A stretch of 64,000 bases of DNA from Aminobacter aganoensis (GTDB taxonomy: Bacteria; Pseudomonadota; Alphaproteobacteria; Rhizobiales; Rhizobiaceae), in assembly GCF_014206975.1 (NCBI RefSeq), contig NZ_JACHOU010000002.1, positions 62,001 through 126,000 of the forward strand, given 5' to 3'. Position numbers and translations under genes: made by a program. Below the pieces are notes generated by a model. It was not told the origin of the DNA. It worked only from the letters and a program-made list of their open reading frames with translations, and made no database searches. This document shows positions 1 to 64,000 of the stretch, one piece after another. The first letter of the stretch is position 1. The number at the start of each line of letters is the position of its first letter.

Positions 1-409
1 CGATCAGGCCGAGAATGACCCTGACACCGCCCGAGGGATCGTCGGGCGGCAGGTTCGCCTCCGAACGGACCAGGACGGTGCCGACGAGGTCGACGGCAAC
101 GGCGCGGGTCAGGTGCCGGTCGATCTGCAGGCCGATGGCAAACGCGCCTTCGGGCAGCAGCCGGTAGGGCGTAGATGGCTGGCCCCTGCCCTTTCTCACC
201 GCCTCCAGCGGCACCACGAAACCGTCGCGCTCAAGCTCGTCGATGATGTTGGACACGGCCTGCTTGGTGAGTTGCGTCGCCCGAGCCAGGTCGGCACGCG
301 ACAGGGCGCCATTGAGCCGCAACGCGTCGATCATGACGCGGCGGTTGTGGGCGCTCGCGCCCTCCTGGTTGGTGCCGCTGGTGGCTCGGATGGGCCTGAT
401 ATCGTTCAC
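1..409 (-). CDS. ROK-family transcriptional repressor (3' part outside window)
   Basis: The minus-strand frame starts at a GTG at 407-409, preceded by AGAGGGG at good spacing, and runs off the left edge with about 136 residues visible. Residues about 34-65 form a winged helix-turn-helix with a leucine-asparagine-glycine turn and an LTKQAVSNII recognition helix, typical of the NagC/XylR (ROK) family. The sugar-binding kinase-like domain begins near residue 95 and is cut. It is divergent from the sugar importer and separated from it by a perfect inverted repeat, so it is probably the local repressor, released by the imported sugar or its phosphate. The ligand cannot be told from the visible part. 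Confidence 0.85.
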   Translation of the reverse strand, partial: MNDIRPIRATSGTNQEGASAHNRRVMIDALRLNGALSRADLARATQLTKQAVSNIIDELERDGFVVPLEAVRKGRGQPSTPYRLLPEGAFAIGLQIDRHLTRAVAVDLVGTVLVRSEANLPPDDPSGGVRVILGLI

Positions 410-452
410 CGCTGTTTCCCCTCTTGACTCCAATAGATAATTGCAGAAGTAA

Positions 453-473
453 TAAGTCAAGTCAGTTGACTTA
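453..473. promoter_or_regulatory. Inverted-repeat operator between ROK gene and sugar operon
   Basis: TAAGTCAA (453-460) and TTGACTTA (466-473) are perfect inverted arms around a 5-base spacer. The right arm contains TTGACT, which could serve as a -35 for rightward transcription, so a bound repressor would block the promoter. Placement in the divergent gap next to a ROK gene makes this the likely operator. No -10 was assigned with confidence. Confidence 0.6.
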
Positions 474-649
474 ATAAGGAGCCGTGAGAGTTCCGGGGAA
501 TGAAGACGGCTGGAGCCGTCGCGCTTTTCGACTGTGACACCGCCTGGGAAAGAACGCCGAGACCTTCGCGCGATGCCTTTCCGAAGCGAGATGACGGCGC
601 GTGGCGCCGGCATCGCAGGAATTGCCAACGTCAGATAATGGAGGATGCA

Positions 650-1885
650 ATGTTGAAATCGTTTAGCAGGATGCTGCTTGGGGCGGCTCTCATTGGCGCG
701 GCTTTCGTGCCCCAGGCTTTCGCCGAAACGTCAATCAATGCGCTGTTCATGGCGCAGGCCGCCTACAGCGAGGCGGACGTGCGGGCCATGAGTGAAGCCT
801 TCACCAAGGCCAATCCCGACATCAAGGTGAACCTCGAATTCGTGCCCTATGAAGGCTTGCACGACAAGACCGTGCTGGCCCAGGGTTCGGGCGGCTACGA
901 CGTGGTGCTGTTCGACGTCATCTGGCCCGCCGAATATGCCAGCAACAACGTGCTGGTCGACGTCTCCTCGCGCATCACCGACGACATGAAGAAGGGCGTG
1001 CTGCCGGGCGCCTGGACCACCGTCAACTATGACGGCAAGTCTTATGGGATGCCCTGGATTCTCGACACCAAGTATCTGTTCTACAACAAGGAAATCCTAG
1101 AGAAGGCGGGCATCCAGAATCCACCCAAGACCTGGGATGAACTGGCCGAACAGGCCAAGATCATCAAGGACAAGGGCCTGCTGGCAACACCGATCTCGTG
1201 GAGCTGGTCGCAGGCTGAAGCCGCGATCTGCGACTACACCACGCTGGTCAGCGCCTATGGCGGTGAATTCCTGAAGGACGGCAAGCCGGCGTTCCAGAGC
1301 GGCGGCGGGCTCGACGCGCTGAACTACATGGTGACCAGCTACACCTCCGGCCTGACCAACCCGAACTCCAAGGAGTTCCTCGAAGAGGACGTCCGCAAGG
1401 TCTTCCAGAACGGCGAAGCCGCCTTCGCACTCAACTGGACCTACATGTACAACATGGCCAACGACCCCAAGGACAGCAAGGTCGCGGGTAAGGTCGGCGT
1501 CGTTCCCGCCCCCGGCGTCGCAGGCAAGAGCGAGGTGTCGGCCGTCAACGGTTCGATGGGTCTCGGCATCACCACGGCCAGCAAGAACCCCGACGAGGCG
1601 TGGAAATTCATCACCTTCATGACCTCGCAGGCGACGCAGAACCAGTATGCCAAGCTGAGCCTGCCGATCTGGGCTTCGTCATACGAGGATCCGGCCGTCA
1701 CCAAGGGACAGGAAGAGCTGATCGCCGCAGCCAAGATCGGCCTGGCCGCGATGTATCCGCGCCCGACGACGCCGAAGTACCAGGAGCTGTCGACGGCGCT
1801 GCAGCAGGCAATTCAGGAATCCCTGCTTGGTCAAGCCAAGCCGGAAGACGCGCTCAAGGGGGCTGCCGAAAACAGCGGCCTGTAA
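650..1885 (+). CDS. ABC sugar transporter, periplasmic solute-binding protein
   Basis: The protein has 411 residues and belongs to the extracellular solute-binding family 1 (MalE/UgpB-like). The first 25 or so residues are a Sec signal peptide ending in AFA. The start at 650 was chosen because GGAGG lies at 640-644; the same frame is open upstream to 500, but that part has no ribosome site and no signal-like sequence. It delivers sugar to the permeases encoded immediately downstream. The short gap of about 70 bases before the next gene holds a GC-rich stretch, often seen after highly expressed binding-protein genes. The substrate is unknown; the isomerase and kinase downstream suggest an amino sugar or glycated compound. 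Confidence 0.9.
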   Translation: MLKSFSRMLLGAALIGAAFVPQAFAETSINALFMAQAAYSEADVRAMSEAFTKANPDIKVNLEFVPYEGLHDKTVLAQGSGGYDVVLFDVIWPAEYASNNVLVDVSSRITDDMKKGVLPGAWTTVNYDGKSYGMPWILDTKYLFYNKEILEKAGIQNPPKTWDELAEQAKIIKDKGLLATPISWSWSQAEAAICDYTTLVSAYGGEFLKDGKPAFQSGGGLDALNYMVTSYTSGLTNPNSKEFLEEDVRKVFQNGEAAFALNWTYMYNMANDPKDSKVAGKVGVVPAPGVAGKSEVSAVNGSMGLGITTASKNPDEAWKFITFMTSQATQNQYAKLSLPIWASSYEDPAVTKGQEELIAAAKIGLAAMYPRPTTPKYQELSTALQQAIQESLLGQAKPEDALKGAAENSGL

Positions 1886-1957
1886 GCTTTACTGCCCCAA
1901 CTTCCGGGCGGCTCCGGCCGCCCGGCCCTTTCGTTTCCAATAATAAAGAGTCGCCTC

Positions 1958-2842
1958 ATGTCGGGCTCATGGATGACGACCCGCGCATGGCTGCTGATGC
2001 TGCCTTTGCTTGTGGTCATGGTTTCAGTCATCGGCTGGCCCCTCGTCGACACCGTTCGTCTGTCCTTCACCGACGCCAAGCTCGTCGGCACCGAGGGCAA
2101 CTTCGTCGGCTTCGACAACTACGCAAAGATGCTTTCGGGCTCGAATTTCCAGCGCACGCTGGTGACGACGACCTGGTTTGCGGTCATCTCCGTCGCCGCG
2201 GAGATGGTACTGGGCGTTCTTGCCGCCTTGTTGCTGAACCAGCAGTTCCGTGGCCGCACGCTGTTGCGTGCGCTGATGATCCTGCCATGGGCGCTGCCGA
2301 CGGTGGTCAACGCCACGCTGTGGCGGCTGATCTACAATCCCGAATATGGCGCGTTGAATGCCGCACTGACGCAGATCGGCCTCCTCGACGCCTATCGCTC
2401 CTGGCTCGGCGAACCCAACACCGCGCTCGCCGCCCTCATCGTTGCCGATTGCTGGAAGAATTTTCCGCTCGTCGCGCTCATCGCCCTGGCCGCCTTGCAG
2501 GCCGTGCCGCGCGACATCACCGCGGCATCTATGGTCGATGGTGCGGGGCCGCTCGCGCGCTTCCGCTTCGTCATCCTGCCCTATCTCGTCGGGCCGCTTC
2601 TGGTGGCGCTGGTGTTGCGCACCATCGAGGCATTCAAGGTCTTCGACATCATCTGGGTGATGACCCGCGGCGGGCCCGCCAATTCGACCAGAACGCTGTC
2701 GATTCTCGTTTACCAGGAGGCATTTTCGTTCCAGCGCGCCGGTTCCGGCGCATCGCTGGCGCTGATCGTCACCTTGCTGGTCACGGTCCTGGCCGTCGCT
2801 TATGCCGCCCTGGTCAGGAAGGCTGCGGGGAGTACCGCCTGA
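1958..2842 (+). CDS. ABC sugar transporter permease (MalF/UgpA type)
   Basis: This is a 294-residue inner-membrane protein with about six hydrophobic segments. The cytoplasmic EAA loop that docks on the ATPase is visible near residues 190-215 (ITAASMVDGAG...RFVILP). It pairs with the next permease to form the channel of the importer. Its stop codon overlaps the start of the next gene (TGATG), which indicates translational coupling. Confidence 0.9.
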   Translation: MSGSWMTTRAWLLMLPLLVVMVSVIGWPLVDTVRLSFTDAKLVGTEGNFVGFDNYAKMLSGSNFQRTLVTTTWFAVISVAAEMVLGVLAALLLNQQFRGRTLLRALMILPWALPTVVNATLWRLIYNPEYGALNAALTQIGLLDAYRSWLGEPNTALAALIVADCWKNFPLVALIALAALQAVPRDITAASMVDGAGPLARFRFVILPYLVGPLLVALVLRTIEAFKVFDIIWVMTRGGPANSTRTLSILVYQEAFSFQRAGSGASLALIVTLLVTVLAVAYAALVRKAAGSTA

Positions 2843-3687
2843 TGGAACGCAAAAGCCCGCTCTTCACTGTCTTCGTCTACGCATCGGCGCTTCTGCTGGC
2901 GATCGTGATCCTGGCGCCCGTGCTGTGGCTGTTCGTCATGAGCATTTCGCCTGCCGCCGATCTTTCGGCCAAGCCGTTGCGCTGGTGGCCGCAGGAAGTC
3001 GACTTCTCGCGATACGCGATGCTGCTGTCGACGGCCGAAAACAGCGCGGGTGCCGCCTTTGTCGCCTCGCTGTGGAACAGCCTGAGGATCGCCGGCATGG
3101 CAACGATTGCAGCGATCGCGCTGGCCATCCCGGCCGGCTGGGCGGTGTCGCGCACGCCTCAGGTTGGCTGGTCGCTGTCGGTGGTGATCGCCACCTACAT
3201 GCTGCCGCCGGTGGCGCTGTCCGTCCCACTGTACATGGGCCTTGCCTGGCTCGGCCTGCTCAACAACATCTTCGGCCTGGCGCTCGTCTACCTGACCATC
3301 CTTGCGCCGTTCACCACCTGGCTGATGAAGTCGGGCTTCGATTCCATACCGCGCGAAATCGAGTCCGCCGCGATGATCGACGGCGCCAGCCTGTTCCAGA
3401 CATTGCGTATCATCACCTTGCCGCTGGCAGCGCCCGTGATGGCGACGTCGGCACTGTTTGCGCTGCTGCTTGCGTGGGACGAGTTCTTCTATGCACTGTT
3501 GTTCACGTCGGACCTGCGCGCCAAGACGCTGACAGTGGCCATCGCCGATCTCGCCGGCGGCCGCGTCTCCGACTACGGGCTGATTGCCACGGCGGGCGTC
3601 CTGGCCGCGCTGCCCCCGGTGCTGATCGGCCTGGTCATGCAGCGCGCCCTGATTTCGGGGCTGACCAGCGGCGGCGTGAAAGGATGA
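2842..3687 (+). CDS. ABC sugar transporter permease (MalG/UgpE type)
   Basis: The second permease has 281 residues. It has an N-terminal membrane segment, a periplasmic loop, then five more hydrophobic segments. The EAA loop (IESAAMIDGAS...IITLP) lies near residues 175-195. The start ATG at 2842 overlaps the stop of the preceding permease, and its own stop overlaps the start of the SIS-domain gene, so the three are one translational block. Confidence 0.9.
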   Translation: MERKSPLFTVFVYASALLLAIVILAPVLWLFVMSISPAADLSAKPLRWWPQEVDFSRYAMLLSTAENSAGAAFVASLWNSLRIAGMATIAAIALAIPAGWAVSRTPQVGWSLSVVIATYMLPPVALSVPLYMGLAWLGLLNNIFGLALVYLTILAPFTTWLMKSGFDSIPREIESAAMIDGASLFQTLRIITLPLAAPVMATSALFALLLAWDEFFYALLFTSDLRAKTLTVAIADLAGGRVSDYGLIATAGVLAALPPVLIGLVMQRALISGLTSGGVKG

Positions 3688-4706
3688 CCATGACCCCACA
3701 AAAGACCAGGCCCGCCGGGCTCGTGGCGATCGACCGCGAAATGGCGCGCCAGTATGGCGATGCGCTGGCATCGTTTGCCGAAGCCTCCGAGACGGCGGCC
3801 AGGGTTGCCGCATCCCTGGCCAGCACGGGGCAGTTGCTGCTGCTCGGCATGGGCGGTTCGCATGCGGTGGGCCGCGCAGTCGAGCCGCTCTATCGCGCCC
3901 TCGGCATCGATGCCATCGCGCTGCCCTTGTCGGAGCAGCTCGGGCAGCCGCTGGCACTTGACGGCCGCACAGTGCTGATGACCTCGCAATCGGGCGAAAG
4001 CGCCGAAGTCCTGCGCTGGTTTGCCGAGACCGGCGGAAATTCCGAGACATTCGGACTGACGCTGGAGGCAGGCTCCTTCCTGGCCCGCACCGCGCCTTCG
4101 CTGGTCGGCATCGGCGGCACCGAGCTCGCCTTTGCGGCAACGCGAAGCCTGACCGTCACCCTGGCCCTGCATCTCGCCATCCTGGCCGCACTTGGCGAAC
4201 ACCCGAGCGGGGCGCTCGTCGCGCTCCAGGCACCTGAAGTCGTCGACATCCGTCCGGCTCTCGCCGCGCTGGCGAACGTCGCTGCCGTCGTCACGTCGGG
4301 ACGCCGCCTGCAAGGCGTTGCCGAAGCACTGGCCCTCGGCCTGACGGAGTTGTCGCGGCGGCCGTGCTTCTCGCTTGAAGGCGGGCAGCTTCGGCATGGG
4401 CCGATGGAAATGCTCGGCCCCGACATCGGCGTCGTGCTGTTTCGCGGCGACGATCCGACCGCCGCTCTCGTCACGGCCATGGCAGTGTCGGCAATCGACA
4501 CCGGAGCACCAGTCGTCATCTTCGATTCGTCCGCAAAGAGCCCGGTAGCCGGTGCAGTCACGCTTCGGTTCAAGCCGGCCACCGGCATGGCCGCCATCTT
4601 CGCAATGCTGCCCACGGCGCAGCGCCTGATGATCGCATTTGCCGATGCCCGCGTCGATGATGCCGGCACTCCGGTGCGATCGACCAAGATCACCCGGAGC
4701 GAATGA
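3684..4706 (+). CDS. SIS-domain sugar isomerase / deaminase
   Basis: The 340-residue protein has two SIS (sugar isomerase) halves. Phosphosugar-binding motifs include GMGGSHAVG (residues 56-64) and SQSGESAE (101-108); a later EGGQLRHGPMEM motif matches the catalytic region of GlmS-isomerase, NagB-II and FrlB-type deglycases. By family it would convert a 6-phospho amino sugar, or deglycate a phosphorylated fructosamine. It starts at ATG 3684, overlapping the permease stop; an ATG at 3690 is possible. With the neighbouring kinase it suggests import, phosphorylation and isomerisation of an amino sugar or Amadori compound, but which one cannot be decided by eye. Confidence 0.85.
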   Translation: MTMTPQKTRPAGLVAIDREMARQYGDALASFAEASETAARVAASLASTGQLLLLGMGGSHAVGRAVEPLYRALGIDAIALPLSEQLGQPLALDGRTVLMTSQSGESAEVLRWFAETGGNSETFGLTLEAGSFLARTAPSLVGIGGTELAFAATRSLTVTLALHLAILAALGEHPSGALVALQAPEVVDIRPALAALANVAAVVTSGRRLQGVAEALALGLTELSRRPCFSLEGGQLRHGPMEMLGPDIGVVLFRGDDPTAALVTAMAVSAIDTGAPVVIFDSSAKSPVAGAVTLRFKPATGMAAIFAMLPTAQRLMIAFADARVDDAGTPVRSTKITRSE

Positions 4707-5636
4707 ATGCGGCCACTTGCGGTGATCGGCAACGTCAATGTCGACCTCATTCTCGGACCGACCGCCCCCTGGCCGAAGGCCGGCACGGAAATCATCGTCG
4801 ACCACGACGAGTTGCGCGTCGGCGGCCAGGCGGGCAATTCGGCTCTTGCGTGGGAGGCGCTCGGCGTTGACTTCGAGATTGCGGCGAATGTCGGCAACGA
4901 CCAGTTCGGCCTGTGGCTGCGGACCGCCTTTGGCCGCCGCGCGGCGAAGTGGGCCATCTCTTCCGAGCGGACGACGCTGTCAGTCGGCATCACACACCCC
5001 GACGGCGAACGGACGTTCTTCACCACGCATGGGCACCTGCCCCGTTTCAGCCTCGCCGACACGCTTTCGGTGCTCGACGGCAAGCGACTGTCCGGCGGCT
5101 ATGCCCTGCTGTGCGGCTCGTTCCTGACCACTGACCTCGCCCAAGACTACGACGCCATTTTCGACTGGGCGCATGGCCACGACATCTCGGTCGTTCTCGA
5201 CACTGGCTGGCCGCCGGATGGCTGGACCGAAGCGAACTGTGCAACGACCCGCACCTGGCTATCCCGCTGCGATTGCGCGCTGCTGAACGAAGTCGAAACA
5301 ACGACGCTGGCTGGCCGCGACAATCCAGCAGAGGCGGCACGGACGATCTGGTCCAGCATGCGCAAGGGGGCCGTCGTGGTGGTCAAGTGCGGACCGGATG
5401 GCGCCATTGCCATCGGTGCCGACGGCGAGCTGGTGTCGGCAGGCGCCCCAAAGGTGAAGGTCGTCGATACCATCGGCGCCGGCGACGTCTTCAACTCGGC
5501 TTTTCTCGCGGCCCTTGCCAAGGGCCAGCCGCTCGCCACCTGCCTCGCTGCTGGAACGCAGGTTGCATCGCGCGCGATCTCCACCTTGCCCCGCAGCTAT
5601 GGCCACTTGCCGGATTTCAGGGACGACATTGCATGA
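4707..5636 (+). CDS. PfkB-family carbohydrate kinase
   Basis: This 309-residue ribokinase-fold kinase has the N-terminal GNVNVD signature and the C-terminal DTIGAGD motif; Asp260 in GAGD is the expected catalytic base. It begins directly after the stop of the SIS gene and its own stop overlaps the ATPase start. Family members phosphorylate sugars such as fructose, fructoselysine, ribose or nucleosides. The likely role here is phosphorylation of the imported sugar before the SIS enzyme acts. Confidence 0.88.
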   Translation: MRPLAVIGNVNVDLILGPTAPWPKAGTEIIVDHDELRVGGQAGNSALAWEALGVDFEIAANVGNDQFGLWLRTAFGRRAAKWAISSERTTLSVGITHPDGERTFFTTHGHLPRFSLADTLSVLDGKRLSGGYALLCGSFLTTDLAQDYDAIFDWAHGHDISVVLDTGWPPDGWTEANCATTRTWLSRCDCALLNEVETTTLAGRDNPAEAARTIWSSMRKGAVVVVKCGPDGAIAIGADGELVSAGAPKVKVVDTIGAGDVFNSAFLAALAKGQPLATCLAAGTQVASRAISTLPRSYGHLPDFRDDIA

Positions 5637-6718
5637 GTGCGCTTGAAATCCAGAACATCCGCAAGAACTACGGGGCCGTCGAAACACTGAAGGGCATAGA
5701 CATTTCATTGCAGAGCGGCGAGTTCCTGGTCCTGCTCGGTTCGTCGGGTTGCGGAAAGTCCACCCTGCTCAACATCATCGCCGGGCTGGCCGAAGCGACG
5801 AGCGGCGACATCAGGATCGGCGACCGCTCGATTCTCGGCGTTCATCCCAAGGACCGCGACATCGCCATGGTGTTCCAGTCCTACGCGCTCTACCCCAATC
5901 TCAGCGTGCGCCGGAACATCGGCTTCGGGCTCGAGATGCGCAAGGTGCCGGTCGCGGAGCGCGACAAGGCCGTGCAGGAGGCAGCGCGGCTGCTGCAGAT
6001 CGAGGCGCTGCTCGACCGCAAGCCGAGCCAGCTCTCCGGCGGCCAGCGCCAGCGCGTCGCCATCGGCCGCGCGCTGGTGCGCAAGCCGCAGGTGTTCCTG
6101 TTTGACGAACCGCTTTCCAACCTCGATGCCAAGCTGCGGCTTGAGATGCGTACCGAGCTCAAGCGCCTGCACCAGATGCTGCGGACGACGGTGGTCTACG
6201 TCACCCACGACCAGATCGAGGCGATGACGCTGGCGACGCGGATCGCGGTGATGAAGGACGGCCGGATCGAGCAGCTCGGCACGCCCGAAGAGATCTACAA
6301 CCGCCCAGCCACGCTCTATGTGGCGGGCTTCGTCGGCGCGCCGCCGATGAACATCCTTGATGTCACCGTGCGCAATGGCCTGCTTGAGATTGCAGGATCC
6401 GACGTGACGATCCCGCTGCCACCGCGATATGCAACGATCGGCGACGGGACCCGCCTTTCCCTTGGCATACGCCCCGAGGCGCTCCGGCTCGCAGCCGAAG
6501 GTGCAGTCGGCCTGACGTTGCCTGCCAAGGTCGAGGTCGTCGAACTGACCGGTCCGGAACTGATCGCGACAGCTCGAATCGGCGGGCAGAAGCTGATTGC
6601 CTGCCTTGCGCCACGCACGCGTCTCGGCGAAGGTGAAAGCCGCAGATTTGCTTTCGAGGAAGAAGCACTGCATCTTTTCGATCCCACGACCGGGCTGGCT
6701 TGCGAAGGGGCGCCGTAG
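5633..6718 (+). CDS. ABC sugar transporter ATP-binding protein (UgpC/MalK type)
   Basis: The ATPase has 361 residues. Walker A is GSSGCGKST (residues 36-44), followed by a Q-loop in VFQSYALYP, the signature LSGGQRQR, Walker B LFDEPLSNLD and the H-loop VTHDQ. The C-terminal 120 residues form the TOBE/MalK regulatory region. It powers the importer encoded upstream and is the last gene of the run. ATG at 5633 overlaps the kinase stop. No clear terminator was seen after it. Confidence 0.92.
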   Translation: MSALEIQNIRKNYGAVETLKGIDISLQSGEFLVLLGSSGCGKSTLLNIIAGLAEATSGDIRIGDRSILGVHPKDRDIAMVFQSYALYPNLSVRRNIGFGLEMRKVPVAERDKAVQEAARLLQIEALLDRKPSQLSGGQRQRVAIGRALVRKPQVFLFDEPLSNLDAKLRLEMRTELKRLHQMLRTTVVYVTHDQIEAMTLATRIAVMKDGRIEQLGTPEEIYNRPATLYVAGFVGAPPMNILDVTVRNGLLEIAGSDVTIPLPPRYATIGDGTRLSLGIRPEALRLAAEGAVGLTLPAKVEVVELTGPELIATARIGGQKLIACLAPRTRLGEGESRRFAFEEEALHLFDPTTGLACEGAP

Positions 6719-6875
6719 GACACGACGCTGGGTTTCATAAGGCCGGCAATTCCTCCCCAAAAACGCGAAACTGCTTCTCACAGAATTGGCTGTCTGGCCT
6801 CTTGTGCCATCCATGCAACGAGCAGAAGTTACCCCGGTTTGCGCAGGCAGCCATGTCCTGCGCTGGATCATTGGT

Positions 6876-6924
6876 CACAGTCGGCTGGGATGGACACGCT
6901 GGAACAGCGTCAAAGCCGACGGTG
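6876..6924 (+). promoter_or_regulatory. Two-tier hairpin resembling a xanthine (NMT1-type) riboswitch aptamer
   Basis: The outer stem pairs GTCGGCT (6880-6886) with AGCCGAC (6914-6920), extended by CAC/GTG across one A-G mismatch. The inner stem pairs ACGCTG (6896-6901) with CAGCGT (6905-6910) around a GAA loop. Between them is an asymmetric internal loop, GGGATGGAC on the 5' side and CAA on the 3' side. A short two-stem RNA with a conserved purine-rich internal loop in front of a purine permease fits what I recall of the NMT1 (xanthine/urate) riboswitch class. An AGGAG at 6927-6931 follows directly, but the chosen start codon is about 120 bases downstream, so how it would control expression is unclear. 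Confidence 0.5.
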
Positions 6925-7044
6925 TGAGGAGCAGCAACGCTCGGCAAGGCCACGGGGTTCTTCGATCCACTCGGGATCATGGGCCATCGCAGCCTTGCGC
7001 GTGACGGACGGCCGCTCCCCGCGCCACATGGGAGGAAGCAAAGA

Positions 7045-8337
7045 GTGCTCGAGAAGTATTTCAACCTGAAGGAACAAGGGACGACGGTGCGCACCGAGGT
7101 GATCGCCGGCGTCACGACCTTCCTGACGATGGCCTACATCATCTTCGTCAATCCCGAGATCCTGTCGTCGACGGGCATGGACCGCAACGCCGTGTTCGTG
7201 GCCACCTGCCTTGCCGCAGCGCTCGGCTCGCTGATCATGGGCCTTCTGGCGAAGTGGCCGATCGGCATGGCGCCGGGCATGGGCCTGAACGCCTTCTTCG
7301 CGTTCACGGTGGTCGGCGCGATGGGCTTTTCCTGGCAGCAGGCGCTGGGCGCCGTCTTCATCTCGGGCGTCATCTTCCTGCTTTTGACCGTCAGCGGCGT
7401 GCGCAGCTGGCTGATCGCCGGCATCCCGCACTCGATGCGTAGTGCGATCGCCGCCGGCATCGGCCTGTTCCTCGGCATCATCGCGCTGAAAAGCTCGGGC
7501 ATCGTCGTTGCGAGCCCCGCAACGCTGGTGACGCTGGGCGACCTCAGCCAGACCGGAACGCTCCTGGCTATCGCCGGCTTCTTCATCATCGCCGCCCTCG
7601 ACGCACTCAAGGTGCGTGGCGCTATCCTGATCGGCATCCTGGTGATCACCGTCGCCTCGATGGCGCTCGGCGTCAGCCAGTTCAACGGCATCGTCTCGAT
7701 GCCACCTTCCATCCTGCCGACCTTCCTGCAGCTCGACGTCGTCGGCGCCCTGCACGCGGGCCTTGTCCATGTCATCCTGGTGTTCGTGCTGGTCGAGGTG
7801 TTCGACGCAACCGGAACGCTGATCGGCGTCGCCAAGCGGGCCGGGCTGATCGAGCCAGGCAAGCCCAATCGCCTCGGCCGCGCTCTGCTGGCCGACAGCA
7901 CGGCGATCGTCGCCGGCTCGCTGCTCGGCACCAGCAGCACCACCGCCTATGTCGAGAGCGCCTCGGGCGTCCAGGCCGGCGGCCGCACCGGCCTCACCGC
8001 ACTGGTCATCGGCGTGCTGTTCCTCGCAGCGCTGTTCTTCTCGCCGCTGGCTGGCTCGGTGCCGGCCTATGCGACCGCTCCCGCCCTGCTCTATGTCGCC
8101 TGCCTGATGATGCGCGAGCTGGTCGAGGTCGAATGGGCCGACATCACCGAGGCAGCTCCTGCGGCGCTGACCGCGCTGATGATGCCGTTCACCTATTCGA
8201 TCGCCAACGGCCTCGCGTTCGGCTTCGTCACCTACGCAGCGCTCAAGCTCCTGACCGGACGCCCCGGCGAGGTGCACATGGCAACGTGGCTGGTCGCGGC
8301 GCTGTTCATCATCCGCTTCGCCTTCTTCCCGCACTAA
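7045..8337 (+). CDS. NCS2/AzgA-type purine (hypoxanthine/guanine) permease
   Basis: The protein has 430 residues and about 12 hydrophobic segments, and starts with the AzgA-type sequence LEKYFNLKEQGTTVRTEVIAG. The glycine-rich GMAPGMGLNAFFAF segment and the TSSTTAYVESASG segment are hallmarks of AzgA/PbuG-like transporters, which are nucleobase:proton symporters of the inner membrane. GTG 7045 was chosen as start because GGAGG lies at 7031-7035; an in-frame ATG at 6979 would add 22 residues that do not look like the family. It is a single-gene transcript closed by a terminator, with the aptamer-like hairpin upstream. Confidence 0.85.
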   Translation: MLEKYFNLKEQGTTVRTEVIAGVTTFLTMAYIIFVNPEILSSTGMDRNAVFVATCLAAALGSLIMGLLAKWPIGMAPGMGLNAFFAFTVVGAMGFSWQQALGAVFISGVIFLLLTVSGVRSWLIAGIPHSMRSAIAAGIGLFLGIIALKSSGIVVASPATLVTLGDLSQTGTLLAIAGFFIIAALDALKVRGAILIGILVITVASMALGVSQFNGIVSMPPSILPTFLQLDVVGALHAGLVHVILVFVLVEVFDATGTLIGVAKRAGLIEPGKPNRLGRALLADSTAIVAGSLLGTSSTTAYVESASGVQAGGRTGLTALVIGVLFLAALFFSPLAGSVPAYATAPALLYVACLMMRELVEVEWADITEAAPAALTALMMPFTYSIANGLAFGFVTYAALKLLTGRPGEVHMATWLVAALFIIRFAFFPH

Positions 8338-8350
8338 GGCTCGACAAAGC

Positions 8351-8390
8351 ATCGCCGGAGGCTGCGCCAGCGGCCTCCGGCGATTTTCGT
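8351..8390 (+). terminator. Rho-independent terminator after purine permease
   Basis: A perfect 12-bp stem (8351-8362 with 8373-8384) encloses a 10-base loop and is followed by TTTCGTT. It lies 13 bases after the permease stop and between convergent genes. Confidence 0.75.
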
Positions 8391-8417
8391 TCCAGCCCAG
8401 CCCCACGGGCTGCGGGC

Positions 8418-8939
8418 CTATTTTGGCGCCGCTGCTGCGGTTTCGCCCGGCGGCAAGATCCGGAACGTGAAGGTCGATACCTTTTCGCCCGGCTTGAACG
8501 GCCCCGGCACCGCATTGCTGACCGGCTTCACGCTCTTGAGAAAAGCTGCAATTGCGGCCGCGTCTTCGGGGGTGAGCTGGGCCAGGGCACGCCACGGCAT
8601 GATCGGCGCCAGTTCCCGCCCGTCCGGTCTCTGACCGGTCTGGAGCGCCGTGACGACCTGCTCGGCTGTCCACTTGCCGATGCCCGTCTCGTTGTCGGGC
8701 GTGATGTTGCGGCCGACGAAGACACCCAGCCCCGGAATCTCGAAGCCGACATCCGAGCCGCCGAGATACTTCGAATCATCGGGCTTTCCCAAGAGATAGC
8801 CCGGCGTGTGGCAGTCGGTGCAACCACCCATCGTCACGAGATATTCGCCTCGCGCAACCTGCGCCTCGTCAGCAATGGCCGCCGAAGATGCGGCGATTGT
8901 CGCGGCCCACAATGCAAGTCCAATTGGTGTTCGAAACAT
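8418..8939 (-). CDS. Small periplasmic c-type cytochrome
   Basis: The 173-residue protein has an N-terminal signal peptide (about residues 1-23, ending AIA) and one haem-binding motif, CTDCH (Cys40, Cys43, His44). A Met in the later APIMPW segment is a likely axial ligand. It resembles the cytochrome c subunits that accept electrons from periplasmic dehydrogenases. ATG 8939 is preceded by AGGGGTGA. No partner dehydrogenase is adjacent; glpD next door encodes a cytoplasmic-side membrane enzyme, so no link is claimed. Confidence 0.82.
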   Translation of the reverse strand: MFRTPIGLALWAATIAASSAAIADEAQVARGEYLVTMGGCTDCHTPGYLLGKPDDSKYLGGSDVGFEIPGLGVFVGRNITPDNETGIGKWTAEQVVTALQTGQRPDGRELAPIMPWRALAQLTPEDAAAIAAFLKSVKPVSNAVPGPFKPGEKVSTFTFRILPPGETAAAAPK

Positions 8940-9291
8940 CGTTTCACCCCTGACGTTGCCTGTTTCTGCTCCCTCGCGTTCCGCCGCCTGTCGTCCCCGC
9001 CCTGGCATAGGTGCGGGACGCCCTAATTCTCGCACCCATGCGGGACCCTGACCAGCAGGGATCGCTTCATCATGACCTCGATCCAGGCTGCCGCGAGGCC
9101 CTTTCGTTTTCGCCAGGCATCCCAAAAAACGAACATTGCGGTCAACAAATGTCGTGCAATCGCCACGCTGAACCCTGTTTCGCGGGCGCAAGAACAGAAT
9201 ATTCAGTGCAATCCGCGCAAAAATCGCAACCAGATCGCTGAAATCCAATGCCCTACGCGACGTAATGCGCAACGGCACGATCATCGCTATA
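8940..9291. other. Long non-coding gap before glpD
   Basis: This 350-base stretch between divergent genes is less GC-rich than its surroundings. Open frames cross it, but they lack ribosome sites and family-like sequence. It presumably holds the cytochrome promoter and the start of the glp control region. I could not assign any specific element apart from the repeats at its right end. Confidence 0.4.
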
Positions 9292-9330
9292 TTTCGTTTG
9301 ACATTCATTTCTAGTTCGAAATAATCGAAA
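9292..9330. promoter_or_regulatory. Helically phased TTCGNNN repeats, candidate GlpR operator
   Basis: TTCGTTT (9293-9299), TTCATTT (9304-9310) and TTCGAAA (9315-9321) repeat at exact 11-base steps, and ATCGAAA (9324-9330) follows. Such phased heptads fit binding of a DeoR-family repressor like GlpR to one face of the helix. The array ends about 60 bases before glpD. No glpR gene is present in the window. Confidence 0.5.
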
Positions 9331-9388
9331 TCGAGCTTCGGAATACCCTGAAATTGCTGCACTGCGAAAAGGCGACGAAGGCGTGAGC

Positions 9389-10912
9389 ATGCCCGAGATA
9401 TACGACATTTTCGTCATCGGCGGCGGCATCAACGGCTGCGGAATCGCCCGGGACGCGGCTGGGCGCGGCTACTCCGTCTATCTCGCCGAAATGAGCGATC
9501 TGGCCAGCGGCACGTCGTCCTATTCGACCAAGCTGATCCATGGCGGCCTGCGCTATCTCGAGCACTATGAGTTCAGGCTCGTGCGCGAAGCGCTGATGGA
9601 ACGCGAAGTGCTGTGGCGCAACGCACCGCACATCATCTGGCCTATGCGCTTCGTCCTGCCTTACGCCAAGGGCCTGCGTCCTGCCTGGCTGATCCGTCTC
9701 GGGCTGTTTCTCTACGACCATATCGGCGGCCGCAAATTGCTGCCGCCGACCCGCACGCTCGACATGCGCAGCGACGCCGCCGGCAAGCCGCTGAAGCCGA
9801 TGTTTGCGCGCGCCTTCGAATATTCGGACGGCTGGGTGAACGACGCCCGCCTGGTGGTGCTCAATGCCCGCGACGCGGCCGACCGCGGCGCCGTCATCCG
9901 CACCCGCGCCAAGGTGACGAGCGCGCGGCGCGACAACGGCCACTGGAATATCGCCGTCGAAGATCTGCGCAACGGCCAGGTCGAGGAGGTCAAGGCACGG
10001 TTGATCGTCAACGCCGCCGGCCCGTGGATCGACCATGTGCTGACGGAGACCGTCGGGCAGAACAACGTCCACAATGTGCGGCTGGTCCAGGGCAGCCACA
10101 TCGTGGTGGCAAAGAAGTTCGACGACCCGCGCGCCTATTTCTTCCAGAACAAGGACGGGCGCATCATCTTCGCCATTCCCTATGAGGAAGACTTCACCCT
10201 CATCGGCACCACCGACCAGGACTATGACGGCGACCCGCGCCAGGCCAAGATCAGCCAGGCCGAGATCAGCTACCTGTGCGACGCAGCAAGCGAATATTTC
10301 GCCGAACCGGTAAAGCCCGAACACATCGTCTGGACCTATTCCGGCGTGCGGCCGCTCTATGACGATGGCGCCAGCAAGGCCCAGGAAGCGACGCGCGACT
10401 ACGTGCTGAAGTCCGACGGGCGCGAAGGCCAGGCGCCGATCGTCAACATCTTCGGTGGCAAGATCACCACTTACCGGCGCCTTGCCGAGTCGATGCTGGA
10501 AATCATCGAAAAACACCTGGGCAAGAAGGGCAAATCCTGGACCGCGACGGCAGCCCTGCCCGGCGGCGAGTTCGAGGCAACCGCCTTCGATGCGGAGGTG
10601 GTGAAGCTCAAGGCCGCCTATCCATTCCTCGACATGCGTCTGGCGCGGCGCCTGACACGCCTTTACGGCACGCGCGCCAAAGCCTTGCTCGGCCTTGCGA
10701 GGTCCGAGGCAGACCTGGGGCGCAATTTCGGCGCCGACCTCTACGAGGCAGAAGTCCGATACCTTGTCGCCAACGAATGGGCTTTGACGGCGGAGGACAT
10801 CTTGTGGCGGCGAACCAAGCGCGGCCTCAAGCTCGCCAAGGAGCAGGCCGCGTCACTCGACGAATTCATGCATGGAATAAGCCCGGGCGTGCACAACGCC
10901 GCGGCGGAGTAG
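9389..10912 (+). CDS. glpD: Aerobic glycerol-3-phosphate dehydrogenase
   Basis: The 507-residue FAD enzyme oxidises glycerol-3-phosphate to dihydroxyacetone phosphate at the membrane and passes electrons to quinone. The N-terminal FAD-binding motif is VIGGGINGCGIARDAAGRG, followed by the STKLIHGGLRYLEHYEFRLV segment typical of GlpD. The length is normal for the family. GAAGG at 9377-9381 favours ATG 9389; a GTG at 9383 in the same frame is the alternative. It is the first gene of the glycerol operon, 37 bases before glpS. Confidence 0.93.
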   Translation: MPEIYDIFVIGGGINGCGIARDAAGRGYSVYLAEMSDLASGTSSYSTKLIHGGLRYLEHYEFRLVREALMEREVLWRNAPHIIWPMRFVLPYAKGLRPAWLIRLGLFLYDHIGGRKLLPPTRTLDMRSDAAGKPLKPMFARAFEYSDGWVNDARLVVLNARDAADRGAVIRTRAKVTSARRDNGHWNIAVEDLRNGQVEEVKARLIVNAAGPWIDHVLTETVGQNNVHNVRLVQGSHIVVAKKFDDPRAYFFQNKDGRIIFAIPYEEDFTLIGTTDQDYDGDPRQAKISQAEISYLCDAASEYFAEPVKPEHIVWTYSGVRPLYDDGASKAQEATRDYVLKSDGREGQAPIVNIFGGKITTYRRLAESMLEIIEKHLGKKGKSWTATAALPGGEFEATAFDAEVVKLKAAYPFLDMRLARRLTRLYGTRAKALLGLARSEADLGRNFGADLYEAEVRYLVANEWALTAEDILWRRTKRGLKLAKEQAASLDEFMHGISPGVHNAAAE

Positions 10913-10949
10913 GCGCCACCGCCTGATATCTGCCCTGGGAGGAGGGGAA

Positions 10950-12032
10950 ATGCTGGAACTACGCAATGTAACCAAGGCGGTTGCCGGCGCGGACCACATC
11001 CGCGACGTCTCGCTCAACCTGCAGCACGGCAGCCTGAACGTGCTGCTCGGGCCGACGCTGTCCGGCAAGACAAGCCTGATGCGGCTGATGGCCGGGCTCG
11101 ACAAGCCGACCGCCGGCTCGGTCTGGTTCGATGGCGTGGACGTCACCGGCGTGCCGGTGCAAAAGCGCAACATCGCCATGGTCTACCAACAGTTCATCAA
11201 TTACCCGGCGATGACGGTCTACGAAAACATCGCCTCGCCGCTGCGTGTTGCCGGCGCCGACAAGGCCAGGATCGACCAGGAGGTCAAGCGCGCCGCCGAA
11301 CTGCTCAAGCTGACGCCCTATCTCGACCGCACCCCGCTCAATCTCTCCGGCGGCCAGCAGCAGCGCACCGCGCTTGCCCGCGCCATCGTCAAGAATGCCC
11401 GGCTGGTGCTGCTCGACGAGCCGCTGGCCAATCTCGACTACAAGCTGCGCGAAGAACTGCGCGCAGAACTGCCGAAGATCTTCGCCGAAACCGGCGCGAT
11501 CTTTGTCTATGCCACGACCGAACCGCATGAAGCACTGCTGCTCGGCGGCAATGTGGCGACTCTGTCGGAAGGCCGTATCACCCAGTTTGGTCCGACGATC
11601 GAGGTGTTCCGCAAGCCGAACGACCTGATCACGGCGCGGACCTTTGCCGACCCGCCGCTCAACACGATCGTGCTGAAGAAGAGCGGCCGCAGTTTCCAGC
11701 TTGATGGTGGGGTGGACCTCCCGGTGCCGGCAGACCTCGCCGGCATTGCCGACGCCAGCTATACGATCGGCTTCCAGCCCCACCATCTTTCTTTCGAGAA
11801 GCGCAACACAGATGCGGTTGGCGTGAAGGCCAAGGTGACGGTGACTGAGATCACCGGCTCCGAAAGCTTCGTGCACCTCGATTTCGCGGATGCCCGCTGG
11901 GTGATGCTCACGCCTGGCATCCGCCAGTTCGAGCCGGACGAGACCATCGAGGTCTTCATCGACCCTCGCCACGTCATGGTTTTCGACGCGAACGGCCGTT
12001 CTGCCGCCGCGCCATCGCAGCTGGCAGCGTAG
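10950..12032 (+). CDS. glpS: Glycerol ABC importer ATP-binding protein GlpS
   Basis: This 360-residue ATPase is the first of two encoded in tandem. Walker A is GPTLSGKTS (residues 34-42) and the signature LSGGQ (132-136) is intact, as is Walker B LLDEPLANLD. The H-loop position, normally His in VTHD, reads ATTE (residues 188-191), so the catalytic-site His appears to be replaced by Thr190. The gene order glpS-T-P-Q-U-V matches the glycerol importer described in Rhizobium leguminosarum. GlpS should pair with GlpT as a heterodimer on the GlpP/GlpQ membrane domains. Confidence 0.9.
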   Translation: MLELRNVTKAVAGADHIRDVSLNLQHGSLNVLLGPTLSGKTSLMRLMAGLDKPTAGSVWFDGVDVTGVPVQKRNIAMVYQQFINYPAMTVYENIASPLRVAGADKARIDQEVKRAAELLKLTPYLDRTPLNLSGGQQQRTALARAIVKNARLVLLDEPLANLDYKLREELRAELPKIFAETGAIFVYATTEPHEALLLGGNVATLSEGRITQFGPTIEVFRKPNDLITARTFADPPLNTIVLKKSGRSFQLDGGVDLPVPADLAGIADASYTIGFQPHHLSFEKRNTDAVGVKAKVTVTEITGSESFVHLDFADARWVMLTPGIRQFEPDETIEVFIDPRHVMVFDANGRSAAAPSQLAA

Positions 12033-12041
12033 GAGGGCGAA

Positions 12042-13109
<1,068 letters not shown>

Positions 13110-13111
13110 CC

Positions 13112-13978
<867 letters not shown>

Positions 13979-13979
13979 G

Positions 13980-14915
13980 ATGACGGACACGAGCGAAGCC
14001 GTCGTGAGCACCGACAAGGACAAGATGATGCGCAATGCGCCGGCCACCGAAGGCGTGGCCCATGGCAGTTCCGCCGATGCGGCGCTGGCCAGGCGGATGC
14101 GGCGACGCGGTGAGGAATCGCGCTTCTGGTGGGTGGTGCCGACGATCTACATCATCTTCCTGATGCTGCCGATCTACTGGCTGATCAACATGAGCTTCAA
14201 GTCGAACCAGGAGATCCTGGGCGCCTTCTCGCTATGGCCGCAAAACCCGACGCTTCGCAACTACGGCGTGATCTTCACCGATCCGTCCTGGTACAAGGGC
14301 TACATCAACTCGATCATCTATGTGGTCATGAACACGGCGATTTCGATCTCCGTCGCCCTGCCTGCGGCCTATGCCTTCTCGCGCTACCGCTTCCTGGGCG
14401 ACAAGCACCTGTTCTTCTGGCTTTTGACCAATCGCATGGCGCCACCTGCGGTGTTCGCCCTGCCCTTCTTCCAGCTCTATTCCGCCTTCGGCCTGATCGA
14501 CACGCACATCGCAGTTGCATTGGCCCATTGCCTGTTCAACGTGCCGCTGGCTGTGTGGATCCTCGAAGGCTTCATGTCGGGCGTGCCGAAGGAGATCGAC
14601 GAGACCGCCTATATCGACGGCTATTCGTTCCCACGCTTCTTCGTGAAGATCTTCGTGCCCCTGATCGCCAGCGGCATCGGGGTCGCGGCCTTCTTCTGCT
14701 TCATGTTCTCGTGGGTCGAACTGCTGATCGCCCGCACGCTGACCACCACCGACGCCAAGCCGATCGCCGCTATCATGACGCGCACGGTCTCGGCCTCGGG
14801 CATGGACTGGGGCGTGCTTGCCGCAGCGGGCGTGCTGACCATCATTCCGGGTGCGCTCGTCATCTGGTTCGTCCGCAACTACATCGCCAAGGGCTTTGCC
14901 CTGGGCCGCGTCTGA
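13980..14915 (+). CDS. glpQ: Glycerol ABC importer permease GlpQ
   Basis: The MalG-like permease has 311 residues. Its first 45 or so residues are a hydrophilic cytoplasmic extension before the first membrane segment (VVPTIYIIFLMLPIYWL), longer than in most MalG-type proteins. The EAA loop (IDETAYIDGYS) is near residue 205. It is not the glycerophosphodiester phosphodiesterase that carries the same symbol in E. coli. Confidence 0.9.
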   Translation: MTDTSEAVVSTDKDKMMRNAPATEGVAHGSSADAALARRMRRRGEESRFWWVVPTIYIIFLMLPIYWLINMSFKSNQEILGAFSLWPQNPTLRNYGVIFTDPSWYKGYINSIIYVVMNTAISISVALPAAYAFSRYRFLGDKHLFFWLLTNRMAPPAVFALPFFQLYSAFGLIDTHIAVALAHCLFNVPLAVWILEGFMSGVPKEIDETAYIDGYSFPRFFVKIFVPLIASGIGVAAFFCFMFSWVELLIARTLTTTDAKPIAAIMTRTVSASGMDWGVLAAAGVLTIIPGALVIWFVRNYIAKGFALGRV

Positions 14916-14928
14916 GGGAGCGCTTGCG

Positions 14929-15210
14929 ATGGATTTTTCCTGGATGGCCTGGACGCTGCCAACGGCAGCCTTCTTCATCACCATCTTCCTGATGCTCGTC
15001 GGCATGGGTGTGTGGGAGTATTTTTCGCCCGGCGGCAACCCGCGCGTCGGCATCCTCCGGTTCGAGACGACCCGGGGCGACAGGCTTTTCGTTTCGCTGC
15101 TTGGCAGCGCCTTCATTCATCTCGCATGGCTGGGCCTGATCGGGCCCAACCTGTGGTGGGCTCTCGCTCTCGCAGTGGTCTACGCCATCGGCGTATTCCG
15201 CTTCGTCTAG
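14929..15210 (+). CDS. glpU: Small membrane protein GlpU (DUF2160)
   Basis: This 93-residue protein has two or three hydrophobic segments, at about residues 5-25 and 52-90, and matches the small conserved protein found between glpQ and glpV in rhizobial glycerol importers. Its molecular role is unknown; an accessory or assembly role in the membrane complex is inferred from conserved position only. The start at 14929 follows GAGGGAG at 14914-14920. Confidence 0.82.
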   Translation: MDFSWMAWTLPTAAFFITIFLMLVGMGVWEYFSPGGNPRVGILRFETTRGDRLFVSLLGSAFIHLAWLGLIGPNLWWALALAVVYAIGVFRFV

Positions 15211-15284
15211 AGGGGGAAATGTTGGGCCGCCGCAAGCCCGCGGCGGCGCCAAATGGCAATGCAACCTTGTTTGGGAGGAAATTA

Positions 15285-17009
15285 ATGCGACGCCATATTC
15301 TAGCATCAACGAGCGTGATCGCCCTGCTTTTGGGCGCGGGCAATGCCTTTGCCGGCATGGAGGAAGCGAAAACCTTCCTCGATACCGAGATCAAGGACAT
15401 GTCGGCGCTCGACCGCGCCGGCCAGGAAGCCGAAATGCAGTGGTTCATCGATGCGGCGAAACCTTTTGCCGGCATGGAGATCAAGGTCGTTTCGGAAACC
15501 ATCACCACGCACGAGTATGAATCGAAGACGCTCGCCAAGGCGTTCTCCGACATCACCGGCATCAAGATCACGCACGACCTCATCGGCGAGGGCGACGTCA
15601 TCGAAAAGCTGCAGACGCAGATGCAGTCGGGCGAAAACATCTATGACGCCTATGTCAACGATTCCGACCTGATCGGCACCCACTGGCGCTATCTGCAGGC
15701 GCGCAGCCTGACCGACTGGATGGCCAACGAAGGCAAGGACGTCACCAACCCCAACCTCGACATCGCCGACTTCATCGGCACGAAGTTCACGACAGCCCCG
15801 GACGGCAAGCTCTACCAGCTCCCCGACCAGCAGTTCGCCAACCTCTACTGGTTCCGCTACGACTGGTTCAACGACGAGAAGAACAAGGCGGACTTCAAGG
15901 CGAAGTACGGCTACGACCTCGGCGTCCCGGTCAACTGGTCGGCCTACGAGGACATCGCCGAGTTCTTCACCGGCCGCGACATCAATGGCCAGAAGGTCTA
16001 TGGCCACATGGACTACGGCAAGAAGGACCCCTCGCTCGGCTGGCGGTTCACCGACGCCTGGCTGTCGATGGCCGGCAACGGCGACAAGGGCCTGCCGAAC
16101 GGCCTGCCGGTCGACGAATGGGGCATCAAGGTCAACGAGAAGTCGCAGCCGGTAGGCTCCTGCGTCGCCCGCGGCGGCGACACCAACGGCCCGGCCTCGG
16201 TCTATTCGATCGTCAAGTATCTCGACTGGCTCAAGGCCTATGCTCCGCCGGAAGCCCAGGGCATGACCTTCTCCGAATCCGGACCGGTCCCGGCCCAGGG
16301 CGCGGTTGCCCAGCAGATCTTCTGGTACACCGCGTTCACTGCCGACATGGTCAAGCCCGGCCTGCCTGTGATGAACGAGGACGGCACGCCGAAATGGCGC
16401 ATGGCGCCCTCGCCGCACGGCGTCTACTGGAAGGACGGAATGAAGCTTGGCTACCAGGACGTCGGTTCGTGGACGATCCTGAAATCCACGCCTGACGACC
16501 GTGCCAAGGCCGCCTGGCTCTACGCGCAGTTCGTGACGTCGAAGACCGTGGACGTGAAGAAGAGCCATGTCGGCCTGACCTTCATCCGCCAGTCGACCCT
16601 CGATCACAAGAGCTTCAGCGATCGTGCGCCGCAGCTCGGCGGCCTGGTCGAGTTCTACCGTTCACCGGCCCGCGTGCAGTGGTCGCCGACCGGCACCAAC
16701 GTGCCTGACTATCCCAAGCTGGCCCAGTTGTGGTGGCAGGCGATCGGCGACGCTTCATCGGGTGCGAAGACGGCCCAGGAAGCCATGGACTCGCTTTGCG
16801 CCGAGCAGGAAAAGGTGCTGGAACGCCTTGAGCGCGCCGGCATCCAGGGCGAAATCGGTCCGAAGCTGGCGGAGGAGCATGATCTCGCCTACTGGAACGC
16901 GGAAGCGGTCAAGGCAGGCAATCTTGCACCTCAGCTGAAGATCGAAAACGAAAAGGAAAAGCCGATCACCATCAACTACGATGAGTTGGTGAAGAGCTGG
17001 AGCAAGTAA
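15285..17009 (+). CDS. glpV: Glycerol ABC importer periplasmic binding protein GlpV
   Basis: The binding protein is large, 574 residues, as in other GlpV proteins, versus about 420 for ordinary sugar-binding proteins. A signal peptide covers residues 1-23 (ending AFA). GGGAGGA at 15273-15279 sets the start. It should capture glycerol and possibly related polyols in the periplasm for GlpPQ. It is followed by two hairpins, the second a terminator, before glpK. Confidence 0.9.
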
Positions 17010-17014
17010 GGGCT

Positions 17015-17033
17015 CAGGCGGACATTCCGCCTG
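17015..17033 (+). other. 8-bp hairpin after glpV
   Basis: CAGGCGGA (17015-17022) and TCCGCCTG (17026-17033) pair perfectly around CAT. It has no T-run, so it is not a terminator itself. It may protect the 3' end of the binding-protein message, a common arrangement in ABC operons. Confidence 0.5.
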
Positions 17034-17042
17034 GCAGGACCT

Positions 17043-17076
17043 GGGGAGACGGCGCAGTGCCGTCTCCCCTCTTTTT
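17043..17076 (+). terminator. Strong rho-independent terminator between glpV and glpK
   Basis: An 11-bp perfect GC-rich stem (17043-17053 with 17059-17069) with a 5-base loop is followed by TCTTTTT. It lies only 22 bases before the glpK start and 12 bases before its ribosome site, so it should lower or condition read-through into glpK. Confidence 0.88.
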
Positions 17077-17098
17077 GCAAGTGACTGCGGAGGGGAAG

Positions 17099-18592
17099 AT
17101 GAGCGGATTCATTCTGGCGATCGACCAGGGCACCACGTCCAGCCGGGCAATCGTGTTCGATCAGGCAATGAGGGTTGCAGGCGTCGGCCAGAAGGAATTT
17201 GCCCAGCATTTCCCGGCGTCGGGCTGGGTCGAACATGATCCGGAAGAAATCTGGGACAGCGTGGTTTCGACTTGCAAGACTGCCCTGAAGAAGGCCGGCA
17301 GGGACGCCGCCGACATCGCGGCGATCGGCATCACCAACCAGCGCGAAACCGTGGTCATCTGGGACAAGGCGACAGGCAAGCCGATCCACAACGCGATCGT
17401 GTGGCAGGATCGGCGTACCGCCCCGCTGTGCGCCAAGCTCAAGAAGCAAGGGCTGGAGCCGCGCTTCACCCGGAAGACCGGCCTGCTGCTCGACCCCTAT
17501 TTCTCCGGCACCAAGATCGCCTGGCTGCTCGACAAGGTCAAAGGCGCGCGCAAGCGGGCCGAGCGCGGCGAGCTGCTGGCGGGCACCATCGACTCGTTCC
17601 TGATCTGGCGGCTGACCGGCGGCAAGGTGCATGCGACGGACGCCACCAACGCCTCGCGCACGCTGGTCTACAACATCGAGAAGAACGTCTGGGATGCCGA
17701 ACTACTCGACATCCTGCGCATTCCGGCTTCCCTCTTGCCCGAGGTCAAGGACTGCGCCGCAGACTTCGGCGTGACCGCGAAGGCGCTTTTCGGCGCGGAA
17801 ATCCCGATCCTCGGCGTCGCCGGCGACCAGCAGGCGGCGACCATCGGCCAGGCCTGTTTCGAGCCCGGCATGATGAAGTCGACCTACGGCACCGGGTGCT
17901 TTGCCATCCTCAACACCGGCGGCGACATCGTGCGCTCGAAGAACCGGCTGCTCACCACCATCGCCTACAGGCTCGACGGCAAGACCACCTATGCGCTGGA
18001 AGGCTCCATCTTCATCGCCGGCGCTGCGGTGCAGTGGCTGCGCGACGGCATCAAGGTGATCGGCAAGGCCGAGCACAGCGGCGAACTGGCGGTACAGGCC
18101 GACGACACCCAGAGCGTCTATCTCGTGCCTGCCTTCGTGGGCCTCGGCGCACCGCACTGGGATGCCGAGGCACGCGGCGCCATCTATGGCCTGACCCGCA
18201 ACACCGGACCCGAAGAATTTGCCCGGGCAGCACTGGAGTCCGTCGCCTACCAGACCCGCGACCTGCTCGACGCGATGAAGAAGGACTGGAAGACCCGGAA
18301 CGGCAAGACGGTGCTGCGCGTCGACGGCGGCATGGTCGCCTCCGACTGGACGATGCAGCGCCTCGCCGACATCCTCGACGCACCGGTCGACCGGCCGACG
18401 GTGCTCGAAACCACGGCCCTCGGCGCTGCCTGGCTTGCCGGTTCCCGGGCGGGGGTGTGGCCGAAGGCCAAGGACTTCGCCAAGGCCTGGGCGCTCGACC
18501 GACAGTTCAAGCCCGAGATGCAGCCGGCCGTGCGCACGGCCAAGCTGAAGGGCTGGCACGACGCCGTGCGCCGGACCCTGACGCCAAAGTAG
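17099..18592 (+). CDS. glpK: Glycerol kinase
   Basis: The 497-residue FGGY kinase phosphorylates glycerol to glycerol-3-phosphate, the substrate of GlpD upstream. The N-terminal DQGTTSSRA motif (residues 8-16), the YGTGCF ATP-binding segment and the FGGY-type C-terminal signature are all visible. Length is normal. GGAGGGG at 17089-17095 sets ATG 17099. It completes import plus the two first catabolic steps, although a strong terminator separates it from the importer genes. Confidence 0.95.
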
Positions 18593-18610
18593 CGGCTCCA
18601 GGCAGCCGGC

Positions 18611-19687
18611 CTATCTGGCGAAGCTCGACAACAGAGCCTGCGCTTCCTCGGCGAGGGTTCGCGTCAGCTCGGCCGCCGGCATTTCACGGCCGAAACGTGC
18701 AGCCTGGCCCGCCCACAACGACATGAAGTCGCCCGAGCCCTGCGGCTCTGACTTCGCCCGAAGCGGCGCCAGCGCGCCGCCGGCAAGCGGAAAAGCCGGC
18801 GCCAAATCGGACAGCGGACCAACTTCGCGCATGATGCGGTTGACGATGCCTCGCGCCGGCCGGCCGGTGAAGACATTCGTCAGGGCGGTGTGATCGTCCT
18901 TGGCGCTCCGCAGCACTGCCTTGTGAGGGGCGGCCACCTTGGCTTCCGGGCAGAACAGATAGGCGGTGCCGATCTGCACCGCCGAGGCCCCAAGCACGAA
19001 AGCCGCCACGATGCCGCGTGCATCGGCGATGCCGCCGGCCGCGATGACCGGCACCTTGACCGCATCGACCACCTGCGGCACCAGCGCGAAGGTGCCGGGC
19101 TGGTTGGCGAGGTCGTCGGTGAGAAAGATGCCGCGATGGCCACCAGCCTCGGCACCCTGGGCGATGATGGCGTCGCAGCCATGCTGCTCCAGCCAAACTG
19201 CCTCATCGGCAGTGGTCGCCGACGACAGCACCTTGGCGCCAGTCGCCTTGACCCGGTCGAGCAGGGCTGAATCGGGCAGGCCGAAATGGAAGCTCACCAC
19301 CTCGGGACGGAATTCCTCGACGATGCCACAGAACTGTTCGTCGAAAGGCGCGCGCGCCGATCGCGGCGCAGGCGCCGCGGGATCGAGCCCCAGTTCGAGG
19401 TAGAAGGGTTCGAGGCGCTTTTTCCAGGCTGTCTCACGAGCGAGGTCTTCCTCAGGCTGCTTGTGGCAGAAGAAATTGACGTTGATCGGCCTGGACGTAC
19501 GCTGCCGGAAGATGCCGAGTTCGGTCCGCGTCTTTTCCGGCGTCATCAGCGCACAGGGCAAGCCGCCCAGCCCGCCAGCTTCGGAAACGGCAATCACCAT
19601 CTCGGAATCGACCGGCCCGGCCATCGGCGCCTGCAAGATCGGAAGGTCGAGGCCCAGGAGATCAAGAATTCGACGATCGGGCCACAT
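18611..19687 (-). CDS. Nitronate monooxygenase-like FMN protein
   Basis: The 358-residue protein has a TIM-barrel of the 2-nitropropane dioxygenase/nitronate monooxygenase family. The N-terminal QAPMAG motif, the GAEAGGHRG segment and AAGGIADARG near the phosphate-binding loop match FMN-binding features of the family. It would oxidise alkyl nitronates or a related toxic metabolite in the cytoplasm; enoyl-ACP reductase FabK shares the fold but is less likely from the motifs. It lies downstream of ccmC with a 27-base gap and may be cotranscribed. Confidence 0.82.
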   Translation of the reverse strand: MWPDRRILDLLGLDLPILQAPMAGPVDSEMVIAVSEAGGLGGLPCALMTPEKTRTELGIFRQRTSRPINVNFFCHKQPEEDLARETAWKKRLEPFYLELGLDPAAPAPRSARAPFDEQFCGIVEEFRPEVVSFHFGLPDSALLDRVKATGAKVLSSATTADEAVWLEQHGCDAIIAQGAEAGGHRGIFLTDDLANQPGTFALVPQVVDAVKVPVIAAGGIADARGIVAAFVLGASAVQIGTAYLFCPEAKVAAPHKAVLRSAKDDHTALTNVFTGRPARGIVNRIMREVGPLSDLAPAFPLAGGALAPLRAKSEPQGSGDFMSLWAGQAARFGREMPAAELTRTLAEEAQALLSSFAR

Positions 19688-19714
19688 GTTGACTTCCTTC
19701 CTGGGTTTGGCTGC

Positions 19715-20479
19715 TCAGGGCCGCTGGCGCTCGGCCCTGCGGGCAGCGATCTGGCGCATGGCCATCACGCGACGCCGCAATATCTCGGTGCGCATCGCCA
19801 TTAGATGCAGAGTGAAGAACAGAAGGGTAAAGCCAAGCGCCATCACAAGCAGGGGCCAGAGCAGGCTCGGATGGATCGTCGGGCCGTCGAGGCGGAACAC
19901 CGAAGCCGGCTGGTGCAGCGTGTTCCACCATTCAACCGAAAACTTGATGATCGGGATGTTGACGAAACCGACCAGCGTGATGACCGCCGCGGCACGCGCC
20001 GAACGCGCGGGATCGTCGAGCGCGCGGGTCAGCGCGATGATGCCGAGATACATCAGGAAAAGCACGAAGACCGAGGTCAGCCGCGCGTCCCATACCCACC
20101 AGGTGCCCCACATGGGCTTGCCCCATATCGACCCGGTCAGCAGCGCGAGAGCGGTGAACACGGCACCAACCGGTGCTGCCGCCTTCAGTGCCACGTCGGC
20201 GAGAGGATGGCGCCAGACAAGCGTGCCGAGGGCCGCGATCGCCATCACCGAGTAGCACATCATGGCGAGCCAGGCGAAAGGCACGTGGATGTACATGATG
20301 CGGACGGTGATGCCCTGCTGGAAATCGTCAGGCGCGGCAAAGCCGAGATACAGCCCTGCTGCCAGCACCAAGGCCGAGGCGCCGGCGAGCCAAGGGACAA
20401 CCTTGTCCACCAGCGCGATGAAGCGGGTCGGGTTGGCCAGGTCGCTGAAACGCCAAGCCTGCGAACTCGTCTGTGTCAT
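19715..20479 (-). CDS. ccmC: Haem exporter / cytochrome c maturation protein CcmC
   Basis: The 254-residue protein has six membrane segments, the tryptophan-rich WGTWWVWD motif (residues 124-131) and a conserved His in YIHVPF (His65), which together define CcmC. It presents haem to CcmE in system I cytochrome c maturation. ATG 20479 was chosen because it begins the family-like sequence; the open frame continues upstream without support. ccmA, ccmB and ccmD, which usually adjoin ccmC, are absent: ndvA lies upstream and a flavoprotein downstream. Confidence 0.9.
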   Translation of the reverse strand: MTQTSSQAWRFSDLANPTRFIALVDKVVPWLAGASALVLAAGLYLGFAAPDDFQQGITVRIMYIHVPFAWLAMMCYSVMAIAALGTLVWRHPLADVALKAAAPVGAVFTALALLTGSIWGKPMWGTWWVWDARLTSVFVLFLMYLGIIALTRALDDPARSARAAAVITLVGFVNIPIIKFSVEWWNTLHQPASVFRLDGPTIHPSLLWPLLVMALGFTLLFFTLHLMAMRTEILRRRVMAMRQIAARRAERQRP

Positions 20480-20548
20480 GGACGCTAAATAGCCGTGGCC
20501 GGCCCTCTTCGCAATCAGTTCCAACGTCGCGGCCCGCAACGCAAACGG

Positions 20549-20566
20549 GGCGCCGAAGCGCCCCGC
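20549..20566 (-). terminator. UUCG-capped hairpin, probable ndvA terminator
   Basis: On the minus strand GGGGCGC-TTCG-GCGCCCC forms a 7-bp stem with a stable UUCG loop, followed by GTTTGCGTT. It lies 50 bases past the ndvA stop. The T-run is weak, so termination could be partial and pass into ccmC. Confidence 0.5.
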
Positions 20567-20616
20567 AGCAATGCTGACAGAAAAACCGACCAGACCCGCT
20601 GCCTCGGCGGACAGCG

Positions 20617-22383
<1,767 letters not shown>

Positions 22384-22626
22384 TTTGGTACCCCTTGAGT
22401 CCCGTTCGTCCCTTTATTGTGCACTGCACCATGGCCGACAGATAACGACCCCGGGTCCGCAAGACAATGCGCAGATAACGTCTGAGTTCAAAAAAATCGA
22501 ACAACACATGGCTACGCTCGGTAATCTCGTGTGATCCGATAAGGAATTGAGAACTAACGAAAAAAGGCATCGTTGCGGCGAAATGATGACGAAGATGCCG
22601 GACAAGTTAACGCAGGGGCATCCCGG

Positions 22627-25600
22627 TCAGGCCGGAATGCGCACCACCACCTCGATCTCGCCGCTGTCGCGCATGGCAAAAGATGCATCCTTGCCCTTCA
22701 CACCATCGACGTCAGCCTTCGCAGCCTTAGTGGTTTTGTCTCGCACCACCCGCAACCTATAGACAGCCCCACCCAGGCGCAGGGTTGCAGAGTAACCCTC
22801 CCAATGCTTCGGGATGGCCGGAGACACCACAAGGCGGTCACCGCGCCGGCTGATGCCGAGGATGCTTTCGACCGCTGCACGATAGAGCCAGCCGGCCGAA
22901 CCTGTGTACCAGGTCCAGCCGCCACGCCCGGCCTTGGAGGCGTCGGCATAGACATCCGCCGCCACGACATAAGGTTCGACCCTGTAGGTCTCGGCCCCCT
23001 GCTCGTCGAGCGCGTGATTGACCGGGTTGAGCATCGAGAAGCAGCGGTAGGCCTCGTCAACCTGCCCCATTTCCGCCAGCGCGATGACAAACCACGTCGC
23101 CGCATGGGTGTACTGGCCGCCGTTCTCGCGAACGCCCGGCGGATAGGACTTGATGTAGCCCGGCTCCTTCTCCGTCTCGGAGAATGGCGGCGTAAACAGC
23201 CGGATGAGCTTCATCTCATCGTCGACCAACATCTTGGTCGCCTGGGCCATGGCGGTGCGCGAGCGGGCCGGATCGCCCTCGCCCGAGATCACGCTCCACG
23301 ACTGGGCGATCGAATCGATCTTGCATTCGTCGGAATTGCGCGAGCCGAGCGGCGTGCCATCGTCGAAGCTGCCGCGGCGGTACCACTCGCCATCCCAGGC
23401 GGCATGCTCCAGCGCCCGCTTCAGGGCATTGGCATGCTTGTCCCAGGCATTAGCGCGCTTGGAGTCGCCCTCGGCCTTGGCCAGGGGCGCGAACTCGCCC
23501 AGCGTCTTCAGCAGGAACCAGCCAAGCCAGACGCTGTCGCCCTTGCCTTCCTCGCCGACGCGGTTCATGCCGTCGTTCCAATCGCCTCCAAGGATCAGCG
23601 GCAGGCCATTCTTGGCCGTCCGCTTGATGGCGAGGTCGAGCGCGCGGGCACAATGCTCGTAGAGTGACGCCTTCTTCTTCGACGCCTCGGGCGTAAAGAA
23701 GGCATCATGCTCGCCCGGATTCAGCTGCTGCCCTTCGATGAACGGCAGTTGCTCGGCCAGGATCGCCGCATCGCCCGTAACCGAGACATAGCGTGCCGTG
23801 GCGCTCGCCAGCCAGACGACGTCGTCGGAGATCATCGTGCGCACGCCGGCACCGGTGCGCGGCAGCCACCAATGCTGCACATCGCCTTCGGCAAATTGCC
23901 GGCCTGCCGCATTCAGGATCTGGGCACGGGCCAAGCTTGCATCATGCATCAGCAGCGCTAGCGTGTCCTGCAACTGGTCGCGGAAGCCGAACGCACCGCT
24001 CGCCTGGTAGAAGGCCGAGCGCGCGCGGATGCGGCAGGCAAGGCTTTGATAGGGCAGCCAGTTGTTGACCATCGCGTCGAGCGCCTTGTCCGGCGTCTCG
24101 ACTTCGATCGTGCCGAGGAACGAGCGCCACTCTTGCGCGTTGTCGCCGAGCCGCTTGTCGAAGTCGACCTTGAGATGACGGGCGACAAGCGCGCTCGCCT
24201 CCTCGTCGGAGCCGGCATCGCCGAGCAGCCAAAGCAACGACACCGAGCCGCCGGCCGGTACCTCCACGTCCCGCGCAATCGCCGCGCAAGGATCAACACC
24301 GGCTTCCACGCGGCCGGTCAATTCCACGCCGAGCGTCACCGCCCGCGGCGCTTCGACCGTGCCTCCGGTGCCGATGAATTCCTGGCGATCGGCTGTGACC
24401 GTGCCGGCCTTGCCATCCATCGCCATGAAGGCGACGCGCTCGCCGAAATCGAGACCATAAGTGTTGCGCGCCAGAAGTGCGCCAGTGGCAGGGTCGAGCG
24501 AGGATACGATGTTTGGCGCGGTCTTCGCCCGCCCGGTGCCGAGCACCCATTCGGCATAGGCATAGACCCTGAGCTTGGCTGCCACGGCGCCGGAATTCTC
24601 GATGCGCAGCCGCGAGACACGAACCGGATCCGACGGGTCGACGAGATGTGTCAGCTCGGTCGTCAGCGTGCCGCGCTTGGAGCGGAAGGTCGAGAAGCCC
24701 TGACCATGGCGCGCCTCATAGGAAGCGCTCGCGTCCCTTGCGACAGCGGCAATCGGCGAGTAGGTCCGGCCACTGGTGCGATCGAAGACATAGACCGCCT
24801 CGCCCGGACGGTTGGTGACCGGGTCGTTGGACCATGGCGTCAGCTGGTAGTCGCGGCTGTTGCGGCTCCAGGTGAAGGACGCGCCCTCGGCCGAGCTATG
24901 GAAGCCGAATCCGGGATTGGAGACGACGTTGATCCAGGGCTGCGGCGTGGCGCGCATGCCATTGAGGCGCACCACATAGTCGCGGCCGCCGGCATCGAAA
25001 CCGCCGAACCCGTTCCAGTGGGAAAGTCCGTCGCCGACCGCCTTGCGAGCGTTTCGCGACGGCAGCGTTGCCGTTGCCGTGGATTCCGGGCGATCCGTTG
25101 CCTGAGCCGTCGCCAGCGCATCGCGCGCCTGCAGGGCTGCGGCCTCGGCACGCTCGATCTGGTCGAATATGGTGCCGTTGCGGGTGTGCAAGCAGACCCG
25201 TGCGACAGCGAGCAGCGTGCGATAGGACGCTTCGTCCATCAGGTCGCGGCGCACGGCAAAGATGTGCTGGCGCGGTCCGAGTTCCTTGCCGCGCAGGCGG
25301 CTGTTCTCGCACAGATGTTCGATCGCCTGCTGCAGGTCCTGAACATAGGACGAGGCCTGCTCGTTGACGATGACGAGATCGGCAACCAGGCCGCGGGCCC
25401 GCATGTACTCCTGGAACCGCAGCGCCTGGGCGACGATCTCGATGTCGGCGACGTCGCCGATGCGGATCGCCAGGATCGGGAAATCGCCGGAAATCGCCAT
25501 CGGCCACAGCGCCGACTGCCGGCCGAGGCCGGAGGCGATCGCGTCCGCTGAAAGGCGCAGGAACGGATCGGGATAGATCAGATAGCGCGCCAGCTTCTGG

Positions 25601-28600
25601 ACGTTGGCGGCGTCGGCGAGATTGAGGCCGAGATGGCGCGTCTGAACCTGCGAACGGGTCCAGGACAGCATTGCCTGGCGCGGGAAACCCTCGGGATGGT
25701 CGAGCCGGGCCACCGTCTCTTCGACTTCCTCGCGGGTCGAGCCGACGACGGTCCAGAAGGTCAGCGAGACCTTCTTGTTGGCGGGCACGCGGACCCGGCG
25801 TCGAAGGGCGGCGACCGGATCGAGCGTGAAGCCGGCGCTGCCCGAAAGCTTGGCGCCGGCATCGAAGGCGGCCGGGTCGGCGATGGTGCGGCCACGGCCG
25901 ATGAAGGCGCGGCGGTCGGTCTCGGCTTCGGTGTCGCGTGCAAACCCCGACTGATCGGTGACGAAATGCGCGGCAACGATCGACGGCTCATTGGCCGCCC
26001 GCTTCTGCCGGGTTGCCAGGATAGCGCTGCCGTTGTGGGTGATCTCGGTCTCGACGAACATCTTCGAGAACGCCGGATGGGCGTTGTCGTTTGCTTCGGG
26101 TGCAAGCACCAGTTCGGCGAAGGACGTCACCTCGATGTGACGATCGACGGCGGCATCGTTCCAGATGACGACGCGGCGCGCTTCGCCATTGCCTTCGGAG
26201 ACGACGATGCACTCGACCTCGCTGCGCAGCGTGCCGACAGTCTTGATGAAGCTCGCCTTGTCGTCGCAGAACAGCGTCTGGGTCTGCTCGCCGGTGGCGC
26301 GCTTGGGTTCGGCGGTAGCCGACCACCAATCGCCCGTATCGATGTCGCGCAAGAACAGATAGGTACCGAGGCGATCCTCGGTCGGGTCGGGCTGCCAGCG
26401 CGTGATCGCCATGTCGTTCCAGCGGCTGTAGCCGGAACCGGTGGCGGTCACCATCACCGAATAGCGGCCGTTCGACATCAGGTTGGTCGAACGCAGGGCC
26501 CGCATGGGATTGAGCACCAGGCGCGTGTCGGCGCTGTGGTCGGCGGTTTCGTCCTTGGTGTGCTCGGCGACCTCGGTGCGAACGGTTGCCACCGGGATGT
26601 CGCGCGGCGCCTTCTCCTGCAACAGGAGCTCGGCAGCCTCGATCACCTGGTCGCTGTGGAACCGGTCGCGCATCCTGCCTTCGAAGATGGCGTTGGCAAT
26701 CGATACGATCGACATGCCCTGGTGGTGGGCCATGTAATTGTAGACGACGGCATGATCGGTGCCCTCCGGCACGCGCTGCGGCGTGTAGTCGACCGCGTCG
26801 TAATAGCCGTAGCGGCCGAGCGCGCCGAGCTTGCGCAAGCGCCGGAGGTTGGCCGTCGCTTCGCTCGGCATGAACTGGGCTGCCAGCACGGTCGCGTAAG
26901 GCGCGATGACGGTGTTCTGGCCAAGACCTCGCTTGAGGCCGAGGCCCGGCACGCCGAAGTTGGTGTACTGATAGGTCAGTTCGCGGTCGCGGCCATTGTA
27001 GGCGGCTTCCGAAATGCCCCACGGAATGCCCTTCGAACGGCCATACTGGATCTGGCGGCGGATGATGAGCTTGTTGGTCTGGTTGAGAATGCCGCCCTGC
27101 GGCTCCTTCATGACCAGCGGCGGCATCAGGTACTCGAACATCGAACCCGACCACGACATCAGCGCGCCCTGGAAACCGATCTCGACGATAGGCCGGCCAA
27201 GCCGGAACCAGTGCTCGGTCGGGATATCGCCCTTGGCGATGCCGAACAGGCTGGTCAGACGTGCCTCGGAAGCCAGCAGGTCGTAGCAGCTTTCGTCGAG
27301 CTGATGTTCCTCGACCCGGTAGCCGATGGACAGCAGCTTGCGCTCGTTGCGCATCAGGAACGAGAAGTTCATCTCGAACGCGAACTTGCGGGTGCGTTCA
27401 CGCAGTTCCATCAGCTTGGCCCGCAGGCCGGCGACGGCCAGGTCGTCGCTGTGCGCGTCATGCACGTGCGCCTCGCACGTCACCTCGAGCGTCCTCGCCC
27501 AATCGGACAGGACTTCGCTCCTGGTCGATGCGGCCTCGGTGTGGATGGCACCGGCCAGCTTGCGGATCTCGCCCGACAGGACCGCCAGGTTGATGGTGCG
27601 GATCGACGCCATTTCGGGCTGGGACTTGATGGTTTCCACGGCGCGGCGCATGCCGTCGATGCGGTCGATGAGCCGCTGGCGCAGCGGCCTCAATTGCCGA
27701 CGGTCGTCCGGCAGGTCGGCAACGCTTTCCTCGATGATCGAGACGATGTCGAGAATCCCTTCGAAATCGCCCTGCAGATGGACGGACGGTGCTTCCGCCC
27801 ATTCCGAGCAGGCCGCGGCGACCGCCACGAGGTGGCCGGCGAGATTGCCGCTGTCGACGCTCGAGACATAAAGCGGATAGAGCGGGCGCAGATTGGTCGT
27901 GTCGTACCAGTTGTACAGATGTCCCCTGAAGCGCTCCATCTTCTCGATGGTCGAAACCGTGGCGTCGATGCGGGCAACCGCGTCGGCCAGGCTGATCCAG
28001 CCGAAGTCGCGGGCGGAGACGACCGACAGCAGGTAGACGCCGATATTGGTCGGCGAGGTGCGGGTGGCAATGACGCCGGTCGGGTTTTCCTGGAAATTGT
28101 CGGGCGGCAGGTGGTTCTGCTCGGGCGTCACGAAGGTTTCGAAGTAGTGCCAGGTGCGGCGCGCCACGGTGCGCAGCGTGTGGACGTCCCAGGGCATGAC
28201 GTGCAGCCGGTCCTCGGTCTCGGCCGAGCGGCTGATCAACCAGGCGAAGGCCGGCGAGCCGGCCCAGAAGACGGCGAAGGCGAAAGCAACGAACGCACCG
28301 GTGGAATCGGCGAAAACCGGCACCGCCAGGCCGATCACGGCGATGATCACCGCGCCATACATCATCCGGTAGTAGGCGGCGAGGTCGTTGCCGCCCGACT
28401 TGTGGGCCTGCGAGGCGGTGCGCCATTCCAGCAGATCCTTGCGGCTGACGAACAGGCGATAGAGCGTGCGGACAATGGCGTCGCCCATCATCCAGGCGAG
28501 ATGCGCCATGAGCACGATCTTCAGCGCCACCATTGCCGTGCCGAATGCCAGGTCGCGGCCAAGCGCGCTGAAATGGCCACGCGGCGTGGCGTCGCGGTTC

Positions 28601-31182
28601 TTGGGCAGGATGGCGTCGATGATGTCGAAAGTCGGCGCCATGAACAGGCTGAGGATCAAGAGCGCCTGCCACTGCGCCGCCTGGGTGAAGGGCAGCAGCG
28701 TCCAGCCGGCAATCGCCGCCATGACCCAAAAGATCGGCGTCAGCGAGCGCCTGAGGTTGTCGACCATCTTCCAGCGCGACAGCGCCGGAACGCCGGACTT
28801 CGGATCGAAGATGAAGCCGAGCAGTTGCCAGTCGCCACGGGCCCAGCGATGCTGGCGCGAGGCGTCGACCGAATAGCGGGTCGGGTAATCCTCGACGACC
28901 TCGACATCGGTGACGAGCGCTGAACGCGCCAGCGCGCCTTCGAGCAGATCGTGGCTGAGCACGGTGTTTTCGGCGATGCGGCCCTTGAGCGCTGCCTCTA
29001 TCGCATCGACATGGTACAGCCCCTTGCCGGTGAAAGTGCCTTCACCGAAGACGTCCTGATACAGGTCGGAAACGGCAAAGACGTAGGGGTCGAGGCCGCG
29101 GTGGGCCGAGAAGACACGCTGGAAGAACGAGGCCTCGTCGCCCGTCGTCAGGGACGGCGTGACGCGCGGCTGCAAGATTGCATAGCCAGCCGTCACCAGG
29201 CGCTTTTCGACGTCGAACTCCGGCCGGTTGAGCGGGTGGCACATCTTGCCGACCAGCTTGGTGACCACGCCGCGCGTCATGCGCGTGTCGGCGTCGAGCG
29301 TCATGACATGGATGATGTTGTCAGGCAGCGGCACGTCGGTCGGCATGAAGGTGGTGTCGCCGTCTCCGCGCAGCAGAAGGTTCAGCTCGTGCAGCTTGCC
29401 GCGCTTGCGCTCCCACCCCATCCAGCAGCCTTGCGCCGGATTGTAGAGCCGGCGGCGGTGCAGCAGGTAGAACCGCGGCGCACCCTCGCTCGGATAGCGC
29501 TGGTTGAGCTTGGCAATCTCGCGGCGGGCGTAATCATAGATTTCGCGGTCACCAGTCGAAATCTCGGCCTGGCTGTCGGGCCAGTCCGACAGCACAGCAA
29601 AATGGATTTCACCCGACATGTTGGCGAGGTGATGGACCTCGATGTTGCGGATGTTTTCCTCGACATCGTCACGCGAGCCAATCAGCGACGGCACGACAAC
29701 CAGCGTGCGGGCCTCTGCCGGCACGCCGTCCTTGAATTCGTAGCCGATGAGGCGGGTCGGCTCGAGGAACTTGAGCACGATGGTGTTGAAGAAGGCGAGC
29801 GCGCCTTCGCTTGCCGGCACCGCAAACAGCGTCAGCATCAACGCAATCGCTGCCGAAGGCAGGCCAAGGGCGGCGAGCGCATTGCCGGCAAGCAACAGCA
29901 GAAGCACGGTCAGCGCAAAAACCGGCAGCGCTATGCCGATCCAGTTGGTCTTGCGGAAGGCACGATTGATGACGCGGCCGATCGTGGGGCGATAGCCGAT
30001 CGCCTGCTCCAGTTCCTGCCGGCGCGGGCCGACGAGGAAGAAGCCGACGTCGGAGCATTCCTTTTGCAGATCGCCCTGCTCGTCGAGCGGCGCGGGCTTT
30101 TCCGTCTGGGCGAAATCGGTGGCGCGCTCGGCAACCTGGAATTCGGACAGCTTGGAATGGCGAGCGAGATCCTCGATGGCGGTGCGATACTGGTCACGCG
30201 AGGCAAAATCGAGCGCGGCAAAATTTGTGCGCTCGCGCAGCAGCGTGTCGACGCGGCTGACATCCTCGAACCATACCGTCCAATCCTGGTCGTTGATGAG
30301 GCGAAGGCCACGGATGATGTTGCCGGTGGTGACGTTGCCACTGGAGAGCGTGTGATGCTCGCCGATGATGATCTCTTCGGCGTCGCTGCCGGACTTCTCA
30401 AGCTCGTTTTCGAGCCAGATCAATGCCTTGCCTGCATTTTGCGAGCCATCGCGCAAGCGGTAGAGCAATTGCGTCGCAAAGGTCGTGTCACGGGCATGCG
30501 CCGCGTAGGCCCTGAGCAGGGCCAGCCCGTCATCCTGTTCCTGCACGCCCTGCAGGCGGTCGGCAACGTCATTGGCGATCGCCCGCATCTCGCGGGCGCG
30601 ATTGACCCGCACGGCAATGCGGCGCAGGTTCTCGACCAGCACGAAGCGCAGCAGCGACGGAAGCGCCCAGAGTTCGCCGATCTGCAGCGGCTCGACGGAC
30701 TGGTAGCCCTCGACGATCGACTTGAACATCTGGGCCGACACGGTGCTGTCGGAGTGGGCGACGTAGATCCAGGCAATGGCGAGCGCGCGCGGCACCCGCT
30801 GTCCTTCGCCGAGTTCGATGGTCGGCAGTTCACGGTAGAAGCGGCGCGGCAAGTCGCGCTTGACCTGATAGATGGTCTCCTCGACCAGATAATTGTTGTC
30901 GAGCAGCCATTGCGCGGCGGGCGTTATCGGCTCGCCCCTGCCCTGCGCGGAATTGGTGTCGCGATAGACCTGAAGGATTTTCTTGGCGCTCTCGCGAACG
31001 CGGGCGTGGAAGTCGAACGCCTCGAGACCGACATAGGAGCGCAACTCCTTGCGGGCGAGGCTTTCACCCGTCGCCCTGAGCCGATCTTCATGCAGCACGG
31101 TCGCCCTGATCGGCTGCTCTGCCACAGCCGGGAAACTAGGCACTACATCTTTGATCCGGCGCGGGTCGGTCTGAATATTCAT
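22627..31182 (-). CDS. ndvB: Cyclic beta-1,2-glucan synthase
   Basis: The giant membrane enzyme has 2851 residues, close to NdvB/ChvB (about 2830). It makes cyclic beta-1,2-glucan from UDP-glucose: self-glucosylation, elongation, length control and cyclisation. Hydrophobic segments lie near residues 405-470, 815-865 and 935-985. The glycosyltransferase (GT84) core between them has the DADTR motif near residue 629 and the QHRWARGDW motif near 780. The C-terminal half contains the GH94 phosphorylase-like domain that controls chain length, with DWNDGMN near residue 2537. The product matters for low-osmolarity adaptation and host interaction. Very long open frames on the opposite strand are codon-bias shadows. 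Confidence 0.96.
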   Translation of the reverse strand: MNIQTDPRRIKDVVPSFPAVAEQPIRATVLHEDRLRATGESLARKELRSYVGLEAFDFHARVRESAKKILQVYRDTNSAQGRGEPITPAAQWLLDNNYLVEETIYQVKRDLPRRFYRELPTIELGEGQRVPRALAIAWIYVAHSDSTVSAQMFKSIVEGYQSVEPLQIGELWALPSLLRFVLVENLRRIAVRVNRAREMRAIANDVADRLQGVQEQDDGLALLRAYAAHARDTTFATQLLYRLRDGSQNAGKALIWLENELEKSGSDAEEIIIGEHHTLSSGNVTTGNIIRGLRLINDQDWTVWFEDVSRVDTLLRERTNFAALDFASRDQYRTAIEDLARHSKLSEFQVAERATDFAQTEKPAPLDEQGDLQKECSDVGFFLVGPRRQELEQAIGYRPTIGRVINRAFRKTNWIGIALPVFALTVLLLLLAGNALAALGLPSAAIALMLTLFAVPASEGALAFFNTIVLKFLEPTRLIGYEFKDGVPAEARTLVVVPSLIGSRDDVEENIRNIEVHHLANMSGEIHFAVLSDWPDSQAEISTGDREIYDYARREIAKLNQRYPSEGAPRFYLLHRRRLYNPAQGCWMGWERKRGKLHELNLLLRGDGDTTFMPTDVPLPDNIIHVMTLDADTRMTRGVVTKLVGKMCHPLNRPEFDVEKRLVTAGYAILQPRVTPSLTTGDEASFFQRVFSAHRGLDPYVFAVSDLYQDVFGEGTFTGKGLYHVDAIEAALKGRIAENTVLSHDLLEGALARSALVTDVEVVEDYPTRYSVDASRQHRWARGDWQLLGFIFDPKSGVPALSRWKMVDNLRRSLTPIFWVMAAIAGWTLLPFTQAAQWQALLILSLFMAPTFDIIDAILPKNRDATPRGHFSALGRDLAFGTAMVALKIVLMAHLAWMMGDAIVRTLYRLFVSRKDLLEWRTASQAHKSGGNDLAAYYRMMYGAVIIAVIGLAVPVFADSTGAFVAFAFAVFWAGSPAFAWLISRSAETEDRLHVMPWDVHTLRTVARRTWHYFETFVTPEQNHLPPDNFQENPTGVIATRTSPTNIGVYLLSVVSARDFGWISLADAVARIDATVSTIEKMERFRGHLYNWYDTTNLRPLYPLYVSSVDSGNLAGHLVAVAAACSEWAEAPSVHLQGDFEGILDIVSIIEESVADLPDDRRQLRPLRQRLIDRIDGMRRAVETIKSQPEMASIRTINLAVLSGEIRKLAGAIHTEAASTRSEVLSDWARTLEVTCEAHVHDAHSDDLAVAGLRAKLMELRERTRKFAFEMNFSFLMRNERKLLSIGYRVEEHQLDESCYDLLASEARLTSLFGIAKGDIPTEHWFRLGRPIVEIGFQGALMSWSGSMFEYLMPPLVMKEPQGGILNQTNKLIIRRQIQYGRSKGIPWGISEAAYNGRDRELTYQYTNFGVPGLGLKRGLGQNTVIAPYATVLAAQFMPSEATANLRRLRKLGALGRYGYYDAVDYTPQRVPEGTDHAVVYNYMAHHQGMSIVSIANAIFEGRMRDRFHSDQVIEAAELLLQEKAPRDIPVATVRTEVAEHTKDETADHSADTRLVLNPMRALRSTNLMSNGRYSVMVTATGSGYSRWNDMAITRWQPDPTEDRLGTYLFLRDIDTGDWWSATAEPKRATGEQTQTLFCDDKASFIKTVGTLRSEVECIVVSEGNGEARRVVIWNDAAVDRHIEVTSFAELVLAPEANDNAHPAFSKMFVETEITHNGSAILATRQKRAANEPSIVAAHFVTDQSGFARDTEAETDRRAFIGRGRTIADPAAFDAGAKLSGSAGFTLDPVAALRRRVRVPANKKVSLTFWTVVGSTREEVEETVARLDHPEGFPRQAMLSWTRSQVQTRHLGLNLADAANVQKLARYLIYPDPFLRLSADAIASGLGRQSALWPMAISGDFPILAIRIGDVADIEIVAQALRFQEYMRARGLVADLVIVNEQASSYVQDLQQAIEHLCENSRLRGKELGPRQHIFAVRRDLMDEASYRTLLAVARVCLHTRNGTIFDQIERAEAAALQARDALATAQATDRPESTATATLPSRNARKAVGDGLSHWNGFGGFDAGGRDYVVRLNGMRATPQPWINVVSNPGFGFHSSAEGASFTWSRNSRDYQLTPWSNDPVTNRPGEAVYVFDRTSGRTYSPIAAVARDASASYEARHGQGFSTFRSKRGTLTTELTHLVDPSDPVRVSRLRIENSGAVAAKLRVYAYAEWVLGTGRAKTAPNIVSSLDPATGALLARNTYGLDFGERVAFMAMDGKAGTVTADRQEFIGTGGTVEAPRAVTLGVELTGRVEAGVDPCAAIARDVEVPAGGSVSLLWLLGDAGSDEEASALVARHLKVDFDKRLGDNAQEWRSFLGTIEVETPDKALDAMVNNWLPYQSLACRIRARSAFYQASGAFGFRDQLQDTLALLMHDASLARAQILNAAGRQFAEGDVQHWWLPRTGAGVRTMISDDVVWLASATARYVSVTGDAAILAEQLPFIEGQQLNPGEHDAFFTPEASKKKASLYEHCARALDLAIKRTAKNGLPLILGGDWNDGMNRVGEEGKGDSVWLGWFLLKTLGEFAPLAKAEGDSKRANAWDKHANALKRALEHAAWDGEWYRRGSFDDGTPLGSRNSDECKIDSIAQSWSVISGEGDPARSRTAMAQATKMLVDDEMKLIRLFTPPFSETEKEPGYIKSYPPGVRENGGQYTHAATWFVIALAEMGQVDEAYRCFSMLNPVNHALDEQGAETYRVEPYVVAADVYADASKAGRGGWTWYTGSAGWLYRAAVESILGISRRGDRLVVSPAIPKHWEGYSATLRLGGAVYRLRVVRDKTTKAAKADVDGVKGKDASFAMRDSGEIEVVVRIPA

Positions 31183-31557
31183 CTACAACATTTCCGTTTG
31201 ACAGAAAGTCCGCCACGCCTGCCGGCGCCGCGGACCTGTCGCATAAACCGTTTCAAACAAGAATTGGTTGCATCGCAACACAACAGGTCGACTGATCGCT
31301 CTTGCACCGCGATTGAGTGAAAATATGGCGCCGCCCTCACCCACGTCGCCGGTCGCCTCATAGCAGTGCCGGATGGAGACCGGAACGGAAGGATTCAGGC
31401 TTTTTCGTGTTCGATGCTCGAATTTGGCCATATTTCAGGCAGTGCCCGTCACGGGAAATCGCTTTGGCATTTGCGAGGCACGAATCTTCTCTGCTGCGAG
31501 CCCCGGATGCCTCTCGTGCAGGCCAGGATTTCGCCCGGCCAAGCCGCTTTGCCAAGG
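31183..31557. other. ndvB upstream region
   Basis: This 375-base stretch separates the ndvB start from the FMN reductase stop; both are on the minus strand. It is AT-richer than the flanking genes near 31240-31440 and should hold the ndvB promoter. No gene, repeat or clear sigma-70 hexamer pair was recognised. Confidence 0.4.
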
Positions 31558-32130
31558 TTATCCGCCGCGCGGCAATACGGTGTAGACCCTGACGACAAAA
31601 GCATGGAACTCGGCCATGTAATTCCTCAGGAATTCGGCGGTGTCGTCATTCGTCACCTCGCCCTCATCGGTGATCAGGCCGGGCTTGAACTGGATGTAGG
31701 CTTCCGGGGCGTTCATCTGCGGCGAATTGCAGAAACTCAGCACACTGCGCAGGCTCTGCTGCGCCACCGCCGTGCCGATGGCGCCGGGCGACGTGCCGAT
31801 GACGGCCGACGGCTTGCGGGTGAACGAATTCGTGCCATAGGGCCGGCTCGCCCAATCGATGGCGTTCTTCAGACCACCGGGAATGGAGCGGTTGTATTCG
31901 GGCGTGACGAAGAGGATGGCGTCTACGCTCGCCAACGCCTGCTTGAAGGCCCGAGCAGGGGGCGGAAAATCGGCATCGTAGTCATAACTATAGAGCGGCA
32001 GGTCCCGAAACGAGATCTCCTCCATCTCGAGATGTTTCGGCGCCAGCCTGACCAATGCCTTGGCGAGCTTGCGGTTGATCGAGCCTGCGGCAAGGCTGCC
32101 GATGAAATAACCGACCTTGTAGGTGTCCAT
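31558..32130 (-). CDS. NADPH-dependent FMN reductase family protein
   Basis: The 190-residue flavodoxin-like protein carries the FMN phosphate-binding segment GSLAAGSINRKLAKAL near residues 11-26 and the TPEYNRSIPGGLKNAIDW motif, both typical of NADPH:quinone/chromate reductases (YieF/ChrR class). It probably reduces quinones or other electrophiles and limits redox cycling. ATG 32130 follows TGGAG on the minus strand. It stands alone between ndvB and the hut cluster. Confidence 0.87.
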   Translation of the reverse strand: MDTYKVGYFIGSLAAGSINRKLAKALVRLAPKHLEMEEISFRDLPLYSYDYDADFPPPARAFKQALASVDAILFVTPEYNRSIPGGLKNAIDWASRPYGTNSFTRKPSAVIGTSPGAIGTAVAQQSLRSVLSFCNSPQMNAPEAYIQFKPGLITDEGEVTNDDTAEFLRNYMAEFHAFVVRVYTVLPRGG

Positions 32131-32241
32131 GGCACAATCTCCATATTGCCTGCGACATCGGTCGCCGGCCTGACTACCCACCCCGAAGGGATAGTTCGCC
32201 AGTTCCGGCCAGATGTCACGACGATTTTGGAGATTGCGGGA

Positions 32242-32811
32242 CTATTGGCGCCGAATGGAGACGAGCAGGAGCGACACCGGCTCGTTGGGCTCGATTTCCA
32301 GCACATCGGGACCATCGCCGGAATACAGCGTGTCCAATGCGGCAATGTCCTCGCCACCGACACGCACCGAGCCGGACGCAAAGAAGGCGAGGCTGGCGCC
32401 CTCCCCCACAGCGACCCTGGTCGGCTCTGCAAATTCCAGCCGCTGGACTGAATGGCTGATGCGGCCACGCCGGGTCATGACGTTGAAATCGAGCACCGGC
32501 CCGTCGATCAGTGTCGCCTCGGTGCTGACATCGCCCGGGAAAACGTAAGGCGCCGATGTTGGAGAAAGCGTGACCGGCGGCGCTGCGCCCGCCGCAAGCC
32601 GCATGCTCCCGGCCAGGACCGTCAGCGTCCGGTCGATGCCGGCAAAGACGGAAAACGGCCCGCCGCTCGCGACCTGCGCCATCGAGATGCGCCAATCGAA
32701 GCCGTCGAGACCGGTCGCAGGCGGCCAAGCCATGATTTCGGTCGTCACGCCGCCGCCGTTCTTCCACGGCATGGGGCGGCAGTCGGCGTGACGAATGATG
32801 CGCATGGTCAT
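32242..32811 (-). CDS. hutD: HutD-family cupin protein
   Basis: The 189-residue double cupin begins with the HutD-typical RIIRHADCRPMPWKNGGGVT region. HutD proteins are encoded in hut operons and are thought to limit the pathway, perhaps by binding formylglutamate or urocanate, but their chemistry is not settled. It is the last gene of the minus hut operon and starts 10 bases after hutU. A start two codons later is equally possible; neither has a strong ribosome site. Confidence 0.85.
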   Translation of the reverse strand: MTMRIIRHADCRPMPWKNGGGVTTEIMAWPPATGLDGFDWRISMAQVASGGPFSVFAGIDRTLTVLAGSMRLAAGAAPPVTLSPTSAPYVFPGDVSTEATLIDGPVLDFNVMTRRGRISHSVQRLEFAEPTRVAVGEGASLAFFASGSVRVGGEDIAALDTLYSGDGPDVLEIEPNEPVSLLLVSIRRQ

Positions 32812-32821
32812 CCCAGGATCG

Positions 32822-34498
<1,677 letters not shown>

Positions 34499-34509
34499 GC
34501 GTAAGCCTC

Positions 34510-35337
34510 CTAGGAGTGTCGGCTGCCCGCCCAAGCGAGCGCGGTTTCGAGAATCTTGGTGAGCGTCGCGCGCATCGGCGCGGCGAATGCGGGATCGTAG
34601 CGGCTCGGCCAGTTGGAAGGCGCGACCTTGCCTTCCGGCTCCAGCATGTAGCCGCGGCAGGACAGCTCCATCTGCAGGGCGTGGACGCCATGTTCCGGGC
34701 GACCGTGGTGGCGGGTGATCCAGCCACCCTTGAAACGGCCATTGACGACAGAGGGTCGGCCCGTCGCCGCCATCAGCGCGGCAACCTGGTCCTGCAAGGC
34801 AGGGTCGGCGCTGGTGCCGGAGTTGGTGCCAAGATTGAACAGCGGCAGCTTGCCTTCAAATAGCCTCGGGATGACCGAGCGGATCGAATGGCAGTCATAG
34901 AGCACGATCTGCGGATGCAGCGCCCGCAGGCGGGCGACCTCCTTCTCGAGGGCGGCATGATACGGCTCGAAATAGGTTGCGCGGCGACGTGCAACCTCGT
35001 TGTCGTCGGGCGCCTGCCCTTCTTTATACAACGCCTCGCCGTCGAAGGTCGTGGTCGGGCAAAGCTCGGTCGTCGCCTGGCCGGGATAGAGCGAGACCCC
35101 AGAGGGATCGCGGTTGACGTCGATGATCGAGCGCGAAACCGTGGTGCGAACGACCGTCGCGCCCAGCTCGCCGGCGAAGTCGTAAAGCTGCTCGATCCAC
35201 CAGTCGGTGTCACGCCGGGCAAGCCAGGGCGAGACGAAGCTGCCGTCGAGCCCAGCAAGACCGGTACCGGTGTGGGGGATACTGACGAGCAGCGGAGCAT
35301 CGCCCCGATTGACCGTCAGCCAGGAGCTATCGCTCAT
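34510..35337 (-). CDS. hutG: N-formylglutamate deformylase
   Basis: The 275-residue metal hydrolase converts N-formyl-L-glutamate to glutamate and formate, the last step of the HutF branch of histidine degradation. SIPHTG (His22 a probable metal ligand), DVNRDPSG and the LYDCHSIRS motif fit the formylglutamate amidohydrolase family rather than the arginase-type HutG. Its start overlaps the hutH stop (ATGA). Confidence 0.93.
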
Positions 35338-36878
35338 GCTTGAGCCCCTGAAATCTGCGGCAAGGCCACGCTGCCAAGCGCTTCGACGATCGCCCCGGTG
35401 CGGATCATGGCGATGGCCTTTTCCATGTCGGGATGGAAATGACGGTCATCGTCGAGATGCGGCACCTGCGCCCTGACCAGCTTGCGCACCGCTTCAAGCG
35501 CCTCGCTCGATGCCAGCGGGGCATGGAAGTCGCAGCCCTGGGCAGCGGCCAGCAGTTCGATGCCGAGCACGCCATTGGCGTTTTCGATCATCGACAGCAG
35601 CCGGCGGGCGCCGTGGGCAGCCATCGAGACATGATCTTCCTGGTTGGCTGAGGTCGGGATGGAATCGACGGATGCCGGGTAGGCTTTCTGCTTGTTCTCG
35701 GAAACCAGTGCTGCAGCAGTGACCTGCGGGATCATGAAGCCCGAGTTCAGGCCCGGCTTGGGCGTCAGGAATGCCGGCATGCCGGAGAGCGCCGGGTCGA
35801 CCAGCATGGCGATGCGGCGCTCGGACAGAGAGCCGATCTCGCAAACGGCCAGCGCGATCATGTCGGCGGCAAAGGCCACCGGTTCGGCGTGGAAATTGCC
35901 GCCGGAAAGCGCCGTGTCGTCTTCGGTGAAGATCAGCGGATTGTCGGTGACGCCATTGGCTTCGGTGCCAAGTGTGTCGGCGGCCTTGCGCAGCACGTCG
36001 AGGGCCGCGCCCATCACCTGAGGCTGGCAGCGCAGGCAATACGGGTCCTGGACACGTTCGTCGCCGACGCGGTGGCTTTCGCGGATGGCGCTGCCGGCCA
36101 TCAGGTTACGCAGCGCCTCTGCCGTCTCGATCTGGCCGCGGTGCTTGCGCAGCAGATGGATACGCGGGTCGAACGGGGCGTCGGAGCCCTTGGCGGCGTC
36201 GGTCGACAGCGCGCCGGTGACCAGTGCCGACTTGTACAGGACTTCGGCGTCGAACAGCGCCGCAAGGGCATAGGCTGTCGAGAACTGGGTGCCGTTGAGC
36301 AGCGCAAGGCCTTCCTTGGCGCCAAGGGTGATCGGCTCGAGTTCGTGGGTGACGAAGGCAACCTTGGAGGGCACGATGCCATGCGGGGTGTGGCAATCGC
36401 CGACGCCGATCATCGTCGCGGTCATGTGCGACAGCGGCGCCAGATCGCCCGAGGCGCCGACCGAGCCCTGCGCCGGCACGACCGGGATGACACCCTTGGC
36501 CAGCATCGCCTGCAGCAGGTCGATGGTCTGCTCGCGTACGCCGGAGGCACCCTGCGCCAGGCTTGCCAGCTTGAGCGCCATCATGAGGCGCGTCACCGCC
36601 ACCGGCATGGCCTCGCCGACGCCCGCGGCATGGGAGAGCACGATGTTGCGCTGCAGGGTTTCAAGGTCATCCGCCGGGATGCGAACGCTGGCCAACTTAC
36701 CGAAGCCGGTGTTGATGCCGTAGACCGGCTCGCCCTTGGCGACGATCCTGGCCACCGTTTCGGCGCTGGCCCTGATCCTGGGGCGGCAGGTCGGGTCGAG
36801 TTCGGGCACTGCGCCACGATAGATGGCGCGCCAATCGGCCAGCGTTGCGTTGCCGGGCTTCAGAACGAGCGTAGTCAT
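35334..36878 (-). CDS. hutH: Histidine ammonia-lyase
   Basis: This 514-residue enzyme removes ammonia from histidine to give urocanate. The Ala142-Ser143-Gly144 triad in [14 protein letters not shown] cyclises to the MIO electrophile, and Tyr53 in VYGINTGFG is the catalytic Tyr. Its start overlaps the hutI stop and its stop overlaps the hutG start, so hutI, hutH and hutG are translationally coupled. Confidence 0.96.
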
Positions 36879-38104
36879 TTACCTCTCCAGATACGGGCAT
36901 GGAGCGGGTTGAACCCCATGCGATAGACAAGTTCGGCCGGGCTTTCGATGTCCCAGATGGCAAGGTCGGCCCATTTGCCGGCTTCGAGCGTGCCGGTCTC
37001 GGCAAGCAGGCCGAGCGCCCGAGCAGCTTCGCGGGTGGTGCCGGAAATGCACTCCTCGACCGTCATGGCAAACAGCGTCGCCGCCATGTTCATGGTCAGA
37101 AGCAGCGAGGTCAGCGGCGAGGTGCCGGGATTGTTGTCGGTGGCAACCGCCATCTTCACGCCGTGCTGGCGGAACAGGTCGAGCGGCGGCTTTTTGGTTT
37201 CGCGGATGAAATAGAAGGCGCCGGGCAGGATGACGGCGACCGTTCCGGCCTTTGCCATGGCAATCGCGCCGGCCTCGTTCGTGTATTCGAGATGGTCGGC
37301 CGACAGCGCACCATAGCTTGCGGCAAGGGCTGCACCACCGAGATTGGAGAGCTGGTCGGCATGAAGCTTGACCGGCAGACCGCGTGCCGTGGCCGCATCG
37401 AAGACACGCGCCATTTGACTAGGTGAGAAGGCGATGCCCTCGCAGAAGCCATCGACGGCGTCGGCCAGGCCTTCATCGGCGACCCTGGCCAGCATCGGAC
37501 CGGCAACGAGGTCAGTATAGGCATCCTTGTCGCCATTGGCTTCCGGCGGCAGGGCATGGGCCCCGAGGAATGTCGTGCGCACCGTCACTGGCCGCACCCC
37601 GGCCAGCTGCCTCGCGGCGCGCAGCGACTTGGCTTCGTTGTCGAGGTCGAGGCCGTAGCCCGACTTGACCTCGACCGTCGTCACACCTTCGGCGATCAGC
37701 ACATCAAGACGCGGCAAGGTCTGTGCCACCAGCTCGGCTTCGCTCGCCGCGCGCAGCGACTTGACTGACGAGACAATGCCGCCCCCTGCCCGCGCCACCT
37801 CTTCATAGGTGGCGCCGGCGAGGCGCATCTCGAACTCGTTGGCGCGATTTCCCGCGTGAACCAGATGGGTGTGGCAGTCGATCAGGCCCGGCGTGATCCA
37901 GCGCCCCTGGCAATCGACAACTTCGGCACCGGACAGCAGGCCGGCAGGCATGTCGGCTTCAGGACCGGCATAGACGATGCGGCCGTCGCGCGCCGCGACC
38001 GCGCCGGCCTCGACAACGCCAAGACCTGACGTGCCCTCGGCCAGCGTCGCCAGTCGCGCATTGCGCCAAACCCTTGCCGATCCTGTCGATTGAGCGCCAA
38101 CCAT
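36875..38104 (-). CDS. hutI: Imidazolonepropionase
   Basis: The 409-residue amidohydrolase opens imidazolonepropionate to formiminoglutamate. The metal motif HTH (His78, His80) in [12 protein letters not shown] is intact, as is the NNPGTSPL segment. ATG 38104 was chosen; a GGAGG lies unusually far (14 bases) upstream, and a TTG at 38131 would extend the protein by nine residues. It is the first gene of the minus hut operon. Confidence 0.92.
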
Positions 38105-38132
38105 GATCTTTTTCGTTTCCTCCACTTTCAAT

Positions 38133-38146
38133 TATGTATATACATA
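38133..38146. promoter_or_regulatory. 14-bp perfect palindrome, probable HutC operator
   Basis: TATGTATATACATA is self-complementary and sits in the 95-base divergent gap between hutI and hutF. Pseudomonas HutC sites are built on TGTA/TACA half-sites, which this palindrome contains. One site could control both transcripts. hutC is encoded two genes away. Confidence 0.7.
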
Positions 38147-38199
38147 TCTAAGCGCGATGCAAGTGCTATCGTGCGGTTTGCGACAGCGGTGAGGAGATT

Positions 38200-39555
38200 A
38201 TGGTGGCAACGATCTTTGCGGAACAGGCGCTTCTGGCCGATGGCTGGCAACGAAACGTGCGGCTGACGCTGGCCGACGGACGCATCGAACAAGTGGAAAC
38301 CGGAGCCGTGGCCACCCCAAGCGACGAGCGCCATGCCATCGTGCTGCCTGGCATGCCGAACCTGCACAGCCACGCCTTCCAACGTGGCATGGCCGGCCTT
38401 GCCGAAATCCGCGGTCCCTCCTCCGACAGCTTCTGGTCCTGGCGCGAGGTGATGTACAAGTTCGCGCTGTCGATGACGCCGGACCAGGTCGAGGCGGTCG
38501 CCGCACAGCTTTATGTCGAGATGCTGGAGGCCGGCTTCAGCAGGGTCGGCGAGTTCCACTATCTCCACCACGACCGCGACGGCAGCCCCTACGCCAACAT
38601 CGCCGAGATGGCCGAGCGCATCGCGGCAGCCTCGGTCGACACCGGCATCGGGCTCACCCTGCTGCCGGTGTTCTACGCACATTCCGGGTTCGGCGGTACG
38701 CCGGCCAATGACGGCCAACGGCGATTCATCAACGATACGAATCGCTTCGCGAAGCTTTTTGAGAAGTGTGGCGAGGCGGTCGCCGGCGTCGATGGCGCGG
38801 TGCTCGGTCTTGCGCCGCACAGCCTGCGCGCAGCGACCCCGGACGAATTGCCGGTCGTCACCGCCATGACCACCGGGCCGATCCACATCCACATCGCCGA
38901 ACAGGTGAAGGAAGTCGAAGATTGCGTCGCATGGTCCGGCAACCGGCCCGTCGAGTGGCTTCTGCGTAATGCCGACGTCGACAAACGCTGGTGCCTGATC
39001 CATGCCACGCACATGACCGAGGCCGAGACGACCGCCATGGCCCGGTCGGGAGCGGTCGCCGGACTGTGTCCGATCACCGAGGCCAATCTCGGCGACGGCG
39101 TCTTTTCGGCGCCGCTGTTCGTCGAACATGGCGGCAGGTATGGCGTCGGCTCGGATTCGAATGTCGAGATCGGCGTCGGCGGCGAGCTGCGCATGCTCGA
39201 ATATTCGCAAAGGCTGGCGCATCGCGCCCGCAATGTGCTTGCAACATCGGGCCAATCGACAGGGCGCGCGCTGTTCGACGCCGCCCTCGCAGGCGGATCG
39301 CAGGCGCTCGGCGCCAGATACGCTGCCATCGCGGCGGGTGCGCCTGCGGATTTCATCTCGCTCGACGCCACCCACCCGACGCTGGCGGGAAAATCAGGAG
39401 ACGCCATTCTCGACGCCTGGATCTTCGCGCGTGGCGGCAAGGTCGATTGTGCCTGGGTCTATGGGCGCAAAGTCGTTTCGGATGGCCAACATTTCCGCCG
39501 AGATGCTATTGCAGCGCGGTTCCGGAGCGTGATGATGCAACTGACGGCGGCGTAA
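38200..39555 (+). CDS. hutF: Formimidoylglutamate deiminase
   Basis: The 451-residue amidohydrolase deiminates formiminoglutamate to N-formylglutamate, feeding HutG. The first metal motif is LHSHAF (His56, His58); HIHIAEQ and the later GSDSNVEIG segment supply other ligands. GAGGAG at 38191-38196 sets the start. It is the first gene of the plus hut transcript. Confidence 0.94.
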   Translation: MVATIFAEQALLADGWQRNVRLTLADGRIEQVETGAVATPSDERHAIVLPGMPNLHSHAFQRGMAGLAEIRGPSSDSFWSWREVMYKFALSMTPDQVEAVAAQLYVEMLEAGFSRVGEFHYLHHDRDGSPYANIAEMAERIAAASVDTGIGLTLLPVFYAHSGFGGTPANDGQRRFINDTNRFAKLFEKCGEAVAGVDGAVLGLAPHSLRAATPDELPVVTAMTTGPIHIHIAEQVKEVEDCVAWSGNRPVEWLLRNADVDKRWCLIHATHMTEAETTAMARSGAVAGLCPITEANLGDGVFSAPLFVEHGGRYGVGSDSNVEIGVGGELRMLEYSQRLAHRARNVLATSGQSTGRALFDAALAGGSQALGARYAAIAAGAPADFISLDATHPTLAGKSGDAILDAWIFARGGKVDCAWVYGRKVVSDGQHFRRDAIAARFRSVMMQLTAA

Positions 39556-39571
39556 AGGCGGGGGACTCCTG

Positions 39572-40330
39572 GTGCCTGATTCGATAGCGGACCTGGTTGA
39601 AACGCCGGAGAGCGGCGATGCCGCGACGTCGCTCTACCAGCGCATCCTCAACGACATCCGGGACCGCATCGTTTCGGGCGAGTGGGAACCCGGCTATCGC
39701 ATTCCCTTCGAACACGAACTGACCGAGGAATATGGCTGTTCGCGCATGACCGTGAACAAGGCGCTGTCGCAGCTCGCCAAGGCCGGGCTGATCGAGCGGC
39801 GTCGGCGCTCTGGCAGTTTCGTCCGCCGGCCGCAGTCGCAGGCAGCCGTGCTCGAGATTCACGACATCCGCATCGAGGTCGAAGCGCTTGGCCTGCCCTA
39901 TCGCTACGAGTTGATGTCGCAGATCAAGCGACGCGCCGGCGCCGGCGACCGCGACAGGCTGGGATCGAGCGTGTCGGGCCAGTTGCTGGCATTGAAATGC
40001 CGCCACCATGCCGGCGCGCGGCCATTTTGCGTCGAAGACCGGCTAATCAACCTCGCCGCGGTGCCTGAGGCCGCCGACGAGGAATTCATCGAAACAGCAC
40101 CCGGCCCGTGGCTGATCGGACAAGTGCCGTGGAGTGCCGCCGAACACGTCATCCGGGCAGCTGCCGCCGATGCCGAGACAGCAGCGGATCTCGGCCTGTC
40201 GGCCGGAGCGCCCTGCCTGGTCATCGAAAGGCGGACCTGGAGCGCCGAGCGTCCCGTCACGCATGTGCGCTTCACCTATCCGGCGAATGCCCATGCGGTG
40301 GTCGCCCGCTTCACGCCGTCCGACAGCTAG
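39572..40330 (+). CDS. hutC: Histidine utilisation repressor, GntR/HutC family
   Basis: The 252-residue protein has an N-terminal GntR winged helix (about residues 20-90, with SRMTVNKALSQLAKAGLIER as the recognition region) and a UbiC-like C-terminal ligand domain. HutC repressors release DNA on binding urocanate. It starts at GTG 39572, 16 bases after hutF, so it is probably cotranscribed and autoregulated through the palindrome before hutF. Confidence 0.93.
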   Translation: MPDSIADLVETPESGDAATSLYQRILNDIRDRIVSGEWEPGYRIPFEHELTEEYGCSRMTVNKALSQLAKAGLIERRRRSGSFVRRPQSQAAVLEIHDIRIEVEALGLPYRYELMSQIKRRAGAGDRDRLGSSVSGQLLALKCRHHAGARPFCVEDRLINLAAVPEAADEEFIETAPGPWLIGQVPWSAAEHVIRAAAADAETAADLGLSAGAPCLVIERRTWSAERPVTHVRFTYPANAHAVVARFTPSDS

Positions 40331-40340
40331 AAAAAGCAAA

Positions 40341-40373
40341 AAACGCCGCGCATCCCGGGGACGCGCGGCGTTT
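40341..40373. terminator. Bidirectional terminator between hutC and ridA
   Basis: AAACGCCGCGC (40341-40351) pairs with GCGCGGCGTTT (40363-40373). Rightward it is followed by CTTTGG; leftward the minus strand continues TTTTTTGCTTTTT, a strong T-tract. It can end both hutC and the convergent ridA transcript. Confidence 0.85.
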
Positions 40374-40400
40374 CTTTGGGCTCGAAGCCGAAGGCTATCG

Positions 40401-40745
40401 TCAGGCAGCAGCCGTGACGATGATCTCGACCTTGTATTCCGGGCCGGCCAGCTTGGCTTCGCCGGTCGCGCGCGCCGGCGTGTTGCCCTGCGGCACCCAG
40501 CCATCCCACACCGAGTTCATTTCGGCGAAGGTCGACATGTCGTCGAGCCAGATGATCGCCTGGAGTATCTTGGTCTTGTCGGTGCCGGCCTTGGCCAGCA
40601 GCGCGTCGATCTCGGCCAGGATGGCCTTGGTCTGCGCGGCAACACTTTCGCCCGGGGCGCCGACCTGGCCTGCCAGGTAAACGGTGTTGTTGTGGATGAC
40701 GATCTGGCTCATGCGAGGGCCGACATCGATACGACGAACGCTCAT
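40401..40745 (-). CDS. RidA/YjgF/UK114 family protein
   Basis: The 114-residue protein matches the RidA superfamily, which includes enamine/imine deaminases. The family segment EVDALL-like (AEIDALLAKAG) and the later pattern NTPARATGEAKL are visible; the catalytic Arg of true RidA is expected in RATGEA. AAGGAGA precedes the start. It may process reactive imines from amino acid lyases such as those of the neighbouring hut pathway, but that link is only positional. Confidence 0.85.
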   Translation of the reverse strand: MSVRRIDVGPRMSQIVIHNNTVYLAGQVGAPGESVAAQTKAILAEIDALLAKAGTDKTKILQAIIWLDDMSTFAEMNSVWDGWVPQGNTPARATGEAKLAGPEYKVEIIVTAAA

Positions 40746-40894
40746 GGTGGTCTCCTTCCGTTACAGGTGGCGCCTTCTTAGATTTTGCTGGCCCTTGGAC
40801 GCAAGGCCGCAATAGTCAAATTCCGTGGGCCAGTACGGTTCGCCGCGGTGCTGCAGGGAAAATGCACCGCTTTGTCGCAGCACATCGTTGACTA

Positions 40895-40906
40895 ATGTAA
40901 TAACAT
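40895..40906. promoter_or_regulatory. Zur-like site before the zinc importer
   Basis: ATGTAATAACAT has ATGT/ACAT inverted ends in an AT-rich island 45 bases before aztA. The 10-mer GTAATAACAT is repeated exactly before aztD (43791-43800). Zinc-uptake repressor sites in alphaproteobacteria are AT-rich palindromes of the TGTTATnnnATAACA type, so a Zur site is inferred. Confidence 0.6.
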
Positions 40907-40950
40907 CACATATCCAGGGTTCGAACGAGCGGTTGCCTGTGGACAGATCG

Positions 40951-41784
40951 ATGACCGACGCCTGCCTGACATTCAAGGACCTGACGCTGGGCTACAACAG
41001 CCATCCGGCGGTCCATCACCTGAACGGCTCAATCAGGACCGGTTCACTGACGGCGGTCGTCGGCGCCAATGGCTCGGGCAAGTCCACGCTGATGAAGGGC
41101 ATCGTCGGCGTGTTGAAGCCGATGGCCGGCAGTTGCACGCTCGCACCTGGCAAACGTATCGCCTATCTGCCACAGCAATCGGAACTCGACCGCAGCTTTC
41201 CTTCTCGCGTCGTCGATCTCGTGTCGCTCGGCCTGTGGCCGAGGCGCGGCCTGCTCGGCCGCTATACCAAGGAAGATCGCGAAGCCGTCGGCCACGCCTT
41301 GATGGCCGTCGGGCTGGAAGGCTTCGAGAAACGGCCGATCGACACGCTGTCTGGCGGACAGCTGCAGCGCGCGCTGTTTGCCCGCGTGCTGGTCCAGGAC
41401 GCCGACATCATCCTGCTCGACGAGCCGTTCAACGCGGTCGACGCCAAGACGGTCGGCGACCTGATCAGGCTGATCAAGCGCTGGCACGGCGAAAACCGCA
41501 CTGTAATGGTGGTCGCCCACGATCTCGAACTGGTGCGTGCACATTTTCCCGACACCCTGCTGCTCGCCCGCCAGCCGATCGCATGGGGCGAAACGATCGA
41601 GACGCTGCGGCCGGAAAACCTCCTGAGGGCCCGGCGTTTCGACGAAGCCTGGCACGACGATGCACCATGGTGCGAGCCGGAACCCGGCCATGCCCACGCG
41701 CATGGCCATGACGACCACCACCATCATGAGCACGGCGAGGTCCACGGCCATCCCGATCATGAATCTGGCCCGCGGGCAGCTTGA
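40951..41784 (+). CDS. aztA: Zinc ABC importer ATP-binding protein with His-rich tail
   Basis: The 277-residue ATPase of the metal-importer class has Walker A GANGSGKST, signature LSGGQLQR, Walker B ILLDEPFNAVD and the H-loop VAHDLE. The last 33 residues form a tail with about 12 histidines (HAHAHGHDDHHHH region), which could bind or sense zinc. The start at 40951 has only a weak ribosome site; GTG 40939 in the same frame is possible. Named aztA because of the complete aztBCD set downstream; znuC-like is the broader description. Confidence 0.82.
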   Translation: MTDACLTFKDLTLGYNSHPAVHHLNGSIRTGSLTAVVGANGSGKSTLMKGIVGVLKPMAGSCTLAPGKRIAYLPQQSELDRSFPSRVVDLVSLGLWPRRGLLGRYTKEDREAVGHALMAVGLEGFEKRPIDTLSGGQLQRALFARVLVQDADIILLDEPFNAVDAKTVGDLIRLIKRWHGENRTVMVVAHDLELVRAHFPDTLLLARQPIAWGETIETLRPENLLRARRFDEAWHDDAPWCEPEPGHAHAHGHDDHHHHEHGEVHGHPDHESGPRAA

Positions 41785-41786
41785 CG

Positions 41787-42653
41787 ATGTATGATTTCCT
41801 GATCGCTCCGTTCGTCGAGTTCGGCTTCATGCAGCGTGCGCTTGCCGGCTCGCTGATGCTGGCGCTTGGTGCCTGCCCTGTCGGCGTGTTCTTGATGCTG
41901 AGGCGCATGAGCCTGACCGGCGACGCCATGGCGCATGCCATCCTGCCAGGCGCTGCCGCCGGCTTCCTGCTCTACGGTTTGCAGATCGTGCCAATGACCA
42001 TCGGCGGGCTGATTGCCGGCGTCATCGTGGCGCTCGGTGCCGGCGCGGTGTCGCGCTTCACCGTACAGCGCGAAGACGCCTCGATGGCCGCCTTCTACCT
42101 GATTTCACTGGCGCTCGGCGTGCTGATCGTGTCGCTGCGCGGCTCGAGCGTCGACCTGATGCATGTGCTGTTCGGCACGGTGCTGGCGCTCAACGACGAT
42201 GCGCTGACGCTGATCGCCTTGATCTCGGGCATCACGCTTTTTACGCTGGCGATCTTCTGGCGCGCGCTGGTCGCCGAGTGTCTCGACCCGTTGTTCCTGC
42301 GCTCGGTCAGCCGGCTGGGCACGCCGGTCCATTTCATCTTCCTCGGCCTTGTCGTGCTCAATCTCGTCGGCGGCTTCCAGGCGCTTGGAACACTGCTTTC
42401 CGTAGGCCTGATGATGCTGCCGGCCGCAGCCGCCCGCTTCTGGACGGCGCGGGTCGAACCGATGTGCGCGCTGGCCTTCGGCTTTGGCTCGGTCTCCTGC
42501 GTCGCCGGGCTGCTGGTGTCCTACCATGCCTCCCTGCCCTCGGGCCCGGCGATCATCCTTTCCGCCGGTGCGATCTATCTGGCGTCCATCCTGTTCGGCA
42601 CGCGCGGCGTCTTCAACACCAAGCTGCGCCGCCACCGCCACCGCACCGCCTGA
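41787..42653 (+). CDS. aztB: Zinc ABC importer permease
   Basis: This 288-residue permease of the ABC-3 (ZnuB/MntB) family has about eight hydrophobic segments. RMSLTGDAMAHAILPGAAAG near residues 36-55 is the family signature. It starts two bases after aztA. The C-terminus is basic and rich in Arg/His (LRRHRHRTA). Confidence 0.87.
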   Translation: MYDFLIAPFVEFGFMQRALAGSLMLALGACPVGVFLMLRRMSLTGDAMAHAILPGAAAGFLLYGLQIVPMTIGGLIAGVIVALGAGAVSRFTVQREDASMAAFYLISLALGVLIVSLRGSSVDLMHVLFGTVLALNDDALTLIALISGITLFTLAIFWRALVAECLDPLFLRSVSRLGTPVHFIFLGLVVLNLVGGFQALGTLLSVGLMMLPAAAARFWTARVEPMCALAFGFGSVSCVAGLLVSYHASLPSGPAIILSAGAIYLASILFGTRGVFNTKLRRHRHRTA

Positions 42654-42691
42654 ACCCTTCGAACTTCCGATTCCCAAGACAGGAGAACTTT

Positions 42692-43627
42692 ATGCTCAGG
42701 AAGATTGCTTTCGCCTCCGCGATGAGCGTTATAACATTAACTTCCGCATGGACCGCTTCGGCTTCGGCCGAGCCGCTGAAAGTCGTGGCGAGTTTCTCGA
42801 TCATTGGCGACTTTGCCACAAATGTCGGCGGTGACCGCATCGAACTGACGACGCTGGTCGGCCCGGATGGCGACGCCCATGTCTACGAGCCCTCGCCGGC
42901 CGACGCGGTCAGCATGTCCAAGGCCGATGTCGTGCTGGTCAACGGCCTGCAGTTCGAAGGCTTCCTGCAACGCCTCGTCGAAGCCAGCGCGACCAAGGCT
43001 TCGGTGGTCGAACTGACCAAGGGCGTCGAGCCGATCAAGATGAAGGAAGAACACGAGCACGCTGCCGAGGCGGGCAGCGACCATCACAACCATGGCGACC
43101 TCGATCCGCATGCCTTCCAGTCGGTCGCCAACGCCAGGATCTATGTGAGGAACATCGCCGACGCATTTTGCGCTGCCGACGTCACCAACTGCGACATCTA
43201 CAAGGCCAACGCGCTTGCCTACACCGCCAAACTCGACGCAGCCGATGAAGAGATCAAGACGACGGTGGCAGGCATCCCCGAGGACAAGCGCACGGTCATC
43301 ACCTCGCATGATGCCTTCGGCTATTTCGAGAACGCCTATGGCCTGACCTTCCTGGCGCCGGAAGGCATCTCGACCGAGGCCGAAGCCTCCGCCGCCGACG
43401 TCGCTGCACTGATCATGCAGGTACGGGGCGACAAGGCGTCGGCGATCTTTCTCGAAAACATCACCAATCCGCGACTGATCGAGCAGATTTCTTCGGAAAC
43501 CGGCGTCAAGGTCGGCGGCACGCTCTACTCCGATGCGCTGTCCAAGGCCGGCGGCCCGGCGACCACCTACATCGACATGATGAAAGCCAACATCGGCACT
43601 ATCAAAGCAGCCATATCGGGAAGCTGA
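42692..43627 (+). CDS. aztC: Zinc ABC importer periplasmic binding protein
   Basis: The 311-residue cluster A-I metal-binding protein has a signal peptide (about residues 1-25). The metal site probably uses His in GDAHVYEPS, His in DPHAF, His in TSHDAFGYF, and a late acidic residue. A short His/acid loop (EEHEHAA...DHHNH) precedes the second ligand and is shorter than the long His-rich loop of ZnuA, as in AztC. AGGAGA at 42681-42686 sets the start. It is the third gene of the run and receives zinc either directly or from AztD. Confidence 0.85.
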   Translation: MLRKIAFASAMSVITLTSAWTASASAEPLKVVASFSIIGDFATNVGGDRIELTTLVGPDGDAHVYEPSPADAVSMSKADVVLVNGLQFEGFLQRLVEASATKASVVELTKGVEPIKMKEEHEHAAEAGSDHHNHGDLDPHAFQSVANARIYVRNIADAFCAADVTNCDIYKANALAYTAKLDAADEEIKTTVAGIPEDKRTVITSHDAFGYFENAYGLTFLAPEGISTEAEASAADVAALIMQVRGDKASAIFLENITNPRLIEQISSETGVKVGGTLYSDALSKAGGPATTYIDMMKANIGTIKAAISGS

Positions 43628-43784
43628 CGACCCTCACGCGCCCGACAATCCAGCGCCTTCAATGACTTGGCGCGACGTCCGGCGAAACTGATTCAAGCAA
43701 TCGAGGCCGGCAGATGCCGGCCCAACAGCCTCGGCGTACCCTGCCCGACAAAGGCGGGACTCTGTCGTGCCGGCCGGTTTAATT

Positions 43785-43800
43785 TGTTACGTAATAACAT
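43785..43800. promoter_or_regulatory. Zur-like site before aztD
   Basis: TGTTACGTAATAACA (43785-43799) is an imperfect palindrome with TGTTA/TAACA ends, and its right part shares the exact 10-mer GTAATAACAT with the site before aztA. It ends 12 bases before the aztD start, so a bound repressor would sit on the promoter or the transcription start. Confidence 0.62.
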
Positions 43801-43812
43801 ATGGAGCTACCT

Positions 43813-45009
43813 ATGAAGTCCCTGCTTTCGGCCGCATCGGCCTTGGCTATTTTCGCCGCCTCTCCGATTACACCAGCCCATGCCGAGGAAAAATCGGCAT
43901 GGCGGCTGTTCGTTTCCGATCACGCCCAACCGATCGTCCACGCCATCGACATGGAGACGGGTCATAAGATCGACACTTTCACCATCAAGGCGCCAACCAG
44001 CCTCTACCGCAGCGACAGCGGCCGTACCGTCTTTGCCTTGCAGGGCAAGGGAGATGTGATCTCGGCGCTTTCGAGCGGCATTTCCTTCGGCGACCATGGC
44101 GATCACGGCGACATCGACGTCGAGGCGCCAAAGCTTCTCGACATCAGCTTCGAGGGCAAGAAACCATCGCATTTCGTCGACCATGATGGCGACATCGCCT
44201 TGTTCTTCGATGGCGAAGGAAAGGCGCGGGTTACAAGGGAGGCAGACATCCTCGAGGGCAAACCGGCCATTCGCGAAGTGGCTACCGACGCGCCGCATCA
44301 CGGCGTGGCCATCGCGCTGGGCGACCACGTGCTGGTGTCGGAGCCAAACGCTGAAAAGCCCGATGAACTGCCCGTCGGCATTCGCGTGGTCGACCGCTCC
44401 GGAGCATCTGTCGGCGATCTGCACGAATGCCCGGACCTGCATGGCGAGGCGTCGTCGGGCAATCTGATCGCCGTTGCCTGTGCCAAGGGCCTGCTCGTCA
44501 TGTCGGTTGGCAAAGGTGCCCCGGCAATCGACCTGCTGCCTTACGCCGGCCTTCCCGAAGGCAAGTCGACCACGCTGGTGGGCGGCCGTGGCCTGCAGTA
44601 TTTTCTCGGCAACTATGGCCCCAGCGCCGTCGTACTGATCGACCCGAAGTCCGAGAACGCCTTCAGGCTGCTCGAACTGCCGACACGCCGCGTGCATTTC
44701 GCCGTCGATCCGGTGCGGGCAAAATTCGCCTATGTCTTCACAGAGGATGGCAGCCTGCACCGTATCGACGTGGTAGCCGCCAAGTTGGATGGCTCGCTCA
44801 AGCTGACCGAGCCCTACAGCATGGACGGCCACTGGAGCGATCCGCGCCCGCGCATCGCCGTTGCCGGCGACCGCATCGTCGTCTCGAACCCGCTGAAGGG
44901 CCTGCTGCACACCATAGACGCCGAGACGTTTGAACAGACAGCCGACATTGCAGTCGAAGGCAGGCCGTTCAATCTCGTTGCCGTCGGCGGCTCCGGCGAA
45001 ACCCACTGA
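43813..45009 (+). CDS. aztD: Periplasmic zinc metallochaperone, AztD-like beta-propeller
   Basis: The 398-residue secreted protein has a signal peptide ending near residue 24 (AHA). The rest consists of repeated four-stranded blades (IVHAIDMETGHKI, VVLIDPKSENAF, LLHTIDAETFEQ), a beta-propeller of the AztD type. His95 and His98 in GDHGDHGD plus further His residues (FVDHDGD, APHHGV) could hold zinc. AztD of Paracoccus hands zinc to AztC; the position after aztABC and the shared upstream motif support the same role here. ATG 43813 is preceded by GGAG; ATG 43801 is less likely. Confidence 0.85.
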   Translation: MKSLLSAASALAIFAASPITPAHAEEKSAWRLFVSDHAQPIVHAIDMETGHKIDTFTIKAPTSLYRSDSGRTVFALQGKGDVISALSSGISFGDHGDHGDIDVEAPKLLDISFEGKKPSHFVDHDGDIALFFDGEGKARVTREADILEGKPAIREVATDAPHHGVAIALGDHVLVSEPNAEKPDELPVGIRVVDRSGASVGDLHECPDLHGEASSGNLIAVACAKGLLVMSVGKGAPAIDLLPYAGLPEGKSTTLVGGRGLQYFLGNYGPSAVVLIDPKSENAFRLLELPTRRVHFAVDPVRAKFAYVFTEDGSLHRIDVVAAKLDGSLKLTEPYSMDGHWSDPRPRIAVAGDRIVVSNPLKGLLHTIDAETFEQTADIAVEGRPFNLVAVGGSGETH

Positions 45010-45015
45010 CATGAC

Positions 45016-45041
45016 GGGGAGCCGGCCTGAACCGGCTCCCC
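45016..45041 (+). terminator. Hairpin after aztD
   Basis: GGGGAGCCGG and CCGGCTCCCC form a perfect 10-bp stem with a 6-base loop seven bases after the aztD stop. The tail (GCCTGCTCT) is poor in T, so it may be a weak terminator or an mRNA-end stabiliser. Confidence 0.6.
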
Positions 45042-45142
45042 GCCTGCTCTGCTACCTCCAGACGGTTGCCCCGACGCGCCGAGAGTGGCAAGACTGGCTT
45101 CGACCAGCCGCGCATGCGGCCACGAACCCTGCGAGGACGAAC

Positions 45143-45481
45143 ATGGAATTTCGCCAGATCACCGACGAATACTCGGTTTCCGGCCAGATCACGCCGGACG
45201 AAGTTGCCGCCATCAAGGCCGCTGGCTTCAAGAGCGTCATCTGCAACAGGCCCGACGACGAGCAGCCCGGCCAGCCTTCCGCGGACAGCGTCAAGGCGGC
45301 GGTCGAGGCCGCCGGCCTCGCTTTCCGCTACATCCCCGTCATCAGCGGCCAGATGACCGGCGACAACGTTGCCGACATGGCCGATGCGCTCGACGAGATG
45401 GATGGCCCGGTCTTCGCCTATTGCCGCTCCGGCACGCGCTGCACCAACCTCTACATGGCGATTCAGCAGAGCAAGGGCTGA
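45143..45481 (+). CDS. TIGR01244/DUF442 family protein, rhodanese/phosphatase-like
   Basis: The 112-residue protein has the family start RQITDEYSVSGQIT and a C-terminal active-site loop YCRSGTR. The C-X4-R spacing fits a rhodanese-like loop better than a classical tyrosine phosphatase (C-X5-R). Related domains are fused to the beta-lactamase-like sulfur dioxygenase Blh and work in sulfide detoxification, so sulfur transfer is possible. No sulfide gene is adjacent. ATG 45143 follows GAGG. Confidence 0.82.
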   Translation: MEFRQITDEYSVSGQITPDEVAAIKAAGFKSVICNRPDDEQPGQPSADSVKAAVEAAGLAFRYIPVISGQMTGDNVADMADALDEMDGPVFAYCRSGTRCTNLYMAIQQSKG

Positions 45482-45518
45482 CTGAGAAAGCGGCCGGCCG
45501 GTTTGCAGGACAGGCGAT

Positions 45519-45537
45519 TGTGACCTAAATTATCACA
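45519..45537. promoter_or_regulatory. Inverted repeat before the toxin-antitoxin pair
   Basis: TGTGA (45519-45523) and TCACA (45533-45537) flank an AT-rich 9-base spacer, ending 11 bases before the antitoxin start. Antitoxins of this class bind such sites to autoregulate. The spacing is wrong for CRP (N6). Confidence 0.45.
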
Positions 45538-45548
45538 GGGATCGCGCC

Positions 45549-45779
45549 ATGAACATTTCGGTTGCAGAAGCCAAGGCCAAGTTTTCCGAACTTATCGAAC
45601 GGGTGGAAGCCGGCGAGGAGATCGTTGTTACACGCGACGGCAAGGCTGTGGCCACGATTGCTGCTCCCGTAGACGTCGCGTCATCGCGCCAGAGCATCAT
45701 TGGCGCGATGAAAGGCAAGGTCTGGATCGCCGATGAATTTGACGAACTCGGCCCTGAATGGGACGAATACGCCAAGTGA
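45549..45779 (+). CDS. Phd/YefM-family antitoxin
   Basis: The 76-residue protein starts MNISVAEAKAKFSELIERV, the DNA-binding/dimerising motif of Phd/YefM antitoxins, followed by VVTRDGKAVATI. The acidic, Trp-containing C-terminus (about residues 50-76) is the expected toxin-neutralising tail. Its stop overlaps the toxin start (GTGA), ensuring antitoxin is made first. Confidence 0.9.
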   Translation: MNISVAEAKAKFSELIERVEAGEEIVVTRDGKAVATIAAPVDVASSRQSIIGAMKGKVWIADEFDELGPEWDEYAK

Positions 45780-46153
45780 GCGACCCGAAATTCCTTCTGG
45801 ACACCCATGTGTTCCTTTGGGCGCTTCGCGACGACGAGAGGCTCTCGCCTGAACACCGCATGATCATTGCGCGCGGCGAAGGAATAGCCATCAGCGCCGT
45901 TTCTATTTGGGAAATTGCCATCAAGCGATCCAGCGGCAAGTTGCGTGTCGATGGCGACATGGTGCAAGTGCTCAATGAACGCGGAACTCCGATACTATCG
46001 ATCAATGAGCACCACGCGTCGCGCGTCGAGCATCTTGCCGACCATCATCGCGACCCATTCGACCGGCTGCTGATCGCTCAGGCACAAGTCGAGAACCTCG
46101 TCATCCTGACCGCTGATCCGATGTTTGCGCGCTACGATGTAGCGCTCGCCTAA
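45776..46153 (+). CDS. PIN-domain toxin (VapC-like ribonuclease)
   Basis: The 125-residue PIN domain has the expected acidic residues: Asp9 in LLDTH, Glu46 in SIWEIAIK, Asp93/Asp96 in HRDPFDRLL and Asp114. These coordinate Mg2+/Mn2+ for RNA cleavage, so the toxin looks active. It starts at GTG 45776, overlapping the antitoxin stop. Its stop codon overlaps the stop of the convergent DinB gene. Confidence 0.9.
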   Translation: MSDPKFLLDTHVFLWALRDDERLSPEHRMIIARGEGIAISAVSIWEIAIKRSSGKLRVDGDMVQVLNERGTPILSINEHHASRVEHLADHHRDPFDRLLIAQAQVENLVILTADPMFARYDVALA

Positions 46154-46686
46154 AGGCCCAGCCCTTCGACCTCCCCAACGCGGAACTGCAAATCGTAGTC
46201 CAGGAAGAACTCGTCGAGTTGCGGCGGTGCGACCGACGTACCGGACAGCATCGCATGTACCTGCCCGCGGTGGTGGATCTGGTGGATGAACAGATGCGCC
46301 AGCAGGTCGCCGATGCGTTCCGGTATCTGCCCGGCTTCGCCTCTGTCGGAAAGGACTCGCCGGTCGAGATCGGCTTCAGCCAGCCGGTCACAGACGGCCA
46401 CCAGCCTGCGATCGAACACCAACTGCGCCTCCGCCAGAGCCACGGCATCCTCGAACACGACGAAGCGATCGAATATCCTGCGTCCCGCTCCCGTCTCCTC
46501 GATCATGTCGAGATAATAGAGGTCGACCTCGAGGATGTGGTTCAGCGTTTCCTGGAGCGAGGGAAAGAAGCTGGTGCGCGTGGCCGCGAACTCACCAGGC
46601 TGCAGGGCCGTCACGGCGCGGTAGATGCGGTCGTTGGACCACAAATTGTTCCGCGCCATGCGGCAAAAATGGCTCGTCATGTCCAT
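46150..46686 (-). CDS. DinB-family protein
   Basis: The 178-residue four-helix-bundle protein has the three-His metal pattern of DinB/YfiT proteins: one His in NHILEVDLYYLD and the pair in HQIHHRGQVH. The family includes thiol-dependent transferases; the substrate is unknown. ATG 46686 (MDMTSHF) or 46680 could be the start. The 3' ends of this gene and the toxin overlap by 4 bases. Confidence 0.85.
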   Translation of the reverse strand: MDMTSHFCRMARNNLWSNDRIYRAVTALQPGEFAATRTSFFPSLQETLNHILEVDLYYLDMIEETGAGRRIFDRFVVFEDAVALAEAQLVFDRRLVAVCDRLAEADLDRRVLSDRGEAGQIPERIGDLLAHLFIHQIHHRGQVHAMLSGTSVAPPQLDEFFLDYDLQFRVGEVEGLGL

Positions 46687-46693
46687 GGCGGCC

Positions 46694-47440
46694 TCAGGCC
46701 GGCTCGAACCTGCCAACCTGACGTTCGATCGCACCGAAGATCGAGTGGCCGGACTTGTCCTTCATCTCGACCCGCAGCGTGTCGCCGAGCGAAACCGACA
46801 GCGCCTCGACCGCGCCCCTGACGATGGCGCCGGTGCCCAGCGGTCTGGTCGACGCCGCATCGGCAATCAGCTTCGGAAAGCTGGTCCAGCCGACCGAGGC
46901 AATGCTTCGCGTGCCCGCCTGCAGCGGCAGGTGCACCGCACCGTCCCAGGCATCGCCCAGTTCGTCGGGCGTCACCGCGACAGGCGACAGAGCCGACGTT
47001 CCGCTGTGGCCGGCATCGAGGTCCGTGTCGGCCGAGAGCACAACAAGGGCAATGGCGTCCTTGGCGGCGTCAGCCGTCGCGCCCATCGCAACGTCTGCGA
47101 CGATCACGGCAACGGCCGCCTCTATCTTGGCATCGCGCGTCTTGCCGGCCAGTTCGATCGGATCGCGCGGGCCGACAAAGGCATCGCCGCCGCCGAGGCG
47201 CTGGTAGGCGCGTGGCAGGGGCGAATGGGCGTCATGCTCATGGAAGCGCGACGAAGGCACCGAACCGATTTCCAGCGAATCCGCCAATGCTGTGATGTGC
47301 GGGAAAATCCGACGCCAGTCGTCCAGCGCCGCCTGCAAGTTCGGCGCCAGGAAGGATGCATCGGTGTATCGCGTCAGGTCGCGCGAGACGATGACCAGTT
47401 TCCCGTCACGCGAACCGTTCTTCAGCGTCGCCAGTTTCAT
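46694..47440 (-). CDS. Shortened fumarylacetoacetate hydrolase-like protein, probably inactive
   Basis: The 248-residue protein begins (MKLATLKNGSRDGKLV) and ends (VEMKDKSGHSIFGAIER) like rhizobial FAH-family hydrolases of about 330 residues, but the middle is shortened. The segment that normally joins RAYQ to the substrate loop is missing, and the metal-binding FEGEVAVV-type motif reads IEAAVAVIV (Glu107 kept, second Glu replaced by Ala109). It keeps an open frame and the downstream VTPDEL segment, so it may have a non-catalytic role or be decaying. It overlaps the upstream MBL gene by 35 bases. Confidence 0.7.
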   Translation of the reverse strand: MKLATLKNGSRDGKLVIVSRDLTRYTDASFLAPNLQAALDDWRRIFPHITALADSLEIGSVPSSRFHEHDAHSPLPRAYQRLGGGDAFVGPRDPIELAGKTRDAKIEAAVAVIVADVAMGATADAAKDAIALVVLSADTDLDAGHSGTSALSPVAVTPDELGDAWDGAVHLPLQAGTRSIASVGWTSFPKLIADAASTRPLGTGAIVRGAVEALSVSLGDTLRVEMKDKSGHSIFGAIERQVGRFEPA

Positions 47441-48326
47441 GCAGGTCCTCCCGATTGCGGGCGTCATCGCCCTCGACCACCACAACAAGCCCGTCGCGGC
47501 CGATCGTCAAGGTACCATTCCATGTTTTCCTGACAGCCTCGACCCAGTCGGCCTCGCCTATCTCGGGATCGTCGGCGGGAATGAGGTGATTGAGCACCAG
47601 GCGGCCGACGCCGGCACGCGCCGCGATCGTGCCCGCCTCGCCGGCAAGGCTGTGGCTTGCCATCAGATGCTCGCGCAACCGCGCGCCGTTGCCGGTGCGC
47701 GCCACCAGCCGCTCGACGCCTTCTTCCAGCATCGCCTCGTGCAGCAGGATGTCGGCGCCGCGCGCGAAATCCGCCAAGGGCGGGAAAAAGGCGGTGTCGG
47801 CGGAAAAGACGATTGCCGTGCCCTGGTGTTCGAAGCGCAGGGCGAAGCACTCGGTGACAGGCGGGTGGTCGACGCGCAGGGCTGTGACCGACAGATCGCC
47901 GTCGCGCAGCACCTCACCCTCGCCGAACTCCACGACCTCGACCATCTCGCGCAGATCAGGTCGGCCTTCGTCGATGATCCGGATTTCGATGTCGAATTCA
48001 AGCGCTTGCACGAAACCCTGCCAGTATCGATTCAAGCCGGCAGGACCGAAAACCTTGACCGGCGTCGCAAGCCCGGCCGTCCAGGCGGTGTGGAGCAAGG
48101 CGCCCAGCTCGAGCACGTGGTCGGAATGGAGATGGGTGATGAAAATCAGGTCGAGCGCCTTGAGGCTGAGACCGGCATCGGTCACTCCGCGCGTCACGCC
48201 GAGCCCGCAATCCACGACGATTGTACGCCCGCCGAGCTCAACCAGCGTGGATGTCGGCCAAGGGCCACCGGGGCGGATCGCCGGGCCACCCTTCGTGCCA
48301 AGCAGAACGATACGATATTTGCTCAT
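47406..48326 (-). CDS. MBL-fold metallo-hydrolase
   Basis: The 306-residue protein has the metal motif THLHSDH (His65, His67, Asp69, His70), a later VDHPPV His, SADT Asp and the final NHLIP His, so the two-zinc site looks complete. It resembles the RNase Z/arylsulfatase-like branch of MBL proteins. The substrate is unknown. Its 3' end overlaps the start of the FAH-like gene, so they are translationally linked. Confidence 0.85.
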   Translation of the reverse strand: MSKYRIVLLGTKGGPAIRPGGPWPTSTLVELGGRTIVVDCGLGVTRGVTDAGLSLKALDLIFITHLHSDHVLELGALLHTAWTAGLATPVKVFGPAGLNRYWQGFVQALEFDIEIRIIDEGRPDLREMVEVVEFGEGEVLRDGDLSVTALRVDHPPVTECFALRFEHQGTAIVFSADTAFFPPLADFARGADILLHEAMLEEGVERLVARTGNGARLREHLMASHSLAGEAGTIAARAGVGRLVLNHLIPADDPEIGEADWVEAVRKTWNGTLTIGRDGLVVVVEGDDARNREDLHETGDAEERFA

Positions 48327-48419
48327 CCAAAATCCCGTGCTGATTGCAAGGTCGCTGCCAGGTTAAGACTAATGATTGCAGGCGCGTTTTCGCAGCGATA
48401 ACATCATGTCAGTCTGGCT

Positions 48420-49065
48420 ATGGGAACATACGAAGGGTTTACGTCAAAGGTCGCAAGGCCTTCGTTGGCATCAAAACTCTGGACAGTATGCATCTCACTC
48501 GGGCTGTTGCTCTGCTGCCAGTACGCTGTGCTGGCAAAGGAAATGCCTTTGTGGGAAGGGCAGCACAAAGATGCCCGCCTTCTGGAAGTGGATAAGAAAT
48601 TCGTAGAAGGCATACGGCAAGCGACAGGCAACCGGCTGGACAGGGGAGCACAGCACGCGATCAAGAGAGGTTGGGAGCCATTCAACGCCAATGATTACGA
48701 GCAGGCTATCCGGCGCTTCAATCAAGCCTTGGCTGCTAGATCCCGACAACGGCGCGCTCTATTGGGGTTTTGCCCTCACAACACATTTGCGCGGCGATGA
48801 TCTGGCGGTAGTTGAGCGTTGGTTCGCAGAAGCCGAGAATCGGTTGCCCAACGTTGCAGAACTGCTGACGGATCACGGACGCATTCTGGAGGAACATGAC
48901 CAACCGGAACGTGCCCTTACCTATTTCAAAAGATCGCTAGTCATCAATCCAAACCTCGAAGCTACACATAGCGGCATAGCGTTTGCGGCCAGAAAGCTCG
49001 GCGACAAGGAGCTGGAAGAATTTCACACCAAGCAGAGCATCAATCTGAAAGGCAACGCGAATTGA
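48420..49065 (+). pseudogene. TPR-repeat protein interrupted by a frameshift
   Basis: Frame one gives a signal-like N-terminus (SLGLLLCCQYAVLA) and a first TPR up to FNQA at about 48728. Frame two continues LLDPDNGALYWGF with two further TPR helices to the stop at 49065. Removing one T from CCTTGG at 48727-48732 would restore FNQAWLLDPDNG, the usual junction in this rhizobial family. Either the gene is broken by a 1-base insertion or the assembly has an error. The family function is unknown; it is secreted or membrane-anchored. Confidence 0.72.
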
Positions 49066-49105
49066 CCTGAACTGCTTCGTTGCCGCACGCGCAGAGCCAA
49101 AAACG

Positions 49106-49609
49106 TCAGTCGACGCGGCGCGGATACTGGACGCGAGGCGGGATCCAGTGATGGACGAGCGCCAGCACAAGCAGGCTGATGCAGCTCAGCAGCACGACGA
49201 CGAACAGCGTGCTGCCCTGAAAAGGCGTGGCTGTCGCCACAAGCGGAATCGCACCTGCTGGCGGATGGGTAACGCGGAACATCAGCATCAGCGCGATCGA
49301 GACACCGACCGCGACCGCCGAGACCTCCCACATTCCGGGAAACGCCATAGCAGCCGCCACCCCGATCATCGTCGCGATGAAGTAGCCGGCGAAAATGTTG
49401 ATCGGCTGGGCCAGAGGGCTGGCCGGCTGGCCGAACAGCAGGACCGCGGTCGCGCCCAGCGGCGCGATGAGCATCGGCAGGCCGGTGACTGAGGCAAGGC
49501 CACCGACGGCGGCCAGGCCGACGATCGCGCCCGATCCCGACTTGACGTGCGAGATCATCTGTCCTTTCGGCTCATGCCGAGCAGTAAGGGTGCGTATGTG
49601 ACTGCGCAT
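49106..49609 (-). CDS. HPP-family membrane protein
   Basis: The 167-residue protein has four hydrophobic segments and the family motif THPPAGA in the second half. Some HPP proteins have been linked to nitrite transport, but the role in bacteria is unclear. ATG 49609 is preferred over an in-frame TTG 12 codons earlier. A GGAAA lies upstream. It stands alone. Confidence 0.82.
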   Translation of the reverse strand: MRSHIRTLTARHEPKGQMISHVKSGSGAIVGLAAVGGLASVTGLPMLIAPLGATAVLLFGQPASPLAQPINIFAGYFIATMIGVAAAMAFPGMWEVSAVAVGVSIALMLMFRVTHPPAGAIPLVATATPFQGSTLFVVVLLSCISLLVLALVHHWIPPRVQYPRRVD

Positions 49610-49714
49610 CGTCGTTTCCAGCCGAAGGGCCCGCTTCGATAGCAACAGCGGCTTCGGCTGACAACGGGGCTTTATTCGAAAATTTCACCTTACAGTGAAA
49701 AAACTTTCCTTGCG

Positions 49715-50749
49715 TCACCAATCCATCACCACTTTGCCGGAATTGCCGCTGCGCATGGCGTCAAAACCGGCCTGGTAGTCGTCGATGCCGATGCGGTGCG
49801 TGATGAGGCCCGTCACGTCGAGCGGCCCTTGCACCAGCGCGATCATCTTGTACCAGGTCTCGAACATCTCACGGCCGTAGATGCCCTTGAGATGCAGCAT
49901 CTTGAAGATGACCTTGTTCCAGTCGATCTCGAAGCCGGTCGGGGCGATGCCGAGGATGGCAATCTTGCCGCCATTGTTCATGGTGTCGATCATGTCGCGG
50001 AAGGCGACCGCTGAACCCGACATCTCAAGCCCGATATCGAAACCTTCGGTCATGCCCTCGTCGCGCATCACGTCGCGCAGTTTCTCCTTCGACGCATCGA
50101 CCACGTGATGGACGCCGAGCTTTTTCGCCAGCGCCAGACGGACAGGGTTGATGTCGGTGATGACGACCTTCCTGGCGCCGACGCACTGGGCGACCAGAGC
50201 CCCCATGATGCCGATCGGCCCGGCACCGGTGACCAGCACATCCTCGCCGACCAGATCGAAGGACAGGGCCGTGTGCACGGCATTGCCGAGCGGGTCGAAG
50301 ATCGCGGCGATCTCGTCGGACACGTCGTCGGGGATCGGCACGACGTTGTGCTGGGGGATGGCGACATATTCAGCGAAGGAGCCGGGGCGGTTGACACCGA
50401 CGCCCAGCGTGTTGCGGCAGAGGTGCCCCCGCCCGGCGCGGCAGTTGCGACAGTGGCCGCAGACGATGTGACCCTCGCCCGATACTCGCTGGCCAACCTT
50501 GTAGTCCTTCACGCCGGCGCCGAAATCGGCAACAGTGCCGACGAACTCATGCCCCGTCACCATGGGCACCGGCACCGTCTTCTGCGCCCACTGGTCCCAA
50601 TTGTAGATGTGGACGTCGGTGCCGCAGATCGCCGACTTCCTGACCTTGATCAGCACGTCGTTGGGGCCGATCTCGGGCACTGGTACCTCTTCCATCCAGA
50701 TGCCCGGTTCGGCCTTGGCCTTCACCAGAGCGCGCATCATGTTCGACAT
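49715..50749 (-). CDS. tdh: L-threonine 3-dehydrogenase
   Basis: The 344-residue zinc alcohol-dehydrogenase-type enzyme oxidises threonine to 2-amino-3-ketobutyrate with NAD+. The catalytic Zn residues (Cys in [11 protein letters not shown], His and Glu in GHEFVG) and the four-Cys structural zinc lobe ([15 protein letters not shown]) are intact, as is the NAD-binding GAGPIG. It follows kbl in the same direction after 54 bases; together they turn threonine into glycine and acetyl-CoA. Confidence 0.95.
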
Positions 50750-50803
50750 TGTCTTCTCCTGCGAATCCCTTGACCCAGAATCGCTTTTGGCGCTGCCGGT
50801 GGC

Positions 50804-51991
50804 TTAAGAAACGACGCCCAATTCTCGCCCGACGTCGCCGAAAGCGGCCACCGCTCGGTCAATATCGGCAGCAGAATGCGCCGCCGACATCTGCGTGCGG
50901 ATGCGCGCCTGCCCCTTTGGCACGACCGGGAACGAGAAGCCGATGACGTAGATGCCACGCTTGAGCATCTGCGCCGCCATTTCCTGGGCGAGCGAGGCGT
51001 CTCCCAGCATGACAGGAATGATCGGATGGTCGGCGCCGGCGAGCGTGAAGCCGAGCTTGCGCATGCCCGAGCGGAACCGGGCGGCATTGGCATAGAGCTT
51101 TTCGCGCAAGGCTCCGCCCGAGGCGATCATGTCGAGCACCTTGATCGAGGCACCGGCTATCGACGGGGCCAGCGTGTTGGAGAACAGATAAGGCCTGGAA
51201 CGCTGCCGCAACCAATCGACCGTCTCGCGCTTGGCCGAGGTGTAGCCGCCGGAAGCGCCGCCAAGCGCCTTGCCCAGCGTCCCGGTGATGACGTCGACCC
51301 TGCCCTCGACGCCGCAATGCTCCGGCGTGCCGCGACCGTGCTTGCCGACGAAGCCCACGGCATGGCTGTCGTCGACCATCACCATCGCCCCATATTTTTC
51401 GGCCAGGTCGCAGACGCCCCCAAGATTGGCGATGATGCCGTCCATCGAGAACACCCCGTCGGTGGCGATCAGCTTGAAGCGGCTGCCCTCGGCCTTCCTC
51501 AATTCCTCCTCAAGCGCCGCCATGTCGTTGTTGGCGTAGCGAAAGCGCCTGGCCTTCGACAGGCGCACGCCATCGATGATCGAGGCGTGGTTGAGGGCAT
51601 CGGAAATGATCGCGTCCTCTTCGCCCAGCAGCGTTTCGAACAGGCCGGCATTGGCGTCGAAGCAGGAGGAATAGAGGATCGTGTCCTCCATTCCGAGGAA
51701 TGCCGACAGCTTCGTTTCCAGTTCCTTGTGCTCTTCCTGCGTGCCGCAGATGAAGCGCACCGAGGCCATGCCATAGCCGTAGCGGTCGAGGGCTTTCTTG
51801 GCGGCGTCGCGCAACTCGTGGCTGTCGGCAAGGCCGAGATAGTTGTTGGCGCAGAAATTCAGCACCCTTTCGCCGCCGACCTCGATCTCGGCGCTCTGCG
51901 TCGAGGTGATGACGCGCTCGGACTTGTAGAGCCCGGCCGATTTCAGTCCCTCCAACTCGGAGGACAGATGGGACAAAAACGCTTTGCTCAT
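50804..51991 (-). CDS. kbl: Glycine C-acetyltransferase (2-amino-3-ketobutyrate CoA ligase)
   Basis: This 395-residue PLP enzyme splits 2-amino-3-ketobutyrate with CoA into glycine and acetyl-CoA. The PLP-binding segment [15 protein letters not shown] contains the Schiff-base Lys, and DDSHAVGF precedes it. Length and sequence are typical. It is the upstream gene of the kbl-tdh pair. Confidence 0.95.
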
Positions 51992-52071
51992 GGCCAGCTT
52001 GCCGCCTCAAATTCGAGTGCATCTGGTCGAGTGTCGTCCCTGCCCGGGTCAAAATCCATCACAAAAGCGAC

Positions 52072-52102
52072 GGCGGGACGAATGGACGCCATCCGCCCCG
52101 CC
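52072..52102 (-). terminator. Terminator-like hairpin after the cupin gene
   Basis: On the minus strand 14 consecutive pairs (including three G-U) form between 52089-52102 and 52072-52085 with a 3-base loop, followed by GTCGCTTTTGTG. It lies 12 bases past the cupin stop and separates it from kbl. Confidence 0.6.
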
Positions 52103-52113
52103 ACCCAGTCAGG

Positions 52114-52593
52114 TCAGTTCAGCGGCGCGCCGATGATGTCGATGCCGTTGCGGGCGCAAGCCTCGGTCAGCATGGCGATGACTTCAGCTGTCGGTGCTTC
52201 CTGCGGCGGGATCTCCGCCCTCGGGGCCGGAATGCTGACTTCGCGCACCATGCGCTCGAAATCGCCGCGCGTCGTGATGGTCAGGCAGCGGGCGCCCTCG
52301 GCGGATTCGACGCGATAGCTGTGCGGAATGCCCTTCGGCGCCAGCATGGTCTGGCCGGCGCGGCCGTAAAGGTCCTTGCCACCGACATTAAAGCGCACCA
52401 CGCCCTCGAGAATGTGGAAGACCTCGTCCTCGTTGCGGTGAATATGGAGCGGCGGCGACGAGCCGTACGGCATCAGGTGCTCGATGACGCTGATGGTGTC
52501 GGCGCCCGCCTGACCCGAAACCCGGATGGTCGCAAGACTGCCGTTGAACCACAGCAGTTCGCCATCATTCTCGGTCTTTGCATGAATGGTCAC
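52114..52593 (-). CDS. Cupin-domain protein with intact metal site
   Basis: The 159-residue single cupin has the full metal motif: His50, His52 and Glu57 in LHIHRNEDE, then a later PHSY His. The start is GTG 52593 behind AAGGAAA. Function is unknown. It is divergent from the enolase-superfamily gene and has a paralog beyond it (54000-54443) with matching residue numbering but no metal ligands. The C-terminal 45 residues are longer than the paralog's. Confidence 0.82.
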   Translation of the reverse strand: MTIHAKTENDGELLWFNGSLATIRVSGQAGADTISVIEHLMPYGSSPPLHIHRNEDEVFHILEGVVRFNVGGKDLYGRAGQTMLAPKGIPHSYRVESAEGARCLTITTRGDFERMVREVSIPAPRAEIPPQEAPTAEVIAMLTEACARNGIDIIGAPLN

Positions 52594-52844
52594 TGTGTTT
52601 TCCTTTTCGAACAAGCGCAGCGCCGGGCGCCGCGATGGCCTTGCTCTAAGGGGTGAGCGTATCCGTTCGAATTCAGCAAAACCGAAAGCTGTATCCGCAA
52701 TCTGAAACACTTCGCGCCTCGTACGAACCAGGAATCGAGAGCAGTTGTCACGAATACGACGCCTGCAAGCGCCGCTTCCCTTATCGCTGCCGGGTATCGG
52801 CCACGCTATCCTTGGTGCACATCAAGCCTGCGCCCGGGGACAGC

Positions 52845-53960
52845 ATGAGCGACGCGACGATTTCGAGCATCCGCATCTTCCGCCAATGGCAGCCGTTTCG
52901 CGACGGTACCTATCGCTGCTCGGGCGGGCGCAGCGCCGAAGGCTTCGATTCGACCATCGTCGAAATCACCAGCCGCGACGGCGTTGCGGGCTATGGCGAG
53001 ATGGCGCCGCTGGGCAGCTTCTACGACCCGGCCTTTGCCGCCGGTGCACGCAAGGCTATGCAGGAACTGGCGCCGCAACTGCTCGGCTGCGATGCATCCG
53101 GCACCGAGGCCCTCAACCGGCGCATGAACCTGCTGCTCAAGGGCCACCCCTATGCCAAGTCGGCGCTCGACATGGCGCTGTGGGATCTGTCAGGCAAACG
53201 CTCGGGGCTTTCGGTTGCGGCGATGAGCGGCGGCGCGGAGGGATCGGCGCTGGCGCTCTATCGCTCCATCGCCCAACAGGCGCCAGACGCCATGGCGGCA
53301 CGGGCGACGAAATACATCGCCGAGGGCTACCGCCGCCTGCAGGTGAAGGTCGGGCTCGACGTCAACGAGGACATCGCCCGGCTCGAGGCCGTACGAGCAA
53401 GCGTTCCGGCCGACACGGTCCTGTTCTGCGACGCCAACGCCAGTTGGGGCACGGCCGAAACCCGCCGCTTCCTGATGGCGACGCGAAATCTCGACTACAC
53501 GCTGGAGCAGCCCTGTGCGAGCTATGAGGAAAACCTCGCCATCCGCCGCGCCACCGACCGGCCACTGGTGCTTGACGAAACGATCGACGGCGTCGACGTG
53601 CTGATCCGGGCCATTTCGGACGGACTGGTCGACGGCATCACGATCAAGCTGGCGCGGGTCGGCGGCCTGAGCAAGGCAAAGCTGCTGCGCGACATCGCGA
53701 TCGCCAGGAACCTCAAGGTTACCATCGAGGATACGGGCGGTGCCCAGATCGACACGGCGGCCTATTCCGGCCTGATGTCGTCGACACCGGAACATCTCAG
53801 GCAGCACACCGTCGACTTCCACAACTGGGTGACGGTGTCTAACGCGCGCGGAAGTTTTACCATCTTGGATGGCATGATGAGCATGCCGACCGGCCCAGGG
53901 CTTGGCCTCGACATCGACCCGGCCATCTTTGGCGAGCCGATCTTCAACTGCCATGCCTGA
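52845..53960 (+). CDS. Mandelate racemase / muconate lactonizing enzyme family protein
   Basis: The 371-residue enolase-superfamily enzyme has metal ligands Asp196, Glu221 and Asp244 and acid/base lysines Lys168 (in LQVKVG) and Lys268 (in TIKLARVGG). The first residue of the usual KxK motif is Gln166. The sequence resembles enzymes acting on proline derivatives (cis-3-hydroxy-L-proline dehydratase or betaine 2-epimerases), as I recall them. ATG 52845 follows GGGGA. The nearby N-methyl demethylase and methyltransferase genes fit a proline-betaine-like substrate, but this is inference. Confidence 0.8.
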   Translation: MSDATISSIRIFRQWQPFRDGTYRCSGGRSAEGFDSTIVEITSRDGVAGYGEMAPLGSFYDPAFAAGARKAMQELAPQLLGCDASGTEALNRRMNLLLKGHPYAKSALDMALWDLSGKRSGLSVAAMSGGAEGSALALYRSIAQQAPDAMAARATKYIAEGYRRLQVKVGLDVNEDIARLEAVRASVPADTVLFCDANASWGTAETRRFLMATRNLDYTLEQPCASYEENLAIRRATDRPLVLDETIDGVDVLIRAISDGLVDGITIKLARVGGLSKAKLLRDIAIARNLKVTIEDTGGAQIDTAAYSGLMSSTPEHLRQHTVDFHNWVTVSNARGSFTILDGMMSMPTGPGLGLDIDPAIFGEPIFNCHA

Positions 53961-53999
53961 ATGATGGCTGGACGGATGCGCCCCTGCCGAGCGCCGGCG

Positions 54000-54443
54000 C
54001 TATGGTAGCGGGGCGCCGACGGCCTCGATGGAACTGCTCGCGCGATCGTCGGAAAAAACCCCGGCGACTGAGGGATCCGAACGGCTCATCTGGCGGACCA
54101 ATTGCTCAAACTCGTCACCTTCGGTGACAATCAGGCAGGTCGCGCCGTCGGCGGACACGATCTCGAAATCATGCGGAAGCCGATTGGGTGCCACGACCGT
54201 CTGCCCGACATGGGCGAGAAAAATCCTGTCGCCAACCTGAAACCGCATCATGCCGTCGAGAATGTGGATAAGCCCATCGCCACTCAAGGTCACCTGCAGC
54301 GGCGATACGCCCCCTGCGGGCATGCGGCATTCGATAATGCTGGTGTGATCGTTTTCGATGCTCGCTGCTACGCGGATGGTCATGAGGTTGTCGCCGAACC
54401 ACAGGATCTGACCGGCATTTTCGAATGTCGTCTTGGCGTTCAT
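54000..54443 (-). CDS. Cupin-like protein lacking metal ligands
   Basis: The 147-residue protein aligns without gaps to the cupin at 52114-52593 up to Gly64, but His50, His52 and Glu57 are replaced by Gln50, Thr52 and Gly57; only the later PHDF His remains. It should therefore not bind metal in the usual way and may be a ligand-binding or sensing cupin. AGGGGAT precedes ATG 54443. It is convergent with the enolase-superfamily gene. Confidence 0.78.
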   Translation of the reverse strand: MNAKTTFENAGQILWFGDNLMTIRVAASIENDHTSIIECRMPAGGVSPLQVTLSGDGLIHILDGMMRFQVGDRIFLAHVGQTVVAPNRLPHDFEIVSADGATCLIVTEGDEFEQLVRQMSRSDPSVAGVFSDDRASSSIEAVGAPLP

Positions 54444-54540
54444 CAACGATATCCCCTCTGACAGTCCAACGAAATACTGCCGGACGCCTCAGGGAATTAT
54501 CGACGCCATGTATCCGCCTGACGTCGAGAAGCCAACGGCG

Positions 54541-54560
54541 TGTTTCATGATTATGAAACA
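54541..54560. promoter_or_regulatory. Inverted repeat upstream of the metal-less cupin
   Basis: TGTTTCAT (54541-54548) and ATGAAACA (54553-54560) are perfect arms around GATT, about 100 bases before the cupin start. It fits a dimeric repressor or activator such as a GntR or IclR member. No regulator of those families is adjacent. Confidence 0.5.
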
Positions 54561-54647
54561 ATTCGCGCTATGGTCGAATTTAAATCGCACCACCTAAACC
54601 AGAAAGCGAACTTAACGCGCACCCATCCCGGCCTGTGGCCAACAAAA

Positions 54648-54674
54648 CGGCCGCATGGAGTGTCCATGCGGCCG
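54648..54674 (-). terminator. Rho-independent terminator after gcdH
   Basis: A perfect 12-bp stem (54648-54659 with 54663-54674, 3-base loop) is followed on the minus strand by TTTTGTTGG. It lies 30 bases past the gcdH stop. Confidence 0.82.
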
Positions 54675-54703
54675 CCATGACCTTCAGCATGTCGATCGAA
54701 GGC

Positions 54704-55906
54704 TCAGAAGAAAGCCTGCAGGCCTGTCTGGGCGCGGCCCAGGATCAGCGCATGCACGTCGTGCGTGCCTTCGTAGGTGTTGACCGTCTCCAGGTTCTGC
54801 GCATGGCGCATGACGTGGTAGCCGATCTGGATGCCGTTGCCGCCATGCATATCGCGGGCGACACGCGCGATGTCCAGCGCCTTGCCGCAATTGTTGCGCT
54901 TGACGAGGCTGATCATCTCGGGCGCGAACTTGTGCTCGTCCATCAGACGGCCGACGCGCAACGAGCCCTGGAGACCAAGAGCAATCTCGGTCTGCATGTC
55001 GGCCAGTTTCTTCTGGTAGAGTTGCATGCCGGCCAGCGGCTTGTTGAACTGCTTGCGGTCGAGGCCGTACTGGCGGGCACGGTGCCAGCAATCCTCAGCG
55101 GCACCCATGACACCCCAGGAGATGCCGTAGCGGGCGCGGTTGAGGCAGCCGAAGGGACCCTTGAGGCCTGAAACGTTCGGCAGCAGCGCGTCTTCGCCGA
55201 CTTCGACGCCCTCCATGACGATCTCGCCGGTTATCGAAGCGCGCAGCGACAGCTTGCCGCCGATCTTCGGCGCCGACAGGCCCCTCATGCCCTTTTCCAG
55301 CACGAAGCCGCGGATCTGGTTGTCATGGGCAGCGGACTTTGCCCAGACGACGAAGACGTCGGCGATCGGCGCGTTCGAAATCCACATCTTCGAGCCGCTG
55401 ATCTTGTAGCCGTTGGCCGTCTTCTCGGCGCGGGTCTTCATGCCGCCCGGATCGGAACCCGCGTCCGGCTCGGTCAGGCCGAAGCAACCGATCCACTCAC
55501 CAGAAGCGAGCTTGGGCAGGTACTTCTTGCGCTGCTCCTCGGAGCCGTAGGCATAGATCGGATACATCACCAGCGACGACTGCACCGACATCATTGAGCG
55601 GTAGCCCGAATCGACGCGTTCGACCTCGCGGGCGACAAGGCCGTAGGTGACGTAGCCGGCGCCCAGGCCGCCATATTCCTCGGGAACGGTCACGCCGAGC
55701 AGGCCTGCCTCGCCCATTTCGCGGAAGATCGCCGGATCGGTCTTCTCGTCGAGATAGGCTTCCTCGACGCGCGGCGCGAGCTTGTCGGCGGCAAAGCTTG
55801 CTGCCGCATCGCGCATCATGCGCTCGTCTTCGCTCAACTGGTCTTCGATCAGGAACGGGTCGGCCCAGACAAAGCTGCCGCCGCCGGCCGGTGTGGATGC
55901 GCTCAT
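54704..55906 (-). CDS. gcdH: Glutaryl-CoA dehydrogenase
   Basis: The 400-residue acyl-CoA dehydrogenase oxidatively decarboxylates glutaryl-CoA to crotonyl-CoA in lysine/tryptophan breakdown. The C-terminal [17 protein letters not shown] segment holds the catalytic Glu and is diagnostic of GcdH, as is [21 protein letters not shown] precedes ATG 55906; an upstream in-frame extension is unsupported. It is divergent from a LysR gene, a common arrangement for gcdH. Confidence 0.92.
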
Positions 55907-55977
55907 GGTTCCTCCGGAGAATAGGTGATTTTCGCTCATCCTAGACCGCCTTGGCACTTTTCGCTAACAAGTAATCT

Positions 55978-55992
55978 CGCATAGTTTATGCG
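55978..55992. promoter_or_regulatory. Palindrome between gcdH and the LysR gene
   Basis: CGCATA (55978-55983) and TATGCG (55987-55992) flank GTT in the 118-base divergent gap. LysR regulators usually bind such dyads (T-N11-A type) and control both sides. It shares the GCATA/TATGC half-sites with the palindrome at 61592-61616. Confidence 0.55.
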
Positions 55993-56024
55993 CAAATTCG
56001 ATCAACTCGACGACAGGCCAACCA

Positions 56025-56942
56025 ATGCGCCGCAGCTATGTCCCGACGATTGCAGAGCTTGAGGCATTCCGCGCCTGCGCCAGCCTCGGCACGACAATTC
56101 GCGCGGCCGATCAGCTCGGCCTGACGCAGAGCTCGGTCAGCCGGTCGATCGGCCAATTGGAGGACCGGCTGGGCGTGGCTCTGTTCCACCGTATCCGGCA
56201 GCGTCTGGCGCTGTCGGATGCCGGCCGCCGCTTTGCCCGCGACGCTGAGGCGATCCTCGACAGCCTGCATGAAGCAGCGGTGCGGACCATGGCCTTCGGC
56301 GGCCAGTCCGACGTGCTGAGCATAGCGGTGCTACCAACGCTGGCCGATCGCTGGCTGATCCCCAGGCTCGCCGGCTTCCATGCCGCCCATCCGCATGTCG
56401 CCATTGACCTTGCGGTGCGGCTGGAAACGGTCGACTTCGAAGCCGAAGCCTTCGATGCTGCGATCCAGCGCGGCCCGGCGGAACCGGGGCAAGCGGGCAT
56501 CGTCAGGCTGTTCGACGAGCAGCTTGTGGTCGTCGCCTCGCCTTCCCTGCTCGACGGACGCGCCGCCCTCGACGACGCCGAGCTTGCCGCGCTGCCGCTG
56601 CTGCAGCAGTCGACGCGGCCGACACTGTGGCTGAAATGGTTCCAGGCAGCCGGCATCGACCCGCGCACCACGCTGCGCGGGCACCGCTTTGAACAGTTCT
56701 CGATGGTGGTCGAGGCGGCGGTCGCCGGCCTAGGCGTGGCGCTGGTGCCAGAGGTGCTGGCCGAGCGCGAGCTCGCCTCGGGCCGGCTCATCATGGCGTC
56801 GCCGAACCGCATCGTCGGCGAAGCGCCCTACCGGCTCGCCTTCCGCCCCGGCGGCGAGGGCCGGCCGGGCCTGCGTGAATTCGTCCGCTGGCTGACGGCC
56901 GAGGCGGCGGACCAGCCCGTCAGATCCTTAGCCCGAACCTGA
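56025..56942 (+). CDS. LysR-family regulator next to gcdH
   Basis: The 305-residue protein has an N-terminal winged helix (about residues 8-66, with TQSSVSRSIGQLEDRLGV) and a periplasmic-binding-like effector domain of the GcvA type. Divergent placement suggests it controls gcdH, probably in response to glutarate or glutaryl-CoA as in known GcdR regulators. Its 3' end overlaps the convergent demethylase gene by 23 bases. Confidence 0.85.
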   Translation: MRRSYVPTIAELEAFRACASLGTTIRAADQLGLTQSSVSRSIGQLEDRLGVALFHRIRQRLALSDAGRRFARDAEAILDSLHEAAVRTMAFGGQSDVLSIAVLPTLADRWLIPRLAGFHAAHPHVAIDLAVRLETVDFEAEAFDAAIQRGPAEPGQAGIVRLFDEQLVVVASPSLLDGRAALDDAELAALPLLQQSTRPTLWLKWFQAAGIDPRTTLRGHRFEQFSMVVEAAVAGLGVALVPEVLAERELASGRLIMASPNRIVGEAPYRLAFRPGGEGRPGLREFVRWLTAEAADQPVRSLART

Positions 56943-58965
56943 TGCCGTCATAGATGGCGGCATGGATATTGCGCGCCTGCACGGCATCGCCGATGCGCAA
57001 GAGCAAGAAACGGCCATCCGGGTTCTTGTCCGTGAAGATGTCGCCGCCATGAACGAGACGCTCATAGTCGATGGCGCCCAAGTTCTTCGACTGTGGCTTC
57101 AGCTCGAGATAGAGGTCGTCGAGCGGCAGGGTGCCATGCTCGACAACGATCTGGTCGACACGGCGCTCCTCACTCCAGCCCTTGGCGAAATCGGAGGCCA
57201 GTGCAGCTATCAGTTGGTTGCCGTCGCGCCGGACCGACTTGAGCCGCGTGTTGATGGTGATCTTCACGCCATTGCGGTGGAACGCCTCCATGTAAGGTAC
57301 GTGGTTCATGCCGCCAATCTCTGGGACGAAGAAGCGCTCCGGCGTCAGCAGTTCGAGCTTTGCCCCGGCCTTGCCGATGAGTTCGGCGGCGGTCATGCCC
57401 TGGTGGCCGCCATTGTCGTCGTAGAGCAGCACGTTCTCCGCTGGCTTGACGCTGCCGGCGATGATGTCCCAGCTCGACGCCACCAGATCGTCGCCCGCAT
57501 CGAGTGGCGGGTTCTGCGGCAGGCCGCCGGTGGCGATCACCACGGCGTCGGGCGCGAGCGCCAGCACATCGTCCACGCCGGCCCAAATGTCGTAACGGAT
57601 CTCGACGCCAAGGCGCTCCAGCTCGGCAAGCCGCCAATCGACGATGCCGATCAGTTCGCGCCGGCGCGGGTTCTGGGCGGCGAGCCTGATTTGTCCCCCA
57701 GCCTGGCCCGACGCCTCGAGCACGATCACCTTGTGGCCGCGCTCGGCCATGACGCGAGCCGCCTCCAGCCCGGCAGCACCGGCGCCGACCACGACGACCT
57801 TGCGCAGCGGCCCATCGGTGCGGGAAATATCATGCGGGATCGTCGCCTCGCGCCCCGTTGCGGCGTTATGGATGCAGAGCGCGCCGCCGCCCTCGTAGAT
57901 GCGGTCGAGGCAGTAGGTCGCGCCGACGCAGGGGCGAATGCGGTGTTCTTCGCCTGACATCACCTTCCTGGTGATATGCGGGTCAGCGATGTGGGCACGC
58001 GTCATGCCGACCATGTCGAGCTTGCCGGCCGCGATGGCATGGCGGGCGGTGGCGACATCCGAGATGCGCGCGGCATGAAAGACGGGGAATTTGGTCGCCG
58101 CCCTGACCTCGCCGGCAAAATCGAGATGCGGTGCCGACGGCATGCCGTGGATGGGGATCACGCCGGTCAGCGCCGCGTCGGTGTCGATATGACCGCGGAT
58201 GATGTTGAGGAAGTCGAATTTTCCTGACGCCGCAAGGCGACGGGCGATCTCGACGCCCTCCTCTCGCGACAGCCCCTTGTCCATGTCCTCGTCGGCGACC
58301 ATGCGGATGCCGACGACGAAACCAGGGCCGACGGCAGCGCGCACGGCATCGATCACCCGCCATGTGAAGCGCAGGCGGTTGTCGAGCGAGCCGCCATAGT
58401 CGTCGTCGCGATGGTTGGTGGCAGGCGACCAGAAGCCATCGAGCAGGTGGCCGTAGGCCTCGAACTCGATGCCGTCGAGGCCTGCCGCCTGCATGCGCTG
58501 GGCGGCCGAGGCATAGTCGGCGACGATGCGGTCGAGGTCCCAGTCCTCGGCTGTCTTGGGGAAGGTGCGGTGGGCTGCCTCGCGCACCGGAGATGCGCTG
58601 AGCACCGGCAGCCAGTCGGCCTTGTTCCAGGCTGTGCGCCGGCCAAGGTGCGTGAGCTGGATCATGACCTTGCAGTCATGCTCATGGCAGGCATCGGCCA
58701 GTTCGGCCATCCACGACACGATGGCGTCGTCATAGGCGTGCAGGTTGCCGAAAGCGGCCGGGCTGTCGCGCGAGACGATGGCCGAGCCCGCCGTCATGGT
58801 CAGCGCCATGCCGCCCCTGGCCTTCTCGGCATGGTAGAGCCGGTAGCGCTCCTTCGGCATGCCGTCCTCGGAATATGCCGGCTCGTGGCTCGTCGACATG
58901 ACACGGTTCTTCAGTGTCAGATGCTTGAGCCGGTAAGGCTGGAGAAGCGGGTCGTTGCTGGTCAT
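56920..58965 (-). CDS. TMADH-like N-methyl amine demethylase (DgcA/StcD type)
   Basis: This 681-residue two-part flavoprotein has an old-yellow-enzyme TIM barrel (about residues 1-370) and a C-terminal dinucleotide-binding half starting VVVVGAGAAGLEAA near residue 383. Between them trimethylamine dehydrogenase has a four-Cys 4Fe-4S motif; here Cys346, Cys352 and Cys364 are present but the second position is Ala349 (CVGATYC). The family includes dimethylglycine and N-methylproline (stachydrine) demethylases. A role in betaine breakdown is likely from the neighbours; the exact substrate is not known. Confidence 0.82.
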   Translation of the reverse strand: MTSNDPLLQPYRLKHLTLKNRVMSTSHEPAYSEDGMPKERYRLYHAEKARGGMALTMTAGSAIVSRDSPAAFGNLHAYDDAIVSWMAELADACHEHDCKVMIQLTHLGRRTAWNKADWLPVLSASPVREAAHRTFPKTAEDWDLDRIVADYASAAQRMQAAGLDGIEFEAYGHLLDGFWSPATNHRDDDYGGSLDNRLRFTWRVIDAVRAAVGPGFVVGIRMVADEDMDKGLSREEGVEIARRLAASGKFDFLNIIRGHIDTDAALTGVIPIHGMPSAPHLDFAGEVRAATKFPVFHAARISDVATARHAIAAGKLDMVGMTRAHIADPHITRKVMSGEEHRIRPCVGATYCLDRIYEGGGALCIHNAATGREATIPHDISRTDGPLRKVVVVGAGAAGLEAARVMAERGHKVIVLEASGQAGGQIRLAAQNPRRRELIGIVDWRLAELERLGVEIRYDIWAGVDDVLALAPDAVVIATGGLPQNPPLDAGDDLVASSWDIIAGSVKPAENVLLYDDNGGHQGMTAAELIGKAGAKLELLTPERFFVPEIGGMNHVPYMEAFHRNGVKITINTRLKSVRRDGNQLIAALASDFAKGWSEERRVDQIVVEHGTLPLDDLYLELKPQSKNLGAIDYERLVHGGDIFTDKNPDGRFLLLRIGDAVQARNIHAAIYDGIRFGLRI

Positions 58966-58983
58966 TGCCTTCCTGCATTATCA

Positions 58984-58999
58984 GGCGCTAATAAGCGCC
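58984..58999. promoter_or_regulatory. Short palindrome upstream of the demethylase gene
   Basis: GGCGCT (58984-58989) and AGCGCC (58994-58999) flank AATA, 18 bases before the demethylase start. It could be an operator or a leader hairpin; no T-run follows on either strand. Confidence 0.35.
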
Positions 59000-59076
59000 A
59001 CCGAAAATCTGGCCTTGGAGTTTCGCGCGCCAGCGAGCCACGGCAATGAGCCAGAGCCAGCCCGAAGAGCCGCCCA

Positions 59077-59538
59077 ATGACCATCACCGACACCCTCACC
59101 CAGCTCGGCACCCATGTTCAGACGCCGGCCTCGCCGGAAACCGCCGTGCTCGAAACCGTGCCCTACGACCGCGTCGGCGGCCCACCGGCCATCGTTCGCT
59201 TCACCTGCCCGGAGTTCACTTCGCTGTGCCCGGTGACAGGCCAGCCCGATTTCGCGCACATCGTCATCGATTATGCACCGGACAAGCTGCTGGTCGAATC
59301 CAAGTCGCTCAAGCTGTTCATGGTGTCGTTCCGCAACCATGGCGCCTTTCACGAGGACTGCACCGTGATGATCGGCCGCCGCGTCGTCGAAGCGACGAAA
59401 CCGCTGTGGCTGCGCATCGCCGGCTATTGGTATCCGCGCGGCGGCATTCCGATCGACGTGTTCTGGCAGACCGGCACGCCCCCGGAGGGTTCGTGGCTGC
59501 CCGAAACCGGCGTTGCGCCCTATCGCGGGCGCGGCTGA
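59077..59538 (+). CDS. queF: NADPH-dependent 7-cyano-7-deazaguanine reductase
   Basis: The 153-residue unimodular QueF reduces preQ0 to preQ1 for queuosine in tRNA. Cys51 in [12 protein letters not shown] forms the thioimide with preQ0 and Asp58 is the acid; the VESKSLKLF motif binds NADPH/substrate. The gene is alone, on the opposite strand to its neighbours, and appears unrelated to the surrounding catabolic genes. No preQ1 riboswitch was seen before it. Confidence 0.95.
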
Positions 59539-59563
59539 GCCAACGCGACATGCTTCTGCCGGC

Positions 59564-59953
59564 TCATCGCGCCGCAGCGTCATCTATCACCTCGACCTTG
59601 GCGATCCGGCAGTTCGCATCGAAATGAACGGTTTCCACGCCGGATCGGCTGAGGCGCACGCCGGTCGCCGCATCCGAAGCGTCGAGCCGCCAGCGCGACC
59701 AGGCCGCCCGCGGCGACAGCGCGGCCACGGTCTCGTCCTTGGAAACCTGGTCGCCATAGACGGCAAAATAGCCGCGAAACGCCGCCATGATCGCATCGCG
59801 CCCGACGATCGCACCGACCCCATCGGAGACATATTCGGCATCCGGCGCGAAACAGGCTTCGATAGCCTCGAAGTCGAGGTCGTCGATGGCCGCGTGGTAG
59901 TGCTTCAACGCCGCAACGGGATCGAAGGCCAGCTCGTTCATGCCGCCGTCCAT
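59564..59953 (-). CDS. SnoaL/NTF2-like protein coupled to mttB-like gene
   Basis: The 129-residue protein has the NTF2/SnoaL fold pattern: an N-terminal helix (ALKHYHAAIDDLDFEAIEACF), then APDAEYVSDG and alternating strands. Such proteins bind small ligands or act as cyclases/isomerases; none can be assigned here. Its ATG overlaps the stop of the methyltransferase gene (ATGA), so the two are made together. Confidence 0.8.
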   Translation of the reverse strand: MDGGMNELAFDPVAALKHYHAAIDDLDFEAIEACFAPDAEYVSDGVGAIVGRDAIMAAFRGYFAVYGDQVSKDETVAALSPRAAWSRWRLDASDAATGVRLSRSGVETVHFDANCRIAKVEVIDDAAAR

Positions 59954-61518
59954 CAATACCACGCATCTTCCATCGACGCCTTCTTGCGCGTCATGAACTC
60001 CTGCAGCGCTTCGTCGATGCCGGGATCGAGCGGCGGCGCCTGATATTCAGCCAGCATCGTCTTCCAGCGCTTGTTGGCGCGAGCGGCGGCGTCGACCGAA
60101 CCCGCCGCCTCCCATTTCTCGTAGGGCTCGTTGTCGGCGATGGCCGAATCCCAGAACGCCGTTTCGTAGTTGGCCATGGTATGGGCGCAGCCGAAGAAGT
60201 GGTTGCCGGGCCCGACCTCCCTGAAAGCGTCGAGCGCCAGCTGGTTGTCGTCGATCTTCACGCCGTCGAGATAGGTGTGCAGCGCCCCGCAGAAATCGGC
60301 ATCCATGACGAACTTCTCGTAGGACATCGACAACAGCCCGTCGAGGAAACCGGCGGAGTGCAGGATGAAGTTAGCCCCGCAATGCACCGCCGCCAGCATC
60401 GACATGGTGCCTTCGTTCATGGCGTGGGCATCGGGCAGCTTCGAGGTGGTGAAATTGCCGGAGCAGCGCAGCGGCAGGTTGAGCCGCCGGGCCAGTTGCC
60501 CGATCACCATCGAGCCGATTGCCGGTTCCGGCGTGCCGAAGGTCGGCGAGCCCGAACGCAGCGACATGGACGACAGGAAATTGCCGAAGATAACGGGCGC
60601 GCCGGGTCGTTCGAGTTGGGTCAGAGCGCAGCCAGCCATGGTTTCGGCCAGCGACTGGGCGATGGCGCCGGCATTGGTCACCGGCCCCATGGCGCCGCCG
60701 AGGATGAAGGGCACGACCACCGCCGCCTGGTTGGCGCGGGCATAGGCGCGCAGGGCGGTGGTCATCGTGGCATCCCAGACCAGCGGCGAATTGACATTGA
60801 CGTTGCCTAGGATGACGCAGTTTTTATCGGCGAACTCGTCGCCGAAGACGATGCGTGCCATGTCGATGGAATCTTCGGCGCGGGCTTCCGAGGTCACCGA
60901 GCCCATGAAGGCACGGTCGGAATAGCGGATATGGCTGTAGACCATGTCGAGATGGCGCTTGTTGACCGGCACGTCGACGGGCTCGCAGATGGTGCCGCCG
61001 GAATGGTGCAGCCAGGGCGAGGATTGGGCCAGCTTCACGAAGTTGCGGAAGTCCTCGATGGTGCCGTAGCGGCGGCCCTTGTCGAGATCCATGACGAAGG
61101 GCGAGCCATAGGCCGGCGAAAACACCACGCTCTTGCCGCCGATCTCGACCGAACGTTCGGGGTTTCTCGCGTGTTGGGTGAAGGTCGCAGGTGCAGTCCT
61201 CAGCAGTTCGCGCAGCAGGCCGGGCTCGAACTTGACCAGCACGCCCTCGACCTTGGCCCCTGCCCGCCGCCAGTGGTCGAGCGCCACCGGATCGTCGCGA
61301 AATTCGATGCCGATCTCGGCCAGGATGCGGTCGGCCGTCTCTTCGATGCGGACCAGGTTCTCCTCCGACAGCATGTCGTAGGTGGGGATGTTGCGGACGA
61401 TATAAGGCCGGCCGTGCGCTTCGGGTCCGTGCGAGCGTTGCTCGCGGCGAGCGTTCCGGCCGCCGCGCTCGCGGCGTTTGACTGGCTCCACCTGGGTTTC
61501 GGGGGCAACGACGTTCAT
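59953..61518 (-). CDS. MttB-family (trimethylamine methyltransferase-like) protein
   Basis: The 521-residue protein matches the non-pyrrolysine branch of the MttB superfamily: the frame has no in-frame amber codon, and segments such as FGTPEPAIGSM and HSAGFLDGLLSMSYEKFV are typical. Characterised members move a methyl group from glycine betaine, proline betaine or carnitine to a corrinoid protein. No corrinoid protein gene lies in the window. ATG 61518 follows AGGAG; the first 35 residues are basic and poorly conserved. It is divergent from a LysR gene. Confidence 0.85.
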   Translation of the reverse strand: MNVVAPETQVEPVKRRERGGRNARREQRSHGPEAHGRPYIVRNIPTYDMLSEENLVRIEETADRILAEIGIEFRDDPVALDHWRRAGAKVEGVLVKFEPGLLRELLRTAPATFTQHARNPERSVEIGGKSVVFSPAYGSPFVMDLDKGRRYGTIEDFRNFVKLAQSSPWLHHSGGTICEPVDVPVNKRHLDMVYSHIRYSDRAFMGSVTSEARAEDSIDMARIVFGDEFADKNCVILGNVNVNSPLVWDATMTTALRAYARANQAAVVVPFILGGAMGPVTNAGAIAQSLAETMAGCALTQLERPGAPVIFGNFLSSMSLRSGSPTFGTPEPAIGSMVIGQLARRLNLPLRCSGNFTTSKLPDAHAMNEGTMSMLAAVHCGANFILHSAGFLDGLLSMSYEKFVMDADFCGALHTYLDGVKIDDNQLALDAFREVGPGNHFFGCAHTMANYETAFWDSAIADNEPYEKWEAAGSVDAAARANKRWKTMLAEYQAPPLDPGIDEALQEFMTRKKASMEDAWY

Positions 61519-61591
61519 GCATGGCTCCTGAGCATTCCAGCATGAAGCTAGCCTTTGGCAGAGCGCCTGTGACGCTTGAAAATCCTCATCA

Positions 61592-61616
61592 TTTGCATAA
61601 GCTTTGCTTATGCAAA
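61592..61616. promoter_or_regulatory. 25-bp perfect dyad overlapping the LysR start codon
   Basis: TTTGCATAAGC (61592-61602) and GCTTATGCAAA (61606-61616) are perfect arms around TTT. The regulator's ATG (61610-61612) lies inside the right arm. In the 91-base divergent gap it is the likely LysR operator; bound there the regulator would block its own expression and could activate the methyltransferase gene. Confidence 0.72.
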
Positions 61617-62512
61617 GCCTGCGCCACCTATTGCCATCGGCCGGCAGCCTGATCGTCTTCGAAGCCGCCGGACGGCTGGCGAGCTTCACTGCAGCCGGGC
61701 GCGAGCTCGGCATGACGCAGGCGGCCGTCTCCTATGCCATCAGGGGACTTGAGGACCAGTTCGGCGCCAAGCTGTTCCAGCGCCGGCACCGACAGGTGCT
61801 GCTGACGGAGGCTGGCGAACGTTTCCACGCCGATGTCACGCTGGGGCTGTCGCATATCCGCAAATCGGCGGAAGAGCTCAGGGCGCGGGCCGGCGGCATG
61901 CATGTCACGCTGTCGGCATCGACCGCCTTTGCCTCGTTCTGGATGATGCCGCGCCTGCAAAAGTTCCGCGACGACCTGCCCGGCATCGACCTGCGCATCC
62001 AGACGGCCGACCGCGATCTCGACCTCGTCGCCGAAGGCATCCCGCTGGGCATACGCGGTGGCGACGCCGCCGACTGGCCGGATTATGAGCTGGCCCCGAT
62101 TGCCGGCGAGGACATCTATCCCGTCGCCGGACCGGCCTATCTGGCGCGCGCCGACACGCCCAGGACGCCAGCGGAGATCACCCTGCACCACCTGATCCAC
62201 CTCGACGAGCCCTACCGTCCGGCAGCGACATGGAACGAGTGGTTCCAGTCGGCCGGCCTGAACGGCGCGGTTGCCAAGCGCGGACTGGTCATCAACGACT
62301 ATGTGCTTGTCATCCAGGCGGTGATGGAGGGCCAGGGCATCGCGCTCGGCTGGCGCCACCTTACCGACCGGCTGATCGCGGCCGGGCTTCTGGTCAGGCT
62401 CTCCGATCACGTAATGACGACCGGCAAGGGTTTTCACGTTGCCTGGCCGAAGAACCGGGCGCTCAGCGACAGCGCTGAAAAAGTGCGCGATTGGCTGGCG
62501 GCGCAAGCATGA
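61610..62512 (+). CDS. LysR-family regulator (GcvA-like) next to mttB-like gene
   Basis: The 300-residue protein has a LysR winged helix (about residues 8-65, TQAAVSYAIRGLEDQFGAKLF) and a GcvA-type effector domain. The ATG lies within the right arm of a palindrome and has no good ribosome site; TTG 61604 in the same frame is an alternative. It probably controls the divergent methyltransferase/SnoaL unit. Confidence 0.85.
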   Translation: MQSLRHLLPSAGSLIVFEAAGRLASFTAAGRELGMTQAAVSYAIRGLEDQFGAKLFQRRHRQVLLTEAGERFHADVTLGLSHIRKSAEELRARAGGMHVTLSASTAFASFWMMPRLQKFRDDLPGIDLRIQTADRDLDLVAEGIPLGIRGGDAADWPDYELAPIAGEDIYPVAGPAYLARADTPRTPAEITLHHLIHLDEPYRPAATWNEWFQSAGLNGAVAKRGLVINDYVLVIQAVMEGQGIALGWRHLTDRLIAAGLLVRLSDHVMTTGKGFHVAWPKNRALSDSAEKVRDWLAAQA

Positions 62513-62651
62513 GCCGACCATCGTGGCTCTGCCCCTCATCCGGCAAGGGGATGAGAGGCGGCATGCCATGCGACCACCAATCCACTGTGGATGCCCATAG
62601 CCCCCGCAATGCATCTGTCCCCGCTGAGCCGAATCCCGCTATAGTCCTGCC

Positions 62652-64000
62652 ATGCCCATTCGCCAGCTTTCCGAAACGATGATCAACCAGATCGCCGCCG
62701 GCGAGGTCGTCGAGCGACCTGCCAGCGTCGTCAAGGAACTGGTCGAGAACGCACTCGACGCCGGCGCCTCGCGCATCGAGGTCGCGACCGCCGGCGGCGG
62801 GCTCAATCTGATCCGTGTCGTCGACGACGGCTCGGGCATGCCTGAGGAAGAGCTGGCACTGGCGATTTCGCGTCATTGCACCTCCAAGCTCGGCGAAGAC
62901 ATCCTCGACATCCGCTCGCTCGGCTTCCGTGGTGAAGCCTTGCCATCGATCGGTTCAGTGTCGAAGCTCATCATCCGCTCGCGCACGCGCCACGCCGACA
63001 GCGGCGCCGAAATTTCGGTGGAGGGCGGGCGGGTATCGGGCGTGCGGCCGGCGCCGACCAACAGGGGTACGTCGGTCGAGGTGCGCGACCTGTTCTACGC
63101 CACCCCTGCCCGGCTCAAATTCATGAAGACCGAGCGCGCCGAGGCAACGGCCATCGCCGACACGATCAAGCGCATTGCCATCGCCTTTCCCGCCGTGCGC
63201 TTCACGCTCTCCGGCACCGACCGCTCGACGCTGGAGCTTTCGGCGACCTCGGACAGTGTCGACGGCAGGCTCGCCCGCATCGCGCAGGTGATGGGCACCG
63301 ACTTCCCCGACAATTCGATCGTCATCGATGCCGCGCGGGAGAGCGTTCGGCTGGAAGGTCACGTCTCGATCCCGTCCTACACCCGCGGCAACGCGCTGCA
63401 GCAATATGCCTATGTCAACGGCCGGCCGGTGCGCGACAAGCTTATCGCCTCGGCGATCCGCGGCGCCTATGCCGACGTCCTGCCGCGCGACCGCCATGCG
63501 GTGACGGTGCTGTTTCTTTCGCTCGACCCTGCCTATGTCGACGTCAACGTGCATCCGGCCAAGGCCGATGTACGCTTCCGCGATCCCGGCCTGGTTCGTG
63601 GCCTCATCGTCGGCGCGATCCGCCAGGCGCTGGCCGGCGCCGGCATCCGCCCGGCGACCACTGGAACGCACGCAATGATGGGCGCTTTTCGGCCGGGAGC
63701 TGCCAGCTACGGCCACCCCGGCCCGGCCAATGGCCATCGCGCCTACAATCCGGATTTCCGTGCGACGACCTCGCCAGGGTACGAGCCGCAACGCTCGCCG
63801 TTCCGGCCACTCGATGCCGGCTTCGCCGAGGCGGCACAGGCGAGCTTCGACACAGGTCCGCTGCACAGCGCCGACGCCCGCGCCGGATTGACCGAGGTCG
63901 CGGAAGTGCTGCTGCAGACCGAACTGGGTGCTGCCCGGGCCCAGGTGCACGAAAACTACATCGTCGCGCAAACGAGAGACTCTCTCGTCATCGTCGACCA
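62652..64000 (+). CDS. mutL: DNA mismatch repair protein MutL (5' part)
   Basis: About 449 residues are visible before the right edge. The GHKL ATPase motifs are intact: ENALDAG (catalytic Glu), DDGSGM, GFRGEAL and the [20 protein letters not shown] region. The domain that couples ATP binding (HPAKADVRF) follows, then a Pro/Gly-rich linker, and the C-terminal dimerisation domain has just begun. The start at 62652 matches other MutL proteins ([19 protein letters not shown]). Confidence 0.96.

Follow-up and report, generated by a model that had tools for sequence, protein, structure and literature searches.

The azgA locus

The window analysed here is the whole stretch of DNA, 64 kb in length, from a genome of 5.76 Mb, and the features found in and around the azgA leader are collected in Table 1. 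The product of azgA matches Pfam family PF00860, and the hairpin considered below lies in the presumed leader of this purine-permease gene, as the preliminary description had stated; the name AzgA is taken from that description, and NCBIfam assigned no family to the product. The genes upstream (2802-6718) encode a GlmS-like SIS-domain protein, a PfkB-family kinase and an ABC-transporter ATPase with a MalK-type OB domain, and they may form a sugar-uptake cluster.

Table 1. Positions of the azgA gene and of leader and flanking features in the window
Feature	Position	Strand	Basis or remark
GAAACTGCTTC box, possible regulator site	6767..6777	+	Upstream of the putative promoter; putative function
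Putative promoter CTTGTG-N17-AGAAGT	6801..6829	+	Conservation and spacing
H1, first leader hairpin	6841..6863	+	Near the presumed 5' end of the transcript
H2 hairpin	6876..6924	+	P1, internal loop, P2 and weak outer pairs
H3, 5' arm	6928..6935	+	Contains most of AGGAG; predicted partner 7011-7018
H3, 3' arm (C-rich tract)	7011..7018	+	Duplex energies; CTCCC 7015-7019 could pair with the Shine-Dalgarno sequence instead
Shine-Dalgarno sequence GGGAGG of azgA	7030..7035	+	Invariant in nine Aminobacter
azgA, purine permease, GTG start	7045..8337	+	PF00860, E 2e-52; upstream stops
Probable intrinsic terminator of azgA	8351..8384	+	Strong hairpin; 15-pair stem followed by TTTCGTT

The CTTGTG element of the putative promoter is invariant in nine Aminobacter genomes and its spacing is near constant, 241-248 nt when counted from CTTGTG through the last base of the GTG; a consensus promoter scan found no promoters and did not recover this candidate. 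If this candidate is correct, transcription would start near H1. Variants of the upstream box occur in 27 of 118 azgA upstream stretches (some genomes counted twice), the nine Aminobacter included, and the region before azgA carries a GAAAC(A/T)GCTTC-like box ahead of a CTTG element in several Rhizobiales. The start of the box lies about 34 nt before CTTGTG in three Aminobacter genomes (G000, G005 and G009) and about 23 nt before it in the other six, a difference of one helical turn; the box is a possible activator site. At the presumed 5' end of the transcript, the sequence GUUUGC (6837-6842) is complementary to GCAAA located after the Shine-Dalgarno (SD) sequence (7038-7043). Both are invariant in the nine Aminobacter, and a pairing between them that closes the leader is possible, with no covariation signal.

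Translation start of azgA

The GTG codon lies at 7045-7047, and both this codon and GGGAGGAAGCAAAG are invariant in the nine Aminobacter. The azgA frame is open between an AGGAG sequence (6927-6931), found directly after H2, and the GTG, which has an SD sequence of its own; the preliminary description had made both points, and both were borne out. In the window species, the last azgA-frame stop before this interval is a TGA at 6925-6927 that overlaps AGGAG, and the first ATG, GTG or TTG in frame after it is an ATG at 6979. The upstream azgA-frame stops of the nine species are found at -24, -42, -81, -108, -111 or -120, depending on the species. Since the positions of these stops vary and those two sequence elements do not, azgA most likely starts at GTG 7045 and not near AGGAG, and the open frame upstream of the GTG in the window species is most likely incidental. 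This comparison of sequences settles the start of the gene more firmly.

Structure and conservation of hairpin H2

The nested stems and the asymmetric internal loop that had been described at 6876-6924 can be read directly from the sequence. Stem P1 comprises 7 bp (GTCGGCT 6880-6886 with AGCCGAC 6914-6920) and stem P2 comprises 6 bp (ACGCTG 6896-6901 with CAGCGT 6905-6910) closed by a GAA loop, the internal loop between them being formed by GGGATGGAC (6887-6895) on the 5' side and CAA (6911-6913) on the 3' side; in addition, CAC 6876-6878 can form weak outer pairs with GTG 6922-6924. The region is GC-rich and folds strongly from composition alone. The stability of the single sequence, assessed on an 86-nt stretch, was ordinary (z -0.64), with 57 of 200 dinucleotide shuffles as good. 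As the lone H2 sequence folds no better than chance, the case for this hairpin rests on comparison.

Two covariance models of H2 were used, R2, built from nine Aminobacter leaders, and R1, which also includes a row from Pseudaminobacter (L054). The azgA gene is present in nine of ten Aminobacter genomes, and R2 located H2 in the azgA leader of the same nine (E 6e-8 to 5e-4), which match by construction; five of them had a second, weak R2 match each (E 0.16-0.67). The tenth genome (G007), which is 81% complete, gave no match for azgA and a weak one for H2 (E 0.41). When 6719-7050 was used as a DNA query, nine of the ten Aminobacter genomes matched at least part of it, and four, among them the window genome, matched over most of the query. 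G007 gave a short DNA match, with no azgA, and G008 gave none, yet the leader is present in the latter genome.

The consensus fold of H2 in the nine species was well supported by RNAalifold (z -4.22, none of 200 shuffled alignments as good), and the same was true with seven of the nine species (z -3.04, 1/200). The input was an ordinary MAFFT alignment made without regard to the structure, and the null distribution consisted of 200 column-shuffled alignments; both P1 and P2 were recovered. H1 also gave a marked signal in the nine species (z -3.45, 0/200). Compensatory changes in both stems, which had been put forward as a test of the hairpin, were found among the Aminobacter orthologues: 4 of 15 pairs, two in each helix, had both partners altered, and pairing was maintained in 94.8% of the alignment cells, against 26-44% when the alignment was slid. 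These counts, from which the Pseudaminobacter row was left out, come from a hand-fitted alignment of a small, related sample in which several rows are near-identical sister species. Three MAFFT alignments (A2, A3 and A4) had placed the P2 arms wrongly and were excluded from the counts. Among the measures compared with shuffles, the double-change cells (0/500), the covariation score (3/500) and the paired percentage (10/500) stood out; the number of double-change pairs (reached in 49/500) and of pair types (383/500) was not unusual. With the Pseudaminobacter row added, four of the five measures lay beyond all 500 shuffles and pair types were reached by 25, but we do not lean on these values because R2 does not recover that row alone.

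The elements of the hairpin differ in their degree of conservation. With the Pseudaminobacter row included, identity between clades was 0.69 for the 5' side of the internal loop and 0.68 and 0.69 for the P2 arms, against 0.49 and 0.43 for the P1 arms, 0.10 for the end loop and 0.04 for the 3' side of the internal loop. In the nine species, the 5' side opens with GGGAUGG, GGGGUGG, GGGUGG (one species) or GGGAAGG. However, the GGG is paired with the 3' side in the folds of the G001 and G004 leaders, so an open internal loop is not general. When the initial 110 nt of the leader was considered, mean pair probabilities were 0.90-0.99 for P1 and 0.74-1.00 for P2 in all nine species. H2 would form first during transcription. 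In the full leader with 30 nt of the gene, P1 remained at 0.86 or above in six of the nine species and was weak in G006 (0.56), G001 (0.14) and G008 (0.02), in which other pairings win in the calculation. The comparative evidence supports the conservation of H1 and H2 as RNA folds whose positions do not shift, and H2 is probably a selected RNA fold.

The AGGAG sequence and a predicted long-range helix, H3

The preliminary description had remarked, as an oddity, that AGGAG is not next to a standard start codon. The observation holds, and the likely explanation is a different one, namely that AGGAG is part of one arm of a predicted long-range helix. In the window species, the segment 6925-6935 is predicted to pair with 7008-7022 at a mean probability of 0.82, and the helix, H3, was predicted in all nine Aminobacter species (mean pairing probability 0.53-0.89). 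This pairing exceeded that of all 60 local shuffles in seven of the nine, two of 60 shuffles being as high in G008 and in G009. AGGAG is probably no start signal, and on the predicted folds a role as the arm of a helix is likelier for it than one in ribosome binding.

The comparative support for H3 is partial. When strands were swapped between species, G009 gave a clear result, its own H3 partner yielding -18.7 kcal/mol against -7.2 to -13.2 kcal/mol with the other eight. The own partner was the best of the nine, ties counted, in three species only (G005, G004 and G009). The 3' arm of G005 surpassed the own partner in six species, by at least 2.8 kcal/mol in five and by 0.7 kcal/mol in G001, and in G000 five further 3' arms did so as well. 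Strand swapping therefore speaks clearly for H3 in G009 only. RNAalifold did not detect H3 on the MAFFT alignment of nine species (z -0.17, 79/200) or with seven species (z 0.02, 91/200), possibly because the arms were misaligned.

The C-rich tract directly before the SD sequence can pair either with AGGAG or with the SD sequence, and the two pairings are mutually exclusive. H3 was much the more stable in all nine species (-17.6 to -26.8 kcal/mol, against -6.4 to -9.9 kcal/mol for the SD-blocking pairing); in the leader ensembles, pairing of the tract with the SD sequence occurred at 0.00-0.33 and the SD sequence was 28-83% unpaired. Because H3 is far stronger than the SD-blocking pairing, an off state would need a trigger. 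The nine species share no upstream sequence that competes for the H3 arm: the competitors were the 3' arm of H1 in four species (-9.1 to -12.8 kcal/mol), a P2 stretch in three (-8.3 kcal/mol) and others in two.

Distribution of H2

In the window genome, R1 matched the leader and three other places more weakly (E 0.27, 5.7 and 9.5); the first of the three was rejected as a second H2 copy, as it sits inside a 608-aa ORF. Among 394 genomes of the family, R1 at E <= 0.01 found eight Aminobacter and one other genome (G207, E 0.00998), the match of which lies inside open reading frames, including one with 147 aa, and was not accepted. Among 397 genomes of the order, R2 found the window genome and gave matches in two more (E 0.003 and 0.005), which both lie inside open reading frames and were likewise rejected. 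The family and order searches were run with stricter filters, which lose weak matches.

R2 was also applied to 69 of 104 azgA loci from outside Aminobacter (some genomes represented twice) and gave 22 matches at E <= 10, the best at E 0.067; only one of these, at L061 (E 8.7), was within 450 nt upstream of azgA. An H2-like fold was seen by eye in the Pseudaminobacter leader and was set aside, since R2 did not recover it. The leader of Mesorhizobium zhangyense (L053/L020) was loosely similar by eye and was dropped, and we make no claim for H2 outside Aminobacter. As far as the family and order were searched with these filters, the H2 structure appears to be restricted to the genus.

Relationship to the xanthine riboswitches

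The preliminary description assigned H2 to the NMT1 RNAs, and membership of this xanthine class (RF03054), also as a degenerate variant, was considered. The two nested stems, the large internal loop and the location upstream of a purine transporter are in keeping with this assignment, as is the occurrence of NMT1 RNAs in alpha-, beta- and gammaproteobacteria, some of them before transporter genes (PMC7373994). However, Rfam gave no gathering match across the whole 64-kb window, and none of its 4227 families reached E <= 10 in 6719-7080. In the whole genome, RF03054 (named Xanthine) matched only two places, both elsewhere and below threshold, the better with 16.4 bits against a cut-off of 36; none of 14 control genomes exceeded the cut-off, so the sensitivity of this search is without a positive control. 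Twelve same-family azgA loci searched at E <= 1 yielded only a tRNA, one partial tmRNA-like match and a weak match to a CRISPR repeat, and nothing of the xanthine class.

The structure of H2 also differs from that of the class. In the published structure (PMC8266621), the xanthine riboswitch has P2a and P2b split by a bulge, J2, with G35 paired to C11, and its junction bases are G7-A8-A9-G10-C11, A39-U40 and G35. H2 has no J2 bulge, its P2 consisting of six uninterrupted pairs, and its internal loop lacks the J1 bases, with no GAAGC in the 5' strand GGGAUGGAC and no AU in the 3' strand CAA. The NMT1 identity of H2 is largely refuted, and we regard membership of the class, even in a degenerate form, as extremely improbable.

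A proposed genus-specific folded leader

We lean towards the explanation that azgA has, in Aminobacter, a folded 5' leader peculiar to the genus, made up of H1, H2 and the predicted long-range helix H3, which likely tunes azgA translation through access to the SD sequence. The structure of this leader is supported; its regulatory role is what we infer. The predicted H3, for which there is partial comparative support, would hold AGGAG in a pairing with the C-rich tract that immediately precedes the true SD sequence. With the tract on AGGAG, the SD sequence would be free and azgA translated; with the tract on the SD sequence, the latter would be hidden and azgA would be off. H2, which would form first during transcription, may be the place where a ligand, a protein or the rate of folding biases this choice. 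If the leader is indeed regulatory, it would be a recently evolved leader of a single genus with a built-in SD decoy, and a small case of post-transcriptional control of purine uptake gained outside the known purine riboswitch classes.

A narrower version of this explanation is that the leader represents a new purine-sensing riboswitch class, with H2 as the aptamer and H3 and the SD sequence as the expression platform. The position before a purine permease, the 5' side of the internal loop being better kept than P1 and the end loop, and the mutually exclusive pairings of the C-rich tract are consistent with such a class. Nevertheless, it would comprise a single gene in a single genus, the P2 arms are kept as well as the 5' side of the loop while the 3' side is not, the loop is partly paired in two species, and H2 showed no connection to H3. 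We consider the new class improbable. It is equally doubtful that the azgA leader senses a ligand at all, and unlikely that the purine-rich loop of H2 (GGG(A/G)UGG or GGGAAGG, with GGGUGG in one species) binds a purine or a related signal while the SD-mimic AGGAG competes with the SD sequence.

The leader might instead be a passive structure, the helices of which stabilise the mRNA and keep the SD sequence open with no switching. This has a substantial chance of being correct, although we rate it below an even one, and it accords with the greater stability of H3 over the SD-blocking alternative in every species and with the strong folding of the region from its composition; however, a passive role would need neither the kept purine-rich internal loop nor the kept spacing. 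That the stretch acts as an operator in the DNA or as a short coding leader, and not as an RNA fold, is very unlikely. P1 is a 7-bp inverted repeat, but its arms differ between species and stay complementary, unlike those of a fixed operator. In the window species a 24-codon ORF ends at AGGAG, but a conserved leader peptide was rejected because the start, frame and stop of this small ORF are not kept among the nine species. The length of the leader is near constant in the nine Aminobacter while the reading frames differ, which indicates an RNA rather than a peptide.

Comparison with known systems

The structured mRNA leader is a known kind of element, and the azgA example was neither matched by Rfam 15 nor described in the titles and abstract openings of the papers found on azgA, Aminobacter and purine-permease riboswitches. 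Like the NMT1 RNAs, it belongs to the 5' leader of a purine-linked gene in proteobacteria and has a small hairpin of two stems, the internal loop of which is large and asymmetric; control of translation via access to the SD sequence has been suggested for both. It differs from them in that H2 has no covariance-model match, no division of P2 into P2a and P2b, no J2 bulge, and neither GAAGC nor AU in the junction, its P2 being uninterrupted. Translation-controlling mRNA leaders with alternative SD and anti-SD pairing constitute a general kind to which the azgA leader may also be compared, as it has a C-rich tract before the SD sequence that can pair with the latter or with an upstream SD-like purine tract. 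In contrast to such leaders in general, that of azgA is confined, as far as searched, to one gene in one genus, and by prediction its open form prevails by a wide margin.
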